Assembly: GCF_015461805.1 (NCBI RefSeq)
Contig: NZ_JACVZE010000013.1
Location: 1 to 64,000 of the forward strand
DNA from: Pseudomonas pisciculturae
Lineage (GTDB): Bacteria > Pseudomonadota > Gammaproteobacteria > Pseudomonadales > Pseudomonadaceae
Direction: 5' to 3'
Length of the DNA: 64,000 bases
Shown here: positions 1-64,000 of the stretch, one piece after another
How positions within the stretch are numbered: the stretch's first letter is position 1
Layout: every line of letters starts with the position of its first letter
Translations under genes and position numbers: made by a program
Notes under the pieces: generated by a model
Seen by the model: only the letters and a program-made list of their open reading frames with translations
Told to the model about the DNA's origin: nothing
Database searches by the model: none

Positions 1-1
1 T

Positions 2-106
2 GACCGCTTCGATGAACTGAAGCAACCTGCTGCCGAAAACTGCGTAACTCATTGTTTACCAAGGAGTTTTCCGTTTCGACTGCGCCGGAAGTGGGGCGAA
101 TTATAG
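2..106 (+). other. Open frame entering from the left edge, nature unknown
   Basis: One plus-strand frame is open from the window edge to a TAG at 104-106 (34 codons, many basic residues near the end). It could be the tail of a gene lying upstream, or chance. The rest of 107-190 shows no gene and leads into the convergent end of flgN. I see no tRNA, integrase or repeat here that would mark an island edge. Low confidence. Confidence 0.2.
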
Positions 107-190
107 GCTTCCAGAATCTGCCGTCAACCTTTAATTTAGCTTTTCTATCAAATCGCCTGAAACGCCCTACTCTCTCTATATAGAAGAACT

Positions 191-622
191 TCAAGCGTCA
201 TTCCGCTGCGTTCGCCCATCCGGCCCATACAGCTTGTTCCCCACCACCGTATTCAGGAACCCAACAATCCGCTGGTTAGCCGCCATGCGCACACCCAACG
301 CCGCGCCATTGGCAACGTTCAACTCCCGCGCCCTGCGCGCCAGCGCCTGCACCTCGCGCCAAACCGCCACGCAATCAGCATCCTCAGCCGCCTTGAGCGC
401 ACCTTGGCGCCCTGCCCCATAGCCCAGCTTCAACTGCGCCCCGGCGCGTATGGCTTCCAACTGCTCCAACCTGAGCAAAGCGGCCTGCTTGCTCGCCGTC
501 AGTTCTTGCAGGCGTTCGCCATCCACCTTGGCCTGAGCCAACGCCAAGCGTTCCTGCTCCAGCAATTGCACCAATTGCTCAATCGCCTGCTGCTGCACCT
601 GCAGATGTTTACTCAGACTCAT
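191..622 (-). CDS. flgN: FlgN flagellar chaperone
   Basis: 143 residues, the usual size for FlgN, the cytosolic chaperone that keeps the hook-filament junction proteins FlgK and FlgL export-competent. It is predicted nearly all helical and rich in Gln, Leu and Ala, and ends with the LYGPDGR stretch common in proteobacterial FlgN. It is the last gene of a leftward flgA-flgM-flgN unit, 27 nt after flgM, the same order as in Salmonella. The assignment rests on context plus the C-terminal motif; the family is otherwise poorly conserved. Confidence 0.85.
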   Translation of the reverse strand: MSLSKHLQVQQQAIEQLVQLLEQERLALAQAKVDGERLQELTASKQAALLRLEQLEAIRAGAQLKLGYGAGRQGALKAAEDADCVAVWREVQALARRARELNVANGAALGVRMAANQRIVGFLNTVVGNKLYGPDGRTQRNDA

Positions 623-649
623 GGTTACCTGCGGCTCATCAACGGGCGC

Positions 650-925
650 TCATTCGGTTTCGCGGACACTCGCCGCCAACCCATCAAGGATCGAATCGGC
701 GCTTACCTGGTAAGTGCCACTTTCGACGGACTGACGCAGGGCCGCGATTTTTTCCATATCTACATCCGCCGACGTGGCAACGTCTGCGCTCGCGGTGCTG
801 CTGGACACTTGCACGCCATCATCAAGCGTCGCATCCAGGGGCTGCATGTCGATGCGTTGGGCGCCCGCCACTTTGCTGTCAGTAGGTGCCGGGGGGTTGG
901 TCAGGTTCGCACTTATGATTTTCAC
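650..925 (-). CDS. flgM: FlgM anti-sigma-28 factor
   Basis: FlgM binds FliA in the cytoplasm until it is exported through the finished hook-basal body. The frame is open back to a TTG at 979, but the sigma-28-like promoter at 958-985 overlaps that codon. I therefore prefer the GTG at 923-925, which gives a 91-residue protein beginning MKII, close to the 97 residues of enteric FlgM. The C-terminal half (DMEKIAALRQSVESGTY, then ADSILDGL) matches the sigma-binding helices of the family. If the upper promoter is not used for flgM, the TTG start with AAGG 7 nt upstream would add 18 residues. It lies between flgA and flgN. Confidence 0.85.
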   Translation of the reverse strand: MKIISANLTNPPAPTDSKVAGAQRIDMQPLDATLDDGVQVSSSTASADVATSADVDMEKIAALRQSVESGTYQVSADSILDGLAASVRETE

Positions 926-957
926 GTTAGAGGCTTCAATTGGCTGTGGTTGAGTCA

Positions 958-985
958 CTATCGGCAATCGCGATGGCAAACTTTG
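958..985 (-). promoter_or_regulatory. Sigma-28 (FliA)-type promoter of flgMN
   Basis: On the minus strand CAAAGTTT and GCCGATAG are separated by 12 nt, very near the enteric FliA consensus (TAAAGTTT-N11-GCCGATAA). It lies 33 nt upstream of the GTG start chosen for flgM and overlaps the longer flgM reading. It would let FliA drive its own anti-sigma factor, as in Salmonella. Confidence 0.65.
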
Positions 986-999
986 ACCTTGGATAAAAA

Positions 1000-1659
1000 T
1001 TAATAGCGCAGCAGCAATTCATTCTGGCCCACCACCTGGGCGTTGAGCATTTTGCCGTCGCTGCCCACCACCCGTACGTTGCTGCCCAGGCTGCCGTTAT
1101 CCAGCGCCTTGCCGTCGCGGCTGATAGTGAAACCGACACCCTGGGCCTGCAACGTCACCCGCTGGTTGCGTTGCACCAACCAAGGCTCGCGGAAGTGGCT
1201 GCGGGTCAGCACCATGCCTCGCCCGAGGTTGCGACTGGCCTGGCGACCGATGATCTGGCCCATCTCAAACACGCTACCCTTGGGCAACCGCTCGAGTGAG
1301 CCGCGCTTGAGTTCCAACATCGGTGCCTTGATCACCTCGCCCGCCTCGATGCGTTGACGACTGACTATATAGTCGCCCTCCACACGCACACTCACTTGCA
1401 GGTAGCCGGCCACCTCGCTGCCACAACGCACCCCCACCGCCACACGCCCGATAGCGCTCTGCTCGGGATGCACCAGATAAGGCCGAGGCTGCGAACACTC
1501 CAGGATTCGAGTGGCGGGCTGGCCGATATCAACCGCCACCAGTTGGGCGCGCGCCGGCAAGCGCGGTGCAATCACGCCGCGCACCTTGTCTTCCAAGCCA
1601 TCCGCCTGGGCCAGGGCACTGCACAGCACGCACGCCAAACCGACCAATCGCCACGCCAT
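1000..1659 (-). CDS. flgA: FlgA, P-ring assembly chaperone
   Basis: 219 residues. FlgA is a periplasmic chaperone that helps FlgI polymerise into the P ring. The start at 1659 gives a good signal peptide (MAWRLVGLACVLCSALAQA); an upstream in-frame start at 1710 would put 17 polar residues before it and is less likely. The C-terminal SAF-like part is typical: RIEAGEVI, GRGMVLTRSHF, and a final segment with QVVGQNELLLRY. It is divergent from flgB and first in flgAMN. Confidence 0.9.
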   Translation of the reverse strand: MAWRLVGLACVLCSALAQADGLEDKVRGVIAPRLPARAQLVAVDIGQPATRILECSQPRPYLVHPEQSAIGRVAVGVRCGSEVAGYLQVSVRVEGDYIVSRQRIEAGEVIKAPMLELKRGSLERLPKGSVFEMGQIIGRQASRNLGRGMVLTRSHFREPWLVQRNQRVTLQAQGVGFTISRDGKALDNGSLGSNVRVVGSDGKMLNAQVVGQNELLLRY

Positions 1660-1683
1660 AAATCCGACCCTCAAGGCTTCACA

Positions 1684-1743
1684 ACGCCAAATTCTAGCCC
1701 CCCCACCCACAGGGCAAATCCTGAATTAGTCGCCAAATAGCCG
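1684..1743. promoter_or_regulatory. flgA/flgB divergent control region with possible FlhDC boxes
   Basis: The 162-nt gap between flgA and flgB holds two similar sequences in the same orientation, ACGCCAAATTCTAGCC at 1684-1699 and TCGCCAAATAGCCG at 1730-1743. The second resembles one half (AANGSNNAAATAGCG) of the enteric FlhD4C2 site. Divergent flgA and flgBCD promoters are FlhDC-dependent in enterics. No strong sigma-70 -35 is evident, as expected for activated promoters. Motif match by eye only. Confidence 0.35.
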
Positions 1744-1821
1744 CCTGTTTCAGCCTTTGCCTCGCCACCCTTGGGACTAACCTGCGAGCCGTTCATTTAT
1801 TTGATGCACAGGTCCGCAACC

Positions 1822-2235
1822 ATGATCGACAAGCTCGACAACGAGCTGCGCTTTCAGCAGGACGCAATGAGTTTGCGGGCTGAGCGCCAGCAGGTATTGG
1901 CCAATAACATCGCCAACGCCGACACACCCAACTTCCGCGCGCGGGACTTCAACTTCTCCACCGAACTGGCCAGCTCCCTGCAAAAACAGCACATGGGCAG
2001 CGGCATGGCCCTGGCCACCACCTCGGACCGGCACCTGCACGCCGCGTCCACCAGCAGTTTTGCCAGCCGCGACTTGCTCTACCGCGTGCCCGACCAGCCG
2101 AGCCTGGACGGCAACACCGTGGACATGGACCGCGAACGCGCCCAGTTCACCGATAACGCCGTGCGCTACCAGGCCAGCCTCACCTTCCTGACCAACCGCT
2201 TGCAGTCGCTCAAGACCGCCATGCAGTCCGAATAA
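1822..2235 (+). CDS. flgB: FlgB, proximal rod protein
   Basis: 137 residues; a proximal rod component of the basal body secreted by the flagellar type III apparatus. The ATG at 1822 gives MIDKLDNELRF, and the family signature LANNIANADTPNFRARDF follows at about residues 29-46. The C-terminal helix ends in TFLTNRLQSLKTAM. First gene of flgBCDEFGHIJ, 15 nt before flgC. Confidence 0.95.
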   Translation: MIDKLDNELRFQQDAMSLRAERQQVLANNIANADTPNFRARDFNFSTELASSLQKQHMGSGMALATTSDRHLHAASTSSFASRDLLYRVPDQPSLDGNTVDMDRERAQFTDNAVRYQASLTFLTNRLQSLKTAMQSE

Positions 2236-2250
2236 CCCAGGGAAAGCACC

Positions 2251-2658
2251 ATGTCGATGTTCAGCATTTTCGATATCGCCGGCTCCGCGCTCAGCGCCCA
2301 GTCCCAGCGCATGAACGTAACCGCCAGCAACCTGGCCAACGCCGACACCACCAGCGGCCCGGACAACGAAGCCTACCGGGCGCGCCAAGTGGTGTTCGAG
2401 TCGCAGTACCAGGCCGGCAGCAACATCGGTGGCGTACGCGTCAGCCAAGTGGTCGAGGACGCCTCGCCGATGCGCCAGGAATACCGCCCCGGCGACCCGC
2501 TGGCCGACGAGTCGGGCTACGTGACCATGCCCAACGTCGAGCCGGTGGGCGAAATGGTCAACATGATCTCTGCGTCGCGCTCCTACCAGGCCAACGTTGA
2601 AGTCATGTCCACCAGCAAGGAAATGATGCTCAAAACTTTAACCCTGGGTGAGGCGTAA
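2251..2658 (+). CDS. flgC: FlgC, proximal rod protein
   Basis: 135 residues, standard length. Rod subunit paired with FlgB and FlgF. It shows the rod/hook N-terminal motif ([12 protein letters not shown]) and the C-terminal [17 protein letters not shown] coiled-coil segment shared by rod and hook proteins. Three nt separate it from flgD, in one operon. Confidence 0.95.
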
Positions 2659-2661
2659 ACC

Positions 2662-3339
2662 ATGACCAGTACGATTGCCAGCTCGGTGCTGTCGACCATG
2701 AACAGCACCAGCACCACCGCCGACAGCACCACCTCGGCGGCGGATGACTTGCAAGACCAGTTCCTCACGCTGCTGACCACACAGCTGCAAAACCAAGACC
2801 CCACCGACCCGATGGACAACAGCGAGATGGTCACCCAGCTCGCACAGATCAGCACCATCAGCAGCATCGAAAATGTGACGAGTACCCTCGAAGGCATCTC
2901 CAGCCAGATCAGCGCCGCCGAAACCCTGCAAGCCTCGGCGCTGGTGGGCAATGGCGTGTTGATCGACGGCAACACCATCCAGGTCGGCGACGGCGTGGCC
3001 ACCACCTTCGGCGTCACCCTCGACAGCGATGCCGACGACGTCACCGTCACCATCAAGGACAGCACCGGCACCGTGGTGCGCACGATTGATGAAGGCAGCA
3101 TGAGTTCCGGCACCCAGGCCTTGTCGTGGGACGGCCTGCAAGACGACGGCACCACCGCCGCCGATGGCGCCTACACCTTCAGCATCAGCGCCACCGCCAG
3201 CGACGTCGCGGTCACCAGCACCGCACTCAAATATGCCCTGGTCACCGGCGTCACCACCGACAGCAGCAACCAGGTTGCACTGGACCTGGGAGGCGTCAAC
3301 GACAACGTTGCCCTCAGCGATATCAGCCTCGTCCTCTGA
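2662..3339 (+). CDS. flgD: FlgD, hook cap / hook assembly scaffold
   Basis: 225 residues. FlgD caps the growing hook and promotes FlgE polymerisation. The N-terminal export/cap segment has the typical FLTLLTTQLQNQDPTDPMDN (about residues 34-53), followed by the FlgD Ig-like/tudor domain with the DGTTAADGAYTFS stretch. Thr/Ser-rich like the other proteins of the operon. Followed by flgE after 28 nt with a good AAGGAG site. Confidence 0.95.
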   Translation: MTSTIASSVLSTMNSTSTTADSTTSAADDLQDQFLTLLTTQLQNQDPTDPMDNSEMVTQLAQISTISSIENVTSTLEGISSQISAAETLQASALVGNGVLIDGNTIQVGDGVATTFGVTLDSDADDVTVTIKDSTGTVVRTIDEGSMSSGTQALSWDGLQDDGTTAADGAYTFSISATASDVAVTSTALKYALVTGVTTDSSNQVALDLGGVNDNVALSDISLVL

Positions 3340-3367
3340 CGCCCCACTTCTATAAAGGAGAAACATC

Positions 3368-4516
3368 ATGGCTTTTTCCCAAGCGCTCAGTGGTCTGTCG
3401 GCGGCGTCCACCGACCTCAACGTGGTCAGTAACAACATTTCCAACTCCCAGACCGTGGGCTTCAAAAGCTCTACCACCCAGTTCGCCGACGTGTACTCCG
3501 GCGCCGATGTGGGCCTGGGCACCCAGGTGTCCGGCGTGGTGCAGAACTTCGAATCCGGCAGCCTGACCACCACCGACAACTCCCTGGACCTGGCCATCAA
3601 CGGCGACGGTTTCTTCACCTTCACCGACGGTACCCAAACCGTGTACTCACGTAACGGCCAGCTCACCCTGACCGCCGACGGCTACCTGGAAAACGCCGCC
3701 GGCGACAAACTGCTGGGGGTCAACGGCGTCATCCAGATTCCTACGACTGGTCTGCAAGCCAGCGCCAGCACCGAGCTGGATGCCGAGCTCAACCTGGATG
3801 CCAGCGAAGACGTGATCACCACCACCTTCGACCAGACCGACTCGTCCACCTACTCCTATTCCACCAGCGCCACGCTTTACGACTCCCTGGGCATCAGCCA
3901 CACCAGCACCCTGTATTTCACCAAGAGCGGCGAAAACAGCTGGACCGTGCACACCGCTATCGACGGCAACCTGCTGACCGACACCCAAACCGTCGAATTC
4001 AGCGCCAGCGGCCTGATCACCAGCGGCGCCACCGGCACCTACACCTACGACCCAGACAACGGCGCGGCAGACATCGCCCTCACCCTGGACCTGACCGGCA
4101 CCACCCAGTTCGGCAACGACTCGGCGGTGTCCGACATCACCCAGAACGGCTACACCTCCGGCAGCCTGGTGAGCTTCACCATCGATGAAACCGGCACCGT
4201 GGTCGCCACCTACTCCAACGACCAGACCAAAAACATCGACCAGATCCAGCTCGCCACCTTCAGCAATGAAAACGGCTTGAAGGCCAATGGTGACAACACC
4301 TGGCTGGCCACCACCTCCTCCGGCCAGGCGCTGTTGGGCGTGGCCGGCAGTGGCTCGCTGGGGTCTATCCTCAGCGGCACCACCGAAGACTCCAACGTCG
4401 ACCTGACCGCGGAGTTGGTGAACCTGATCATTGCCCAGCGTAACTTCCAGGCCAACGCCAAGTCGGTGACGGCGCAAAGCGAAGTGCTGCAACAAGCTGT
4501 GAACATCGGTTCCTGA
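3368..4516 (+). CDS. flgE: FlgE, flagellar hook protein
   Basis: 382 residues, within the usual 380-460 range. It builds the universal joint between rod and filament. N-terminal signature VVSNNISNSQTVGFKSSTTQF, central beta-rich Thr/Ser-rich domains, and a C-terminal VNLIIAQRNFQANAKSV segment. Strong AAGGAG ribosome site upstream. The central region of this protein is generally variable and could distinguish this second hook from a primary one elsewhere. Confidence 0.95.
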   Translation: MAFSQALSGLSAASTDLNVVSNNISNSQTVGFKSSTTQFADVYSGADVGLGTQVSGVVQNFESGSLTTTDNSLDLAINGDGFFTFTDGTQTVYSRNGQLTLTADGYLENAAGDKLLGVNGVIQIPTTGLQASASTELDAELNLDASEDVITTTFDQTDSSTYSYSTSATLYDSLGISHTSTLYFTKSGENSWTVHTAIDGNLLTDTQTVEFSASGLITSGATGTYTYDPDNGAADIALTLDLTGTTQFGNDSAVSDITQNGYTSGSLVSFTIDETGTVVATYSNDQTKNIDQIQLATFSNENGLKANGDNTWLATTSSGQALLGVAGSGSLGSILSGTTEDSNVDLTAELVNLIIAQRNFQANAKSVTAQSEVLQQAVNIGS

Positions 4517-4520
4517 CCCT

Positions 4521-5258
4521 ATGGATCGCATGCTTTTCACGGCCATGAGCGGGGCCAACCAGGCGCTCGAACAGCAAGCGGTGGTGGCCAACAACCTGGC
4601 CAATATCGTGACCCCGGGCTTTCGTGCACAACTGGTGGAGATGCAGTCGTCACCCGTGGCGGGCGACGGCCTGCCGACCCGTGTGTCGGTGGCCGCCAAC
4701 GGCATCGGCGTGGACTGGAGCGAAGGCCCCATCGTGCACACCGACCGCGCATTGGACGTGGCCCTGGGCGAAAACGTGATGCTCGCGGTGCAGACCGGCG
4801 ACGGCAGCGAAGCCTACACCCGACGCGGCGACTTGCAGGTGGACGGCACCGGCGCCATGAGCGTGGGTGGTCGCCCGGTGATCGGCGATGGCGGCCCGAT
4901 CACCGTGCCCCTGGGCAGCGAAGTCACCCTCGGCAGCGACGGCACCATCAGCGTGCGTGAACTGGGCATGAGCCCTCGGGGTTTGAGCCCAGTGGGCAAA
5001 TTGAAGTTGGTGTCGGCACAGCCCGGCACCTTGCAACCCGGCACCGATGGTTTGTTCCGCACCGCCAACACACAACCCTTGCCGGCCGACGACACCCTGC
5101 GCGTCGCCCCCGGCGCCCTGGAAGGCAGCAACGTCAGCCCCACCAGCGCCATGGTCGCGATGATCGACAACTCACGCCGCTACGACATGCAGATGAAAGC
5201 CATCAGCACCGCCGACGAAAACGCCAAGAGCGCCAACAGCCTGCTGTCCCTGAGCTGA
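4521..5258 (+). CDS. flgF: FlgF, proximal rod protein
   Basis: 245 residues. Rod protein with the family motifs [14 protein letters not shown] at the N-terminus, [16 protein letters not shown], and a C-terminal [16 protein letters not shown] stretch. Starts 5 nt after the flgE stop. Role inferred from family and operon position between flgE and flgG. Confidence 0.95.
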
Positions 5259-5289
5259 CCGCACCGTTGCACCTACAAGGAACCGAACG

Positions 5290-6072
5290 ATGATCAGATC
5301 GCTGTGGACGGCAAAAACCGGCCTCGAAGCCCAGCAAGGCCAAATGGACGTGATCGCCAACAACCTGGCAAACGTCAGCACCAACGGCTTCAAGCGCTCG
5401 CGCGCGGTGTTCGAAGACCTGGTGTACCAGAACGTGCGCCAGCCGGGCGCGCAAAGCAGCACCGACACACGCCTGCCCTCGGGTTTGCAGGTGGGCACCG
5501 GCGTGCGCGAAGTGGCCACCGAGCGCCTGCACACCCAAGGCAACCTGGAGCAGACCAGCAGTTCCAAGGATTTGGCCATCAACGGCCTCGGCTTTTTCCA
5601 AGTGGACATGCCCGACGGCAGCACCGGCTACACCCGTGACGGCAGCTTCCAGCTCGACGCCAACGGCGAGATGGTCACCTCCAACGGCTACAAACTCTCG
5701 GCCGGTGTGACCATCCCGGCCAACGCCACCGCCATCACCATCAGCACCGATGGCATTGTCTCGGTCACCACCCCTAGTGCATCCACCTCGACCCAGGTCG
5801 GCCAGCTCAACCTGGCGTTGTTCATCAACCCGGCTGGCCTGGAAAGCATCGGCCAGAACCTCTACCTGGAAACCGACGCGTCGGGCTCGCCCACAGAAAC
5901 CACGCCGGGTCTGAACGGCGGCGGCACTCTGTCTCAGGGCTACGTGGAAACCTCCAACGTGAACGTGGTGGAAGAAATGGTCGGCATGATCCAGACCCAG
6001 CGCGCCTACGAAATCAACAGCAAGGCCGTGGAGAGCTCCGACGAAATGCTCCAGCGCCTCACACAACTGTGA
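5290..6072 (+). CDS. flgG: FlgG, distal rod protein
   Basis: 260 residues, exactly the common FlgG length. Forms the distal rod inside the L and P rings. Motifs: [32 protein letters not shown], and [20 protein letters not shown] near the C-terminus. The stop overlaps the region of the flgH start. Confidence 0.96.
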
Positions 6073-6077
6073 TTTCC

Positions 6078-6734
6078 ATGGCTAAACAGTATCTATTCGT
6101 CTGCCTGCTGGCACTCGCCGGTTGCGATCAACTGCCCCACAAACCGGTGGTGCCCGAGGAAGACCTGCCGGCGCCGGTCTACCCGCTGCGCCAGGCCAAC
6201 GGTTCGATCTACCAAGGCAGCCTCGGCTCGCAGCCGCTGTTCGAAGACCGCCGCCCGCGCCGGGTCGGCGACACCCTGACCATCCAACTGGAAGAACAGG
6301 TCAGCGCCAGCAAGAACTCCTCGTCCAATGCCAGCCGTGCCGGTTCCATGGGCCTGAAGTTCGCCACCACCTCGGCGCGCGCCTCCCAGGTCGGCTCGTT
6401 TGGGATGGACGCCTCCACCACCCACGACTTTATCGGCGCAGGCGGTTCCCAGGCGAACAACTCGTTCACCGGCACCATCTCTGTGACAGTGATGCAAGTG
6501 ATGCCCAACGGGCACCTGCGGGTGCGCGGTGACAAACAGATCGCCATCAACCAGGGCACCGAATTCATCCGGTTCTCCGGCCTGGTCAACCCGCGCAGCA
6601 TCACCGGGGAAAACACCGTGTCATCGACCCAGGTGTCCCAAGCGCGCATCGAGTACGTGGGCGACGGCTATATCAATGAAGCGCAGCGCATGGGCTGGCT
6701 CCATCGCATCCTTCTCAATGTTTCACCCTTCTGA
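6078..6734 (+). CDS. flgH: FlgH, L-ring lipoprotein
   Basis: 218 residues. Outer-membrane L-ring subunit. The N-terminus is a lipoprotein signal with lipobox LAGC, so Cys is about residue 16. ATG at 6078 is preferred; a GTG at 6069 overlapping the flgG stop would add three residues. The body shows the FlgH features [20 protein letters not shown] and [19 protein letters not shown], and ends in a beta-rich [12 protein letters not shown] tail. Confidence 0.95.
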
Positions 6735-6745
6735 GTAACGCTGCC

Positions 6746-7855
6746 ATGTTCCTAAGAGCCGCCAGAATCCTGCTGCTGAGCTGCCCGTTGTGGCTATGCG
6801 CAACAGGGCAGGCCGAGCAGATCCGCGACATCGCCGATTTTTCCGGCATCCGCCCCAACAACCTGGTGGGCTACGGCCTGGTGGTTGGCCTGGACGGCAG
6901 CGGCGACCAGACCACCCAAAGCCCGTTCACCGAACAGGGCCTGACCAACATGCTCTCGCAACTGGGCGTCACCCTGCCCGCCGGGGCGAACATGCAGATG
7001 CGCAACATTGCTGCGGTGATCGTCACCGCCAACCTGCCCGCCCTGTCGCGCCCCGGTCAGCAGATCGACGTGGTGGTGTCGTCCATCGGCAACGCCAAGA
7101 GCCTGCGTGGCGGCACGTTATTAATGACGCCGATGAAAGGCGCCGACGGCGAAGTGTATGCCGTGGCCCAGGGCAGCCTGCTGGTGGGCGGCGCGGGCGC
7201 ATCGGCCAACGGCAGCAGCGTGACGGTCAACCAGCTTGCGGGCGGACGAATTCCACGCGGCGCAATCATCGAGCGCGCAGTGGCGCTGAACCTGAACAGC
7301 GACCACGGCCTGCTCAGCCTGGCGCTGCATGAGCCAGACTCGGCCACCGCCCAGCGCATCGTCTACGCCATCAACCTGGACATGCGCCGCACCGTGGCCT
7401 CGGCCGTGGACGGCGGGATGATCGAGATCCAGGGGCCGGTGTCGCCCAACGAACGCACCAACTTCATGGCGCGCATCGAGAGCATTGAAGTGCTGCCGAT
7501 CCAGGCGCGGCCAAAAGTCATCCTCGATTCGCGCACCGGCTCCATCGTGCTCAACAGCTCGGTGAAGCTCTACCGCGCCGCCGTGGCCCACGGCAATTTG
7601 TCGGTGATCATCGATACCACCAACACCGCCAGTCAGCCAGGGGCATTCAGTGGTGGGCAAACGGCGGTGACGTCCCAGAGCAATATCTCCATCGAATCCC
7701 AGGGCGGCTCGCTGCATTTGCTGGAAGGCACCGCGAATCTGATGGACGTGATCAAGGGCCTCAACGCCCTGGGCGCCACGCCGCAGGACTTGATGGTGAT
7801 CTTGCAGGCGCTCAAGGCGGCGGGTTCGTTACGGGCTGAGCTGGAGATCATCTGA
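6746..7855 (+). CDS. flgI: FlgI, P-ring protein
   Basis: 369 residues. Periplasmic P-ring subunit around the distal rod, assembled with FlgA. Signal peptide about residues 1-23 ending ATGQA. Conserved stretches: IRDIADFSGIRPNNLVGYGL, GLDGSGDQTTQSPFT, and the C-terminal LNALGATPQDLMVILQALK. Its last base overlaps the first base of flgJ. Confidence 0.96.
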   Translation: MFLRAARILLLSCPLWLCATGQAEQIRDIADFSGIRPNNLVGYGLVVGLDGSGDQTTQSPFTEQGLTNMLSQLGVTLPAGANMQMRNIAAVIVTANLPALSRPGQQIDVVVSSIGNAKSLRGGTLLMTPMKGADGEVYAVAQGSLLVGGAGASANGSSVTVNQLAGGRIPRGAIIERAVALNLNSDHGLLSLALHEPDSATAQRIVYAINLDMRRTVASAVDGGMIEIQGPVSPNERTNFMARIESIEVLPIQARPKVILDSRTGSIVLNSSVKLYRAAVAHGNLSVIIDTTNTASQPGAFSGGQTAVTSQSNISIESQGGSLHLLEGTANLMDVIKGLNALGATPQDLMVILQALKAAGSLRAELEII

Positions 7856-8751
7856 TGAAAAGCACCGATCACTTTGCCCTCGACGTGCAGGGCCTTGATC
7901 ACCTGCGTAACAGCGCGCACCTGGACCCGCATGCAGGGCTCAAGGAGGCCAGCAAGCAGTTCGAAGCGGTGTTTATCCAGATGATGCTTAAAAGCATGCG
8001 CGCAGCGGTGCCCAAGTCAGAGATGTCGAGCAACTCACAAACCGAGATGTACACCGAGATGCTCGACCAGCAGTGGGCACAGAGCCTGTCGGGCAAAGGC
8101 ATCGGCCTGGCCGAGCAACTCACGCGGCAATTGAGCGGTTACACCCATGCGCCAACCCCCGAGCTGAGCGCGGCGACCACGGCATTTCTGGATTTGCCGC
8201 CCACCCGCGCCAACCCTTTCGCCGCCTGGAAGCGCCATGAAGTCAGCGGCGCAAACAACGACCAGCCCGATCACGTCCAAGCCTTTATCGCCCGCTTAAG
8301 CGGTCCGGCACAAAACGCTGCGCGCAACAGCGGCGTGCCTGCCGAGCTGATCCTGGCCCAAGCCGCACTGGAAACCGACTGGGGCCGGCGCACCATCACC
8401 ACCGCCCAGGGTGCCGACAGCCACAACCTGTTCGGCATCAAGGCAGGCTCAGCCTGGCAAGGCGCGACCACCGAAGTGATGACCACCGAATACAGCGACG
8501 ACACCGCGCAAAAACAGATCGAAGCCTTCCGCGTATACCCCAGCGACGACGCCGCCTTCAGCGACTACGCCCGCCTGATGCGCAGCCGCCCCGGCTATGC
8601 CGCCGTACGCACCGCCACTGACGCACCGCAAGCCGCCATCGCCCTGCAACAAGGCGGTTACGCCACCGACCCGCGTTACGCGCAAAAGCTTATTTCCGTC
8701 ATGGCCACCATCGGCCCCTTGCACGCCACACAAGCACGCAACGATTTATAG
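7855..8751 (+). CDS. flgJ: FlgJ, rod cap and peptidoglycan glucosaminidase
   Basis: 298 residues, the two-domain form of beta/gamma-proteobacteria. Residues 1-100 are the rod-scaffolding domain (EASKQFEAVFIQMMLKSMR). Residues about 140-298 are the glucosaminidase that opens the cell wall for the rod, with the catalytic-type Glu in LAQAALETDWGRR (E173) and SHNLFGIKAG. The translation start overlaps flgI, implying coupling. Confidence 0.95.
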   Translation: MKSTDHFALDVQGLDHLRNSAHLDPHAGLKEASKQFEAVFIQMMLKSMRAAVPKSEMSSNSQTEMYTEMLDQQWAQSLSGKGIGLAEQLTRQLSGYTHAPTPELSAATTAFLDLPPTRANPFAAWKRHEVSGANNDQPDHVQAFIARLSGPAQNAARNSGVPAELILAQAALETDWGRRTITTAQGADSHNLFGIKAGSAWQGATTEVMTTEYSDDTAQKQIEAFRVYPSDDAAFSDYARLMRSRPGYAAVRTATDAPQAAIALQQGGYATDPRYAQKLISVMATIGPLHATQARNDL

Positions 8752-8759
8752 GCCGGGGG

Positions 8760-8787
8760 TCAAGATGCCCTTTCGCCGGGCCGATAG
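8760..8787 (+). promoter_or_regulatory. Sigma-28 (FliA)-type promoter of flgKL
   Basis: TCAAGATG, 12 nt, then GCCGATAG in the 65-nt gap between flgJ and flgK. The spacing between TCAA and GCCGAT is 16 nt, identical to the other sigma-28-like sites in this window. It would give late expression of the hook-filament junction proteins, as known in enterics. Confidence 0.65.
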
Positions 8788-8816
8788 TGCCAACCATGTA
8801 GCCCAGGAGCTTCTCG

Positions 8817-10427
8817 ATGAGCATTATTTCCATTGGCGTCAGCGGCCTGACCGCCGCACAGATCGCCCTCAGTACCAGCAGCAGCAACACCACCAACGCC
8901 TACACCACGGGCTACACCTTGCAAGTGGCCAACTTCTCCGAGTCCACCTCGGGCAGCGGCGTGCAGATCTCCAGTGTGGATCGCCAGTACAACCAGTTCG
9001 TCACCAGCCAGCTCAATAGCTCGGTGAGTGCCGAAAGCGCGCTGTCCACCTACCAGACCGAAGTCGATCAGATCGACAGCCTGCTGGCCGACGGCGACGC
9101 CAGCCTCGACACCCTGATGCAAAGTTTCTTCTCGGCCCTGCAAACCCTGACCTCCGACGCCAGCGACACCGCTGCCCGCGAAGAGGTGATCGGCGCCGCG
9201 CAAACCCTCACGTCCCAGTTCACCCAATTGGGCAGTTACCTGGACGACATGGCCGATGACGTTAACAGCCAGATCGACGACCAAGTCACCCAGGTCAACG
9301 ACATCACTGAGCAGATCGCCGACCTCAACAAAAAAATCAGCCTGACCAACGCACTGGGCACTACCTCCAACACCCTGCTCGACCAGCGCGACCTGCTGGT
9401 GAGCCAGCTCAGCGAACTGGTGGACGTGGACGTCACCACCCAAGACAACGGCAGCTACACCGTGTCCCTGAGCAATGGCCTGGCGTTGGTGTCGGGCAAC
9501 AGCAGCTTCGACCTGCAAACCGCCGTGTCCGCCAGCGACCCGACGCAAACCGTGGTCACCTATGTGGACGCCGCCGGCCACACCACCACGCTGGACGACT
9601 CCACCTTCGAAGGCGGCTCTATCGGCGGCCTGATGGACTTTCGCGACACCAGCCTCACGGACGCACAGAACCAGTTGGGCATTCTCGCCGTCAGCCTGAC
9701 CCAAGCCTTCAACACCTTGCAGGCCTCCGGCATCGACCTCAATGGCGACACCGGCACGGCGCTGTTTTCGGTGGCCGACCCGTCCACCTACGGCAACACC
9801 CAGAACACCGGCGACGCCACGCTCACCGCCACCTTCACCGATGATGTCAGCGCTCTCGCCGCCACCGACTACACCGTGAAGTACTCCGACACCGACGGCT
9901 ACACCGTCACCCGCAACGACACCGGCGCCAGCGTCACCTCGGCGTTCGACAGCAGCAGCGCCACCCTGACCTTCGCCGGCATGAGCGTGGCCATCAGCGG
10001 CACCGCCGACAGCGGCGACAGTTTCCTGATACTGCCCACGCGCAATGCCGCCAGCAGCTTCACCACCCTGACCACCGACGGCAGCCTGATCGCCGCCGGC
10101 ACCTCCACCGGTGCCAGTGACAACAGCAACGCCCTGGCCATGCTCAACCTGCAAACCGACAGCATCGTCGGCGGCAGCAAGACCCTTAGCCAAACCTATT
10201 CGGCGCTGGTCAGCGACGTGGGCAGCACCGCCAGCAAAATCGCCGGGCAACTGGAAACCCAGTCGAGCCTCACCGAGCAACTGACCACGCTGCAACAGTC
10301 CGAATCGGGGGTGAACCTGGATGAAGAGGCCGCCAACCTGATCGTCTACCAGCAGTACTACCAGGCCTGCGCGAAAGTGGTGGAAGTGGGCACGTCCCTG
10401 CTCGACACCATCCTCGACATCAACTGA
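8817..10427 (+). CDS. flgK: FlgK, hook-filament junction protein 1
   Basis: 536 residues, near the enteric size (about 550). First junction protein between hook and filament, chaperoned by FlgN. N-terminus MSIISIGVSGLTAAQ; the coiled-coil segment VTQVNDITEQIADLNKKI and the junction motif LLDQRDLLVSQLSELV are clear. C-terminus NLIVYQQYYQACAKVVEV is typical. RBS CCAGGAG upstream. Followed 13 nt later by flgL. Confidence 0.95.
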   Translation: MSIISIGVSGLTAAQIALSTSSSNTTNAYTTGYTLQVANFSESTSGSGVQISSVDRQYNQFVTSQLNSSVSAESALSTYQTEVDQIDSLLADGDASLDTLMQSFFSALQTLTSDASDTAAREEVIGAAQTLTSQFTQLGSYLDDMADDVNSQIDDQVTQVNDITEQIADLNKKISLTNALGTTSNTLLDQRDLLVSQLSELVDVDVTTQDNGSYTVSLSNGLALVSGNSSFDLQTAVSASDPTQTVVTYVDAAGHTTTLDDSTFEGGSIGGLMDFRDTSLTDAQNQLGILAVSLTQAFNTLQASGIDLNGDTGTALFSVADPSTYGNTQNTGDATLTATFTDDVSALAATDYTVKYSDTDGYTVTRNDTGASVTSAFDSSSATLTFAGMSVAISGTADSGDSFLILPTRNAASSFTTLTTDGSLIAAGTSTGASDNSNALAMLNLQTDSIVGGSKTLSQTYSALVSDVGSTASKIAGQLETQSSLTEQLTTLQQSESGVNLDEEAANLIVYQQYYQACAKVVEVGTSLLDTILDIN

Positions 10428-10440
10428 GCGGAGTGACGCC

Positions 10441-11637
10441 ATGCGCCTTAGCAGTGCGACGATATACAACCAGAGCCTGAACGCCATGCTCGCCCAGGAA
10501 AGCGCCTACCAAACCGCCGCGCAGCAAGTGTCCAGCGGCACGCGGGTGGTCAACCCTTCGGATGATTCCCTGGCCGCCGCCCAAGCTGTCAACGTGCGCC
10601 AGGCCATCGCCGCGAACGAGCAATATGCCGACGCACGCAGCGCCATCAGCACCTCGCTGTCCCAGGAAGAAAGCACCCTGGACAGCATCAACGATGCGAT
10701 CACCAGCGCCCGTGCGCTGATCGTGCAGGCCAACAACGGCACCTTGAGCGACGCCGACCGCGAGTCCATCGCCACCTCGTTGCAAGGGGTGTACGACACC
10801 CTCGTCACCCTGGCCAACGCCACCGACAGCAACGGCAACTACCTGTTTTCCGGCTACCAGAGCCAAAGCCCGGCGTTTGCCACCGATGCCAATGGCGATT
10901 TGGTGTACCAGGGCGATAGCAACGCGGTAACCCAGTTGGTCAGCTCCACCCAGAGCATGGCCAGCGGCGATACCGGCGCGACGATCTTCCTCACCGTGAG
11001 TAGCTCCGCCGGCTTCATCGCCGAGGCCGGCGACAACAGCGGCAGCGTCACCTTCAGTGGCCCCACCATCACCGACACCCAGGACGCCAACTACGGCAGC
11101 GGCTTCAGCCTCACCTTCAGCACCGCCGCCGACGGCACCGTGCAATACAGCCTCGACGGCGCCGACCCGGTGGCCTACACCTCCGGCGACAGCCTGCAAG
11201 TCAACGGCCTGTCCCTGACCCTCACCGGCACCCCGGTGGATGGCGACACGATCACCGTCAGCAAAGCCGCCGACGCCGACCCAGACCTGTTCGCCACCCT
11301 GAAAAACCTGATCTCGGTGCTGCAAACCCCGGTGGAAACCGACGCCGACCAGGCCAACCTCAACAACACCCTCTCCACCGCCAGCCGCCAACTGAGCAAC
11401 GCCCAGGACAATGTGCTGACGGTGCAGACCTCGGTGGGTTCACGGCTTAATCAACTGGATGTGCTCGACACCATCGGCGACGACTTGGCGCTGAATTACA
11501 CCGAACGCTTGTCAGGGTTGGTGGATGCCGACTACACCGAGTCGGTGACCCAGTACACCGCGTTGCAAGTGGCGCTACAGGCGGCGCAACAGACCTTCGT
11601 CAGCATCCAGAAGATGTCCCTGTTCGAATACATCTAA
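10441..11637 (+). CDS. flgL: FlgL, hook-filament junction protein 3
   Basis: 398 residues, slightly longer than enteric FlgL (about 317) because of an enlarged central domain. Flagellin-like ends: MRLSSATIYNQSLNAM with GTRVVNPSDDSLAAAQAV, and C-terminus ALQAAQQTFVSIQKMSLFEYI. Last gene of the flg cluster. A degraded second copy of its final codons lies about 245 nt downstream (11856-11883). Confidence 0.94.
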   Translation: MRLSSATIYNQSLNAMLAQESAYQTAAQQVSSGTRVVNPSDDSLAAAQAVNVRQAIAANEQYADARSAISTSLSQEESTLDSINDAITSARALIVQANNGTLSDADRESIATSLQGVYDTLVTLANATDSNGNYLFSGYQSQSPAFATDANGDLVYQGDSNAVTQLVSSTQSMASGDTGATIFLTVSSSAGFIAEAGDNSGSVTFSGPTITDTQDANYGSGFSLTFSTAADGTVQYSLDGADPVAYTSGDSLQVNGLSLTLTGTPVDGDTITVSKAADADPDLFATLKNLISVLQTPVETDADQANLNNTLSTASRQLSNAQDNVLTVQTSVGSRLNQLDVLDTIGDDLALNYTERLSGLVDADYTESVTQYTALQVALQAAQQTFVSIQKMSLFEYI

Positions 11638-12013
11638 CCGCCTCAATGCAGTTAGAAAATGTGGGAGGGGGATTAGCAATGTCATCACTTTTCAAGCCAG
11701 ACACACATCCAAATGTGGGAGGGGGCTTGCCCCCGATTGCGGTGTGTCAGTCAGTACATCTGTAGCTGACCCACCTCCTTCGCGGGCAAGCCCGCTCCCA
11801 CAGGGGATCGGCGGTGCAATCACTTTTCGAGACCGGCGCACGTCCAAGCCAGCAGCAGAAGATGCCACTGTTCGAGTACATCCAACAGACTGAACGCGGT
11901 CAAAACTGTGGGAGGGGGCTTGCCCCCGATTGCGGTGTGTCAGTCAGTACATCTTTATCTGATCCAACGCCATCGGGAGCAAGCCCCCTCCCACATTTGA
12001 TCCGGTTTACAAA
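11638..12013. repeat. REP-rich gap with two REPINs and a stray copy of the flgL tail
   Basis: No convincing gene in these 376 nt. There is a degenerate REP arm at 11660-11675, a full REP doublet at 11714-11802 and another at 11907-11996. Each full doublet has inverted GTGGGAG arms around a loop containing GGTGTGTCAGTCAGTACATCT. The first doublet is a hybrid: its right arm is the CGCGGGCAAGCCCGC subtype, while its left arm is the GGGGGCTTGCCCCC subtype. Positions 11856-11883 repeat the flgL 3' end. The region separates convergent flgL and fliR, and the hairpins may also terminate transcription. Confidence 0.85.
11856..11883 (+). repeat. Degenerate duplicate of the flgL 3' end
   Basis: CAGAAGATG-C-CACTGTTCGA-GTACATC here matches CAGAAGATG-T-CCCTGTTCGA-ATACATC at the flgL terminus (11608-11634) with few mismatches, and would still encode QKMPLFEYI versus QKMSLFEYI. 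No flgL frame precedes it, so it is a remnant and not a gene end. Confidence 0.7.
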
Positions 12014-12802
12014 TCAAGGGAGGGACATGTTTTCCAACAGGTACTGCATAAATTGCAGGGTGCTGGTCAGCAAACCAGCCAAAAACTGCCCCATATCCCC
12101 CATCACCACCATCAGCAAACCCAAGCCCACCGTCAGGGTCAGCGGGAAGCCCACCGAGAACACCGTCAGTTGCGGCGATACGCGGTTGAGGATACCCATG
12201 GCCAAGTTGATGATCAGCAGCGTGGCCACCATCGGCAGTGCCAACAACAAACCGGTGAGGTAAATAGTGCTGCCGTAACGGGCAATCAGGTTCCAGGCGT
12301 TGGGGTCAAAGTGCAGGTTGCCGATGGGCAAAGTCTTGAAGCTGGTCGCCAGCAGTTCCAGCACCATCAGGTGCCCGTCGAGCGCGAGGAACATCAGGAT
12401 GGTGATCATGCCCAGGTAGCGCGACAGCACCAGGCTGTTGGTGGCGGTGTCGGCCGAGAAGAAGGTGGCGAAGGCCAAGCCCATTTGCATGCCGCAGATG
12501 TCTCCGGCCATTTCCACCACCGCCAGAGTCACGCGCATCACCATGCCCAGCGACATGCCAATCAGCACCTGCTCGACGATCACCCCCAGCCCCGGCCAGG
12601 AGAACAGTGCCACGTCCGGCAACGGCGGCAAGTTGGGCGCGAGCAAAAACGCCAACAGCATCGCCAGCCCCACCTTCACCTGGCTCGAGACGTTTTTATG
12701 CCCCAGGATCGGGTCGCTCATCAGGTACGCCAGCACCCGGCAGAACGGCCAAAAAAACGTGGTGAGCCACAGTTGCAGCTGCGCCGAGCTGACTTCGATC
12801 AA
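12014..12802 (-). CDS. fliR: FliR, export gate membrane protein
   Basis: 262 residues, six hydrophobic segments. Inner-membrane component of the FliPQR export channel. The N-terminus MIEVSSAQLQLWLTTFFWPFCRVLAYL and the segment MEMAGDICGMQMGLAFATFF are family-typical. Last gene of the leftward fliLMNOPQR unit, 6 nt after fliQ. Confidence 0.95.
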   Translation of the reverse strand: MIEVSSAQLQLWLTTFFWPFCRVLAYLMSDPILGHKNVSSQVKVGLAMLLAFLLAPNLPPLPDVALFSWPGLGVIVEQVLIGMSLGMVMRVTLAVVEMAGDICGMQMGLAFATFFSADTATNSLVLSRYLGMITILMFLALDGHLMVLELLATSFKTLPIGNLHFDPNAWNLIARYGSTIYLTGLLLALPMVATLLIINLAMGILNRVSPQLTVFSVGFPLTLTVGLGLLMVVMGDMGQFLAGLLTSTLQFMQYLLENMSLP

Positions 12803-12808
12803 GGCGCG

Positions 12809-13078
12809 TCAGCCGATCAGCGTGGGCAGGCTGGTAAACAAGGCGCGAGTGTAGTCCACCAGCATCTCCATGATCAGCGGCCCGGCAATCACCAGCACCA
12901 CGCACACGCCGATGATCTTGGGGATAAACGACAAGGTCGATTCGTTGATCTGCGTGGCGGCCTGGAACAGGCTCACCAGCAGGCCGATAAACAGCGTCAC
13001 GAACAACACGGGCGCGGCCACGATCATGCTCATGCGCATGCCTTTGTAAGCCAGGTCCATGACCATTTCCGGCGTCAT
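12809..13078 (-). CDS. fliQ: FliQ, export gate membrane protein
   Basis: 89 residues with two long hydrophobic helices, the standard FliQ form. Signature MTPEMVMDLAYKGMRM and VSLFQAATQINESTLSFIPK. Part of the FliPQR channel; located between fliP and fliR as in most flagellar clusters. Confidence 0.96.
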   Translation of the reverse strand: MTPEMVMDLAYKGMRMSMIVAAPVLFVTLFIGLLVSLFQAATQINESTLSFIPKIIGVCVVLVIAGPLIMEMLVDYTRALFTSLPTLIG

Positions 13079-13091
13079 GTTTACGTCCTCA

Positions 13092-13772
13092 TCAGGTGTA
13101 GAAACTCTGCGCTAACGAGCCCAGCAGCAATTGCCAGCCGTCCACCAACACAAACAGCATCAGCTTGAACGGCAGCGAAATGGTCGACGGTGGCACCATC
13201 ATCATGCCCAGCGCCATCAGCACGCTCGCCACCACCAGGTCGATGATCAGGAACGGGATAAAGATGGTGAACCCGGCCTGGAATGCGGTTTTCAATTCGC
13301 TGGTGACAAACGAGGGCAGCAGCACGCGCATGGGCACGTCTTCGGGGCCTTGCAGATCGTCGATCTGCGCCAGCCGTGCGAACAGGGCAAGGTCGCCCTG
13401 ACGGGTCTGGGTCAGCATGAATTTTCGAAACGGCAGGCTGCCCTTGTCCAAAAACTGCTCCACCGTGATTTCATCGTGGGAGAACGGCTGCCAGGCGGTT
13501 TTGTAGGCCTGGTCCAGGGTCGGCGACATCACAAAAAAGGTCAGGAACAGCGACAGCCCCAGCAACACCTGGTTCGGCGGCGCCGAGGTGGTGCCCAGCG
13601 CCGTGCGCAGCAGGCCCAGCACAATGATGATGCGAGTAAAGCCGGTCATCATCAGCAAAATCGCCGGCAGGAACGCCATGGCGCTGAGCAGCAGCAGGGT
13701 TTGCAGGCTCAGGGACCATTGCTCGCCGCCCGCCTGGCCGGTAAAGGCGCTGAGGCCTTCGATACCGGTCAT
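13092..13772 (-). CDS. fliP: FliP, export gate membrane protein
   Basis: 226 residues with four hydrophobic segments. Motifs [34 protein letters not shown] and the C-terminal [20 protein letters not shown] are diagnostic. The N-terminus is short and has no obvious cleavable signal beyond the first hydrophobic stretch, unlike enteric FliP. Overlaps the fliO stop by 4 nt. Confidence 0.95.
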
Positions 13773-14155
13773 GAAGAACGCCCTTTGCGCTTGAAGTTAT
13801 GCTTCAACGCCACAGCCAAGCGCTCGGCAAAGTTGTCGCCGGGCACGACGACCGCTTCTGGCTCAGGCTCCGGCGCGTCCATCTGCGCCAACGCCGTGAC
13901 CTGTTGCGCCGTCACCCCCAGCACCAGCCATTGGTCACGCACTTGCACGATCACCACTTTTTCGCGCTGGCCCAATCCGGTGCTACTGACCACCCGCATC
14001 TGCTTGCCGGGCGCCAAAGGCCGCGAGCCGACGCGCCGGGCGAACCAGCCGAACACCAGCACACAGCCCAGCACCACCGCCAGGGCCAACGCGGTCTTAC
14101 CGAGCAGCGCCAGGTTCATCACGCTGTCATCGGGCACGCCGAGGGGCGCACTCAT
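13769..14155 (-). CDS. fliO: FliO, export apparatus assembly protein
   Basis: 128 residues. FliO assists assembly of the FliP ring and is poorly conserved. Seen here: one TM segment (about residues 11-28, [20 protein letters not shown]), a basic patch RRVGSRPL, and the typical [22 protein letters not shown] stretch. Translationally coupled to fliN (4-nt overlap) and fliP. Confidence 0.9.
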
Positions 14156-14622
14156 CGGTTGAGCTTTTGCACACGCTCGGACGGCGTGATGATTTCAGTG
14201 ATGCGAATCCCGTACTTGTCATCCACCACCACCACTTCGCCCTGGGCGATCAGGTAGCTGTTGATCAGGATGTCCATCGGTTCACCCGCCAGGCCGTCCA
14301 GCGCCAGCACCGAGCCTTGGGCCAGTTCCAGCAATTGCTTGATGGTGATGCGGGTGCGGCCCAGCTCAACGCTGAGCTTGACCGGAATATCCATGATCAT
14401 TTCCAGCTCACGCGCCGCGGCGGTGGGCTGGGGTGCCGACAACGGCTTGAACAGGCTGGCGCCCACGCTCGGGGCCGGAGCTTCAGCGGCCTCGGCAGCC
14501 TCTTGTTCAGCCAAGGCAATCGCCCACGGGTCGTCGTCCGCGCCCTCGGCAATAGTTTGTTCGGCCAGGGCGTCGGCCCATTCATCCGGCGCTTCGGGCG
14601 GTGTGGTGTTTGAATCAGTCAT
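14152..14622 (-). CDS. fliN: FliN, C-ring switch protein
   Basis: 156 residues: an acidic low-complexity N-terminus (about 1-75) and a C-terminal SpoA domain with MDIPVKLSVELGRTRITIKQ and LDGLAGEPMDILINSYLIAQGEVVV. Forms the lower C ring with FliM and FliG. Starts within the end of fliM (8-nt overlap). Confidence 0.95.
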   Translation of the reverse strand: MTDSNTTPPEAPDEWADALAEQTIAEGADDDPWAIALAEQEAAEAAEAPAPSVGASLFKPLSAPQPTAAARELEMIMDIPVKLSVELGRTRITIKQLLELAQGSVLALDGLAGEPMDILINSYLIAQGEVVVVDDKYGIRITEIITPSERVQKLNR

Positions 14623-15670
14623 GGTCGGATTCCTTGGCAGTGGACACGTGGCCCTTCACGAATCGGCTGGTAGAAGAGGAAGAAAGGCTCAGGGAGTGGT
14701 CGACCAGGTCCTTCACAAGTAACGCGCGCAGGCCGTTCTGGCTGCCGTATTCACAGGTCATGACCGGCACGCCATCGACCCGCGCATTGATGATGTCGGG
14801 CAGTTCGATGGGCAATACGTCGCCCACCTTGAGCGCCATGACCTGCCCCACACGGGCATCCATTTCGACAAAGTCGGCGATCAGTTCAATTTCCGAATGG
14901 GTGATCTCGCCGGCCATGCGCTTGTTCCAATTGCGCTCTTCTTCCGGATTGGTGTCGGTGAGCGGGCCGTTGAGCAACTGGCGCATCGGCTCGATCATCA
15001 GGTACGGGATCACGATGTTGAAATCGCTGGAGAGGTTGCCCACCTCCAGGTGGAACGTGGCGTTGACCACGATTTCATTCGGCGAGCTGGTGATGTTGGC
15101 GAACTTGGCCTGCATCTCCGAACGCAGGTATTCGATGTCCAGCGGATACACCGACTTCCAGGCGTCCTTGTAGGCGTCCACCGACAGGCCCAGCAAACGG
15201 CGAATGATGCGCTGCTCGGTGTGGGTGAATTCGCGGCCTTCGGACTTGGTGACGAAACGCCCGTCGCCGCCGAACAGGTTGTCCACCACCATGAACACCA
15301 CCGCCGGCGGGAACACCACCAGCGCCGTGCCCCGCAGCGGTTTCATCGCCAGCAGGTTGATGTTGGTGGGCATCGGCATGTGCATCGAGAATTCGCTGTA
15401 GCTCTGATAGCGCACGCTTTTGACGGTGATGTCGATGCTGCGTCGGATCAGGTTGAACAGCGCCATGCGAAAGTAACGGGCGAAGCGTTCGTTGATGATG
15501 TCCAGGGCGTGCAAACGCTCGTGAATCACCCGATGCTGGGTCGCCGGGTCGTAGGGGCGTACCCGTGAAGCGTCCAGGGTGCCGGCCTCTTCGTGGGCGG
15601 CGTCGGTTTCGTCGCTGCCGCGAAGCAGCATGTCGATCTCGTCCTGGGAGAGCAAATCGTCGATGGCCAT
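14615..15670 (-). CDS. fliM: FliM, C-ring switch protein
   Basis: 351 residues. Switch component that binds CheY-P. The N-terminal LLSQDEIDMLLRGSDE matches the CheY-binding helix, so the motor should be able to respond to chemotaxis signalling even though no che genes are in the window. The middle CheC-like domain (FRMALFNLIRRSIDITV) and C-terminal SpoA domain are present. Four nt after fliL. Confidence 0.96.
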   Translation of the reverse strand: MAIDDLLSQDEIDMLLRGSDETDAAHEEAGTLDASRVRPYDPATQHRVIHERLHALDIINERFARYFRMALFNLIRRSIDITVKSVRYQSYSEFSMHMPMPTNINLLAMKPLRGTALVVFPPAVVFMVVDNLFGGDGRFVTKSEGREFTHTEQRIIRRLLGLSVDAYKDAWKSVYPLDIEYLRSEMQAKFANITSSPNEIVVNATFHLEVGNLSSDFNIVIPYLMIEPMRQLLNGPLTDTNPEEERNWNKRMAGEITHSEIELIADFVEMDARVGQVMALKVGDVLPIELPDIINARVDGVPVMTCEYGSQNGLRALLVKDLVDHSLSLSSSSTSRFVKGHVSTAKESDHD

Positions 15671-15673
15671 GGG

Positions 15674-16135
15674 TTACTGCACGATAAAGTCGGTGTACAG
15701 CACGCGCAGCACCGAGGGTTCAGGCTGCTGCGGCGCCAGGGGCTGCTTGAGGGTTTGCAGGATGCGTGCGGCGAGCGCTGCCTTGCCCTGGGGGGTGATG
15801 ACCTGCGTGGTGTTTTGCCCGCTGAGCAGGGTCAGCAACTGGCTGCGCACTTGCGGCATGTATTGCTGCAACAAGGTCTGGCTGACGTCGTCGGCCACTT
15901 CCAGGGCAAAGCCCACGTACAACAGGCTGGGTTCATCGCGCTCGTTCACCAGGTTGACGGTCATCGGCGCGATGGTCACCAGCTTGGGGGCCTGGGGTTT
16001 TGGCTCGGCCTTGGCGGCCTCATCGGCATGCGCGTTCTGGCTGATGTACACGTAGGTGCCAGCGCTACTGCCCGCGACGACGACCAGCGCCAGCAGCAGA
16101 ATCAAGAGCCAGGGGGTTTTGCGGGAGGTGGTCAT
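15674..16135 (-). CDS. fliL: FliL, stator-associated membrane protein
   Basis: 153 residues: short cytoplasmic end, one TM helix (about 9-30, WLLILLLALVVVAGSSAG), linker, and periplasmic FliL domain (LLYVGFALEV, YMPQVRSQLLTLLS). FliL surrounds the stator units and affects their stability. ATG at 16135 is chosen over a TTG at 16141. First gene of fliLMNOPQR. Confidence 0.93.
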   Translation of the reverse strand: MTTSRKTPWLLILLLALVVVAGSSAGTYVYISQNAHADEAAKAEPKPQAPKLVTIAPMTVNLVNERDEPSLLYVGFALEVADDVSQTLLQQYMPQVRSQLLTLLSGQNTTQVITPQGKAALAARILQTLKQPLAPQQPEPSVLRVLYTDFIVQ

Positions 16136-16169
16136 TGGCAAAAACCATTGAATAAAGGAAACCGGTTAG

Positions 16170-16200
16170 GCAGGGCTCAAGTATGACCACCGCCCTGCCC
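16170..16200 (-). promoter_or_regulatory. Inverted repeat between fliK and fliL
   Basis: GGCAGGGC at 16170-16177 and its exact complement GCCCTGCC at 16193-16200 are separated by 15 nt in the 123-nt gap between fliK (upstream) and fliL (downstream). There is no U-run after it in the leftward direction, so it is not a textbook terminator. It could be a processing stem, an attenuator or a protein site. Confidence 0.4.
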
Positions 16201-16258
16201 CGCCCATGGCGCGATAAGACCAGGCTAACGGCGGTATCTCGCTGTTTTGATTTGGGAT

Positions 16259-17416
16259 TCAGACGTACAGGTCCACCGCCGAACCGCTCAACACCACTTG
16301 CTGCACGGGTGCCGGTTCGACGCGGTTTACCTGCGCGCTTGTCGACTGGGGTTGCGGATCACGTTGTGGCTGCTGGCGCGAAGACTGGTCGTTCACCGAT
16401 GCCTGCCCCAGCGCAATACCTTGGGTGGCCAAGGCTTCGCGCAATTGCGGCAACGCCTGCTCCACCGCCGCCCGCACCGACGCATGGGCCACTTGGAACT
16501 GGGCCTGGGTGGTGCCGTCGTTCAGGTTGAGGCTGATCGACAGCGGCCCAAGCTCGGCGGGGTGCAGGCGCAGGTCCACCTGTTGATCACCACGGGTGAC
16601 CATATCGACCATCTGTTGGCCCAAGTCCGCCGCCCAATCGGTGCTGCCGATGGCGGCGGTGAGGACCAGGCTGCTGTTCGCCACGCTGTCGGCGGCGACG
16701 GTGCTCGCCGGGGCGAACGATGCGGGCGCAAGGTTGAAGACTGTTTGTGGGTCCGGCTGGCTATTCGACTGGCTATCCGGCTGCCTGTCACCGGTTTGCG
16801 CATGCACCGCTGGGATGCTGTCGGCAACAGTGGCGACCAATGTCGGCAGGGCATCGGGCAAGTCCACCGGGTCGGCGGTGTCGTCCGGCTCATCATCGGC
16901 CACGGGCAGGCTTTGGGTGTGGGTCGGTGTACTGTTGATCACTGGCGCGGGGTCGGCCGGTGCAACGTTAACCGGCACCGGCACGCTCACCGGAATCGGC
17001 GGAACGACGATCACCGAGGCCATATCCTGACCAGCGCTTTCGATCAGGGCCATGCGCTGGCGGATATCGTCCAGGGTAGAGTCGGCCTGGGCGGTGGGCT
17101 TGGCTTCTTGCATGTCGACCACGGGCGCATCGGGCAGGACACTCAGCACATCCTCCTCCGGCAGGGTTTCTACTTGCGCCACCGGCAACGGCTGAGGCAC
17201 CACAGGCGCAGGCACTTCGACCGGCTCGGCAACCACCGGTGCAACCTCGGGCTGCACCACCGGCAATGGTTCCGGCAAGGCTTGCGGCACAGCGGCAGTC
17301 ACCTGGCTCAACACCGCCGAAAACGAGTCCACCAGCGCAACCGGCGTATCGGTGGTGGCAGTACTGGCCTGCACCGGCGCGGCAGCCTGGGGCACTAATG
17401 TCGCGAGAATGTCCAT
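16259..17416 (-). CDS. fliK: FliK, hook-length control protein
   Basis: 385 residues. FliK measures the hook and switches export specificity through FlhB. The N-terminal two thirds is Pro/Val/Ala-rich and low-complexity; the conserved C-terminal domain shows VDLRLHPAELGPLSISLNL and VRAAVEQALPQLREALATQG (about residues 280-350). Nine nt after fliJ. Confidence 0.93.
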   Translation of the reverse strand: MDILATLVPQAAAPVQASTATTDTPVALVDSFSAVLSQVTAAVPQALPEPLPVVQPEVAPVVAEPVEVPAPVVPQPLPVAQVETLPEEDVLSVLPDAPVVDMQEAKPTAQADSTLDDIRQRMALIESAGQDMASVIVVPPIPVSVPVPVNVAPADPAPVINSTPTHTQSLPVADDEPDDTADPVDLPDALPTLVATVADSIPAVHAQTGDRQPDSQSNSQPDPQTVFNLAPASFAPASTVAADSVANSSLVLTAAIGSTDWAADLGQQMVDMVTRGDQQVDLRLHPAELGPLSISLNLNDGTTQAQFQVAHASVRAAVEQALPQLREALATQGIALGQASVNDQSSRQQPQRDPQPQSTSAQVNRVEPAPVQQVVLSGSAVDLYV

Positions 17417-17424
17417 GGTGTTCC

Positions 17425-17895
17425 TTAGAGGCCGCTGTCGAGGGAGGAAGGAAACGTCGCCGCGCGGCGGCGTAACTGGCTGGCCATTTCATCGGACTGG
17501 CGTTGCTCGATACGCCCGACACGCACCTGCTCCTGCATAGCGCGGCGGTCCAGCAAGGCTTCAATCGAGCTGACCTTGCGCCACTGCGCCATCCACGTGA
17601 GCTGGTGGTGCGCCACTTGTTTGCGGTGGCGTTCCAGGCTTTTTTGCGCACGCTCCACCGCCTCTTCCAGCGACTGCAAAAAGCCCCGGTAATTGGTGAG
17701 TGCCGAGGGGCTCATGCCGTCCCTGGCCAACTCCAATTGCAGGTTCTGGCGATACTCCTGCTGGTACTGGTCCAGGGTGCGCAACTGGTTGATCACCTGC
17801 TGCTCGGCCGTGCGGCTCTGCGCCAACGCGCGAGCGGCGACGTCGCGGGCCTTGGCGGCGATTTCGATCAACAGGTGCAGGGATTGATTAGCCAT
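17425..17895 (-). CDS. fliJ: FliJ, export ATPase stalk protein
   Basis: 156 residues, predicted long antiparallel coiled coil throughout (AAKARDVAARALAQSRTAEQ...). FliJ is the gamma-subunit-like stalk in the FliI hexamer. Size and position directly after fliI support the assignment; sequence conservation in the family is low. Confidence 0.9.
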   Translation of the reverse strand: MANQSLHLLIEIAAKARDVAARALAQSRTAEQQVINQLRTLDQYQQEYRQNLQLELARDGMSPSALTNYRGFLQSLEEAVERAQKSLERHRKQVAHHQLTWMAQWRKVSSIEALLDRRAMQEQVRVGRIEQRQSDEMASQLRRRAATFPSSLDSGL

Positions 17896-17914
17896 CGGTG
17901 CTTACTCGAAAAGG

Positions 17915-19261
17915 TCAGTTGCCCGGGAACAACAGGCTGAGGCCGTGCAAGGTTTCGTCGACGCTGGCGCGATCGTCGATGCGCTGTTGCAGGAAGCGTT
18001 CGATATGCGGGTACAAACCGACCGCCCGGTCCAGTTGCAAGTCATGGCCCTGGGAATAGGCGCCGACGCTGATCAGGTCGCGGTTGCGCTGGTAACGGGA
18101 CAGCGCCTGCTTGAGTTGGTTGGCCTTGCGCTGCTGGGCATCGCTGGCGATGGCGGTCATGGCGCGGCTGATGGACGCTTCGATGTCGATGGCCGGGTAG
18201 TGCCCGCTTTCCGCCAGGTGGCGCGACAGCACGATGTGCCCGTCGAGAATCGCCCGCGCCGAGTCGGCAATCGGGTCCTGTTGGTCGTCGCCCTCGCTGA
18301 GCACCGTATAGAACGCGGTGATCGAGCCACCGCCGGGCGGACCGTTGCCGGTGCGTTCCACCAGTTTGGGCAACTTGGCGAACACCGATGGCGGGTAGCC
18401 CTTGGTGGCCGGTGGTTCGCCCACGGCCAAGGCGATTTCGCGCTGGGCCATGGCGTAGCGGGTCAGGGAGTCCATGATAAGCAGCACGTCCTTGCCCTGC
18501 TCGCGAAAGTCCTCGGCGACCCGCGTGGCGTACAGCGCGCCTTGCAAACGTTGCAGCGGCGAGGTGTCCGCAGGCGCCGCCACCACCACCGAGCGGCGCA
18601 GGCCGTCTTCGCCGAGGATGTTGTCGATAAAATCCTGCACCTCGCGGCCCCGTTCGCCGATCAGCCCCACCACGATCACATCGGCCTGGGTGTAGCGCGC
18701 CATCATGCCCAGCAGTACCGACTTGCCCACACCGGAACCGGCAAACAAGCCCAGCCGCTGGCCGCGCCCCACACAGAGCAAGGCATTGATGGCGCGGATG
18801 CCCACGTCGATCTGGCGATCAATCGGCGCGCGCTTGAGGGGATTGAGCGGCTGGGTATGCAGCCCCGCGTGATGGGCGCCCACCAACGGACCGCGCCCGT
18901 CCAACGGCTGACCGCCGCTGTCGAGTACGCGCCCGAGCAAGCCCATGCCGAGGGGGAAACTGCGATTGCCATCACCTTCATCGGCGGCGAACACCCGTGC
19001 GCCCGGTTGCAGGCCGTGGATTTCCACCAGCGGCATCAGGTACAGGGTCTCGCCAGCAAAACCGACCACTTCGGCTTCGGCAAACACATCGGTGAGTTCA
19101 ATGCGGCATGCGGCGCCCAATGGCAGGCGCAGGCCCACCGCTTCGAGCACCATGCCAGTGGCGCGGGTAATCCGCCCGCTGCGCAGGTGCGGCGCAATCA
19201 GCAAGGGCTTGCCCTGGCAGGCGTCCAACACCCGGTTCCATCGAGCGATATGCGGGTTCAC
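17915..19261 (-). CDS. fliI: FliI, flagellar export ATPase
   Basis: 448 residues. ATPase of the flagellar type III apparatus. Walker A GSGVGKS at residues 175-181, the family segment [13 protein letters not shown], Walker [17 protein letters not shown], and the [12 protein letters not shown] substrate loop are intact. Overlaps fliH by 4 nt. Confidence 0.97.
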
Positions 19262-19935
19262 GGCAATTCATCCAGGGCGCGCTCGACGTTGCGCGTGAGC
19301 AGGCTCAGGCGTGACGGCCGCGTGGCGTCCAGCTCACCGCTGGCGCTGGCCACCCGGCAACCGCCGGGGAGCATTGCGGCGTCCGCCTGCAAGGTCCAGC
19401 CCGCCGCTTCGACCTGTTCGCCAAGGCTGTCCTGCACGCGCTGCAAATCCTCGGGGTGGAGCCACAGCTTGGGTTTGCCGGTGAGCTCCAGGTCGCTGTC
19501 GAGCATGCCCTTTACCAGCGTCAGCACCTGCTCCGGTTGGGCGGTCAGCGCGTCGCCAGCCAATTGCCGGGCGGCGTCCAGGGCAATGCGCACCAGTTGG
19601 TGGGCGATGTGCTGGTCCATCGACTTGAGCGCCTCGTCGAAGTTGCGGCACAACTCCAGCAAGGGTTGCAGGGCTTGCACCCGTTGCTGCTGCAACTCCA
19701 CCGCAGCGGCCTGGCGCCCTTCGTCCAGGCCCTGTGTATAACCTTGTTCCACGCCTTGGGCATGCCCGAGTTGCTGGGCCTCGCTGATGGTTTTCTCGCG
19801 CAGCACCTGCATCTCCAGCTTGTGCTGAAAGGCTTGCTTGCGCAGGCGCTCGCGGTGAGTAGTCTGGGGGTCGTCGTTGGGCGCGGCCGGGCTGCCCAAC
19901 GGGTCCATCTGCCAGGGTTGCCAGCGATCAGACAT
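19258..19935 (-). CDS. fliH: FliH, negative regulator of the export ATPase
   Basis: 225 residues, Gln-rich coiled-coil N-terminal half with [13 protein letters not shown], and a C-terminal domain similar to the V-type ATPase peripheral stalk ([15 protein letters not shown]). Binds FliI and docks it at the C ring. Overlaps both neighbours (fliG by 8 nt, fliI by 4 nt). Confidence 0.93.
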
Positions 19936-20926
19936 AGGTGTCGTTACCGCGTGCGGTCACGATATCGCCGCTGTCGGACAAGCGCCGCACCACCGCCAGG
20001 ATGGCCTTCTGTTCGGTTTCGATCTGGGACATACGGATCGGCCCGCGCGCCTCCATGTCTTCGCGAAACAGTGCGCCGGCCCGCTGGGACATGTTGTGCA
20101 GGAAGCGTTCGAGCAACGCCGGCGGCGAGCCTTTGAGGGCGATGGCCAGGGAGTTTTGATCGACCTGTTGCAGCAGGGTCTGGATGCCACGGTCGTCCAC
20201 GTCGATCAGGTTTTCGAACAGGAACATCTCGTCGAGGATCTTCTGCGCCAGGTCGTCGCTGTGTTCGCGCACGGTGCCGATGGCCAGTTCTTCGTGGGCC
20301 GAACTCATCAGGTTGAGGATCTCGGCCGCCGTGCGTACGCCGCCCATTTTGCTGCGCTTGAGGCTTTGGCCGTCGAGCATCACGCCAAGCACTTCGGTCA
20401 GTTCCTGCAAGGCCACCGGCTGCACGCCGCTGAAGGTGGCGATACGCAGGATGATGTCGTTGCGCAGGCGGTCGGGCAGCAATTGCAGAATGTCCGAGGC
20501 CTGGTGGCGCTCCAGGTGCACCAGGATGGTGGCGATGATCTGCGGGTGTTCGTCGCGGATCATCTCGGCCACCATCGAGGCTTCCATCAGGTTGAGCTTG
20601 TCGATGCCCGAACCAGTGTTGGTGTTTTCCAGGATGTCGTCGATCAGGCTGGCGGCGCGTTCGCTGCCCAAGGCCTTGGTGAGCACGGCGCGGATATGGT
20701 CGCTGGTCTGGATATTGATGGCGGCGTATTGGTCGGTCTCGTCCATGAACTCTTCCAGCACCAGACGCATTTCTTCATGGGACACCTGGCTCAGGCGCGC
20801 CATTTCCATGCTGATGGCTTCTACATCGCTGCTGGGCAAAAACTTGAAGACTTCCGCCGCGCTGTCGGCGTCCAACGACAGCAGCAAGATCGCACTGCGG
20901 CGCGAGCCGGTCATTTTACTGGTCAT
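19928..20926 (-). CDS. fliG: FliG, rotor switch protein
   Basis: 332 residues, standard length. Rotor protein that contacts the stator. Seen: KMTGSRRSAILLLSLDADSAAEVFK, EHPQIIATILVHLERHQASD, the middle armadillo repeat, and the C-terminal charged torque helix with DDRGIQTLLQQVDQNSLAIALKG. Overlaps fliF by 11 nt. Confidence 0.96.
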   Translation of the reverse strand: MTSKMTGSRRSAILLLSLDADSAAEVFKFLPSSDVEAISMEMARLSQVSHEEMRLVLEEFMDETDQYAAINIQTSDHIRAVLTKALGSERAASLIDDILENTNTGSGIDKLNLMEASMVAEMIRDEHPQIIATILVHLERHQASDILQLLPDRLRNDIILRIATFSGVQPVALQELTEVLGVMLDGQSLKRSKMGGVRTAAEILNLMSSAHEELAIGTVREHSDDLAQKILDEMFLFENLIDVDDRGIQTLLQQVDQNSLAIALKGSPPALLERFLHNMSQRAGALFREDMEARGPIRMSQIETEQKAILAVVRRLSDSGDIVTARGNDTYV

Positions 20927-22628
20927 TTTTCTTCATCCATCCGCGCACGATCATGGCCACCAGACGCGGGTCTTCGGCGGCAATCTGTTGCAGGCTCTGC
21001 ATGTTCTGTTCATACACCGCCGACTTGCGCGGCAAGGTGTGCGGGGTGCTTTCCCCACCGGCCACGACCATGGCGGTACTGGCGCTGGTCGGCACCAGCG
21101 AGGTACCCGGCTCTGCGGTGGCCGCCAGCATCTGCGCCTGATGATGGGCGTTGCGTTTTTGCATCGGGCGCAGCACCCACCACCACAGCGCCAGCGCGGC
21201 AAAGGCCACCAGCAGGTAACGCAGGCCACTGCTCAGCAGGTTGTAGGCCTCGGGGGTTTTCCACCATGGCTGCTCTGTTACCGAAAGGTCTTCGGTCACA
21301 AATGGGCTGTTGATAACTTGCAAGGCATCGCCACGGCTTTCGGTAAAGCCCATGGCCTGGCGTACCAGGTTGTTGATGTTTTCCAGTTCTTCCTTGCTCA
21401 GCGGCTCGGTGCTCGCAGCGCCGTCCTTGAGCACGGTGCGGTAGTTGACGACGACGGCGGTGGTCAGGCGTTGTAGGGTGCCCTGGCTCGACTTGACGTG
21501 TTCGACGTTGCGGTCGACTTCGTAGTTGATCATGTGCTCGCTTTGGGTGGCGCTCTTGGCGCCTTTGGTCTCAGCGGCAGCGGGAGCGCCGCCGGCTGGC
21601 GTCGGCGCGTTGGCCTTGGTCGGTGCAGGCGTATTGGGTGGCGAATTGGTGAGCGCGCCCGGTACGCCACGGCCGGCGTCGTCGCCTTCCACTACGTGTT
21701 CGGAGGTCTGCTTGCTGCGCACGGCCGCATCGTTGGCGTCCTGATTGGGCGCGTAGTGTTCGGCGGTGCTTTCTCGGGTAGAAAAATCCACCTGGGCGAC
21801 CACCTGGGCATGCACGTTCTGGCTGCCGAGCAGCGGCGTGAGGATGTCCTCGATACGGCGCTGATAGGAGCGCTCGATCTCATGCACGTAGTCCAGATGC
21901 GTGCCGTCCGGACCGTTGCTGTCGCCCTGGACCTGGGACAGCAGGCGACCGTTCTGGTCGACCACGGTGACTGCGTCCACGCTCAGTTCCGGCACGCTGG
22001 AGGTGACCAGGTGCACAATCGCGCTGGCCTGGCTTTGCCCCAGCTCACGGCCGGGTTGCAGGGTGAGCACCACCGAAGCACGGGCGGCTTCACGGTCGCG
22101 TACAAACACCGATTGCTTGGCCATCACCAGATGCACCCGCGCCTTGGCGACCGGGCCGAGGGATTCGATGGTGCGCGCCAGCTCGCCTTCCAGGCCGCGC
22201 TGGTAGTTGAGGTGTTCGGCAAACTGGCTGACGCCGAAGGCCTGTTTATCCAGCAGCTCAAAACCGACGCTGCCGCCCTTGGGCAAACCCTGCTCGGCCA
22301 ATTGCAGGCGCAGGGCGCTCATTTTTTCGCTGGGCACCAGGATGGTGTTGCCGCCTTCGCTCAGGCGATAGGGCACGGCGCGCTTGTCCAGCTCGCCAAT
22401 GATCTGCCCGCCATCGGCTTCGCTCAGGCCAGAAAACAACACACGGTATTCCGGCTCGCGCGCCCACAACAACAGCGCCACCACCACCGCGATCACGGTG
22501 GCGGCCGCCAGCAGCAAGGGCAGCAGGGGTTGGTTGCGAAACAGCGTGGTCAACGCTTCCAACGGTTTGACGGGAGCACGGGGCGCCAGATTCTTTTGCG
22601 CGCCTTTGGCCAGGACTGCGGTACTCAC
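20916..22628 (-). CDS. fliF: FliF, MS-ring protein
   Basis: 570 residues. Forms the MS ring. The frame is open much further upstream (to 22859), but GTG at 22626-22628 with GAGG 5 nt before it gives the usual FliF start region. TM1 about residues 43-63 (LPLLLAAATVIAVVVALLLW), ring-building motifs LSEADGGQIIGELDK and GEGELARTIESL, TM2 around residue 460, and a C-terminal FliG-binding tail ending VRGWMKKNDQ. First gene of the leftward fliFGHIJK unit. Confidence 0.95.
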   Translation of the reverse strand: MSTAVLAKGAQKNLAPRAPVKPLEALTTLFRNQPLLPLLLAAATVIAVVVALLLWAREPEYRVLFSGLSEADGGQIIGELDKRAVPYRLSEGGNTILVPSEKMSALRLQLAEQGLPKGGSVGFELLDKQAFGVSQFAEHLNYQRGLEGELARTIESLGPVAKARVHLVMAKQSVFVRDREAARASVVLTLQPGRELGQSQASAIVHLVTSSVPELSVDAVTVVDQNGRLLSQVQGDSNGPDGTHLDYVHEIERSYQRRIEDILTPLLGSQNVHAQVVAQVDFSTRESTAEHYAPNQDANDAAVRSKQTSEHVVEGDDAGRGVPGALTNSPPNTPAPTKANAPTPAGGAPAAAETKGAKSATQSEHMINYEVDRNVEHVKSSQGTLQRLTTAVVVNYRTVLKDGAASTEPLSKEELENINNLVRQAMGFTESRGDALQVINSPFVTEDLSVTEQPWWKTPEAYNLLSSGLRYLLVAFAALALWWWVLRPMQKRNAHHQAQMLAATAEPGTSLVPTSASTAMVVAGGESTPHTLPRKSAVYEQNMQSLQQIAAEDPRLVAMIVRGWMKKNDQ

Positions 22629-22693
22629 GAACACCTCGATGGCGAGGGTAGGGCCTGTACAAAAGACATTGCAGCGTCCGGTAACTGTAGTAA

Positions 22694-22731
22694 GGGGTTC
22701 ATTCTGGCGAAAATGCCAGAAGCTAAACCCC
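22694..22731. promoter_or_regulatory. Nested palindrome in the fliF/fliE divergent region
   Basis: In the 198-nt divergent gap, TTCTGGC (22702-22708) and GCCAGAA (22715-22721) are perfect inverted arms around GAAAAT, and are themselves flanked by GGGGTT (22694-22699) and AACCCC (22726-22731). Both genes are FlhDC-activated in enterics, so this is a candidate shared operator. It is only loosely similar to the flgA/flgB boxes. Confidence 0.45.
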
Positions 22732-22826
22732 GGAAAAGCCACCGCTTTTGTGCTCAATTGGGCGAATGTGCACGTGAGCCCCCTTGGTAATCTGCTGGCC
22801 TGATCGCTGCCTATGAGGCCCGCACC

Positions 22827-23141
22827 ATGAATTCGTCCGCCCTCACCAACGCCCTGCAACAGCTGTCGCTACTGGCCGAACAGGCCGAAGGCGCCAGCAG
22901 CCAGCGCATGGCCCCGGCCACCGGGTTTGCCGGTGAGTTGCAGTCATCGTTGCAGCGCATCAACCAGTTGCAGCAGACCGCGACAAGTCAGTCCAACGCC
23001 TTCCAGGCGGGCAGCGAGTCGGTGTCGTTGAGCGATGTGATGGCCGATTCACAAAAGGCCAGCGTGGCGTTCCAGATGGGTGTGCAGGTGCGTAACCGCC
23101 TGCTCACGGCCTACAAAGACGTGATGGCGATGCAGGTTTAA
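22827..23141 (+). CDS. fliE: FliE, MS ring-rod junction protein
   Basis: 104 residues, exactly the usual size. Adapter between FliF and the rod. C-terminal QKASVAFQMGVQVRNRLLTAYKDVMAMQV region is strongly typical. Divergent from fliF, and 69 nt before fliD. Confidence 0.95.
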   Translation: MNSSALTNALQQLSLLAEQAEGASSQRMAPATGFAGELQSSLQRINQLQQTATSQSNAFQAGSESVSLSDVMADSQKASVAFQMGVQVRNRLLTAYKDVMAMQV

Positions 23142-23149
23142 AAAAGCCC

Positions 23150-23177
23150 TAAAGACGGGCTGGCCGTTTGCCGATGT
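23150..23177 (+). promoter_or_regulatory. Sigma-28 (FliA)-type promoter of fliDST
   Basis: TAAAGACG and GCCGATGT with 12 nt between, 34 nt before the fliD ATG. It shares CCTAAAGACGG and GCCGATGTTC with the fliC promoter at 39701-39728, and in both the TAAAGAC element is flanked by 5-nt complementary arms (AGCCC/GGGCT here). Confidence 0.7.
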
Positions 23178-23210
23178 TCGGTTCAAGCGCACAAACCAGG
23201 ACAGGCACAC

Positions 23211-24617
23211 ATGGCAACCACAACCTCCAGCACGTCGACGGCAACCATCACTTCCCTTGGGGTCGGCTCCGGCCTTGATCTGGACAGTATTCTGACCAGC
23301 CTGGAAGAGTCCAAGGAAGCCAGCCTGCTGACCCCCATCACCACGCAGGAAACCTCGGTCAACGCCGAGATCACCGCCTACGGCACCTTGACCAGCGCCC
23401 TGACTAAATTGCAGACCGCCGCTGAGGCCCTGGCTGACTCAAGCCTGTACGACTCGCTGACCACCAGCCTGTCCGGCAGCGGCGTTACCGCCGCCACCAC
23501 CAGCGATGCAGTCGCCGGCACCTATAAGCTGGAAGTCACCCAACTGGCCCAGGCCCAAAGCCTTTCCACCGATGGCGTGGCGAGCAAGACCACCGCCCTG
23601 GGCACCGGCACCCTCACCCTGCAAGTGGGCACGGCCGATGCGGTGTCGATCACCTTGACCAGCAGCAACAACACCCTGGAAGGCATTCGCACTGCGATCA
23701 ACGCCTCCGGCGCAGGTGTGACCGCCTCCATCGTCAACGACGGCAGCGGCACACCGTATCGCCTGGTACTCACCTCGGACAGCACCGGCACCGCATCGGA
23801 AATGACCGTGAGCTATGCCGGCGACGACAGCACCGACGCGGCCTCCAGCCTGTTTGGCTACGACGGCAGCACCGGCAACATGACCCAGACCGTGGAAGCT
23901 CTGGACGCCGAGCTGACCATCAACGGTATTTCGATTACCAGCCAGACCAACACCGTCGAAGACGCACTGCAAGGTGTCACGCTGAACCTGACCGCCGTCG
24001 GCAGCTCGCAGACCCTGACGATTTCCCAGGACACCGACGCGATCTATGACGCCGTTTCCGCGTTCGTCACCGCCTATAACAGTTACGTTTCCACCGTCGA
24101 TACGCTGACCTCCTACGATGCCGACGCCGATACCGCAGGCGAATTGCTCGGCGATTCGACCACCCGGCGTATCAGCACCAAGCTAAGCAGCGACCTGTAC
24201 AGCGCAGTCGGCAGCGGCACCTTCAGCTACCTGTCGCAGCTGGGTATTTCCCTGGAAGTCGACGGCACCTTGCTGATCGATGAAGACACCCTGACCAGCG
24301 CAATCACCGACAACATCGATGCCGTGTCGGAGTTCTTTATCGGCACCGACGGCACCTCTGGTTTTATCGGCCAGATGACCACCGACCTCGATACTTACCT
24401 GGACGAAGACGATGGCCTGATTGTCGCCCGCACCGACAGCCTGGCCACCAAGCTGGAACAGCTGGAAGACCGTTACGAGGAAAAACAGGCGCTGATCGAC
24501 TCCGAAATGGCGCGCTGGACCGAGCAATTCACCCAGCTCGACACCCTGATTTCGTCGCTCAACTCTACGGCTGACTACCTGACCACCCAGTTCGATGCCC
24601 TCAACAGCAGCGACTGA
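23211..24617 (+). CDS. fliD: FliD, filament cap protein
   Basis: 468 residues, enteric-like length. Caps the filament and folds incoming flagellin. N-terminal motif ITSLGVGSGLDLDSILTSLEE, middle Thr/Ser-rich domains, C-terminal coiled coil LEDRYEEKQALIDSEMARW. First gene of fliDST. Confidence 0.95.
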   Translation: MATTTSSTSTATITSLGVGSGLDLDSILTSLEESKEASLLTPITTQETSVNAEITAYGTLTSALTKLQTAAEALADSSLYDSLTTSLSGSGVTAATTSDAVAGTYKLEVTQLAQAQSLSTDGVASKTTALGTGTLTLQVGTADAVSITLTSSNNTLEGIRTAINASGAGVTASIVNDGSGTPYRLVLTSDSTGTASEMTVSYAGDDSTDAASSLFGYDGSTGNMTQTVEALDAELTINGISITSQTNTVEDALQGVTLNLTAVGSSQTLTISQDTDAIYDAVSAFVTAYNSYVSTVDTLTSYDADADTAGELLGDSTTRRISTKLSSDLYSAVGSGTFSYLSQLGISLEVDGTLLIDEDTLTSAITDNIDAVSEFFIGTDGTSGFIGQMTTDLDTYLDEDDGLIVARTDSLATKLEQLEDRYEEKQALIDSEMARWTEQFTQLDTLISSLNSTADYLTTQFDALNSSD

Positions 24618-24639
24618 CGAACCACGCGGAGCACACTCA

Positions 24640-25047
24640 ATGAATGCCTATCGGGACGCGAACGCCTACGCCAAGGTCGGCGTGGAAAGCGGCATTTTGG
24701 CGGCCTCCCCCCACCAACGCATCGTGATGCTGTTCGACAGCTACCAAGCGTCGATCCGCATCGCGCGCCTGCACTTGCAGGCTGGGCGTATCGCCGAGAA
24801 AGGCCAGGCCATTACCAAGGCAATCAACATCGTCAGCCGCGGTTTGCGTGCCGCGCTAGACCTTGAACAGGGAGGTGAAATCGCCGTGCAACTGGACCAA
24901 CTCTACGACTACGTGGTGCGCTTGCTGCTGCGTGCAAATCTGGATAACGACGACACAGCACTGACCACGGCCGCCGCGCTACTGGAAAATATCGCCGCCG
25001 CCTGGCTGGCCATTGGGTCGCACACTGAGGAAGAGCGGCAGCCATGA
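24640..25047 (+). CDS. fliS: FliS, flagellin export chaperone
   Basis: 135 residues from the ATG at 24640. Binds the disordered C-terminus of flagellin before export. Family motifs YAKVGVESGILAASPHQRIVMLFD and ALDLEQGGEIAVQLDQLYDYVVRLL are clear. Ends in an ATGA overlap with fliT. Confidence 0.95.
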   Translation: MNAYRDANAYAKVGVESGILAASPHQRIVMLFDSYQASIRIARLHLQAGRIAEKGQAITKAINIVSRGLRAALDLEQGGEIAVQLDQLYDYVVRLLLRANLDNDDTALTTAAALLENIAAAWLAIGSHTEEERQP

Positions 25048-25415
25048 TGCAAACACAATTGATCGCTGCTTACGAACAACTGCTCGAACAGTCCCAGCGT
25101 CTGCTTGAATGCGCCAAGCAGGCCGATTGGGATGGGATCTTCGCGTTGAAGTCCCAAGGGCTGATCGACGCAGCTTACTTACGCCGAGCACAAGACCAAG
25201 TTGATATGGATGCCAACGGCCAACAATACAAACTTGAACTACTTAGTCAGATTCTGGCGCTTGAAGAACAAGTAAATACGTTCTTGCATGCGCGGCAAAA
25301 TGACCTGGGCGAGTTGATGCAGATCAATCGCAAGAAGAGCAACCTGAACAACGCCTACGGCGCGTCATCCCATCAAGTGATACCAATAAGCCATTATTTG
25401 TATCGAAAGAAATAA
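25044..25415 (+). CDS. fliT: FliT-type FliD chaperone
   Basis: 123 residues, all-helical (LIAAYEQLLEQSQRLLECAKQADWDGIF). Start overlaps the fliS stop by 4 nt. In enterics FliT chaperones FliD and also inhibits FlhDC; flhDC lies directly downstream here. Sequence conservation is modest, so the call leans on position, size and fold. The 3' end is more AT-rich than the neighbours. Confidence 0.85.
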   Translation: MMQTQLIAAYEQLLEQSQRLLECAKQADWDGIFALKSQGLIDAAYLRRAQDQVDMDANGQQYKLELLSQILALEEQVNTFLHARQNDLGELMQINRKKSNLNNAYGASSHQVIPISHYLYRKK

Positions 25416-25746
25416 CAAGCACCTACACGCTGCCTCTACGCACGACACATAAGTGTGAAAATATCTTTGAGGTACGATAAATCACTGAAAACAGACAAGA
25501 AATAGCCTGCCTCAGTCTGTTATCGTACGGCACACTTGATACTTTAGAAAAAATTAAAAAATAACGGTATTCACGGCCAGCTAGCGGATGGTCGGGAGCA
25601 TGAATAACCGAATAACGCTACAAACAGGCACTCGTTGTACAACCATAAAGGCCTGACTTTAGTACTTGTCGATTTGCAGCACTGACTGCCAGAGGTCGCA
25701 CCATTAGGTGTGCCGAACTGTAGTACCCAACGGGAGGGGTAGAAAG
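25416..25746. promoter_or_regulatory. AT-rich flhDC control region with nested inverted repeats
   Basis: 331 nt without a gene, more AT-rich than the flanks. AAGTGTG (25451-25457) pairs with CACACTT (25531-25537), GTACGATAA (25472-25480) with TTATCGTAC (25520-25528), and CAGAC (25492-25496) with GTCTG (25515-25519): three nested arms centred near 25505. An A/T-rich stretch follows (25545-25565). A good GGAGGGG ribosome site stands at 25731-25738. Most likely the class I master promoter with operator sites, perhaps also the 3' end signal of fliDST. Confidence 0.55.
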
Positions 25747-26082
25747 TTGCCAAATACCAACACTGAGCTTGAAGACATCCAGGACCTGAATCTTTCGTAT
25801 TTATTACTGGCCCAAAATTTATTACGCAAAGATCGCGAGATCGCCATTTTTCGCCTGAAACTCAGCGAACCCATGGCCGACTTGCTGACCAAACTAAGCA
25901 GCAAACAAATGACCCAACTGGCACGGGTTAACCAGTTGATTTGCCGACCGGTTTTCGAAGAAACCGAGCGCCTGTCCAAGGTGCTGGGCAATGCGCGCGA
26001 ACTGGGTATGGTGGAAATACATTCTGCACTGCTGATGGCCGCCGCCGATCGCACAGGCGATTTGCGTATCGGGGAAGGCTGA
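25747..26082 (+). CDS. flhD: FlhD, flagellar master activator subunit
   Basis: 111 residues from a TTG start at 25747, with GGAGGGG about 8 nt upstream. The longer frame from 25708 would add 13 residues that FlhD proteins lack. The family core is obvious: DIQDLNLSYLLLAQNLLRKDREIAIFRLKL. FlhD with FlhC forms the D4C2 activator of class II flagellar genes. Immediately followed by flhC (3 nt). Rare in Pseudomonas, where FleQ normally holds this role. Confidence 0.93.
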   Translation: MPNTNTELEDIQDLNLSYLLLAQNLLRKDREIAIFRLKLSEPMADLLTKLSSKQMTQLARVNQLICRPVFEETERLSKVLGNARELGMVEIHSALLMAAADRTGDLRIGEG

Positions 26083-26085
26083 CCC

Positions 26086-26637
26086 ATGTCAGACAAAAGC
26101 CTGGTCACCGAAATGCAGCAAGTGCAGCTGGCAATCGAACTGATTGAACTGGGTGCACGGCTGCAGGTGCTGGAAACGGAGACCACGCTGAGCCGAGGTC
26201 GCCTGATCCGTCTCTACAAGGAAGTACGAGGCGCCTCGCCCCCCAAAGGCATGCTGCCCTTCTCCACCGACTGGTTCGTGACATGGCTGCCGAATATTCA
26301 CTCGTCGCTGTTCTACGGTATCTACCGCAGCCTGATGGAAATCGGCGGGCATCGCATCGATGCGTTCGTCAAAGCCTATCGGCTGTACCTGGAACAAGTC
26401 GGCGACCAGGAAGGCGAACTGGTGCTGGGCCTCACGAGGGCCTGGACGTTGGTGCGTTTTTTTGAAAGCGACATGTTGGAGTTGATTCGGTGTTCGTGTT
26501 GTTCCGGTGAGTTTGTGGCGCACTCTCATGCGCCGGCGCAGCATTATGTGTGTGGCATTTGCCAGCCGCCGTCGCGGGCGGGGAAGACCCTTAAGCGCAA
26601 AGATATCGACGCACAACTGCTGATCCGCAAGGCCTGA
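26086..26637 (+). CDS. flhC: FlhC, flagellar master activator subunit
   Basis: 183 residues. DNA-binding partner of FlhD. The zinc-binding cysteines are present: C136, C138 or C139, C156 and C159 (CSCCSGEF ... CGIC), the same region as in E. coli FlhC. N-terminus [18 protein letters not shown] is typical. Its presence beside fliA and flgM implies a complete enteric-style three-tier cascade. Confidence 0.95.
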
Positions 26638-26659
26638 GCGGTCTTCAAGTCAAAGCAGG

Positions 26660-26773
26660 TCCAATGTGGGAGGGGGCTTGCTCCCGATGACGGTGGGTCA
26701 GCTACCTATTAGTTGACTGACACACTGCCATCGGGAGCAAGTCGAATCGTCGCACCGCCCCTCCCACATTGGA
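26660..26773. repeat. REPIN (variant right arm) between flhC and motA
   Basis: Inverted arms TCCAATGTGGGAGGGG and CCCCTCCCACATTGGA. The right arm carries an extra segment, GTCGAATCGTCGCACCG, between GGGAGCAA and CCCCTCCCAC, absent from the left arm. The same insertion is found at 34018-34127 and, in the other orientation, at 45981-46038. Confidence 0.9.
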
Positions 26774-26812
26774 CCTGTGTTGGTTTGTCTTTCGCGCATG
26801 TTCAAAAAGCCC

Positions 26813-26840
26813 TCAATTGCCCCCCCGCCGTTGCCGATAT
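26813..26840 (+). promoter_or_regulatory. Sigma-28 (FliA)-type promoter of motAB
   Basis: TCAA, 16 nt, GCCGATAT, ending 40 nt before the motA GTG. The spacer contains a run of seven C. Same spacing as the flgK, fliD, fliC and flgM sites. Confidence 0.6.
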
Positions 26841-26880
26841 TCAGCAAGTCACCCATTGCTTGAATCTAAGGAACGACCAC

Positions 26881-27738
26881 GTGCTCATCGTCTCCGGGCT
26901 TATCGTTGTACTGCTCTCTGTGTTCGGTGGCTTCGTCCTGTCCGGTGGCAGCCTTGGCCCGCTGTACCAGCCCACCGAATTGCTGATGATCGCCGGCGCC
27001 GGTGTCGGGGCCTTTATTGCCGCCAATAACGGCAAGGCCATCCGCGCCACCCTCACCGCCATTTCGCGCTTCAAGCGCAGCGCCAAGTACGACAAGCGCC
27101 TGTACCTGGAATTGATGGGCATGCTTTATGCCCTGCTCAGCAAGGCCCGTCGCGAAGGCATGCTGAGCCTGGAGCGGGACATCGACGACCCCACGCAAAG
27201 CCCGATTTTTACCCAATACCCGCGCCTGGTCAGCGACCCGTTGATCATTCTGTTTATCACTGATTACCTGCGCCTGCTGGTCAGCAGCGCCATGCAGGCC
27301 CATGAGCTCGACGAACTGATGCTGCACGAGATCGAAGGCTTCGAGCACGAGGCGGGGTTGCCCTCCGACGCTCTCTATAAAGTCAGCGATGCCCTGCCCG
27401 CGTTCGGCATCGTCGCGGCGGTGATGGGGGTGGTCAAGGCGCTGAGTGCGGTGAACGTCGGGCCGGACTTGATGGGCCAGATGATTGCCCACGCGCTGGT
27501 CGGCACCTTTCTCGGCATCTACCTGGCCTACGGCTTGGTGGCACCACTGGCCAGCCGCATCGACCGCCAGGCCGCCGAGTCGGTGAAGATGCTGCAATGC
27601 ATCCGCGTCACGCTCTTGGCCAGCGTGCAAGGCCTGCCACCGCAACTGGCGGTGGAATTCGGTCGCAAGGCCCTGCACACCAGTGAACGCCCCGGCGCCC
27701 TGGAGCTGGAAACCTACGTGCGCGGCAGCGGCGCATGA
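26881..27738 (+). CDS. motA: MotA stator protein (proton type)
   Basis: 285 residues from a GTG at 26881 with AAGGA 8 nt upstream; the frame continues upstream through REP sequence and is not expected to be translated. Four TM segments. It has the charged loop ARREGMLSLERDI and PAFGIVAAVMGVVKAL, the E. coli MotA type, so proton-driven rotation is likely. Coupled to motB by ATGA. Confidence 0.94.
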   Translation: MLIVSGLIVVLLSVFGGFVLSGGSLGPLYQPTELLMIAGAGVGAFIAANNGKAIRATLTAISRFKRSAKYDKRLYLELMGMLYALLSKARREGMLSLERDIDDPTQSPIFTQYPRLVSDPLIILFITDYLRLLVSSAMQAHELDELMLHEIEGFEHEAGLPSDALYKVSDALPAFGIVAAVMGVVKALSAVNVGPDLMGQMIAHALVGTFLGIYLAYGLVAPLASRIDRQAAESVKMLQCIRVTLLASVQGLPPQLAVEFGRKALHTSERPGALELETYVRGSGA

Positions 27739-28595
27739 GCGACCGCCCGATCATCATCCGCCGCAAAAAAGCCGCCAAGCACGGCCACCACGGTGGTGCC
27801 TGGAAGATTGCCTTCGCCGACTTCATGACCGCCCTGATGGCGTTGTTTTTGGTGTTGTGGGTGCTGTCCAACGCCAGCAAAAACGACAAGGACGCGATTG
27901 CCGAGTACTTCAGCACGCCGCTGCTGGCGGCCATAAGCAAAGGCGATCGCAACGCCAACAGCGCCAGTGCGATTCCCGGTGGCGGCCCGGACCCACGCAC
28001 CACCGAGGGCGAAAAGACCCGCTACACACCGCGCCTCTCCGGCGAAGAACGGCGCCACCTCGAATCCCTCAAACAACGCCTCAACAACGCCGTGGACCGC
28101 GACCCGCAACTGCGCGAACTCAAGCAGCAGATCGCAATCGAACTGAGCCCCGAAGGCCTGCGCGTGCAACTGCTCGATACCGACAAGCGCCCGATGTTCG
28201 AGCTGGGCAGCGCCAATGTGGCGCCGTACCTGCGCAAGCTGCTCAAGACCTTCGCCCCGGTGCTCAACGAGCTGCCCAACCGCATTCAAATCAGCGGCCA
28301 CACCGACAGCCACCCCTACCCTGGCGGTGATGCGGGCTACAACAACTGGGATTTGTCTGCCGACCGCGCCAAGGCCTCGCGCCAGGAACTGGTGGCCGGT
28401 GGTCTGGATTCCGACAAGTTGCTGAGGGTGTCGGGCATGGCTGACCGCATCCGCTTCCACGGCGCCGGGCCGTATGACGCGGCCAACCGGCGCATCGAGA
28501 TCATCGTGCTCGACCGTCGGGTGGCCGAGCGCATTTTGTCCCAGGAGGAATACGGCCCGACGGAACCCTCTACCCACAAACCATCTGCCCAATAA
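27735..28595 (+). CDS. motB: MotB stator protein
   Basis: 286 residues. N-terminal TM with the ion-binding Asp (D29 in AFADFMTALMALFLVLWVLS), then a periplasmic plug and an OmpA-like peptidoglycan-binding domain (QISGHTDSHPY, RIEIIVLDRR). Start overlaps the motA stop. Pairs with motA. Confidence 0.95.
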   Translation: MSDRPIIIRRKKAAKHGHHGGAWKIAFADFMTALMALFLVLWVLSNASKNDKDAIAEYFSTPLLAAISKGDRNANSASAIPGGGPDPRTTEGEKTRYTPRLSGEERRHLESLKQRLNNAVDRDPQLRELKQQIAIELSPEGLRVQLLDTDKRPMFELGSANVAPYLRKLLKTFAPVLNELPNRIQISGHTDSHPYPGGDAGYNNWDLSADRAKASRQELVAGGLDSDKLLRVSGMADRIRFHGAGPYDAANRRIEIIVLDRRVAERILSQEEYGPTEPSTHKPSAQ

Positions 28596-28657
28596 CGCGG
28601 GATTTTGCTGGGTGTTTGCGCGATAGGTGAATAGGCCGTCTACGCACAATACCGGCC

Positions 28658-29827
28658 ATGGCCGAGACCAGCAAAGAAGACCAGACCGAAGCGGCGACCC
28701 CGCGACGAATAGAGAAGGCCCGCGAAGAAGGCCAAGTCGCCCGTTCCCGCGAAATGAACACCTTCGTCATGCTGCTGGCCGGCATCGGCGGGCTGTGGCT
28801 GCTCGGCGGCCATCTGTATGACGAGCTGGGCCAGGTGATGGAGCAGGCGTTGCTGTTCGACCGCGCCCAACTGTTCGACACCGCGCGCATGCTCAGCACC
28901 CTGTGGACCCTGGCCCAGACCGCGCTGTTTGCCCTGGCACCGTTTTTTGCCCTGATGGTGCTGGCCGCCCTCGCCGCTCCGGCATTGCTTGGCGGGCTGG
29001 TGATCACCCTCAAGGCCGTGCGTCCGCAGTTCTCGCGGGTCAACCCCATAAGCGGGTTGGCGCGGTTGTTCTCGGTGCAGGTGCTGGTGGAACTGGCCAA
29101 GGCCATCGCCAAGGCCAGCCTGATCGGCCTCGTCATCTATATGTTCCTGCGCAGCCATCTCGACCAACTGCTGACCCTGCCCCACATGCCCGCGCAAAAA
29201 GCCCTGGCCGCGATGATGAGCCTCACCGCCAGCGCCTGTGCGATGTGCGTGGCCTCGCTGATTATCGTGGTGGGCATGGACGTGCCCTACCAGCTGTGGA
29301 CCTACGCCAAGAACCTGCGCATGTCCAAAGAGGAGCAACGCCAGGAACACAAGAATTCCGACGGTGACCCGCATATCAAGGCCAAGATCCGCCAGGTGCA
29401 GCAGGCCCGCGCACGGCGCCGCATGATGAGCAAGGTGCCCAAGGCCGATGTGATCGTGACCAACCCCAGCCACTTCGCCGTGGCCTTGTCGTACCAGAAA
29501 GAAAAGAACGGCGCGCCCCGTGTGGTGGCCAAGGGCGCCGATGACGTAGCCCTGCGCATCCGCGAAATCGCCACTGAGCATAACTTGCCGATTCTTGAGG
29601 CCCCACCGCTGGCGCGGGCCCTGTATTTCCATGTCGATCTCGACCGTGAAATCCCCCTTGAGCTGTACACCGTGGTCGCCGAAGTCGTCGCCTGGGCCAT
29701 CCGCCTCAAGCGCGTGGGCGAACAAGGCGGCGACCTGCCGCCCACCCCGGTCAACCTGAACGTACCGCCCGGCATGGACCAGCGTGGCCCGCGCAACCCG
29801 ACACCTGAGGATGAACCGAACACATGA
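28658..29827 (+). CDS. flhB: FlhB, export gate switch protein
   Basis: 389 residues. Export-apparatus membrane protein that switches substrate class after autocleavage. Four TM segments, then the cytoplasmic domain with the cleavage tetrad NPSH at residues 269-272; the usual residue at 271 is Thr, and Asn and Pro, which are needed for cleavage, are kept. N-terminus EDQTEAATPRRIEKAREEG is typical. Overlaps flhA by 4 nt. Confidence 0.96.
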   Translation: MAETSKEDQTEAATPRRIEKAREEGQVARSREMNTFVMLLAGIGGLWLLGGHLYDELGQVMEQALLFDRAQLFDTARMLSTLWTLAQTALFALAPFFALMVLAALAAPALLGGLVITLKAVRPQFSRVNPISGLARLFSVQVLVELAKAIAKASLIGLVIYMFLRSHLDQLLTLPHMPAQKALAAMMSLTASACAMCVASLIIVVGMDVPYQLWTYAKNLRMSKEEQRQEHKNSDGDPHIKAKIRQVQQARARRRMMSKVPKADVIVTNPSHFAVALSYQKEKNGAPRVVAKGADDVALRIREIATEHNLPILEAPPLARALYFHVDLDREIPLELYTVVAEVVAWAIRLKRVGEQGGDLPPTPVNLNVPPGMDQRGPRNPTPEDEPNT

Positions 29828-31920
29828 AAGGCATGACCGATTTATTCGGCCCCGACTCCTGGCTGGCCAACACCGACTTGAAGGTCATGACCGGCCCCGT
29901 GCTGATCGTGCTCATCTTGTCGATGATGATTTTGCCGCTGCCCACCTTCATCCTCGACCTGTTGTTCACCTTCAACATCGCCTTGGCGATCATGGTGTTG
30001 ATGGTCAGCATGCTCACGCAGAAGCCGCTGGATTTCTCCGCGTTTCCCTCGGTGCTGCTGTTTACCACTTTGCTGCGCCTGTCGCTGAACGTGGCGTCTA
30101 CCCGGGTGATCTTGATGGAGGGTCACACCGGCGCGGATGCGGCAGGCAAGGTGATCGAGGCCTTCGGCGAGTTCCTGGTGGGCGGCAACTTTGCCGTGGG
30201 CCTGGCGCTGTTCCTGATTTTGGTGACCATCAACTTCATGGTGATCACCAAGGGTGCCGGGCGTATCGCCGAAGTGGGCGCTCGCTTCACCCTGGACTCG
30301 ATGCCCGGCAAGCAAATGGCAATCGACGCCGACCTCAACGCTGGCCTGATCGGCGAGCCCCAAGCCCGCCAGCGCCGCAAGGAAGTGGCCCAGGAAGCCG
30401 ATTTTTTCGGCTCCATGGACGGCGCCAGCAAGTTCGTGCGCGGTGACGCCGTGGCGGGTTTGGTGATCATGGGCGTGTGCATCATCGGCGGCCTGGCCAT
30501 CGGCATCCTGCAACACGGCATGGCGTTTTCGGACGCGGCGCACACCTACACCATGCTCACCATCGGCGATGGTTTGGTGGCGCAGATCCCGGGGCTGGTG
30601 ATTTCGATTGCCGCCGGTGTGACCGTATCCCGCGTGAACACCGAGCAGGACGTTGGCCAGCAGATGATGGGCCAGCTGTTCAGCCGCCCCAAGGTGCTGA
30701 TGATGACCGCCGGCGTCATGGGCCTGCTGGGCCTGGTACCGGGCATGCCGAACCTGGTGTTTTTACTGCTCACCGGGCTGCTGGCCGGGCTGGGCTGGTG
30801 GTTTTCCAAGCAGGAAGAACTTGAACCGGAGGGCTCGCCCACCCAGACGCTGCTGCCCAAATCCGCCTCCCAGGGCAGCGAAGCCTCTTGGGACGATGTG
30901 CAGTTGGTCGACACCCTCAGCCTGCGAGTCGGCCATCGGCTGATCCAACTGGTGGACGCGCGCCAGCAAGGCGAGTTGATCACCCGCATCAAGAGCCTGC
31001 GCAAAAAGTTCGCCCAGGACATGGGCTTTCTGCCGCCGGTGGTGCATGTGCGCGACAAGCTGGAGTTGGCCGCCAACACCTACATCATCAGCCTCAAGGG
31101 CGTGGAGATCGGGCGTGGCGAGGTGTTCCCCGGCAAGTGGCTGGCGATCAACCCCGGCAAAGTCACCCATGAGTTGGAAGGTACCGCTGCGGTAGACCCG
31201 GCGTTCGGCCTGCCAGCGATCTGGATCGAACCCAACCTGCGTGAACACGGGCAGATCTACGGCTACACCGTGGTCGACGCCAGCACCGTCACCGCCACCC
31301 ACCTCAACCACCTGCTGCACCAGCACGCCAAAGATATGCTTGGCCGCGGCGAAGTGCAGAAGCTGCTGGACAAGCTCGGGCCCGACAGCAAGGGCCTGAT
31401 CGATGAAGTGGTGCCCAAGCTGGTGTCGCTCACGGTGCTGCAACGGGTGCTGCAAAACCTGCTGGAAGAGAACGTGTCGATCCGCGACATGCGCACCATC
31501 CTCGACGCCCTCGCCGAACACGGCGGCGTGCAGCAGCCGCCGGACGTGCAGGAACTGACCGCCGTGGTGCGCATCGCCCTGGGCCGCTCCATCGTCAACC
31601 AACTGTTTGGTAACAAGACCGAGCTGAAAGTGATCGGCCTGGACTTCAACCTCGAACAAGTGCTGATGCAAGCGGTGGGCAACGGCGGCGCGCTGGAACC
31701 GAGCCTGGCCGACAACCTGATGCAACAGACCACCCTGACCCTGCAACGCCAGGAACACAGCAGCGAGCCGCCGGTGCTGGTGGTGCCCAATAAGCTGCGG
31801 CCGGTGCTGTCGCGCTTTCTGCGTCGGCGTTTGCGCCAGCTTACGGTGATCGCCCTGAGTGAAATCCCCGACGACCGCACCCTGCGCATGACTAACGTGA
31901 TCGGAGGCAAGCCCAAGTGA
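29824..31920 (+). CDS. flhA: FlhA, export gate protein
   Basis: 698 residues, standard length. Eight TM N-terminal half including the FHIPEP-type signature region (VLLFTTLLRLSLNVASTRVIL), and a cytoplasmic substrate-docking half (YGYTVVDASTVTATHL, LLEENVSIRDMRTILDAL). Coupled to flhB upstream and flhF downstream. Confidence 0.97.
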   Translation: MKGMTDLFGPDSWLANTDLKVMTGPVLIVLILSMMILPLPTFILDLLFTFNIALAIMVLMVSMLTQKPLDFSAFPSVLLFTTLLRLSLNVASTRVILMEGHTGADAAGKVIEAFGEFLVGGNFAVGLALFLILVTINFMVITKGAGRIAEVGARFTLDSMPGKQMAIDADLNAGLIGEPQARQRRKEVAQEADFFGSMDGASKFVRGDAVAGLVIMGVCIIGGLAIGILQHGMAFSDAAHTYTMLTIGDGLVAQIPGLVISIAAGVTVSRVNTEQDVGQQMMGQLFSRPKVLMMTAGVMGLLGLVPGMPNLVFLLLTGLLAGLGWWFSKQEELEPEGSPTQTLLPKSASQGSEASWDDVQLVDTLSLRVGHRLIQLVDARQQGELITRIKSLRKKFAQDMGFLPPVVHVRDKLELAANTYIISLKGVEIGRGEVFPGKWLAINPGKVTHELEGTAAVDPAFGLPAIWIEPNLREHGQIYGYTVVDASTVTATHLNHLLHQHAKDMLGRGEVQKLLDKLGPDSKGLIDEVVPKLVSLTVLQRVLQNLLEENVSIRDMRTILDALAEHGGVQQPPDVQELTAVVRIALGRSIVNQLFGNKTELKVIGLDFNLEQVLMQAVGNGGALEPSLADNLMQQTTLTLQRQEHSSEPPVLVVPNKLRPVLSRFLRRRLRQLTVIALSEIPDDRTLRMTNVIGGKPK

Positions 31921-33629
31921 GTGCGCAACGTTTTATCGGCGCCAACAGCCGCGAGGCCATGAACCAGGTGCGGGCGGCCTTGGGTGAGGACGCGTTGATT
32001 TTATCCAGCCGCATGACCGATGACGGTGTAGAGATCATGGCTCAGGGCGAAGACGCCCCGAGCCCCCCGCCGCTGCTGGAATGGCTGCTGGAGGCGGGTT
32101 TCAGCACCGCATTCAGTCAAGAACTGCTTGGCCGTGGGCCCGCCCAATTGCCCGATGCCACACCGGCCCGTCTCAAAGACTGGCTGATGAACCGCCTCGA
32201 CAACCACTTGAACCAACTGACCCATGAAGCCGAGTTGTTCAAGGCGCCCACAGTGATTGCCCTGGTCGGCCCCACCGGCGTGGGTAAAACCACCACCACC
32301 GCCAAGTTGGCGGCGCGTTATGTGATGCGCCATGGCCCGGACAACGTGGCGCTGGTGACCACCGACAGCTTTCGGGTCGGCGCCCATGAACAACTGAATA
32401 TCTATGCTGGGTTGCTCGGCGTCGATCTGCATGCCCTCGGGCCGGATGCGTCGCTAAGTCCATTGCTGAACACGCTGGCCGGCAAGCGCTTGGTGATCAT
32501 CGACACCGTGGGCATGAGCCAGCGCGATCAACGCCTGCTCAGCCATATCCAGCAACTGGGCGGCGTACGCCTGATGCTGGTGCTCAACGCCGCCAGCCAC
32601 GGCGACACCCTCGACGAAGTGGCGCACACCTACCGCGAGGCCGCCCACGCCGCTGGTTGCAGGCTGGACGACTGCATCATCAGCAAGTGCGACGAAGCCG
32701 CCCGCTTGGGGCCGGTGCTGGAGACGGTGATGCGTCACGGGCTGCGCCTGAACTACCTGTCGGTGGGCCAGCAAGTGCCGGAAGACTTGCAGTTACCGGG
32801 CAATTCAACGGTGTTGCAGCAGGCTGTGGATATCTCCAGGCCATCGCGTTTTGCAGCGGCGCCCGGCAAGGTGACCCGTCCACATCTGGATGCACTGGTG
32901 CGCGGGCTGTTGGGGCAGCGCAAGGCCGTGTTCGCGCTGCGCGACAGCCTGATCACCCACGTCGAGGGCTTTGCCTTATTGGCGCAGGTCTGGCCGTTGA
33001 TGGCCCAGCCGCAGGCGTGTTGGGATGGCTTTCTCAGCGAGCCGCCAACGCCGTTGTCCGCAACCTGGGTCACGCCAGCAAAGGCTGGCCATCGGGCTGT
33101 GCATAACACTGAGCGCCACCCCCTCGGCACCCTCGCCAAACAGGCTCAAGCCTTTGGCATACGCGAACTGCGCTACCGCAACCGCCACGCGCGCATGAGC
33201 CTGAGCCACTTGCCGGTGACGTTCAAAGGCGCCGCCGTGCGCGCCTGGTTCGCCACCCTGCAAGACAGCCACAGCGGCCAACACCTGGGCCAACGCTACT
33301 GGCTGGTCGAAGAACAGCACGAATTGAATGAACAAGCCGCCGAACTGCTGCACCACGTGCAACAGGACGAACTGGCCAGCCTGACTGCACGCGGCTCAAC
33401 CCTGTTGCTCGACCTGCACCCACACCTGCACACCGGACCGCGCCAATACCTGGCCGCAGGCCTCGCCGCCAGCGCCGTGCGGTTGACGCAAGCCCGTGAT
33501 GACTGGGCATTCCAGGCGCGAGCACAACTGCTGGGGCTGCTGCCGAAAAAACCACGCGGGCATGCCGGGGATATTCTTGAGGGTTTGTTGCACTTGTCTG
33601 CCGTCGTGGGCTGCTTCGAGCATGCATGA
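31917..33629 (+). CDS. flhF: FlhF, SRP-type GTPase with a long C-terminal extension
   Basis: 570 residues from a GTG overlapping the flhA stop. A short N-terminal region is followed by an SRP-like NG domain, with G1 GPTGVGKTTTTAK at 118-130, VTTDSFRVGAHEQL and IIDTVGMSQRDQRLL. The NG domain ends near residue 310; the remaining about 260 residues have no motif I recognise. FlhF usually places polar flagella with FlhG, but FlhG is not seen here. Many FlhF proteins end soon after the NG domain, so the extension is notable. Confidence 0.9.
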   Translation: MSAQRFIGANSREAMNQVRAALGEDALILSSRMTDDGVEIMAQGEDAPSPPPLLEWLLEAGFSTAFSQELLGRGPAQLPDATPARLKDWLMNRLDNHLNQLTHEAELFKAPTVIALVGPTGVGKTTTTAKLAARYVMRHGPDNVALVTTDSFRVGAHEQLNIYAGLLGVDLHALGPDASLSPLLNTLAGKRLVIIDTVGMSQRDQRLLSHIQQLGGVRLMLVLNAASHGDTLDEVAHTYREAAHAAGCRLDDCIISKCDEAARLGPVLETVMRHGLRLNYLSVGQQVPEDLQLPGNSTVLQQAVDISRPSRFAAAPGKVTRPHLDALVRGLLGQRKAVFALRDSLITHVEGFALLAQVWPLMAQPQACWDGFLSEPPTPLSATWVTPAKAGHRAVHNTERHPLGTLAKQAQAFGIRELRYRNRHARMSLSHLPVTFKGAAVRAWFATLQDSHSGQHLGQRYWLVEEQHELNEQAAELLHHVQQDELASLTARGSTLLLDLHPHLHTGPRQYLAAGLAASAVRLTQARDDWAFQARAQLLGLLPKKPRGHAGDILEGLLHLSAVVGCFEHA

Positions 33630-34017
33630 CCAGGCAGCGGGGTTGCGCCAGTGGGCCCAAACCAATCGTCGCACGTTGATGCTACTGGGCTCTGAGCAGG
33701 AAGCTGTTCTGGCCCATAAGGCGCTGGAGCGTTGGCACCGGCAAGGCCAACGCTGGGTCGGTGACCCGACTCGTTGGCGCGTGCAGGCTGTGGATAAATA
33801 TCACCGTGACTCGGAGCAATCGCGCTGGGGGATTTGGGTGGACAGTGATCTGGATGCGTTTCGGCGGGCGTTCAATCAACTGAGTTCGCTGCGTGCCGGA
33901 CCGACTCAAGTCTTGGCGCTGCATGCCGGCTTGCCCCAAGCGGGTCTGCTCAACAATTTACGCGAAGCCGCACAGCGGTATTTGGCCATGCGCTTACTCC
34001 TAATCAACGAGACCTAA
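33622..34017 (+). CDS. Conserved-position 131-aa protein in the flhG slot
   Basis: 131 residues from ATG 33622, overlapping the end of flhF by 8 nt and directly followed by a REPIN after its stop. FlhG/FleN normally sits here (flhF-flhG-fliA), but this protein has no Walker A or ParA/MinD motifs and is less than half the length. It is rich in Trp, Arg and Leu (RWHRQGQRWVGD, ESRWGIWVDSDLDAFRRAF) and looks soluble. Function unknown; coupling to flhF suggests it works with it. Confidence 0.75.
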   Translation: MHDQAAGLRQWAQTNRRTLMLLGSEQEAVLAHKALERWHRQGQRWVGDPTRWRVQAVDKYHRDSEQSRWGIWVDSDLDAFRRAFNQLSSLRAGPTQVLALHAGLPQAGLLNNLREAAQRYLAMRLLLINET

Positions 34018-34127
34018 TGTGGGAGGGGGCTTGCTCCCGATGGCAGTGTGTCAGCCAATACATGTGTAACTGATACACCGCTATCGGGAGCAAGTCGAAT
34101 CGTCGCACCGCCCCTCCCACATTGGAT
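34018..34127. repeat. REPIN (variant right arm) before fliA
   Basis: Begins directly after the stop of the preceding gene. Left arm GTGGGAGGGGGCTTGC, right arm with the same GTCGAATCGTCGCACCG insertion as at 26660-26773, loop containing GTGTGTCAGCCAATACATG. The remaining 34128-34236 should hold the fliA promoter; I see no confident -35/-10. Confidence 0.9.
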
Positions 34128-34236
34128 CGGCGCTAAGCAGGGAATATGTGGTGTGCCATGTAGCTGTTCTGGGCTTAAGCCGGCATGAGCACCAGTAATA
34201 ATCCCGTGGATTTTTTGTCTTTCGCAGGCGCGCACC

Positions 34237-34929
34237 ATGTATACGGCACAGGGCAAGATTAACCAGCAAGAAGTGCTGCAGCAGTACCTACCTATGGTCC
34301 GGCGCCAGGCACTGGGGTTGAAGACCCGGCTGCCCGCCAACATCGAGCTGGACGACTTGATCCAGGCCGGTAGCATCGGCCTGCTCGATGCCATGACCCG
34401 CTATGACCTGAGCGTCGGCGCCACCTTTGCCACCTTCGCCTCCCAACGCATTCGCGGGGCGATGATCGACGAGCTGCGCACCCGCGACTGGGTGCCGCGC
34501 AGCGTGCGCCGCAATGCACGGGCGGTGGAAGACGCCATGCACCGCGTGGAACAAAGCCTGGGCCGCCCGGCCAAGGAGCGTGAAGTGGCCTCGGCCATGG
34601 GCCTGACCCTCAACGAGTACCAGAAGGTGCTCGACGACACCAACGGCAGCCAGATGCTGCCCTTCGACGACATCGACGAAGAACACAGCGAAGGTTCCAG
34701 CTCACGCCTGCAAACCCCGTTCGCCGAATTGCTCAACGACCGCAACCGCGCCAACCTCACCCGCGCCATCGACGCACTGCCCGCGCGGGAGCGGTTGCTG
34801 CTTGCGCTGTGTCATCACGAAAAGCTCAACCTGCGGGAGATTGGCGTGGTGCTGGAAGTGAGTGAGTCTCGGGTGTGTCAGTTGCATGCGCAGGCGATTG
34901 CCAGGTTGCATGTGAGCATGCGGGACTGA
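34237..34929 (+). CDS. fliA: FliA, sigma-28 flagellar sigma factor
   Basis: 230 residues. Directs class III flagellar transcription and is held by FlgM. Region 2 (LDDLIQAGSIGLLDAMTRYD, ATFASQRIRGAMIDELRTRDW), region 3 (RNARAVEDAMHRVEQSLGR) and region 4 helix-turn-helix (NLREIGVVLEVSESRVCQLHAQAI) are all clear. Lies in its own transcription unit behind a REPIN. Confidence 0.96.
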   Translation: MYTAQGKINQQEVLQQYLPMVRRQALGLKTRLPANIELDDLIQAGSIGLLDAMTRYDLSVGATFATFASQRIRGAMIDELRTRDWVPRSVRRNARAVEDAMHRVEQSLGRPAKEREVASAMGLTLNEYQKVLDDTNGSQMLPFDDIDEEHSEGSSSRLQTPFAELLNDRNRANLTRAIDALPARERLLLALCHHEKLNLREIGVVLEVSESRVCQLHAQAIARLHVSMRD

Positions 34930-34960
34930 TTCACCCCCTTTCTGAAGATCACCTAGGATC

Positions 34961-35055
34961 AAATGTGGGAGGGGGCTTGCTCCCGATGGCGGTGTATCAG
35001 CCAACTCATAGGTAGCTGACACACCGCCATCGGGAGCAAGCCCCCTCCCACATTT
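34961..35055. repeat. REPIN between fliA and the glycosyltransferase
   Basis: Near-perfect inverted repeat AATGTGGGAGGGGGCTTGCTCCCGATGGC... around a loop with TCAGCCAACTCATAGGTAGCTGA, itself partly palindromic. Sits between two convergent genes, so it may also serve as a transcription end. Confidence 0.9.
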
Positions 35056-35088
35056 AGCCTGTATTGCAAAAGTCTAGACTCACTTACC

Positions 35089-38000
35089 TCAGGGTTCGGC
35101 GTAGGCCACTTCGTTGAAGCTGGCGATCAACCAGGTCAATTCAGCTCGCGGCAAATGATCAAGCGGCTGCACATCAAACCGCGCCATCCGCTCCACAAAC
35201 TCCGTCGGCGTCACCAGCCGCTCCACCACGTGGTAATGCGGTCTATCCAGATAATCGTCAAACAACACAATCATCGGTTTGGTCGCCCGCAAGTACGCTG
35301 TCACAAAGCACGCAATGCGAAAACGCCCGTCGATCAGGATCACGTCCGGTTGCTCGAAGTACGGCTCATCCCAGACCTTCAACGGGTAGGTGTGAAAGCG
35401 CTTCCACTGCCGGGCGTTTTTAGGGCGCGCCCATTTGCCGGTTTCGCCCACGTCGATGGGGTAGATGCGCGGTTTGGAAGGCAACGTGGCGTTGGCGACC
35501 CAGCCTTGCATGTCTTGCGCCCAGCGAGCGTCGTTTTCTACCGAAATCACGGTTTTGCCCGACATGTTCGCCGCCAGCAACGTGGAACCGCCGCTGCCGT
35601 ATTCGAGGATCACCGAGGCCTGGGTATAGATGCTTTTTACGTAGGCGGCGACCTCCGCCGGGAAGGTGACCTGAGGCTCTTGCATCGGCACGCGGGGCTG
35701 TTCCATCGGCGCCGGGTTGTCCCGGTATTTGACGTACTGCGCCGCCAACTCAGGGTCAATGGCGCTGAGCAGTTCACTCGCCACATCATGGGCGCCGTAG
35801 GCGGTGTGCAACAGGAACGCCAGCTTAAGCCGTTGGTTGTCCGACAGCGCGGCCATGCGCGCCGCATCCGGCAAGAACAGCGCATCGGCACACACCAAGT
35901 GGGAGGCGTTTCCCTGGTTTTGCAGGTTATTCAAGCGATAGAAACTGAAGCCCCGCCGCGCCAGGCAGCGGCTGATCAAGCCCACATCGGCCTGGTGGTC
36001 GTGGGTCGGCACGAAGTTGACCCGCGCCTGTACCAGCAGCGCATCGGCCAGGGTGCGCTGACCATGTTCGATCACCGCCAGGCTGTCATTGAGATTATCC
36101 AGCAGCAGCCAGTCCACCGGCGGCAGGCCGTTGATGGCGTCGAGCTTGAGGGTGGGCAATGGTAATTTCGTAAGTACGCCGGACGCCGCCAGCGGTTCCA
36201 GCGTGGCACTCATGGCCGGGTCGAGGCAGGCGTAAAGCGTGCCCGGCTGGCCATTGCCCAGCGCCGCATGGGGGTAGTAATGCAGCTCGCCGAGCTGGGC
36301 CAGTTGCCGGGCGTTGTCGATGCGGCTGGCAGGGTCGAAGGCGACGGTGGAGAACGCGCCGGTTTTTTGCAGGGCCACGAACTGCGCCGAGGCGATCAGC
36401 GTGCCGCCGTGGTCGAGGGTCACCACCTTGCCCTGGAACTTGAAGCTGAAGTCGGGCGCCTTGGCCGGCGCGGCGGGGTGTTGCAGTTCCACCGGGCTGC
36501 TCTCGCCGTAAAAACGAGCCTGCCCCTGGGCATCCAGGGTCAACGCCGCCGCCGACTTGCCTTCGCAATAGCGCTGCCAGATCGCCCGCATGGCGCTGGC
36601 GAAATGGTTGGCGAAACGCTGGCTGTCGCACACCGGCGATTTCATCAGTACATCGCGCAGATGGCCGCGAATGCGCTTCAAGCTCTCCAGATCGCTGGCC
36701 AACTCGATTACCCGCCGCTGATAGTGCTCCCAGTTGCTGACCACCAACTCCGGCAACCCGGCGTTGACCAAGTGCGTGGCCGAGTGGCGCCCGGCGAAGG
36801 TCGGGCCGGGGAAGGTCACCACCGGTACGCCCATCAACAAGGCTTCGCAGGTGGTGAGCCCGCCGGAATACGGCCAGGGGTCGAGGGCGATGTCGATGCG
36901 GTTGTAGGTTTCCAGCAATGTCTTGTGGCCCACTGGCCCTTCGATCAGCACGCGCTCTTCGGCAATGCCGTGGGCTGCCATAACGCTATGCACATGGACG
37001 CGCAATTCGCTGTTGCCGAATGCGCCGCCCTTGAGCAGCAGGCGTGACGTGGGCGTCGCCCGCATCAACTCGGCCCAACGCGCCAGCAGCACATCGTTGA
37101 CCTTGGTCGGGTTATTGAAGCAGCCGAAGGTCACATATCCATTGGCCAACGCAGGCAACGGGCGGATATCCGGCGTGTACGGCGGTGGGTCGTAGCAGAT
37201 GTAATCGTCGGGCAGGCGGATGAGTTTTTCGGTGTAGTACGCATCCTCGCCCTCGGGGGACTCGATGCGGTCGGTGAGCAGGTAATCGATGGCATCCAGG
37301 CCCGTGGTGTTGATCAACCCGCCAACCCACTTGACCAGCAACGGCGCCGGCTGCAAGGCCATGGCGCCCATGCGGTTGCCAGCGTTGTGGCCGCACAGGT
37401 CGATGAGGATATCGATACGGTCATCACGCACGCGCTGGGCCAGCGCGGGGTCATCCGTGTGCTTGATGCCCAGCCACTGCTGCGTCACGGCCTGGATACG
37501 CCGGGTCAGGTGGTCGCACACTTGGCTGGTGCTGTAGGCGAACAATTCGAACTGATGGCGCGGTAGTTTTTCCAACACGCCGACGATCATATTGCCCACC
37601 GGGTGCTGACGCAGGCCGTCGGACACCAGGCCGATGCGCAAACGGCGGTCGGGGGTGCGGTCCTTGACATCAGGGCGTGGCGGTACGGATTTTGGGCCGA
37701 AGCGCGACTGCCATTCCTTGCATACGCCGAAGATATAGTCGCGACTGCGCTCGGGGTCGTAGTGCAGCGAGGTCAGGCGGTTGGAATACGGCAGCACGTC
37801 CTTGCGCTTGGCCAGGGCCACGGCCTTTTGGTAGTAGGTGTCGGCGGTGGCCAGTTGGCCGATGTCTTTATAGAGGTTGGCCGCGTTGTTCCAGTGGCTG
37901 TAGTCGCCGGGTTCACGGGCGATAAGTTGGTCGAACACCGCGATGGCTTCGCTGTGACGCTCCAGGCGGTTGAGGATCAAGCCCTTGCGCGACAGCATGC

Positions 38001-38394
38001 GGCCGTTATTGGGTGCCCTCTCCAGCGCCCGTTCAATGTGCGGCAGGGCCTTGGAGAACTGGCCCTTCTCAAAATACAGCGTGGCCAAGCGGTGCTGGCC
38101 AGCGACGAAGTCTTCATTGATACGTAGCGCCTTGAGCACCAGCTCCAGCGCCCGATCGGCCTGGCCGAGTTTTTGCGCGGCCTTGGCCACCAATTCCAAC
38201 GCCTCGGGCTCATCGGGCAACAGGCGCAACGCCTGCTCGAAACTGCTCAATGCCCGCTCGGGTTCAGCGTGCAATTGCAGGTTGCCCAGGTCTTTCCACA
38301 CTTGCGCGTCGTTGGGGCGCTGCTCGCTGAGGCGTTGCAGTTGGGCGAGGCTTGGCGTATTTCGATGGGAACCAGAGCGCGGGGATTTGGGCAT
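35089..38394 (-). CDS. TPR / GT41-type glycosyltransferase fused to a methyltransferase-like domain
   Basis: 1101 residues. About 10-190 are TPR repeats (AQVWKDLGNLQLHAEPERALSSFEQAL type). About 195-620 resemble SPINDLY/O-GlcNAc transferases (GT41), with IDILIDLCGHNAGNRM, FGCFNNPTKVNDVLLARW and LDPWPYSGGLTTCEALLMGVPVV. A middle region of about 250 residues is unrecognised. About 895-1101 look like a Rossmann SAM-dependent methyltransferase (VILEYGSGGSTLLAA, then DVILIDGRFRIACF). It is convergent with fliA and directly downstream of fliC, on the same strand. Inference: it glycosylates flagellin and perhaps methylates the sugar. No signal peptide, so cytoplasmic. Confidence 0.8.
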   Translation of the reverse strand: MPKSPRSGSHRNTPSLAQLQRLSEQRPNDAQVWKDLGNLQLHAEPERALSSFEQALRLLPDEPEALELVAKAAQKLGQADRALELVLKALRINEDFVAGQHRLATLYFEKGQFSKALPHIERALERAPNNGRMLSRKGLILNRLERHSEAIAVFDQLIAREPGDYSHWNNAANLYKDIGQLATADTYYQKAVALAKRKDVLPYSNRLTSLHYDPERSRDYIFGVCKEWQSRFGPKSVPPRPDVKDRTPDRRLRIGLVSDGLRQHPVGNMIVGVLEKLPRHQFELFAYSTSQVCDHLTRRIQAVTQQWLGIKHTDDPALAQRVRDDRIDILIDLCGHNAGNRMGAMALQPAPLLVKWVGGLINTTGLDAIDYLLTDRIESPEGEDAYYTEKLIRLPDDYICYDPPPYTPDIRPLPALANGYVTFGCFNNPTKVNDVLLARWAELMRATPTSRLLLKGGAFGNSELRVHVHSVMAAHGIAEERVLIEGPVGHKTLLETYNRIDIALDPWPYSGGLTTCEALLMGVPVVTFPGPTFAGRHSATHLVNAGLPELVVSNWEHYQRRVIELASDLESLKRIRGHLRDVLMKSPVCDSQRFANHFASAMRAIWQRYCEGKSAAALTLDAQGQARFYGESSPVELQHPAAPAKAPDFSFKFQGKVVTLDHGGTLIASAQFVALQKTGAFSTVAFDPASRIDNARQLAQLGELHYYPHAALGNGQPGTLYACLDPAMSATLEPLAASGVLTKLPLPTLKLDAINGLPPVDWLLLDNLNDSLAVIEHGQRTLADALLVQARVNFVPTHDHQADVGLISRCLARRGFSFYRLNNLQNQGNASHLVCADALFLPDAARMAALSDNQRLKLAFLLHTAYGAHDVASELLSAIDPELAAQYVKYRDNPAPMEQPRVPMQEPQVTFPAEVAAYVKSIYTQASVILEYGSGGSTLLAANMSGKTVISVENDARWAQDMQGWVANATLPSKPRIYPIDVGETGKWARPKNARQWKRFHTYPLKVWDEPYFEQPDVILIDGRFRIACFVTAYLRATKPMIVLFDDYLDRPHYHVVERLVTPTEFVERMARFDVQPLDHLPRAELTWLIASFNEVAYAEP

Positions 38395-38505
38395 TGAAGG
38401 ACAGCCTTATGGGTAAATATTCTGCGCAAATGCTATCGCGCCAACCCCTTCGGCAAAGCCCGGATAAACCCGTTCCAGCAGGGTGATTACCGGGGATTGC
38501 GCCCA

Positions 38506-38538
38506 CAAAAAAAAGGGGCTCAGCGTGCGCTGGCCCCT
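38506..38538 (-). terminator. Rho-independent terminator of fliC
   Basis: Read leftward: GGGGC-CAGCG / CGCTG-A-GCCCC hairpin followed by eight T. It lies 20 nt past the fliC stop. The stem has one bulged base. Confidence 0.85.
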
Positions 38539-38557
38539 TCGTGCTACGTGCCGGCTG

Positions 38558-39610
38558 TTATTGCAGCAGCGACAGCATTTGTTGCGGCATGGAGTTGGCT
38601 TGGGCCAATACCGAGGTACCTGCTTGTTGCAGGATCTGGGCGCTGGTCATGGCCGATACTTCGGTGGCGTAGTCCACGTCCTGAATGCCGGAACGGGCAG
38701 ACGTCAGGTTAGTGGTGGTGGTGGAGATGTTGGTGATCGCCGAGTCGAAACGGTTTTGCACCGCACCCAAGTCCGAACGCATGGAGTCCACGGTGTTCAG
38801 GGCGTTGTCCAGGGTGGTCAGGGTGTTGGTGGATTTCTTGGTCACCGCGTTGTCGGTGTCGATGCTGATGCTGGCCGTGGTGGTGGTGCCATCGGTGGTG
38901 GTGGTGACATCGGCCGCGTAGGTTTTGCCATCGACGGTCAGGAAGTAGTTGCCCTGGGCGTCGGAGGACAGGGTGCCGCCGCTGATGGTGGTGCCGGACT
39001 TGTCGACGTAGCTGGTGTTGGTGGAGGTGATCGCGGTGCCCGAGGAGTCCGACAGGGTGGTGGCGGTCAGGGTGGTGTCGTAGCCGTTCACGTTGAAGCT
39101 GCTCAGGCCCAGGGTGTCGGCGTTGATTTCGCTGAGTTTGATGTCGATGGTTTCGCCATCGTTGGCGCCGACCTGGATGGTGATGGTCTGGTCTTTGGAC
39201 AGCACGTCCACGCCGTTGAACGCGGTTTGCGAGGAGATTCGGTCGATCTCGTCCAGACGCTGGGTGATCTCGTCCTGGATCGACTGCAAGTCGGACTGGG
39301 AGTTGGTGCCGTTGGCCGCTTGTACCGACAGCTCACGGATGCGCTGCAAGTTGTCGTTCACCTGGTCCAGCGCGCCTTCAGTGGTCTGCGCCAGGGAGAT
39401 ACCGTCGCTGGCGTTGCTGCTCGCTTGCTCAAGGCCGGTGATCTGGGAGGTCATGCGGTTGGCAATGGCCTGGCCTGCGGCGTCATCGGAAGCGCTGTTG
39501 ATTTTCAGGCCCGACGACAGGCGCTCGATCGAGGTGCTCAGGCTGCTCTCCGAGGAGTTCAGGTTTTGCTGGGCGATCATGGACGTAATGTTGGTATTGA
39601 TAACTGACAT
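38558..39610 (-). CDS. fliC: FliC, flagellin
   Basis: 350 residues. The ATG at 39608-39610, preceded by AAAGGA at 8 nt, gives the classic MSVINTNITSMIAQQNLNSS; the frame is open further upstream but that part is not flagellin. N-terminal D0/D1 (LSTSIERLSSGLKINSASDD) and C-terminal D1/D0 (ILQQAGTSVLAQANSMPQQ) are conserved, with a Thr/Ser-rich centre of about 150 residues. That centre is a plausible target for the adjacent glycosyltransferase. Has its own sigma-28-type promoter and terminator. Confidence 0.97.
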   Translation of the reverse strand: MSVINTNITSMIAQQNLNSSESSLSTSIERLSSGLKINSASDDAAGQAIANRMTSQITGLEQASSNASDGISLAQTTEGALDQVNDNLQRIRELSVQAANGTNSQSDLQSIQDEITQRLDEIDRISSQTAFNGVDVLSKDQTITIQVGANDGETIDIKLSEINADTLGLSSFNVNGYDTTLTATTLSDSSGTAITSTNTSYVDKSGTTISGGTLSSDAQGNYFLTVDGKTYAADVTTTTDGTTTTASISIDTDNAVTKKSTNTLTTLDNALNTVDSMRSDLGAVQNRFDSAITNISTTTTNLTSARSGIQDVDYATEVSAMTSAQILQQAGTSVLAQANSMPQQMLSLLQ

Positions 39611-39700
39611 GGTGCAGTTCCTTTCGTGGGTGAGCCGCTTGGGACAGATTCGAGGCCCGTCGCCGATGCATTCAGCGCCGTTGCCGTACAGACAAAGCGA

Positions 39701-39728
39701 ACATCGGCGATCGGATCTGCCGTCTTTA
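39701..39728 (-). promoter_or_regulatory. Sigma-28 (FliA)-type promoter of fliC
   Basis: Minus strand TAAAGACG, 12 nt, GCCGATGT, about 90 nt before the fliC ATG. Shares both boxes and extra flanking bases (CCTAAAGACGG, GCCGATGTTC) with the fliD promoter. TAAAGAC is flanked by complementary CTGCC and GGCAG. Confidence 0.75.
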
Positions 39729-39852
39729 GGCAGGCCCCCAAAAAAATTTGCGCAGCCAAAGGATTTCGCCCACGAAAGTGCCTGTATTAGCCCATTTGAA
39801 TCGGCACCCCTCGCGTTATAAAGCCAGCCTTGGCCCATAACAGGAGTGCTGC

Positions 39853-40668
39853 ATGAACCCCTCAACCCTGATCGGCATGCTCGCCAGCCTGCTACTGCTG
39901 GCGGTGCTGCTGGTGTTCAGCGCGCAACAACCCGGTTTGTTCGTCGACCTGCCAGCGCTGGGCATTGTGGTGGTCGGCACCTTTGCCGCGACCTTCATCA
40001 GCTACCCGCTGCGCGAAGTGCTGCGTATTTTCAGCCTGATCAAAACCGTGGTGCGCCACGAGCGCGAATACACCCAGGAAGACATCGACGAGTTGGTGAG
40101 CATTTCGCGGCTGTGGATCGATGGCGACCTGCGCGCCGTGGAAGAAGTGCTCGACGGCGTGAAAAACCCGTTCCTGCGCTCCGGCGTGCAACTGGTGATC
40201 GACAAGACCCCACTGGACGACATCCTCGACCTGCTGCAATGGCGCATCGCACGGCTGCGGGCCAAGGAACACGCCGAGGCCCAGCTGTTTCGCGTGATGG
40301 CCAGCTACGCCCCGGCGTTCGGCATGCTCGGTACGTTGGTGGGGTTGGTGAACCTGATGTTCGTGCTGGGCGACGGCGACATGGTCACCATCGGCCGGCA
40401 AATGGCGGTGGGCCTGATGACCACGCTGTACGGCGTGCTGCTGGCCAACCTGCTGTGCAAACCGGTGGCGGTGAAACTGGAGCGCCGCACCGAGCAACGG
40501 GTGGTGGTGATGAACATGGTGCTGCAAGGGGTGGCGATGATGGCCAACAAACGCAGCCCTGGGTTGATGCGCGAGACGCTTAAATCCTTTGTCGCCCATT
40601 ACCAGAACGAGCTGCGGGACGGGCCGGTGCATGCGCCACTGCGCCTGAGCTGGAAAGCGCGCACATGA
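39853..40668 (+). CDS. Second MotA-family stator protein (PomA/MotC-like)
   Basis: 271 residues with four TM segments. Differs from the motA at 26881: the pore motif is APAFGMLGTLVGLVNLM, as in PomA and MotC, and the cytoplasmic loop is less basic. Divergent from fliC; RBS CAGGAG. Coupled by ATGA to the MotB-like gene. I infer a second stator unit for the same motor, or a swap partner under other conditions; the driving ion cannot be told from sequence alone. Confidence 0.88.
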   Translation: MNPSTLIGMLASLLLLAVLLVFSAQQPGLFVDLPALGIVVVGTFAATFISYPLREVLRIFSLIKTVVRHEREYTQEDIDELVSISRLWIDGDLRAVEEVLDGVKNPFLRSGVQLVIDKTPLDDILDLLQWRIARLRAKEHAEAQLFRVMASYAPAFGMLGTLVGLVNLMFVLGDGDMVTIGRQMAVGLMTTLYGVLLANLLCKPVAVKLERRTEQRVVVMNMVLQGVAMMANKRSPGLMRETLKSFVAHYQNELRDGPVHAPLRLSWKART

Positions 40669-41429
40669 GGCCGGTTTCGCGCATCCAGGCGGCGGCGATT
40701 GCCAGCGGCATCCCGCTGGTTGAAGACGCGGCGGGTGAGACCTGGATGATGACCTACCTGGACATGATGACCCTGTTGCTGGTGGTGACCATGGCCATGC
40801 TGGCGTTGGCGGGCAAGGGCCATGCGCGTACACAGCACGGTGGCGAGTTCAGTGTGCCGCCAGTGTTTACCGCGAAAACCCTGACCTCGGTGGAGGCGCC
40901 TGGCGCGTTGCTGTTGGTGCCACAACCGCCTGCGCCAGAGCCCGTCGCGACCCCGGAGCCTGAACCTGTCGCGGTCGTTGAACCCGAACCGCCAAAACCC
41001 AGCACACAAGACCTGCTTAACGAACTGCCCCTGGATCAACTGGGCAATGACATCGAAGTGGTCACCAACGACAGCAGTGTGAGCTTTCGCATCAGCAGCG
41101 AGATTCTGTTCCCCTCTGGCCAGTCGGACCTCAACCTCGGCGGCCTGGCGGTGCTGCGCAAACTGGTGCCGGTATTGGGCAGCGTGCCGCACAAACTGAT
41201 CGTCGCCGGGCATACCGACACCCAAGACATCCGCAGTGCGCGCTTCCCCTCCAACTGGGAACTCTCCGGCGCCCGCGCTGGTAGCGTGGTGCGTTATCTG
41301 CAAGCTAACGGCATCCAGCCCGAGCGCCTGGAGGCCATTGGTTATGCGGACACACGGCCGCTGGCGGATAACGGCAGCGCACAGGGCCGCGCCCGCAACC
41401 GGCGCGTGGAGTTGATATTGGAGCGCTGA
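40665..41429 (+). CDS. Second MotB-family stator protein
   Basis: 254 residues. One TM with Asp33 (WMMTYLDMMTLLLVVTMAML), a Pro/Glu-rich linker of PEP repeats (about residues 83-110), and an OmpA-like domain (LIVAGHTDTQDIRSARFPSNWELS, RARNRRVELILER). Pairs with the MotA-like gene it overlaps. Last flagellar gene on this side. Confidence 0.9.
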   Translation: MRPVSRIQAAAIASGIPLVEDAAGETWMMTYLDMMTLLLVVTMAMLALAGKGHARTQHGGEFSVPPVFTAKTLTSVEAPGALLLVPQPPAPEPVATPEPEPVAVVEPEPPKPSTQDLLNELPLDQLGNDIEVVTNDSSVSFRISSEILFPSGQSDLNLGGLAVLRKLVPVLGSVPHKLIVAGHTDTQDIRSARFPSNWELSGARAGSVVRYLQANGIQPERLEAIGYADTRPLADNGSAQGRARNRRVELILER

Positions 41430-41452
41430 TGAGCGGGGTTGTGTTTAGCGCG

Positions 41453-41478
41453 CCAGAACAGTGATCATCGCCCTCCCC
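41453..41478 (+). repeat. 26-bp direct repeat, copy 1
   Basis: Begins CCAGAACAGTGATCATCG and ends CCCTCCCC; identical over 26 bp to 44384-44409. Lies between the flagellar block and the J-domain-like gene. Confidence 0.9.
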
Positions 41479-41496
41479 TTGGAGTCACGGCTGGCG

Positions 41497-42891
41497 ATGC
41501 TGAACATGGACGACCTGCTGACCTGCCCGGACGAGCGCAGCCTCAAGCGCGAGTACGCCAAGCTGCTCAAAGTGACGCGGCCGGATGACGACCCTGTCGC
41601 CTTCCAGCGCCTGCGGGAAACCTACGAGCTGGCGTTGCAGCGATTGCGTGACGGCGACGTATTTGTCGCCACGCCCTTGCCCCCTGCCCCCGTTGAGCAC
41701 GCCGTTGCGCTGCTGGCCGAGTTCGATGACTGGAAGGTCGATGAATGCTGGGCCCGCGCCCTGGCCCAAGGCTGCGCCGCCGAGTTTGAACAACTGCTGT
41801 TCCAGCGTTGCGTCAATGCCCCCGACCGGCACTTGCCCCTGCTCACCTGGGGTGTGGAAAAACGCCAATGGTTGACCCCCTGGCAGCAAATCCAGAGCGG
41901 TGGCTTTCCCCATCAACGGCTGGTGCACGCCCTCAAGGGCGCGCTGTTTTTTGATCTGGAAAAATACCTTGCAGATGCCCAGCCCAGGGCTTTTTTCGAA
42001 CGCCTGGAACGCGCCAGCAGGCAAGGCTGGTTGATCGACCTGGCCCATCACCAGGCCTTGCAGGTGCATGTGTTGAACCTGTTTACCGCGCAGGAGCGCT
42101 GGTCGCCGCAGCTGTTCCAACAGGTCTGCCAGCTGTTCGCCTGGGATGCAGGCGCCGCCGTGCCTATCGAGCAGACGCAGTGGCAGGCCTTGCTGCGGCG
42201 CAGCGAGCAACAAGCCTGGCTCAATGAGTTGGCACAGCAACCGGGCGCGGGGGCGTTGTTTCTGATGTGTGCACAGCCTTCGCAGCAAGCGCAATTGGTG
42301 GCTACGTTTGGCGAGGCGGATTGGCTGGCCTGTGAGCGACTTTCCATCGAGTTCTCCACGCGATTCCCCGACCTGCTGGGGTTGTTTCCCAATCACAATC
42401 CGTGGTTTTGGCATGCGCTCGTTGGCCATCGCCCAACGCGCCACGGCATGAAGCGCGCCACCGCCGTGTTGGCGACTTGCCTGGCGCTGGGCAGCCTTTC
42501 CGACCGTTTCGCCCTCGGGCCGACCCTGTTGATGCTGCCGTTTTACGTACTGGGCGGCTGGCTGATGGCCCTGATCGGCAAGTGGCTGCTGAGCTACTGG
42601 ACCGCCATGGCCGACAGCCTGCAAGACCTCGACCAGCGCATCACTGGCTGGTGCGTGCGCCATAAATTGATCCCGGACCGGCGTTATTTGGTGATCCGCA
42701 ATGGCGGGCCGCTGATGGCGCTGGGGTTTGTGGTGTGGCAGTGGATTGGGGTGTTGGGGTTGGTGACGTACGGGGTGACTGGCTTGCTGGGGATGATCCG
42801 CGCGCCAAGCGTGGCCGGGCTGAACTGGCTGCAATGGGGTTTTTGCGCGGTGATGATCGGGGTGATTGCCTACGTGCAACTGCTCGGTTAA
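41497..42891 (+). CDS. J-domain-like membrane protein
   Basis: 464 residues from ATG 41497 (GGAG at 41481-41484 is 12 nt away; GTG 41461 inside the direct repeat would add 12 residues). The N-terminus resembles a J domain (SLKREYAKLLKVTRPDDDPVAFQRLRETYELAL) with RPD in place of HPD. A long helical middle region follows. The last about 130 residues carry hydrophobic segments (ALGPTLLMLPFYVLGGWLMALIG, LMALGFVVWQWIGVLGLVTYGV). Likely an inner-membrane protein exposing a J-like domain to the cytosol. Function unknown. Confidence 0.75.
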   Translation: MLNMDDLLTCPDERSLKREYAKLLKVTRPDDDPVAFQRLRETYELALQRLRDGDVFVATPLPPAPVEHAVALLAEFDDWKVDECWARALAQGCAAEFEQLLFQRCVNAPDRHLPLLTWGVEKRQWLTPWQQIQSGGFPHQRLVHALKGALFFDLEKYLADAQPRAFFERLERASRQGWLIDLAHHQALQVHVLNLFTAQERWSPQLFQQVCQLFAWDAGAAVPIEQTQWQALLRRSEQQAWLNELAQQPGAGALFLMCAQPSQQAQLVATFGEADWLACERLSIEFSTRFPDLLGLFPNHNPWFWHALVGHRPTRHGMKRATAVLATCLALGSLSDRFALGPTLLMLPFYVLGGWLMALIGKWLLSYWTAMADSLQDLDQRITGWCVRHKLIPDRRYLVIRNGGPLMALGFVVWQWIGVLGLVTYGVTGLLGMIRAPSVAGLNWLQWGFCAVMIGVIAYVQLLG

Positions 42892-42905
42892 AGCCACACA
42901 AACAC

Positions 42906-43015
42906 CTGTGGCGAGGGAGCTTGCTCCCGTTGGGTCGCGAAGCGACCCCAGCTCTTTGTTTGAAAAAGACTGGGACTGCTACGCAGTCCAACGGGAGCAA
43001 GCTCCCTCACCACAA
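42906..43015. repeat. REPIN (GTGGCGAGGGAGCTTGCTCCCGTT class)
   Basis: A different REP class from those in the flagellar block: left arm GTGGCGAGGGAGC, right arm GCTCCCTCACCAC, with inner palindromes GGTCGCGAAGCGACC and GGACTGCGTAGCAGTCC-like sequence. Lies between two convergent genes. Confidence 0.88.
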
Positions 43016-43035
43016 TAAGCGTGTTCGCCACAGGG

Positions 43036-43320
43036 TTATTTCAACAGGGCGATCAACCCGCAGACCACGCCGATCACCAACGCCGGCCACTGCATCGGCA
43101 GGAAAAAGAAGTGGTGACGCACCCCATCGGCATGGGGTTGGCGATTGAGCACAAAACCCAGCACCACGTTAATCGCCGAGCCGATACACACGCCGAGCAA
43201 CACCTGCATCAGCGAGGTGTTGCCGGGCTTGACGCTCGGGTCGGGCCACATCCACATCAATAACAGCACCATCGCCACCGGGGTGAACAAGGTGAACCAG
43301 CCTGCGCCGCGATAAATCAT
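43036..43320 (-). CDS. Small membrane protein, unknown
   Basis: 94 residues, three hydrophobic stretches (FTLFTPVAMVLLLMWMW, LLGVCIGSAINVVLGFVL, WPALVIGVVCGLIALL). GGAGG 8 nt before the ATG. No family recognised. Probably co-transcribed with the gene just upstream (19 nt). Confidence 0.75.
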   Translation of the reverse strand: MIYRGAGWFTLFTPVAMVLLLMWMWPDPSVKPGNTSLMQVLLGVCIGSAINVVLGFVLNRQPHADGVRHHFFFLPMQWPALVIGVVCGLIALLK

Positions 43321-43338
43321 CGTTCAGTCCTCCCAGGC

Positions 43339-44235
43339 TCAAGCCAGCTCGCGGCGTTGTTCTTCAACGGCAAACAGCACTTCCAGGCTGTTGAGGAACA
43401 GGTCATGGCTGAGGATGCCGGTGGCAATGGTCGACAGCACGGCCTTGCCGCTTTCATCCTTGATCACCACGTTTTCGGTCCAGGCGTTCAGATCGACGGT
43501 GCGCAGCGAGGCCATCGGCACCTTGCGGCCTTGGTATTCGAGAAACGCCGCGCTGACCAGAATCGGCGAGGTAGTGATCTTCAGGAAATTACCCGTCACC
43601 CGCTTGCCCCACACCTGCGCGGAGCTGACGCAATTGAACGTCACCGCCCCGCCCGCTTCCAGCGTCGCCGCCACGGCCGGCAGGCGTGCGCGTACGTGCA
43701 GCTCACGCACCAGTTGCTGGAAGTCATGAAAGCCCTTGAGGGTTTCGATCACACGGTGAAACGGCTCCGATGCGTTACGGCGATAGGCAACGTTAGTGAC
43801 CATGCCGGTCAACACGGTTTGGCCGGAGCCGAACAGGTACAGGTCTTCGATATCGGCAAAAGCGGTGTATTCAGGTTCACCGTTCACGAAGCGCTCGATG
43901 CCATGCTCGTACACGTTGTAACGCGGCTCGCGCAGTTTCTTGTGCCAAACGTAGACCGCAAACATGCTCAGGCCGATCACCGCCAGCAAGGCGCTGGTGG
44001 CATAAAACACCATGAGCGGGTCGCTGAAATTCAAGGTCATGCCGCGTGAAGTCTGGAGAGTGACGGGGCCACTGTTGCCCTGCGGGAGGATGGTGCTCAG
44101 GTACAGCACAAACCCGGCCATACCCAGCATCACGGCACCAAAGACCAGACTGACCACAAGAAAGGCTTTGCCATGACGGAAGCTGGCGATCAACTCGCCA
44201 GCATTGGAAGGCGCTTGAGAAGAGGAAGTGTGCAT
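43339..44235 (-). CDS. DUF6585-like membrane protein, unknown function
   Basis: 298 residues from ATG 44235 (ATG 44304 is the alternative). Two TM segments (about residues 25-47 and 80-100), then a cytosolic beta-rich region with repeated PH-like features (YNVYEHGIERFVNGEPEYTAF, FADIEDLYLFGSG). The family name is from memory and uncertain. Same strand as the small membrane protein that follows. Confidence 0.7.
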   Translation of the reverse strand: MHTSSSQAPSNAGELIASFRHGKAFLVVSLVFGAVMLGMAGFVLYLSTILPQGNSGPVTLQTSRGMTLNFSDPLMVFYATSALLAVIGLSMFAVYVWHKKLREPRYNVYEHGIERFVNGEPEYTAFADIEDLYLFGSGQTVLTGMVTNVAYRRNASEPFHRVIETLKGFHDFQQLVRELHVRARLPAVAATLEAGGAVTFNCVSSAQVWGKRVTGNFLKITTSPILVSAAFLEYQGRKVPMASLRTVDLNAWTENVVIKDESGKAVLSTIATGILSHDLFLNSLEVLFAVEEQRRELA

Positions 44236-44383
44236 GGGGGCTTGCGTCCTTGTAAGTAGATAAAACGACTGCTTGGGTGTGCTCGGCACGGCGGGTTGGA
44301 GCATGGCTAATTAATATCGTTCCTTGGGCACGCGACGGAATGTGATCCACGCCACAAAGCCCGCCGGGTCTTTTTTTTCCCAT

Positions 44384-44409
44384 CCAGAACAGTGATCATC
44401 GCCCTCCCC
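44384..44409 (+). repeat. 26-bp direct repeat, copy 2
   Basis: Identical to 41453-41478 and in the same orientation; lies 23 nt before the ATG of the 109-residue gene. The two copies bracket about 2.9 kb with three genes. Confidence 0.9.
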
Positions 44410-44432
44410 CCGAATGTTGAGGAACCGAAACC

Positions 44433-44762
44433 ATGGAATTGACGCTGGAAGCTGTGGCGCTTTTTGCACTGAAGCTGGTGCACGAGGTGGACGGCGGCAG
44501 CCCGGTGTTGCGCGATGACCCGGTGATGGTGGGCTACGACCGGGAGGCGTTTGGGTTGTTGGTGCGCCAGGGGGATTTGGCTGGGGTTTTGGTCAAGGTG
44601 GATGAATGCGTGGGCCAGGCGTTGGTTGCCGTGGGCGATGTCGACACGGTGCTGGGCCGTGAACTGCAACGGCTGGCGGCGGGGGTGCAAAGTGTCGAGC
44701 AGTTGGATGAGCTGGCTGCGCCGTTAGCGCACCTTAAGGATTACTTGAAAGACATCCAGTGA
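44433..44762 (+). CDS. Hypothetical protein, 109 aa
   Basis: Acidic, helical, no signal peptide or TM (ELTLEAVALFALKLVHEVDG; LAAPLAHLKDYLKDIQ). RBS GAGGA about 10 nt upstream. Not recognised. Convergent with the LysE gene, 6 nt apart. Confidence 0.65.
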   Translation: MELTLEAVALFALKLVHEVDGGSPVLRDDPVMVGYDREAFGLLVRQGDLAGVLVKVDECVGQALVAVGDVDTVLGRELQRLAAGVQSVEQLDELAAPLAHLKDYLKDIQ

Positions 44763-44768
44763 GGCGAC

Positions 44769-45404
44769 CTAGCGCCGCCCCTCCACCGCCATACGCACCG
44801 CCAACCCCATCAACACCGAGCTCATCAGCCAACGCTGCACCACCTGCCAACCGGGCCGGGTAACGAAGAACACCGCGATGGAGCCCGCCAGGGTGGCAAT
44901 CGCCGCGTTCACGCTCACGCTGATGAAAATCTGGGTAAAGCCCAGCACCAACGATTGCGTCAGCACACTGCCGTGGCCGTTCGGGTCGATGAACTGGGGC
45001 AGCAACGACAAATACATCACCGCCACCTTGGGGTTCAGCAGGTTGGTCACAAGGCCCATGGTGAACAGTTTGCGCGGGCTGTCCGCGGGCAAATCGCGCA
45101 CCTGGAACGGTGAACGCCCACCCGGCCGGATCGCTTGCCAGGCCATATACGCCAAATACAACGCCCCGCCAAACCGCAGCGCGTCATAGGCAAACGGCAC
45201 CGCCATCACCAAGGCCGTGATGCCCAACGCGGCGCACAGCATATAAACCAAAAAACCCAACGCCACGCCGCCCAGGGAAATCAACCCGGCGGTGCGCCCT
45301 TGGCAGATTGAGCGGGAAATCAGGTAAATCATATTCGGGCCGGGGGTGAGCACCATGCCGAGGGAAATCAGCGCATAGGCAAGCCAGCTGGACGGTTCAG
45401 GCAT
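44769..45404 (-). CDS. LysE/RhtB-family amino acid exporter
   Basis: 211 residues from ATG 45404; the longer frame adds 18 residues unlike the family. Six TM segments, with the family N-terminus LISLGMVLTPGPNMIYLISRS and the conserved LLNPKVAVMYLSLLPQFI. Likely an inner-membrane exporter of an amino acid or derivative; substrate not predictable. Confidence 0.93.
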   Translation of the reverse strand: MPEPSSWLAYALISLGMVLTPGPNMIYLISRSICQGRTAGLISLGGVALGFLVYMLCAALGITALVMAVPFAYDALRFGGALYLAYMAWQAIRPGGRSPFQVRDLPADSPRKLFTMGLVTNLLNPKVAVMYLSLLPQFIDPNGHGSVLTQSLVLGFTQIFISVSVNAAIATLAGSIAVFFVTRPGWQVVQRWLMSSVLMGLAVRMAVEGRR

Positions 45405-45531
45405 GGTTCGGCTCCGTTGGTTGAAACATCTGGCCAAGGTTGTAAGGTGGGCCGTCATGGTAGGGCGTTCAAAATGCCCGCGTTAGATACAGATCCGCGA
45501 GCAAAACGGCATACACCCACGAGGCAGGCAC

Positions 45532-45903
45532 ATGATCGACTTCAACAACAAAGGCTTCTTCAAACTCAAACAAAACAACGAATACGCCGAACGCGTCACC
45601 GCCCTGCTGCTGGACGGCGAAACCGTGATCGACGCGTACAAATCCATGCGCGATGGGGTGGTGTTCACCAACAAGCGCATTATCGCGGTGAACGTGCAGG
45701 GGATTACCGGCAGCAAGAAGGACTTCACCTCGCTGCCGTACAAAAACATCGTGGCGTATTCGGTGGAGACGTCCGGGACCTTTGACCTGGATTCGGAGTT
45801 GGAGATTTACTTTTCGTCGTTGGGGAAGGTGAAGTTTGAATTTACGGGGAAGACGTCGATTGTTGAGATTTCGCGGTTGATTTCCAAGCATCTGCTGGGC
45901 TGA
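45532..45903 (+). CDS. PH-domain (bPH) protein
   Basis: 123 residues matching the bacterial PH fold family (GVVFTNKRIIAVNVQGITGSKKDFTSLPYKNIVAYSVETSG). Cytosolic, single domain. Strong terminator follows. Upstream lies the divergent LysE gene. Function of such proteins is unclear. Confidence 0.88.
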   Translation: MIDFNNKGFFKLKQNNEYAERVTALLLDGETVIDAYKSMRDGVVFTNKRIIAVNVQGITGSKKDFTSLPYKNIVAYSVETSGTFDLDSELEIYFSSLGKVKFEFTGKTSIVEISRLISKHLLG

Positions 45904-45912
45904 TCGGCGGGC

Positions 45913-45945
45913 AAAAAAAGACCTTGGCGCACCAAGGTCTTTTTT
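45913..45945. terminator. Bidirectional rho-independent terminator
   Basis: AAAAAAGACCTTGG, loop CGCA, CCAAGGTCTTTTTT: a perfect stem with A and T runs on the two sides, just after the PH-domain gene. Confidence 0.93.
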
Positions 45946-45980
45946 ACTGCTTACACGATTCAACTGATGTACTGGCTCAA

Positions 45981-46038
45981 AATGTGGGAGGGGCGGTGCG
46001 ACGATTCGACTTGCCCCCGATGACGGCCTCCCCCACAC
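45981..46038. repeat. Truncated REP doublet with the variant arm
   Basis: GTGGGAGGGGCGGTGCGACGATTCGACTTGCCCCCGAT, followed after only a short loop by CCTCCCCCACACC. The GCGGTGCGACGATTCGAC insertion is the reverse complement of that in the REPINs at 26660 and 34018. The right arm is shortened. Confidence 0.75.
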
Positions 46039-46053
46039 CATCAACCTCCAGCC

Positions 46054-46353
46054 TTACACCCCACCCTCTTCAGCAACCCCATTCGGCAACATCCCCTTCG
46101 CCAAATCATCCACCACCGCCTTGGCCATCTCCCCCAAATAATGCGCGGCCCAGGCATAGCGGTCGGCGTTCTTGTCCATCGCTGCATCCATTGCCAACAG
46201 TTTTGAACAGTGGAGAAGCTCAGAGGCATGCTCCAGCGCATCGCGGATGGGCACGCCGGAGTTGACGCGGAATAGGTGGTGCAGCGCGGGCTGAGTGCCG
46301 CAGGTGGAGAAGGTGATGACGCCGAGGGTTTTGTTTGGGGGTGGGTTGATCAT
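46054..46353 (-). CDS. DUF3077/DUF6124-like small protein
   Basis: 99 residues from ATG 46353, with GGAGGT 6 nt upstream. Helical, with VNSGVPIRDALEHASELLHCSK and YAWAAHYLGEMAKAVVDDL, the form I associate with DUF3077/DUF6124 proteins of pseudomonads (function unknown). The ATG overlaps the stop of a 24-codon upstream ORF (ATGA), and both follow an apparently structured leader. Confidence 0.8.
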   Translation of the reverse strand: MINPPPNKTLGVITFSTCGTQPALHHLFRVNSGVPIRDALEHASELLHCSKLLAMDAAMDKNADRYAWAAHYLGEMAKAVVDDLAKGMLPNGVAEEGGV

Positions 46354-46424
46354 TGGGCACCTCCGGCGAGAGTGGTGACACGGCTTTCGATACTGCAAGG
46401 GTACAACCAGACAGAAACACTCAT
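46350..46424 (-). CDS. 24-codon upstream ORF coupled to the DUF6124-like gene
   Basis: ATG at 46422-46424 has AGGAGT 7 nt upstream, so it should be translated. It encodes MSVSVWLYPCSI... ending LAGGAQ. Its stop TGA overlaps the next ATG, and its last codons contain the GGAGGT site of the downstream gene. That geometry suits translational coupling or a leader peptide. No function known to me. Confidence 0.55.
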   Translation of the reverse strand: MSVSVWLYPCSIESRVTTLAGGAQ

Positions 46425-46848
46425 GGGCCTAACTCCTAATGTAGAGAAGAGCCGCCACGTTCGTTTCCAGGCGAATGGGTGGCAGCTATGCGCAGGCTGG
46501 AAAACCGGGACAATAGGAACCCGGCAGACCCGAAGGTCTCCCGCGCACAGCCGCCATAACACGGATATGCTGGCACAAAAACACCAGACATCGTGATAAA
46601 TAGTGGCACCTGTGCGCTATTGTTCCACGGGTTTCCAGGCCCGGTCGCTGGGTTGCGGCGACTCGAAGAAATTAGCCTCAAGGTGACGAAATCTAAATCT
46701 CAAAATTGTGTCTACGCATTTCGAACAGCCACAATATCTACTATGATTCGCCAGAGCATGGAGACTCCTAATACAGGCACAATGATTTTCAACTCGACAG
46801 TCACCAACGTCAATCACAACTTAAAAACTTTTGCGAGTCTCAATCGAC
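46354..46848. other. Gap holding the uORF and leader, no other gene seen
   Basis: Apart from the uORF (46350-46424) and hairpin leader (46451-46539), the part from 46590 rises sharply in A+T and should contain the promoters of the leftward leader and of the rightward channel gene. Short open frames here (for example on + from 46593) have no ribosome site or recognisable product. Confidence 0.5.
46451..46539 (-). ncRNA. Structured 5' leader with three hairpins
   Basis: Read leftward: hairpin 1 AGACC-TTCG-GGTCT (46526-46539, UUCG tetraloop); hairpin 2 CCGGG-N10-CCCGG (46505-46524); hairpin 3 GCTGCCAC/GTGGCGGC (one G-U pair) with inner TTCG-N8-CGAA (46451-46486). Then a 13-nt linker, AGGAGT, the 24-codon uORF and the DUF6124-like gene. 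A cis-acting regulatory RNA is the natural reading; class unknown. Confidence 0.5.
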
Positions 46849-47679
46849 ATGGCCGAACTACCAAGAATCAAAGAGCCAATAACTAACAGGCAGCACATTC
46901 TTAACGTAGGCACATACGAAATACGAGCCCACCACAAAATAAAACTTTGCTTCATCGATACCCCCCAACAAGGCGAACCCACCCCTTTCCACAGAGTGAA
47001 AAATGTTACTTTCGAGAAATGCATATTTTCAGGGCAAACTATAAAAAACATTAACTTTTACGGATGCACATTTATAGACTGCATATTTAACGGAGTCACC
47101 ATCGACTCTTGCGAATTCCACAAATGCTTAATAAAAAATTCGTGCTTTTACAAACCGACTTTTTCCAACACCTACATCGACCCAAAATCATTCAAATTCA
47201 ACTATAAGTGGTACAGACATTATGCAAATGTCAATGCCGGACTATTTCAGTCTCTATATAGAAATTCCAAGGACGTTCACCAAGAAAAATTTGCAATGCG
47301 CGCCGATATAGCTTTTTTATTCTACAGAAGATATGAATACCTCTTTGGTCTGAAAAGAAATATTGGCAAGTTTATAGCAGGCTTTCTTTTTGACATTTTA
47401 CTTGGGTGTGGGTACGGAATTATAAACGTACTATTTTTCACTTTGATATCGATAGCTGGTTTTGCCTGGCTAATAAAAGACTTTATATCTCCTTCAGAAA
47501 ATATGAACTTAGTCAAAGCGCTATATTTCGCTATAGTTTCCTTCACCACCGTGGGCTACGGAGATCTAGCTCCAAATAAAACTGACACAGCTCTTATCTT
47601 AACGATGATCTTCTTGCTATCCTCCGTAATATGGTGTGCTCTTGTGACCGCAATAATTGTTAAAAGGATAGTGAAATAG
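46849..47679 (+). CDS. Pentapeptide-repeat two-TM potassium-channel-like protein
   Basis: 276 residues from ATG 46849 (a TTG at 46831 is possible). Residues about 53-110 are imperfect pentapeptide repeats (TFEKCIFSGQ, FYGCTFIDCIFNG). Residues 174-206 form TM1; a pore loop follows with the filter TTVGYGD (233-239); then TM2 (about 247-270) and a short basic end. No RCK or ligand domain at the C-terminus. Markedly AT-rich with codon use unlike the neighbours, so likely acquired. Overlaps the next gene's GTG by one base. I infer a membrane effector or ion channel gated through its soluble N-terminus. Confidence 0.85.
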   Translation: MAELPRIKEPITNRQHILNVGTYEIRAHHKIKLCFIDTPQQGEPTPFHRVKNVTFEKCIFSGQTIKNINFYGCTFIDCIFNGVTIDSCEFHKCLIKNSCFYKPTFSNTYIDPKSFKFNYKWYRHYANVNAGLFQSLYRNSKDVHQEKFAMRADIAFLFYRRYEYLFGLKRNIGKFIAGFLFDILLGCGYGIINVLFFTLISIAGFAWLIKDFISPSENMNLVKALYFAIVSFTTVGYGDLAPNKTDTALILTMIFLLSSVIWCALVTAIIVKRIVK

Positions 47680-48506
47680 TGAGCTTTGTATTAATTGAGT
47701 GCGGTTCATCTGCACGAGGGGACTTCAACCCAGAAAGCGATAGGGACATTGTGTGCATTTGGAACGATCCAAAGCCAGACTTTGTGATGTTAAGAAAAGA
47801 GTTTGGAGAGATAGTCTTCTACTCAGAGCAAAATATAAAAAAAATGAAAGACAAAGGTTCCCTTTTCATTGCACATCTTGGTGTGGATGGAAAATACATC
47901 CTAGGGGAACGAACTTTGATGACGATGCTAAGAGGCTTCAAGCCAAACAACAACTCAATACAGAAAAACATTTTAGAAACTGAGACCTTCATTAGAAATA
48001 TTGAATGGTTCCCAGATTCAAACAAAGGACTACTATGGCTATCGGACGTCTTATACGTCTCACTAAGAAATTATATTTTCTGCAAGAACGCGCTAAAAAC
48101 AAAATACATTTTTGGCTACGAGAGTGCATTGAAAGCATTCGGTCTTGCACAAGACGAAATAAAACTTATGCTACAGTTGCGAAATGGTAAGTATGCATAC
48201 AGAAAGGGAGCGAAAGACTCAATAACAAACCTCACTAAAGAAACCGCCGAAATCGCATGTGCAAAAATACTAAAAACACAAATACTTTTTCGAGAAGGCG
48301 GCATTACAAATTGGGAATCCATGAACAAAAAAAGTTACTGGACAGAGAGACTGGTAGAGCGAGCCATACTTAATAAAGAACACTTTGACTGCGAATTTAT
48401 CGAAAACCTTAAATCCCACCAATACAACAAATACGCCATAAAGAAAAAAACTATCAAAATAATCGAATCACATACAAAAAGCCAAACAATAAAAAAAGAC
48501 GATTAA
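47679..48506 (+). CDS. MNT-type nucleotidyltransferase
   Basis: 275 residues from a GTG that shares its first base with the channel stop. Pol-beta-type signature GSSARGDFNPESDRD: G9-S10, ten residues, D21-x-D23, so the catalytic pair is intact. The N-terminus before GS is unusually short (8 residues). Residues about 85-275 are helical and Lys-rich, reminiscent of KNTase-C/HEPN-like partners. AT-rich like the channel gene. Could nucleotidylate a protein or make a nucleotide signal; substrate unknown. Tight overlap argues that it works with the channel. Confidence 0.8.
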   Translation: MSFVLIECGSSARGDFNPESDRDIVCIWNDPKPDFVMLRKEFGEIVFYSEQNIKKMKDKGSLFIAHLGVDGKYILGERTLMTMLRGFKPNNNSIQKNILETETFIRNIEWFPDSNKGLLWLSDVLYVSLRNYIFCKNALKTKYIFGYESALKAFGLAQDEIKLMLQLRNGKYAYRKGAKDSITNLTKETAEIACAKILKTQILFREGGITNWESMNKKSYWTERLVERAILNKEHFDCEFIENLKSHQYNKYAIKKKTIKIIESHTKSQTIKKDD

Positions 48507-48660
48507 GATATTTCTATAGCATCCAAAGCCACAGCCCTAAAAAACCAGGGCAACAACATATAAACCTTCGAAAACCAGGCAATCAAAATAGGCTCAACCT
48601 CACTGACGCTGCCACAATTTTAAAATAGCCAAACTTCGCTACCACTAAACACCTCTACAA

Positions 48661-48891
48661 CTACCGCCACTTCCCCAACCACCAGCAATACCAAACCACC
48701 CCACCAACCAACGCCCCTATAACCACCACCCCATTCCCCACCAACCAAAGCCCAAAATTCCGACTCTGCTCCGCATCCCCCTCATAAAACGGCCCGAAGC
48801 ACGCAGACACCGCCACCACCACCCCGTTAAACACTCCAACCGCCACGGCAACCACCAACACCACAAACAACACCCCCTTAACCACCTTCAT
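48661..48891 (-). CDS. Two-TM small protein coupled to tae4, candidate immunity protein
   Basis: 76 residues. ATG at 48891 overlaps the tae4 stop (ATGA), with GGAGG about 5 nt upstream; the longer start at 48909 is less likely. Two Val/Gly-rich hydrophobic helices (VVKGVLFVVLVVAVAVGVF and LVGNGVVVIGALVGGVVWYC) with a short polar loop. Known Tai4 immunity proteins are soluble periplasmic helical proteins, so if this is the immunity protein it is of a different kind. Confidence 0.65.
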   Translation of the reverse strand: MKVVKGVLFVVLVVAVAVGVFNGVVVAVSACFGPFYEGDAEQSRNFGLWLVGNGVVVIGALVGGVVWYCWWLGKWR

Positions 48892-49400
48892 ACCACCCTC
48901 CAAAACCAAATCTCCCTGGACTCGTGGTAATCCGAAAACGTCCCCTCAATCGAAAATCCCAGCTGAATACGCGGATAGCTCAGCCAATCCGTCAACCGCC
49001 GCCCATTCCACAGGTCGATATGGTCGCCGCTTCGATTACCAAACGTCTCGTTGCCCCGCCGCCAAAAGTCTTTGAAGAAGATGATCCCTTGCTGCCCAGC
49101 CAGCACATCGTCGAAGTCTTCGGGTTTGATTTTTTTCACAGGCTGTAATCCCGGAATATTGGCGCTGCTGAGCGCCTTGGCCATTTCCTCTGCGGCCAGT
49201 ACGTGCCCTTCGTTTTGGGGATGCTGCCAACAATAGCGCACCCCTCTTAACCTGCTCAGGTCTGCACCGGATCTGCGCAGGGCAACGCCGAGGTTAATGG
49301 CGCATTGATCGCTGAAATTCTTAGCGCCGTTAGTTCGGCATGGGGCGGCGTCGCCGAATATCTCGGGGTGGTTTTTCCAGAGAATGTTGAAGTTCAGCAT
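48888..49400 (-). CDS. tae4: Tae4-type peptidoglycan amidase effector
   Basis: 170 residues, the size of Tae4 effectors delivered by type VI secretion, which cut the gamma-D-glutamyl-DAP bond of peptidoglycan. Catalytic-type Cys33 (FSDQCAINLGVALRRSG), His127 (GDHIDLWNG) and an Asp at 129/138 are in the order expected for the NlpC/P60-like fold. N-terminus FNILWKNHPE is family-like. No signal peptide. No other type VI gene is in the window, so it is an orphan effector using a system elsewhere. Confidence 0.85.
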   Translation of the reverse strand: MLNFNILWKNHPEIFGDAAPCRTNGAKNFSDQCAINLGVALRRSGADLSRLRGVRYCWQHPQNEGHVLAAEEMAKALSSANIPGLQPVKKIKPEDFDDVLAGQQGIIFFKDFWRRGNETFGNRSGDHIDLWNGRRLTDWLSYPRIQLGFSIEGTFSDYHESREIWFWRVV

Positions 49401-49693
49401 TTGGCATTTCCATCGCGTTTTTTGCGCGACCGTAGCAAACGCTCGGCCTCTGGCGAGGCGGTCAGATAGAAATCGGAACGGTCCTACTTACCCGCAAGCT
49501 CTGACTGAACGGCAACACCCACGCCCGTCAGCCAGCTACAAAACCAGCTGATCCTTCTCACAATAACCATCGAGCAAATCCGATTCCGGGCTCTTACCTC
49601 GCGCCCATAGGCTCGCCCTCACACAAGGAAGTGAGTTCGACATTTGACCGGTAAACAGCGAAAGCCAGCTAAGCCTGGAAGGTCGGTAGAGCC

Positions 49694-49918
49694 ATGAACC
49701 ACTCAATCATGGGCGTTTTGCCTAATGAAGACTTTGCATCGTTTGAACAGGAGTTACCTCTGTCCACTCAAGACCTGATGGAAATCATGGGATGGGAAAA
49801 ACTTGAGGATTGCGTCTTTGACTATCAATTGACGAAAGAACAAATACTCAAAATAGAAGAGGCAAGTGCTCTAGAACTGCCCGCTCACCTCGATTTATTC
49901 CTTACCTCACACGACTAA
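49694..49918 (+). CDS. Hypothetical acidic protein, 74 aa
   Basis: Acidic (PNEDFASFEQELPLSTQDLM, LTKEQILKIEEASALELP), soluble, more AT-rich than its neighbours. Followed 25 nt later by the DUF3916-like gene. Position beside an effector suggests an immunity-like or cargo protein, but nothing in the sequence proves it. The 293 nt upstream (49401-49693) show no gene. Confidence 0.5.
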   Translation: MNHSIMGVLPNEDFASFEQELPLSTQDLMEIMGWEKLEDCVFDYQLTKEQILKIEEASALELPAHLDLFLTSHD

Positions 49919-49942
49919 TTATCCAAAGAGCATTCAAACTCC

Positions 49943-50608
49943 ATGCGCAGACTCTCCCTAACCAACAAAAAACTCCGCAACATCCCCAGACGCCTCAAAG
50001 CCCTCACCCGCTGGGCCGACAGTTTCGAAGGCAGCTTCTACGCAGAGCTACCACTGAAACGCGGATTCGAAAACGAGAAAATCCCCGTGATCGAATCCCT
50101 CGTCGAAGGCAAGCAAACCACACCAGAAATCCTGGCCCACTGCGCTCAACAATTAATCAGGGCCGCTGGTTATTTACTTGAGGCCAGGCCCATCGACGCT
50201 CCCGAATGCTGGATCGTCGCAAACATCATCATTCCCGATATGTTCTCTAGCGAGGTTTGTGTCTATACCGACAAAAGCCGTTTTCTAGGCCATACCCAAC
50301 CCTTTGACTACGAGCAGTTCCGTCATACCCGTATCACGGGCCGAAGCCTTGCCAGTGAGTGGGGCCTGACCGTTCCGCCAGGGCTTCATGAGGTTGGTTT
50401 TCACTTTGTGCATGAGGACGAGGACGGAGATATCTTTGAGTCAGAGCATTGGTACTACGGCGAAGTCAGTACAACGGATGAATATCCAGGCGGTGAGCGT
50501 TGGAAGTACCAGACCTTCCAATCATTTCGGGCACAAAACCCGGACTCATTTGCCGCTACCTCTGTAGTGAGCGGGCTCGCCCCGCGCTGGGGTGCGCAGC
50601 AGCCCTAA
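49943..50608 (+). CDS. DUF3916-like protein with a REP-derived C-terminus
   Basis: 221 residues. Body resembles DUF3916 (KKLRNIPRRLKALTRWADSFEG, DAPECWIVANIIIPDMFSSEVCVY, WGLTVPPGLHEVGFHF, EHWYYGEV). The family function is unknown; members occur near toxin/immunity loci. The last about 16 residues (SVVSGLAPRWGAQQP) are encoded by the left arm of the REPIN at 50562, so the original end has been replaced. Confidence 0.75.
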   Translation: MRRLSLTNKKLRNIPRRLKALTRWADSFEGSFYAELPLKRGFENEKIPVIESLVEGKQTTPEILAHCAQQLIRAAGYLLEARPIDAPECWIVANIIIPDMFSSEVCVYTDKSRFLGHTQPFDYEQFRHTRITGRSLASEWGLTVPPGLHEVGFHFVHEDEDGDIFESEHWYYGEVSTTDEYPGGERWKYQTFQSFRAQNPDSFAATSVVSGLAPRWGAQQP

Positions 50609-50698
50609 TCCGGCCCGTGCATTCCTCCAAACGCAATCCGGTTGTCTGGTTTTGGGGCCGCTTCGCAGCCCAGCGCGGGGCAAGCCCGCTCACTACAA
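50562..50698. repeat. REPIN (TGTAGTGAGCGGGC class) overlapping a gene end
   Basis: Left arm TGTAGTGAGCGGGCTCGCCCCGCGCTGGG, right arm CCCAGCGCGGGGCAAGCCCGCTCACTACA, loop about 75 nt. A third REP class in this window. Its left arm is read as the C-terminus of the upstream gene. Confidence 0.88.
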
Positions 50699-50793
50699 GA
50701 TTGAGGTGAAGATAGAGAACAGTCCTACTGACCCATAGGTTTTACCTGCTATCCAAATACTCCCCCACATTGCATCTCCTCCCCCACACCCCC

Positions 50794-50816
50794 TATGATT
50801 GCGATTTATTCTCATA
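50794..50816. promoter_or_regulatory. Putative Fur box before the FecI-like gene
   Basis: TATGA-N13-TCATA; on the minus strand GAGAATAAATCGCAATCAT, near the Fur consensus GATAATGATAATCATTATC. It lies 16 nt before the sigma factor ATG, the expected place for iron repression. Confidence 0.5.
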
Positions 50817-50831
50817 AACCCAGCATCTCCC

Positions 50832-51365
50832 ATGCCCACGCCCCCAGCCCATCACCCCCTCATGACCGCCCTCGCCCTTCATTACGACGAGTTGGTGGAC
50901 TACATCAAGCGTCGCTTCCATGGCCGTGATTTCGCCCGCGACTTGATGCATGACGTGTGTGTGCAAATGCTGGAAAAACCGCCCCGCGAGCCTATCGCCA
51001 CGCCCCTGGCCTTCTTGCGTAAGACGGCCTTCAACCGTGCCATCGACCGCATCCGTGCAGAGCGCACGCGTCACGCCTACTTGCAGGGGCATGTACCGGA
51101 ATATGTAGGAGTGGATGAGTGGGACGGTGCACAGGCGTTGGATTTCGAGCAGCAGCTCACGGCGTTGCTGGACATCATTCATGCGTTGCCAGTACGCCAG
51201 CGGCAGGTGTTTTTGCTGCATCGCATTCATGACATGCCGCAGCGGGATATCGCCGATGAGTTGGGGATTTCGGTGAATATGGTGACGCAACATTTCGGCC
51301 GCGCCATGAAGACCATCGCGCTGCACTGGGAACCGGCGCGGCGGGCGTTGGGGGTGGTGTCGTGA
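50832..51365 (+). CDS. FecI-like ECF sigma factor
   Basis: 177 residues from ATG 50832. Region 2 (HYDELVDYIKRRFHGRDFARDLMHD, FLRKTAFNRAIDRIRAE) and region 4 (LPVRQRQVFLLHRIHDMPQRDIADELGISVNMV) are clear. It should drive the downstream TonB receptor when the receptor senses its ligand through FecR. Overlaps fecR by 4 nt. Confidence 0.93.
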   Translation: MPTPPAHHPLMTALALHYDELVDYIKRRFHGRDFARDLMHDVCVQMLEKPPREPIATPLAFLRKTAFNRAIDRIRAERTRHAYLQGHVPEYVGVDEWDGAQALDFEQQLTALLDIIHALPVRQRQVFLLHRIHDMPQRDIADELGISVNMVTQHFGRAMKTIALHWEPARRALGVVS

Positions 51366-52195
51366 AGTCGGCCCGTGGGAATAAGCCCGATCCGTTGCAG
51401 CCGTTTGCCGATGCGTTGCGTGAGCGGGTGCCGTCCAAGGAGGCGTTGCTCGCCGAGGGCAAGGCGTTTACCAAGAGCCGGCGTAGCAAGCAGAAGTCCC
51501 TCAGCGCAGGCTTGTTGATAGTGGCGTTGGCGGGTGGGCTGTGGCAGCTAGACCCGGCGTGGCGTACGGAGGATGTGCAGGTTGCCATCGGTCAGCGCCA
51601 GGACATTCGCCTGGCAGATGGCACTGCTGTGACCCTCAATTCCGGCACCCATTTGCGTATCGAACACCGCCTGCGCAGCCGCCAGTTGGAACTGGTGCGC
51701 GGCGAAACGTCGTTCACGGTGGTGCATGAAGATTCGCCCTTTATTGTGCGTAGCCAGGGTGTGCGGGTGCGGGATATCGGCACGGTGTTCAACCTGCGCA
51801 GTGATGCTCGCGGTGTGGATGTCGGGGTGATTGAAGGCAGCGTGGAGGTGAGGAGTGGCCGCGCCGCGCCGCAGGTATTGAGCGTGGGTCAGCAGGTGCG
51901 GGCCACGGCCGAGCAGATCGGCTCGGTGCAACCGGCCAACCGTGAGGCACTGACCGCCTGGCAGCACGGCAAGCTGCGCTTTGACGGTACGCCGTTAAGC
52001 GAAGTGGTGCGCACCCTGCAACAGTACCGCGCAGCCCCTATCCGCGTGGCCGATGCTGCAACTGGAGAGTTGCGCTTGTCGGGCGAATTCGACACCGAGC
52101 GCGTCGAGGCACTGGTGGGCATGTTGCCGAGAATTCTGCCAGTGAGCCTGGTACGTACGGCCGATGGCAGTGTGATACTCAATCGCCTGCGCTGA
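51362..52195 (+). CDS. FecR-like transmembrane sigma regulator
   Basis: 277 residues from a GTG. Cytoplasmic N-terminus (about 1-45), one TM (SLSAGLLIVALAGGLWQL), then the periplasmic FecR domain (DVQVAIGQRQDIRLADGTAVTLNSGTHLRI; VGVIEGSVEVRSG). The C-terminal part contacts the receptor's signalling domain in the family. Middle gene of sigma/anti-sigma/receptor. Confidence 0.93.
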   Translation: MKSARGNKPDPLQPFADALRERVPSKEALLAEGKAFTKSRRSKQKSLSAGLLIVALAGGLWQLDPAWRTEDVQVAIGQRQDIRLADGTAVTLNSGTHLRIEHRLRSRQLELVRGETSFTVVHEDSPFIVRSQGVRVRDIGTVFNLRSDARGVDVGVIEGSVEVRSGRAAPQVLSVGQQVRATAEQIGSVQPANREALTAWQHGKLRFDGTPLSEVVRTLQQYRAAPIRVADAATGELRLSGEFDTERVEALVGMLPRILPVSLVRTADGSVILNRLR

Positions 52196-52200
52196 CAGAC

Positions 52201-52218
52201 GAGAATTATTTTCAACTG
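52201..52218 (+). promoter_or_regulatory. Putative Fur/ECF site before the TonB receptor
   Basis: GAGAATTATTTTCAACTG in the 93-nt gap between fecR and the receptor resembles a Fur site (GATAATNATTNTC), and is also where the ECF sigma promoter should be. By-eye match. Confidence 0.4.
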
Positions 52219-52288
52219 CACATCAAGGTTTGCCCAACCTGATACGCCAATGCCCTGAGAGCACACTTTTCACCACTTGGGGATCACG

Positions 52289-54682
52289 ATGGGCAACAAC
52301 ACTCTGGCGCAACGTTTGGCATTACTGGCTTCCAGCCTCGCACTGGCGGGGCTGGCCAATGCGCAGTCCGCCACTTATCGGGTGGATATTCCTGCACAGG
52401 CGTTGGATAAATCCCTCAACGCCCTGGCGCAGCAAACCGGCAGCCGCGTGTTGTTTGCCACAGACATCGCCGAAGGTCGCCAGGCCCCGGCGTTGCACAG
52501 CCAGATGAGTGTGGAGCAAGCGCTGCAAAGCCTGGTGGGCGGCAGTGGGTTGCAGGTGCAGAAGGTGGAAGAAGACAGTTACCTGATCGCCCCACCCGGC
52601 AGCGATGGCGCGGTGAACCTAGGCGCCACGACGATCCAGGCGCAAGGGCTGGGAGCTACCACGGAGAACTCCGGTTCCTACACCACGGGCGCCACCAGTA
52701 CCGCGACCAAATTGCCGCTGAGCCTACGGGAAACCCCGCAATCGGTGACGGTGATCACCCGTCAGCACATGACCGACCAAGGCCTGGCGACCATCTCGGA
52801 TGTGTTGCAGCAAACCCCTGGCGTTGTAGTGATGCATGACGATACCGAGCGCTTCAATTTCTATTCCCGTGGTTTTTCGCTGAACAACTTTCAGTACGAC
52901 GGGGTGCCGACATCGGACTTCACCACCAACACCAATGGCCTGGGCGTGCGTGACATGGCCATCTATGACCGCGTGGAAGTGGTGCGCGGCGCTACCGGCC
53001 TGATGAGCGGCGTGGGCAGCCCCGCCGGGGTGGTGAACTTGGTGCGCAAGCGGCCGACCAAAACCTTCCAGGGGTATGTGTCGGGCAATGCCGGCAGTTG
53101 GGACCGTTACCGTACCGAAATGGATTTGTCTGGCCCCTTGTCGGAAAACGGCGCGATACGCGGCAGGGTTGTGGCGGCATACGCGGACGATCATTCGTTC
53201 ATCGACTATTACTCGTCGAAAAAGAACGTGTTCTACGCCATCGGTGAGGCGGATATTTCTGACAACACCATGCTTTATGGCGGCATCGATTATCAGAAGA
53301 TCGACTCCAATGGGTCGTCCTTCGGCCAGTTACCGCTGTTCTTTTCCGACGGTGGTCGTAGCGACTTTTCACGCTCCCAAAGCCCGGCCGCCAAGTGGGC
53401 CTACGGCGACAGCGAAAGCACCAAGTACTTCGGTGGCGTCGAACAGCGCTTCGACAATGACTGGATGCTGCGGGTCGAGGCCAGCCACTGGAAAGGCGAC
53501 ACCGATCAACTGCAGGGCAACCTGATCGGTTGGGGCCCCTTCCCCGACCGGCAGACCCGCACAGGCCAGTTGTTCCGCAGCCACAAGACTTACGTGATCA
53601 ACACCGACTCGGTGGACGCTTACGCCACCGGGCCGTTCAGCCTGTTTGGCCGCAGCCACGATGTGATGTTGGGGCTGAATGTCAGCGATCGTCGCTCGGA
53701 TTACTTTTCGGAAAACGCCAACAGCCCGACCCTCCCTATCAACTTCGATACGTGGGCTAACAACGCGCCGCGTCCTACGTCCTACGCTTCGTGGAGCACG
53801 CAGGATTACCACATCAAGGAAGTTGGCGGCTTCGCGGCGGTGCGTCTGAAACCGACCGATGACTTGGCGGTGATCCTCGGCTCCCGTGTGGTCAACTACA
53901 AACGCGAAGGCGACTTGGCCTACAGCTCCGACCCGGCCAACCCGGACCACGACGACGCGAAGAAAACCGGCAAGGTCATTCCCTACGCTGGCATCGTGCA
54001 TGACCTGACAGAACAGCACTCTGTATATGTCAGCTATACCGATATTTTCGAGCCACAAAGCAACATCGACCTGAGCGGCAAAGTGCTCGACCCGGTAGCG
54101 GGCAAGAACTATGAAGCGGGTCTGAAATCCGAGTTCTACGGCGGTGCACTGAACACCAGCATCGCGGTGTTCAAGACTCAGCAAGATAATTACGCCCAAT
54201 ACGTAGGCAGCACCGACGACGGTCGCGATGCGTATGAGGCCGTATCGAATACCACCAAAGGTTTCGAGTTGCAGGCTTCCGGCGAAGTGTTGCCGCGCTG
54301 GCAGGTACTGGCGGGATTCACCTACGCCCAGCCACGCGACGAGCAACACAAACGCATCGACCCACAACGCCCCGAGCGGCAGTTCAAACTGGCCACCAGC
54401 TACAAACTCGACGGCGCACTCAAGGACCTGACCCTCGGCGGCAACGTTACCTGGCAGGGCCGCACCTACTACGTCAACGAAGACTTGCCCGCCGAGGCGA
54501 AGGAAGGCAGCTATGCCGTGGTGGGCCTGCTCGCGCGCTATGACATAGACAAACACCTGAGTGCATCGGTGAACATCAACAACGTGTTTGATCGCCAGTA
54601 CTATGCCGGTTACGGGCTCTATAACAGCTACTTCAACGGCGACCCGCGCAATGTGATGGTGGGGCTCAAGTATCAGTTCTGA
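52289..54682 (+). CDS. TonB-dependent siderophore receptor with signalling domain
   Basis: 797 residues from ATG 52289; a TTG at 52277 is the alternative. Signal peptide (LALLASSLALAGLANA), an N-terminal STN/secretin-like signalling domain (about 30-110: VDIPAQALDKSLNALAQQTGSRVLFATD), plug domain (LPLSLRETPQSVTVITRQHM) and a 22-strand-type barrel ending in GLKYQF with a terminal Phe. Similar to FpvA/FoxA/FhuE-type ferri-siderophore receptors; ligand not predictable. Confidence 0.94.
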   Translation: MGNNTLAQRLALLASSLALAGLANAQSATYRVDIPAQALDKSLNALAQQTGSRVLFATDIAEGRQAPALHSQMSVEQALQSLVGGSGLQVQKVEEDSYLIAPPGSDGAVNLGATTIQAQGLGATTENSGSYTTGATSTATKLPLSLRETPQSVTVITRQHMTDQGLATISDVLQQTPGVVVMHDDTERFNFYSRGFSLNNFQYDGVPTSDFTTNTNGLGVRDMAIYDRVEVVRGATGLMSGVGSPAGVVNLVRKRPTKTFQGYVSGNAGSWDRYRTEMDLSGPLSENGAIRGRVVAAYADDHSFIDYYSSKKNVFYAIGEADISDNTMLYGGIDYQKIDSNGSSFGQLPLFFSDGGRSDFSRSQSPAAKWAYGDSESTKYFGGVEQRFDNDWMLRVEASHWKGDTDQLQGNLIGWGPFPDRQTRTGQLFRSHKTYVINTDSVDAYATGPFSLFGRSHDVMLGLNVSDRRSDYFSENANSPTLPINFDTWANNAPRPTSYASWSTQDYHIKEVGGFAAVRLKPTDDLAVILGSRVVNYKREGDLAYSSDPANPDHDDAKKTGKVIPYAGIVHDLTEQHSVYVSYTDIFEPQSNIDLSGKVLDPVAGKNYEAGLKSEFYGGALNTSIAVFKTQQDNYAQYVGSTDDGRDAYEAVSNTTKGFELQASGEVLPRWQVLAGFTYAQPRDEQHKRIDPQRPERQFKLATSYKLDGALKDLTLGGNVTWQGRTYYVNEDLPAEAKEGSYAVVGLLARYDIDKHLSASVNINNVFDRQYYAGYGLYNSYFNGDPRNVMVGLKYQF

Positions 54683-54720
54683 GGTCAGGGCTGACTTAAG
54701 ACTTTGATCCCCCACTCACC

Positions 54721-54750
54721 GGCTCACTTCCCAAAACGAGGAAGTGAGCC
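54721..54750. terminator. Hairpin terminator between convergent genes
   Basis: GGCTCACTTCC, 8-nt loop, GGAAGTGAGCC: a perfect 11-bp stem. Only a short T-rich tail (TCTTA) follows on the plus strand. Placed between the receptor and the convergent lipoprotein gene. Confidence 0.8.
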
Positions 54751-54752
54751 TC

Positions 54753-55322
54753 TTAGCCCGCCTTCACTGAACTCCCCGTCCCATCCACCGGAACCCGCTG
54801 CGCAGGGTCCGTCACATCAAACACATGCTGCTCACACCTCTGCCCCTTGAACTGAAATTCCACCAAATACACCTTGGCCTTCTGCGGGCTGAACGTGCTC
54901 ATCACCGGCCCACAGTTGTAGTAAACCCCGTTGCCCTGGCTGCCTGCTGTGCTGGAGACGGTGAGTTTTTTGCCAGGATCAGCCAGGGTCTCCAATTGCG
55001 GGAAACGTTTGAACCCAGCGCTGGCGACGGTTTGGTTGACTTTGGCGATCCAGTTGAAGACTTTGCCTTCGCCGGTATCCATCACGGTGCCGAGGGTTTC
55101 CATGCGTTGGTCGGGGTCGCCTTCGCGGCGGATGGAAAACTCGACGGGGTTGGTGCCGCCGTTGGCTTTCATGATGACTTTGGCGTGGTCGGCGTCGACG
55201 GCTACGGTTTTTTGCCGCAGTTGGATGCCGTCGTTGAGCAGGGTGGGGGATGAGTTGCGTTGGTTTGAGTTGCAGGCGCAGAGGGCCAGGGTGATGAGGG
55301 AAAGCAGGGCGATTCGCTTCAC
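54753..55322 (-). CDS. Lipoprotein, unknown function
   Basis: 189 residues. Signal peptide with lipobox LCAC (Cys at about 16). Mature part polar and beta-rich, two further Cys (YYNCGPV, GQRCEQ) that could form a disulfide. Not recognised. Confidence 0.8.
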   Translation of the reverse strand: MKRIALLSLITLALCACNSNQRNSSPTLLNDGIQLRQKTVAVDADHAKVIMKANGGTNPVEFSIRREGDPDQRMETLGTVMDTGEGKVFNWIAKVNQTVASAGFKRFPQLETLADPGKKLTVSSTAGSQGNGVYYNCGPVMSTFSPQKAKVYLVEFQFKGQRCEQHVFDVTDPAQRVPVDGTGSSVKAG

Positions 55323-55440
55323 AGGGGGGATGTCCTTATCAGTGTGAATGGGCGTGATGACTGGACCCGGGATTAGACAGAATGTTCCGCAACTGGCGAT
55401 GGAGGTGGATCAGTGAGGAATAAGCTGGATGAGAGTCCGC

Positions 55441-55467
55441 TATCGGGGGCAAGCCCCCTCCCACAGT
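55441..55467. repeat. Single REP arm
   Basis: TATCGGGGGCAAGCCCCCTCCCAC without a partner; between the lipoprotein and cytochrome c genes. The self-complementary GGGGGCAAGCCCCC still makes a hairpin. Confidence 0.8.
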
Positions 55468-55500
55468 TAAATTGAGGTGGCTTGGGTTATTTGGGCTGGG

Positions 55501-55875
55501 CTATTTGGGCTGAAACGTTTCGAGATAGGCCAGGATGTTGTCGATCTTCTCCTGGTCGCTGATGCCCCAGAAGATCATGCGCGTGCCGCTCACCACTTTC
55601 TTCGGCGCTTCGATGTAGGCGGCGAGTTTGTCGCGGGTCCAGACCACGCCGGAGTTTTTCATCGCATCGGAGTATTGATAGTCGGTGGTCGTCCCGGCAG
55701 GCCGACCGATGATGCCGTTGAGCTCCGGCCCAAACCCACCCCGTGCACCTTCGCCAACGCTGTGGCAGCCGCCGCAGGTCTTGGTGAATAACTTGCCGCC
55801 TGCCTCGGCATCGCCGGCCGCGAAGACGAGGCTGGTGGGAAACATCAAGGCGAGGGCGAACACGGCGTACTTCAT
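55501..55875 (-). CDS. Small periplasmic cytochrome c
   Basis: 124 residues from ATG 55875. Signal peptide (about 1-20, ending FAAG), heme-binding CGGCH near residue 35, and a likely axial Met in TRMIFWG near 101. Class I mono-heme c-type cytochrome; electron partner unknown. Confidence 0.93.
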   Translation of the reverse strand: MKYAVFALALMFPTSLVFAAGDAEAGGKLFTKTCGGCHSVGEGARGGFGPELNGIIGRPAGTTTDYQYSDAMKNSGVVWTRDKLAAYIEAPKKVVSGTRMIFWGISDQEKIDNILAYLETFQPK

Positions 55876-55918
55876 GGGGGGCTCCACAGCAGGTGTAGCG
55901 GACGATTATGCCTGTTTG

Positions 55919-56440
55919 TCAGGAACGCATGCCCATCCAGATCACGGTTTCGGTCCAGGCGGTGACCACCGGCGCCAGTGCGCGAAACCAGGGGTCGCGC
56001 CGATCAATCTGCGCGGCCGAGTGGTCGTGATGGTGCTGTTCTTCTTCGACGATCGAGGCAATGGCGGCCACGGCCTGCGGGTCGATATCGCGCAAGGTGT
56101 GCAGTTGATGAGCCAAGTGTTTGAGCACCACGCTTTCGACTGCGACGGTGGTGGCGACGATGGCCTTGCGTCCGCACAACCCTGTCATCAACCCCAGCAC
56201 CAAACCACCTAGTCCGCACAGCCAGTAGCTGCGGCAACGCCGGTAACCGCGCCGTTGCAACTCGGCCTGGAACACAGCGCGATGACGGCGTTCGTGGGAC
56301 AAAAATTCCTGCAGCTCAGCTACCATGCCTGGGGCAAATAGTCGCGCCATGAACAGTTGGCCGCTGTAGATGCAGATCGCGCCATGCTCGCCGGCATGGT
56401 CGACTTTGATCATGCGGCTGCCCAAGTCCGGGTCTTTCAC
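55919..56440 (-). CDS. COQ7-like di-iron hydroxylase
   Basis: 173 residues from GTG 56440 (ATG 56413 is the alternative). Resembles the COQ7/UbiK-route 2-nonaprenyl-3-methyl-6-methoxy-benzoquinol hydroxylase, with the carboxylate/His ligands of a ferritin-like di-iron site: VDHAGEHGA, FLSHERRHRAVF, AVESVVLKHLAHQL, IVEEEQHHHDHS. Would make the last hydroxylation of ubiquinone. It is shorter than many COQ7 proteins (about 215), missing some N-terminal residues, so it may be a second or diverged copy. Confidence 0.85.
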   Translation of the reverse strand: MKDPDLGSRMIKVDHAGEHGAICIYSGQLFMARLFAPGMVAELQEFLSHERRHRAVFQAELQRRGYRRCRSYWLCGLGGLVLGLMTGLCGRKAIVATTVAVESVVLKHLAHQLHTLRDIDPQAVAAIASIVEEEQHHHDHSAAQIDRRDPWFRALAPVVTAWTETVIWMGMRS

Positions 56441-56593
56441 GGTGAACTGCCTTGTGCGAGGTGGCCTTTGAGGTGGGTGCAGTATCCTGCAACGCTATTG
56501 TGATGACCACCCATCGCCCCGAATACATCCAATCGAACCTATCCAGACGTGTTCTACTCCACCTTAGTGAACCCTGATGGTGGAGTAAGGATC

Positions 56594-56974
56594 ATGGCTC
56601 AGCCATCGATTTTAGTGCTGGAAGACGACGAGATTATTCGTTCGTTAATGGTGGATGTACTGGAGGACTTCGGCGCGGTGGTGACGTCGTTTCCTTCGGC
56701 GGATGAAGGGATGATTTACCTGGAACGGGGCGACGACGTGGTAGACCTGATCGTCAGCGATGTACAGATGCCCGGTTTGCTCAATGGCTATGACTTGAGC
56801 CGCGTGGTGGCCCATCGCTGGCCAACCGTGCCGGTGGTGTTGACCTCTGGCAATACCAAGATAGCCGAGCAATTGGGCGGCTCGGTACGGTTCCTGCCCA
56901 AACCCTGGAGCAGTGAACATCTGATTGAGTGTGTGCAGACGGCATTGACCCAGCAGGGCATCTCGCTGCATTGA
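56594..56974 (+). CDS. Single-domain response regulator
   Basis: 126 residues from ATG 56594 (AAGG upstream). Receiver only: acidic pair in LVLEDDEIIR, phospho-acceptor Asp in IVSDVQMPGLLNGYDL, Thr/Ser in VVLTSGN, and Lys in RFLPKPWSSEH. No output domain, so probably a phospho-relay or CheY-like partner. It sits about 195 nt upstream of bphO-bphP and could receive phosphate from BphP. Confidence 0.92.
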   Translation: MAQPSILVLEDDEIIRSLMVDVLEDFGAVVTSFPSADEGMIYLERGDDVVDLIVSDVQMPGLLNGYDLSRVVAHRWPTVPVVLTSGNTKIAEQLGGSVRFLPKPWSSEHLIECVQTALTQQGISLH

Positions 56975-57169
56975 TAGCATCGCGACATCACTTAAATCGA
57001 ACTTCGTAACACGCTCTGCGGTCATTAATGAGGCACGGAGCGACCTTTCTGATCCGCTGGTCAGCCTTTTCGCCTTGCGCGCACAGTTGACCGCTTTGAG
57101 GTGTGTAGAATCGTCGCCCATTTCCATGCGTCATTCATGGCCGAGAGGCCCACAGTTCGAGCTTTTTGA

Positions 57170-57772
57170 ATGCATTCACAGGCCGCGCCCTCTTTGCTGG
57201 AAGCGTTGCGCACAGGCACCGCCCTGCTGCATGTAGCGTTGGAAAAGCGCTTGCCGTTTTTCTGCGAACGGCTGGATGCCGTTTGGTATCAGCGTTTGCT
57301 CCAGGCGTACTACGGGTTTTATGGGCCGATGGAATTGGCGCTGTACGACAGCGGCCTGATCCCCGATGGGTTCGATACGGTGTTGCGTGTGAAAACGCCG
57401 ACATTGGTGAACGATCTGCACGCGCTACAACTCGCTGACGGCGCCATCCGCGCGCTGCCCCGCTGCACCGAACTACCGACCTTAGACACCCCCGCTGCCT
57501 GCCTCGGTGCCCTGTATGTGCTGGAAGGCGCAACGCTGGGCGGCCAGGTATTGCGCCGGGAAATGGCCCTGCGCCTGGATGTGCACGCCGAGAACGGCGG
57601 TGCGTTTCTCAATGTATACGGCGCCGAGACCGGTCGACGCTGGAAAGACTTTCTCGATTACCTGGGCCACCAGCCACTGGACGCCTGCGCTAAACAGCGC
57701 GCGGTGGAGGCGGCCCGTTCGACATTCAGCTGTTTTGAGCAATGGCTCGACAGCCAGGAGGTACTGCTATGA
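57170..57772 (+). CDS. bphO: BphO, heme oxygenase
   Basis: 200 residues from ATG 57170. Opens heme to biliverdin, the chromophore of BphP. Proximal His21 in LRTGTALLHVALEKRL and the distal-helix motif YVLEGATLGGQVL are typical of bacterial heme oxygenases. Ends in ATGA overlap with bphP. Confidence 0.94.
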   Translation: MHSQAAPSLLEALRTGTALLHVALEKRLPFFCERLDAVWYQRLLQAYYGFYGPMELALYDSGLIPDGFDTVLRVKTPTLVNDLHALQLADGAIRALPRCTELPTLDTPAACLGALYVLEGATLGGQVLRREMALRLDVHAENGGAFLNVYGAETGRRWKDFLDYLGHQPLDACAKQRAVEAARSTFSCFEQWLDSQEVLL

Positions 57773-59997
57773 AACCCGATGATTTTGAAGAGCTGCTTGC
57801 CAACTGTGCCGACGAGCCCATCCGCTTTCCGGGGGCAATTCAGCCCCACGGCGTGCTGCTGACCCTGTCGGAACCCGACCTGAATATCATCCAGGTCAGC
57901 GCCAACATCGCTGCTCTGTTCGGCCACTCGCCCGAGGCGCTGCTGGGCCAGCCGCTGCACACACTGGTGGGCGCCGAGCATGCCAAGGCTGTTGCGATGA
58001 TGGCCGAAAACAATACGTTCTTCGACGCGCCGCCGCTGCACGTCACCTTTAACGGCGCAGCGTTCGAAGGTTTGCTGCATCGCCATCAGAACGTACTGGT
58101 GCTGGAGTTCGAACCGCTGCTCAAAGACTTCCGCCCACGGGCGTTGAATGGTCGCACCAGTGACCTGGGCAAGATGCTGCAACGCTTGCAGTCGGCGAAA
58201 ACCCTGCAAGCGCTGTACGAAATCAGCGTGAATGAAATCCAGGCCATGACTGGCTACGACCGCGTGTTGATCTACCGCTTCGAAGACGAAGGCCACGGCC
58301 AGGTGATCGCCGAAGCGTCGGCTCCGTCGATGGAGCTGTTCAACGGGCTGTTCTTCCCCGCGTCAGACATCCCCGAGCAGGCTCGCGAGCTGTATCGCAC
58401 CAACTGGTTGCGCATCATCCCCAACGCCGCGTATGAGCCGGTGCCGCTGCTGCCCAAGCTGCGCCCGGACACCGGCCAGCCGCTGGACTTGAGCTTTGCG
58501 ACCTTGCGCAGTGTGTCGCCGATTCACTGCCAATACATGCAGAACATGGGTGTGCTGTCGTCCATGAGCATCTCGCTGATGAAGGGCGACAAACTCTGGG
58601 GCCTGATTAGCTGCGGCAACCGCGAGCCACTGCTGGTGCCCAATGACCTGCGCACCGCCTGCCAGACCATCGGCCAGGTGCTGTCGTTGCAGATCAGCGC
58701 CATGGAAGCCCTGGACCTGAGCCGCCAGCGCGAAGCGAAGGTCGAGGCCTTGGCCCTGCTGGATCAAGCGATGAAGCGCTCGGAAGAAAACGTGTTCGAC
58801 GGCCTGGCCCAGCAGCCTCAGGTATTGATGGAACTCGCCTTGGCCGGCGGCGTAGCGATCATCGAAGACAAGCAACTGCACCGCTACGGCAATTGCCCGG
58901 AACCGGCGCAGATCCGCGCCTTGCACAAGTGGCTGCAAGAAGGCGGCGAGCCGGTGTTTTCCAGCCATAACCTGGCCTCAGTGTATCCGCCGGGCGCGGA
59001 GTTCCAGCAGGTGGCCAGTGGCGTGTTGGCCATGAGTTTGCCCAAGCCTGTGGATAACGGCGTGCTGTGGTTTCGCCCGGAAGTAAAAGAGAACATCAAC
59101 TGGAGTGGCGACCCGAAAAAACCGCTGGACCTGGAAACCTCCGACGCCGGCCTGCGCCTTCGCCCACGCACCTCGTTTGAAATCTGGAAGGTCGAAATGG
59201 CCGGTATCTCCACCAAGTGGAGCCACGGCGACCGCTTCGCCGCCAATGACCTGCGCCGCTCAGCGCTGGAAAACGACCTGGCGCGCCAAGTGCTGCGTGA
59301 GCAACAAGCGGTGCGGGCGCGAGATGAGCTGGTGGCGGTGGTCTCCCATGACCTTCGCAACCCGATGACCGTTATCTCGATGCTGTGCGGCATGATGCAA
59401 AAGGCCTTCAGCTCCGATGGCCCACACACCTCGCGGCGGATTTCCTCGGCCATCGACACCATGCAACAAGCCGCCGGGCGCATGAACGTGCTGCTGGAGG
59501 ACCTGCTCGACACCTCGAAAATCGAGGCCGGGCGTTATGTGGTCAAGCCGGTGGCGCTGGATGTCAGCCAGATATTCGAAGAGGCCTACTCCCTGCTTGC
59601 GCCGCTGGCGATGGAGAAAGGCATCGACCTGTCGTTCAACGCCGAGCCCGGCCTGCAGATCAATGCCGACCCGGAGCGTCTGTTCCAGGTGCTGTCGAAC
59701 CTGATTGGCAACGCCATCAAGTTCACCCCGCGCCAAGGCAATATCGGCATCAGTGCCATGAGCAATGGTGAGGAAATTGTGTTTTCAGTGCGCGACTCCG
59801 GCGAAGGCATTGCGCCGGAGCAGTTGCCTCACGTATTCGATCGCTATTGGACCCAAACCGAAAACAACCCCACCGGCAGCGGGCTAGGCTTGTATATCAC
59901 ACAAGGCATTATTCAGGCCCACGGTGGGCGAATCGAAGCTGAGAGTGAGCTGGGCCGGGGCAGTGAGTTCAGGTTTACGGTGCCAAAGTCCCTCTGA
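57769..59997 (+). CDS. bphP: BphP, bacteriophytochrome histidine kinase
   Basis: 742 residues from ATG 57769, with AGGAGG 7 nt before. PAS-GAF-PHY photosensory core: biliverdin-binding Cys13 (LLANCADEPIRFPGAIQPHG), GAF signature FPASDIPEQARELYRTNWLR, PHY tongue LRPRTSFEIWK. Kinase core: VVSHDLRNPM (phospho-His), N box SNLIGNAIKFTPRQ, G boxes DSGEGIAPEQLPHVF and GSGLGLYITQG. A red/far-red light sensor; the output partner is not fused. Confidence 0.96.
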   Translation: MKPDDFEELLANCADEPIRFPGAIQPHGVLLTLSEPDLNIIQVSANIAALFGHSPEALLGQPLHTLVGAEHAKAVAMMAENNTFFDAPPLHVTFNGAAFEGLLHRHQNVLVLEFEPLLKDFRPRALNGRTSDLGKMLQRLQSAKTLQALYEISVNEIQAMTGYDRVLIYRFEDEGHGQVIAEASAPSMELFNGLFFPASDIPEQARELYRTNWLRIIPNAAYEPVPLLPKLRPDTGQPLDLSFATLRSVSPIHCQYMQNMGVLSSMSISLMKGDKLWGLISCGNREPLLVPNDLRTACQTIGQVLSLQISAMEALDLSRQREAKVEALALLDQAMKRSEENVFDGLAQQPQVLMELALAGGVAIIEDKQLHRYGNCPEPAQIRALHKWLQEGGEPVFSSHNLASVYPPGAEFQQVASGVLAMSLPKPVDNGVLWFRPEVKENINWSGDPKKPLDLETSDAGLRLRPRTSFEIWKVEMAGISTKWSHGDRFAANDLRRSALENDLARQVLREQQAVRARDELVAVVSHDLRNPMTVISMLCGMMQKAFSSDGPHTSRRISSAIDTMQQAAGRMNVLLEDLLDTSKIEAGRYVVKPVALDVSQIFEEAYSLLAPLAMEKGIDLSFNAEPGLQINADPERLFQVLSNLIGNAIKFTPRQGNIGISAMSNGEEIVFSVRDSGEGIAPEQLPHVFDRYWTQTENNPTGSGLGLYITQGIIQAHGGRIEAESELGRGSEFRFTVPKSL

Positions 59998-60443
59998 GAG
60001 GCGCTGTACGGTGCACCTTGGAAACATGCCAATACCCATGGCCGGGAACGTTCGACCCGGCCTATGCCACTGAATGAGTGCGCATTCAAAAGGAATATTG
60101 ATGTGATTCCAATAATCCATCTGAGCAAAAGGTGTTCCTATGATAATCGGCTGCACGTTCCATACTCATAGCATGAGCCAAGCCATAGAAGCCGTTCAGC
60201 AGCCCGCCAAACCCGCAGAGAAACTTGCAACTACCGACGATAACCATCGGGAGAACAATACCCAGTCGACATCGAACAGTTCGAACCTGGACTCCCTCGG
60301 GCAAGGCAATCTGCTTTAGCCCTGCGAACGGCGGCAACACGCGGGTGACGCGCCACGGAGTACAGCCTCAGGCTGGCCGTTAACAAAACACTGACATCCT
60401 TTGCGCTAATCTTCTGGTTTGCCCTGCGTGAGCCGTTACCTGC
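59998..60443 (+). other. Gap with one possible small ORF
   Basis: 446 nt between bphP and the PhoD-like gene. The only frame I can support is the one at 60140-60319. The rest (including the long minus-strand frame 59884-60156, antisense to the bphP end) shows no ribosome site or recognisable product. Confidence 0.5.
60140..60319 (+). CDS. Possible small hypothetical protein, 59 aa
   Basis: ATG 60140 with AAGG about 6 nt upstream, or ATG 60173. Product is hydrophilic and Gln/Asn/Ser-rich (EAVQQPAKPAEKLATTDDNH; a run of NSSNLDS), no TM. Not recognised; may be spurious. Confidence 0.3.
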   Translation: MIIGCTFHTHSMSQAIEAVQQPAKPAEKLATTDDNHRENNTQSTSNSSNLDSLGQGNLL

Positions 60444-62342
60444 ATGCCTCAACTAGACACACTGCCCATCGTACTCGCCGGTCCGTTGCTGCGCCGCCTG
60501 GAACCCCGCCGTCTGGTGCTGTGGCTGGTGGGCAGCCGCGCACTGGCGATGACGTTGAGGCTTTGTGTCGCTGAACAGACCCGGGATATAACGCTGGACC
60601 AACACGAGTGCCAAATCGTACCGGTCGGCCGCCACGCGTTTATCCATTTGATCGATGTGTCGCTGGACGATGCCCTGCCTCAGGACGTGGTCATCGGCTA
60701 TGACCTGCTGATCGATAACGTTGGCATCGCCGAGTGGGGCCCTCACCTACTGTACGCCAACGTACAAGCGCCTACGTTCATACTCCACAGCCGTATCCAC
60801 CAGTTGGTGCATGGCTCGTGCCGCAAGCCGCATCACCCCGCCAATGAAGGCCTGCTGTGCGTCGACCGCTTGCTGGCCGATACCCAAGCCCCGGCCGACC
60901 GCCCGGCGCTACTGATGATGAGCGGCGACCAGGTATATGCCGATGATGTCGCGGGCCCAATGCTGCGAGCCATTCACGCGCTGATCGAACGCCTGGGCCT
61001 GTTCGACGAATACCTGCAAGGCGCGGTGGTGGATGACAGCGCCAGCCTCTACGGGCACCGTGCCAGCTACTACCACCGCGCCGACCTGTTACCCGCGCTG
61101 GACAGCAACGAGACCCTGCGCGAGCGCTTTTTCGGTGGCGTGAAAAAACCTATCTTCACCAGCAGTACCGCCGACAACCACTTGGTGACCTTCGCCGAAG
61201 TACTGGCGATGTACCTGCTGGTCTGGTCACCCACGCCCTGGACGCTGATCGCAACGCAGCCACCGCAACTGAGTAATGACGAACAGGCGCGCTATACCCA
61301 AGAACACGTGCAGATCGATCGATTCCGCGATGGCCTTCCCGGAGTCGCGCGTGTATTCGCCCACCTGTCCACCTTGATGATTTTTGACGATCACGACATC
61401 ACCGATGACTGGAACCTCAGCGCCCAGTGGGAAGAGACGGCCTACGGCCATCCCTTCTCCAAGCGCATCATCGGCAACGCCCTGCTGGCCTACCTGTTGT
61501 GCCAGGGCTGGGGCAACCAGCCCGATGCTTTTGGCGAACTGGTAAGCCAAACCCAAGCGCTCACGTGTGAAGCCCAGGCCAACCATCTGAATGCCGCTGC
61601 GCAGGATGAATTGCTCGAAGCCCTGCTCAAATTTCAGCAATGGCATTACGTGTTGCCCACCACCCCCGCCCTGGTGGTGCTCGACACCCGCACCCGGCGC
61701 TGGCGCAGCGAATTCACCCTCAAGCAACCCTCCGGCCTGCTGGATTGGGAAGCCCTGAGTGAACTGCAACAGGAACTGCTCGACCACCCCTCGGCCATCA
61801 TCGTCTCGCCCGCCCCGATCTTCGGCGTCAAGCTGATCGAGACGGTGCAAAAAGTGTTCAGTTGGTGCGGCCATCCGCTACTGGTAGACGCTGAAAACTG
61901 GATGGCCCATCGCGGCGCCGCCCAAGTGATCCTGAATATCTTTCGCCACTCGCGCACGCCGGGCAATTACGTGGTGCTCTCGGGCGATGTGCACTATTCG
62001 TTCGTCTACGAGGTGTTGATCCGCCATCGCAACGCCGGCCCCCGAATCTGGCAAATCACCAGCAGTGGCATCAAGAACGAGTTCCCACCGCGACTACTGG
62101 AATGGTTCGACCGCCTCAACCGCTGGCTCTACTCACCACGCTCGCCCCTCAATTGGTTTACGCGCCGGCGCACCATGCAAGTGGTGCCGCATATTCCGGA
62201 GCATGCCGAGGCCGGTGAGCGACTGTGGAACTCGGCGGGAATTGGCCAGGTGTTTTTCAATGAACAGGGCCAGCCGCAGGCGATCTACCAGCACAACGCG
62301 AATGGAAAGATGCGGACAAGAATGCTGGCGCCCAAGCAGTAG
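60444..62342 (+). CDS. PhoD-like metallophosphatase, no signal peptide
   Basis: 632 residues. PhoD/purple-acid-type motifs in order: MMSGDQVYADDVAGP, IFDDHDITDDWNLS, VVLSGDVHYSFVYE. The N-terminal about 130 residues are a beta-rich extra domain. No signal or Tat motif is seen, so it is predicted cytoplasmic, unlike secreted PhoD. Substrate unknown; family members act on phosphodiesters or phosphomonoesters. Confidence 0.88.
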   Translation: MPQLDTLPIVLAGPLLRRLEPRRLVLWLVGSRALAMTLRLCVAEQTRDITLDQHECQIVPVGRHAFIHLIDVSLDDALPQDVVIGYDLLIDNVGIAEWGPHLLYANVQAPTFILHSRIHQLVHGSCRKPHHPANEGLLCVDRLLADTQAPADRPALLMMSGDQVYADDVAGPMLRAIHALIERLGLFDEYLQGAVVDDSASLYGHRASYYHRADLLPALDSNETLRERFFGGVKKPIFTSSTADNHLVTFAEVLAMYLLVWSPTPWTLIATQPPQLSNDEQARYTQEHVQIDRFRDGLPGVARVFAHLSTLMIFDDHDITDDWNLSAQWEETAYGHPFSKRIIGNALLAYLLCQGWGNQPDAFGELVSQTQALTCEAQANHLNAAAQDELLEALLKFQQWHYVLPTTPALVVLDTRTRRWRSEFTLKQPSGLLDWEALSELQQELLDHPSAIIVSPAPIFGVKLIETVQKVFSWCGHPLLVDAENWMAHRGAAQVILNIFRHSRTPGNYVVLSGDVHYSFVYEVLIRHRNAGPRIWQITSSGIKNEFPPRLLEWFDRLNRWLYSPRSPLNWFTRRRTMQVVPHIPEHAEAGERLWNSAGIGQVFFNEQGQPQAIYQHNANGKMRTRMLAPKQ

Positions 62343-62478
62343 CCTATTGCCACGCTACAAAAGCATCACACCCGCCCTATTCAAAGCCTCCAAGCCTCGT
62401 TGTACAGTAGCGCCAGCCACGGAGTATCGGCGTCAATTTGACTGGCCTTGGAAGCCAGCATCAGCATGGAGCACGCAG

Positions 62479-63492
62479 ATGAACGATATTCCTGGCAATA
62501 GCCCGTTGCACACTGATTTCTCGCACCTCAACGCCGATATGTTGCACACCGTCCTGGAGTTGGTCAGCGATGGTATCTGGGACTGGAACGCCAACACTGG
62601 GTTCGTGTACCGCAACCCAGGCTGGTACGAGATGCTGGGCTACCCCCGTCACGCCCTGGACAACAACGTGTTCACCTGGGAAAACGTGATCCACCCTGAG
62701 GATTACCCCCAAGTGATGACGCGGTTTGATGACTACATCAACCGTCGTACCCCCCATTACCAAATCGAATACCGTTGCCGCAAACAGGATGGCAGCTACC
62801 TGTGGATCGAAGACCGTGGTTATGTGATCGCGCGCAATGGCGACGGCTCGGTGGCGCGGATGGTGGGCGCCCACCGCGATATTCATCTTAAAAAATGCTC
62901 CGTCGAACAGTTGGAGCGCCGCAACCAATCCCTTGAAGCCCTGGTGGCCGAGCGTACGCAGGAGTTGTCACGGGTCAATCAACAACTGCAATTGCAACTG
63001 GATGAAAACCGCTCCCTGGCTGAGCGGGACACCCTGACGTTGGTTGCCAACCGCTATCGCCTGGAAAAAGTGCTGCTGGAGGAGTGTGAGCGCGCCGAGC
63101 GCTTTCGCCTGCCACTGGCATTGATTGCCATGGATATCGATGACTTCAAGTCGATCAATGATCGATACGGTCACGGCGTAGGCGACCAAACGTTGGTGCG
63201 GGTGGTTGAATGCCTCGAAAGCTGCGTGGGCCCCGACGACCTGCTGGCCCGCTGGGGGGGCGATGAGTTTATGGTGATCTTGCCGGAAAGCTCGTTGGAA
63301 GAGGCGAAGGCCATGGCTGCGAACATTCGCCAAGCGCTGAAGGGCATGCCCGTGCGAGACGACTTCAGCGTGACCCTGAGCCTGGGCGTCGCCGAGCGGC
63401 AACTGGCTGAGCAGCCCGCCGCCTTGATGGCCCGCGCCGACCAGGCGCTGTATCGCGCCAAGGCCGCAGGTAAAGACGGGGTTTCGGAGTAA
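62479..63492 (+). CDS. PAS-GGDEF diguanylate cyclase
   Basis: 337 residues from ATG 62479. PAS/PAC domain about 20-140 (ELVSDGIWDWNANTGFVYRN, GSYLWIEDRGYVIARN), a coiled coil (LERRNQSLEALVAERTQEL), and a GGDEF domain about 175-337 with intact RWGGDEFMVILPES. The RxxD inhibitory site five residues upstream is absent (GPDD). Predicted to make c-di-GMP, which generally favours sessility over flagellar motility. Confidence 0.93.
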   Translation: MNDIPGNSPLHTDFSHLNADMLHTVLELVSDGIWDWNANTGFVYRNPGWYEMLGYPRHALDNNVFTWENVIHPEDYPQVMTRFDDYINRRTPHYQIEYRCRKQDGSYLWIEDRGYVIARNGDGSVARMVGAHRDIHLKKCSVEQLERRNQSLEALVAERTQELSRVNQQLQLQLDENRSLAERDTLTLVANRYRLEKVLLEECERAERFRLPLALIAMDIDDFKSINDRYGHGVGDQTLVRVVECLESCVGPDDLLARWGGDEFMVILPESSLEEAKAMAANIRQALKGMPVRDDFSVTLSLGVAERQLAEQPAALMARADQALYRAKAAGKDGVSE

Positions 63493-63535
63493 CTGCATGA
63501 GCAGGCAAGCCTTAACCTCTGGCAGTTGCAAGCGA

Positions 63536-63630
63536 ACACTGCTCCCGTTGGACTGCGTAGCAGTTCCATTTCTTTAGCCAAAGAGCGGGGCCGCTTCGCG
63601 GCCCAGCGGGAGCAAGCTCCCTCGCCACAG
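63536..63630. repeat. REPIN with degenerate left arm
   Basis: Right arm GCGGGAGCAAGCTCCCTCGCCACAG is intact; the left side keeps only TGCTCCCGTTGGACTGCG. Inner palindrome GGGGCCGCTTCGCGGCCC. Same class as 42906-43015. Confidence 0.8.
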
Positions 63631-63765
63631 ATTAATTGCCGCCAAACAAATTGCACTGCCCTTGCGTTCCGATTTGGAATGACCCGGCGACTTTATTTCG
63701 TTTGCGGCAGGGCCAGGCGTGCGGCTTAGATAAAAAGAAGCCCGCCACTGCCGAGTCCGAGAGTC

Positions 63766-64000
63766 ATGAGCCGCGAAACCATCAGCCAGTCGATTTCCAT
63801 CGTTCACCCCATCACCCTCAGCCACGGCAAAAATGCCGAGGTCTGGGACACCACGGGTAAACGCTATATCGATTTTGTCGGCGGTATCGGCGTGCTCAAC
63901 CTCGGGCATTGCCACCCCGGTGTGGTGGAGGCCATACGCGCCCAGGCCACCCAACTCACCCACTACGCCTTCAACGCCGCCCCGCACGCACCCTACATCG
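63766..64000 (+). CDS. Class III aminotransferase, partial (GabT-like)
   Basis: 78 codons seen before the right edge. N-terminus IVHPITLSHGKNAEVWDTTG, YIDFVGGIGVLNLGHCHPGV and LTHYAFNAAPHAPY are typical of 4-aminobutyrate/acetylornithine-type PLP aminotransferases. The PLP lysine lies beyond the window. Substrate assignment (GABA or a related omega-amino acid) is from the N-terminus only. Confidence 0.88.
   Translation, partial: MSRETISQSISIVHPITLSHGKNAEVWDTTGKRYIDFVGGIGVLNLGHCHPGVVEAIRAQATQLTHYAFNAAPHAPYI

Follow-up and report, generated by a model that had tools for sequence, protein, structure and literature searches.

The locus described here raises the question of what controls a small gene whose start codon overlaps the stop codon of a short upstream open reading frame (uORF), and of what kind of RNA the structured leader ahead of both might be. 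The gene lies on the minus strand of the window, by which we mean the whole 64,000-nucleotide stretch of Pseudomonas pisciculturae DNA that was analyzed. The initial annotation had read the leader as a cis-regulatory RNA with three hairpins and had assigned it to no named class. We found that the minus strand at 46561..46475 encodes a complete C4 antisense RNA (Rfam RF01695, E 2.6e-15, model positions 1-87 of 87), which scores 85 bits, nearly twice the threshold of 45, and a named class therefore does exist for it. We estimate a probability of about 80% that the locus represents an antisense operon of the C4 type, comparable to c4-icd-ant of P1, in which DUF3077 replaces the antirepressor. The features of the unit, in the order of the leftward transcript, are:

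46616..46675, minus strand: a1/b1 region, the predicted upstream C4 target, with a hairpin displaying a1 (RF03163 partial score, duplex energies)
46639..46632, minus strand: a1, CCUGGAAA, within the a1/b1 region
46626..46616, minus strand: b1, GGAACAAUAGC, within the a1/b1 region
46475..46561, minus strand: C4 antisense RNA, full length (RF01695, folding z, covariation in P1 and P2)
46556..46540 with 46496..46480, minus strand: P1, the 17-bp closing stem of C4
46539..46526, minus strand: P2 of C4
46525..46504, minus strand: P3 of C4
46520..46509, minus strand: b' loop of C4
from 46503, minus strand: a' linker of C4
46462..46474, minus strand: predicted a2 target, CCUGGAAA, with UUCG/CGAA on its flanks (a'/a2 duplex, covaries with a')
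46432..46443, minus strand: predicted b2 target, UACAUUAGGAGU, including the Shine-Dalgarno sequence of the uORF (b'/b2 duplex)
46350..46424, minus strand: 24-codon uORF, MSVSVWLYPCSIESRVTTLAGGAQ, whose stop overlaps the next start as ATGA (frame kept in aligned leaders)
46364..46359, minus strand: GGAGGU of the DUF3077 gene itself, inside the uORF
46054..46353, minus strand: DUF3077 gene, 99 aa (PF11275)

The sequence elements that the initial annotation had listed were all located on the minus strand, namely the hairpins AGACC-UUCG-GGUCU and CCGGG-N10-CCCGG, the complementary GCUGCCAC/GUGGCGGC with its inner UUCG/CGAA, the AGGAGU, the 24-codon ORF at 46424..46350, the ATGA overlap and the GGAGGU within the uORF. 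Their arrangement, however, proved to be different. The first two hairpins are real but are not free-standing, and form the P2 and P3 arms inside the 17-bp P1. Likewise, the span 46350-46539 that had been assigned to the element was too short, as P1 starts further upstream and the unit reaches to about 46675, at an a1/b1 target. The leader (46565..46420) was stable relative to shuffled sequences (z = -3.74, 1 of 200 shuffles equally stable), as was C4 alone at 46561..46475 (z = -5.66, 0 of 200). In an alignment of 27 leaders with C4, comprising 26 distinct sequences, 98.3% of cells were paired compared with 96.3% in shuffles, and 22 cells had changed on both sides compared with 6.2 in shuffles and 0 when the partner was slid; the aligned sequences are kin, so the comparison with shuffles gives no probability. 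The two-sided changes were confined to P1 and P2. P3 showed no covariation in the 26 distinct sequences, and two of its five pairs were broken in six of them, which may be misalignment. Compensatory change, by which the initial annotation had proposed to judge the stems, is therefore found in its first hairpin (P2) and in P1, and is absent from its second hairpin (P3) and from its third stem.

The third stem fared worse as a structure of the leader. It needs the 3' strand of P1 and is missing from the minimum-energy fold. Across the 26 distinct sequences its cells are 97.1% paired, no pair has changed on both sides, and three of the eight outer pairs are broken, in one to six sequences each. 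For lack of covariation we rejected it as a conserved structure. We also compared the C4 3' strand with downstream regions over 88 loci (four from the window's own genome and 42 from each of two relatives; the 36 of a third relative were left out). Pairing scored -11.9 with a locus's own downstream region, -9.7 with shuffled regions and -11.3 with the regions of other loci, and the own region beat the shuffled one in 65 of 88. Because the C4 3' strand pairs with other loci's downstream regions nearly as well, this complementarity is present but is not cognate.

To collect leaders, we scanned species genomes using the DUF3077 protein as query and obtained 35 loci, all in Pseudomonas. We aligned 30 leaders, consisting of the window and 29 of these loci, and excluded L069 and L071-L075 as partial or distant matches. 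C4 was present in 27 of the 30. The remaining three (L051, L053 and L070) have lost C4 and kept the uORF and the gene, and these units could be under the control of a C4 located elsewhere. All three retain an a1/b1-like stretch adjoining the uORF. The downstream flank linked all 27 loci that could be compared (L046, L049 and L059 end too soon), and the upstream flanks fell into one group of 12, one group of two and 16 singles, the window being a single. A variable site may have its boundary at the C4 unit.

In all 30 aligned leaders the uORF was in frame, 22-24 codons long and overlapping the DUF3077 gene as ATGA, two of them carrying in-frame deletions. Constraint on the peptide was weak. Among 28 distinct 24-codon uORFs the dN/dS-like ratio was 0.74, differences by codon position were 0.27, 0.26 and 0.31, and the uORF had no Pfam match. 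The sequence comparison suggests that the act of translation counts more than its peptide. The changes in P1 and P2 and the frame and overlap of the uORF thus support the earlier proposal that the leader is regulatory and its uORF coupled, although the element is best interpreted as an antisense RNA gene within the leader that acts on the leader's own ribosome-binding site, and not as a cis-acting sensor.

The gene downstream had been called DUF6124-like. The family is instead DUF3077 (PF11275, E 7.4e-33), and the DUF6124 score fell under the cut-off. The protein had no match to Bro-N, a domain of phage antirepressors, or to Ant. An AlphaFold model contained two long helices (mean pLDDT 62.8) and found nothing in the PDB better than E 1.7. 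The protein matched two PHROGs of unknown function; protein searches of phage records gave no match for three DUF3077 proteins and returned one plasmid. The passage of PMC9630843 that names DUF3077 mentions it as a mutated gene and nothing more.

Membership of the C4 family also concerns its targets. The a' and b' loops of the window's C4 are complementary to a1/b1 upstream and to a2/b2 downstream, and a2/b2 covers the ribosome-binding site of the uORF. Duplex energies were -12.6 kcal/mol for a'/a1, -6.1 for b'/b1 and -8.7 for a'/a2; the b'/b2 duplex, with nine pairs and one mismatch, was modest at -8.5. The model of the upstream target, RF03163 (c4-a1b1), gave 33.7 bits over 46675..46624 (E 1.4e-6), under its gathering score of 46.7, which was exceeded in 5 of 20 related loci. 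The core of a' occurs in three versions among the 27 aligned leaders with C4, and its complement (6 of 7 letters) was present at a1 in all 27 and at a2 in 26 of them, a count made with no permuted control. Such a control, with loops exchanged over all 88 loci, was applied to the larger set: the a' complement (6 of 7) was upstream in 87 of 88 (permuted mean 24, maximum 33) and downstream in 81 of 88 (mean 12.5, maximum 23). An ATG followed C4 by 40-80 nt in 83 of the 88, and in 78 of these 83 the b' duplex lay over positions -16..-5 of that start.

Upstream of a1, a GC-rich motif near CGCCAGAATCCGCCGGCTTGTGCG was seen in part of the copies of two genomes (G005 and G019) and in L004, and is perhaps a promoter or operator. 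A promoter scan gave two promoter-like sites in 2 kb compared with 2.2 expected by chance, and so lent support to no promoter. A weak TTTAGA-N17-TAATTT at 46697..46669, in which the -10 matches at 3 of 6 positions, was seen by eye and is absent from the scan output.

We then asked how each C4 pairs with its own targets relative to those of other copies in the same genome, using the loops alone. In the two relatives with 42 copies each, a2+b2 pairing averaged -20.9 kcal/mol with the own target versus -13.0 with other copies (z -18.0) in the first, and -21.9 versus -13.4 (z -19.9) in the second; for a1+b1 the z values were -13.0 and -12.0. The own a2+b2 target was the best of 42 for 27 and 32 C4s, respectively, and within the best three for 33 and 37. 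Viewed from the target, the own C4 was the best of 42 for just 23 and 18. For a1+b1, the own target was best for 15 C4s in each relative. An earlier run that had included stem letters of P3 gave blurred ranks; in each genome, b' paired best with its own target for 15 of 42 copies. In the window's own genome, its C4 fits its own a2+b2 best when both are summed. Its b' alone, however, fits the copy C14 better (-10.5) than its own b2 (-8.5), and the C4 of C14 fits the target of C20 better than its own. Because of these crossings, we conclude that the code is partly, not fully, orthogonal.

Less expected than the identity of the C4 is the scale of C4 units across the genus. We detected C4 in 36 of 57 genomes searched, namely in the window's own, in 31 of the 35 further genomes from the genus and in 4 of 21 from more distant organisms. 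Single genomes carried up to 42 matches, and in the two with 42, 39 and 41 were over the gathering score. The window's own genome has four copies, each followed by a gene of the DUF3077/DUF6124 type; one of the four genes is a DUF6124 match below the cut-off. Over four genomes we collected 124 C4 matches (five under the gathering score) and 121 DUF3077/DUF6124 genes (four only through sub-cut-off Pfam matches). With a limit of 900 nt, 102 of the 124 C4 matches had such a gene downstream on the same strand, at a median distance of 206 nt and a greatest distance of 249, and 102 of the 121 genes had a C4. Random placement in the three relatives gave a mean of 0.3 and a maximum of 3, compared with 98 of 120 observed. 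Seven of the 22 remaining C4 matches are in one genome (G010) and 15 are in two genomes whose sequence was inspected. Short Bro-N proteins lie downstream of four of these 15, of which one scored below the gathering score, and six further small proteins after C4 had no Pfam match over the cut-off. The Bro-N proteins follow C4 at L093, L152, L097 and L082, and that at L097 starts MIKVTPNPPE, as do many DUF6124 proteins. Among the papers listed by searches of open-licence literature, none had a title on a link between C4 and DUF3077/DUF6124, which may be in print elsewhere.

Units of this type were also found on viral contigs, where a protein search returned five DUF3077 and 32 DUF6124 loci and a search with a Bro-N protein returned none. 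We checked 19 of the 37 loci with Rfam, and C4 was near the DUF gene in all 19. In the three of five DUF3077 contigs that were checked (L155, L156 and L157), C4 precedes a uORF (24 or 31 codons) that overlaps DUF3077 as ATGA. Ogr and portal genes lie near the unit of L155; downstream of the unit in L156 are a repressor-like helix-turn-helix gene, encoded on the opposite strand, and Ogr; and a DUF6124 unit in L188 is flanked by a tail-fibre gene on one side and a tail-sheath gene on the other. Beside the window's C4 unit, at 46831..48506 (plus strand), is a pentapeptide-repeat, ion-channel-type gene overlapping a nucleotidyltransferase gene. A gene pair of similar layout precedes C4 in L155 (740..2508, plus strand), and the two nucleotidyltransferases gave no significant alignment, their sequences being remote. 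The pair is possibly defence cargo. A Tae4-type T6SS amidase effector gene is also near the window's unit (48888..49400, minus strand, PF14113, E 1.7e-22), and Pseudomonas sRNA P10 (RF01668) is near the DUF6124 units of two viral contigs (L161 807..878 and L179 2455..2526, both minus strand).

We propose that a single transcript would start upstream of 46675 and carry a1/b1, C4, a2/b2, the uORF and DUF3077. C4 is predicted, from the family match and the covariation, to fold into its P1/P2/P3 core, and RNase P would excise it as in P1. The b' loop would then pair with the ribosome-binding site of the uORF and a' with the adjacent a2, as their complementarity suggests, and the uORF would not be translated. 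The start of DUF3077, which would be reached through coupled re-initiation at ATGA, would stay off while the uORF is blocked. The upstream a1/b1 may bind C4 as a decoy or feedback site. Thus, by analogy with P1, C4 most likely blocks initiation at the uORF through b'/b2 and hence DUF3077. The protein would be expressed where C4 is lacking, outnumbered or sequestered, an example being the time just after the unit enters a cell without C4. DUF3077 may have an antirepressor-like effect.

A wider hypothesis, which we regard as possible but doubtful, is that the units across the genus form a self/non-self code. Each would be silent beside its own C4, and a small antirepressor-like effector would fire in a cell without that key; the units would spread on phages and chromosomal cassettes, and selection against cross-silencing would have driven the loops apart.

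The locus could instead be an IsrK-type switch, in which the leader would adopt an inactive fold, a short terminated a1/b1 RNA would bind it in trans and turn on uORF translation, and the third stem would be one alternative fold. The locus does share with isrK-orf45-anrP the succession of a leader RNA, a short ORF and a gene coupled to it. The isrK model (RF01394) also matched the window at 46662..46577, although at 27 bits (E 0.0012) this is below the threshold of 50; it exceeded the threshold in L072 and L030, where isrK and C4 matches occur in that order. Further, 18 of 27 leaders have a hairpin of -6 kcal/mol or lower before a T-run between a1/b1 and C4, counted with no shuffled control. 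In the window, however, the best such hairpin reached just -1.3 kcal/mol, which is no intrinsic terminator before the C4 part, its a1/b1 region folded no better than shuffles (z +0.61), and the third stem does not covary. Terminator-like hairpins occurred in 23 of the 88 loci versus 12 in one shuffle, and a general isrK-type terminator is thus unsupported there, though frequent in the window's orthologues. We consider this switch unlikely.

We find it quite improbable that the unit resembles a type I toxin-antitoxin system in which DUF3077 harms the cell and C4 is the RNA antitoxin. Small proteins do follow cognate antisense RNAs in many copies, some of them closely clustered, but C4 lies on the same strand in the same leader and not opposite its gene, a search of 900 nt upstream found no C4 match for 19 of the 121 DUF genes, C4 is missing from three of the 30 aligned leaders, and no toxin family was among the matches of the window protein. 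Similarly, the window's weak terminator and sub-threshold a1/b1, together with the loss of C4 from three leaders, could be taken as signs that the unit is a phage remnant in decay and no longer functions here; C4, the uORF frame, ATGA and the matching of a' with a1 and a2 are nevertheless kept across orthologues, and such decay is very unlikely. Finally, a cis-acting leader of an unnamed class, whose hairpins would respond to a ligand, temperature or a protein and so gate the uORF, without any antisense RNA being set free, would fit a stable structure ahead of an overlapping uORF but is highly improbable beside the full C4 family match and the loops, which differ from copy to copy and vary in step with the targets on either side, a pattern not expected of a sensor. 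An unnamed riboswitch-like leader was rejected because of the Rfam C4 match.

The preferred reading, a C4-type antisense operon, ties DUF3077 and DUF6124, two families of unknown function, to a well-studied phage regulatory RNA and provides a concrete handle on their possible role. Should the cognate matching prove functional, single bacterial genomes would contain about 40 antisense pairs that are partly orthogonal, offering a natural test bed for the divergence of RNA specificity between duplicated units and, possibly, a catalogue of translational switches for use as parts.

In P1, C4 has targets on both sides and icd and ant are coupled. As far as the published descriptions of P1/P7 immI c4-icd-ant extend, that operon and the window share a C4 with a' and b' loops, a b' lying over a ribosome-binding site, and a short leader ORF (icd) before the target gene. 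The section of PMC5320573 on C4 reports that in P1/P7 it is processed by RNase P to ~77 nt and acts in trans, and part of PMC8198154 treats P1 and its c4 operon. The window differs in having DUF3077 where P1 has the Ant antirepressor. Its uORF, 24 codons long and without a Pfam match, is likened to icd by layout, a leader ORF overlapping the target gene as read from the sequence in all 30 leaders. In addition, the Pseudomonas units are chromosomal, with up to dozens of copies in relatives.

The Gifsy-1 isrK-orf45-anrP operon, as outlined in the part of PMC4825925 devoted to it, resembles the window in its leader RNA, its overlapping or coupled short ORF and its target gene, and experiments on that operon have demonstrated that the short ORF and the gene after it are coupled. 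We infer that the STnc1160 part of that operon corresponds to C4. In the window, in contrast, the isrK match is sub-threshold, the terminator is weak and the target is no known antirepressor. The CI RNA of phage P4, with seqA/seqC, is likewise described in a portion of PMC4825925 as a processed antisense RNA that pairs with both its flanks, but it works by transcription termination, and the likeness is drawn from its description.

The closest precedent for copy number is the Group 1 sRNAs of Acinetobacter baumannii. The relevant section of PMC5320573 describes multicopy C4-like sRNAs, with many C4 copies per chromosome and a variable a', and notes that C4 had earlier been predicted in Pseudomonadales. 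That section states no protein-family link for the Acinetobacter copies, whereas here 102 of 124 precede DUF3077/DUF6124. An entry in PMC2864571 records c4 and c4-a1b1 in proteobacteria and phages.
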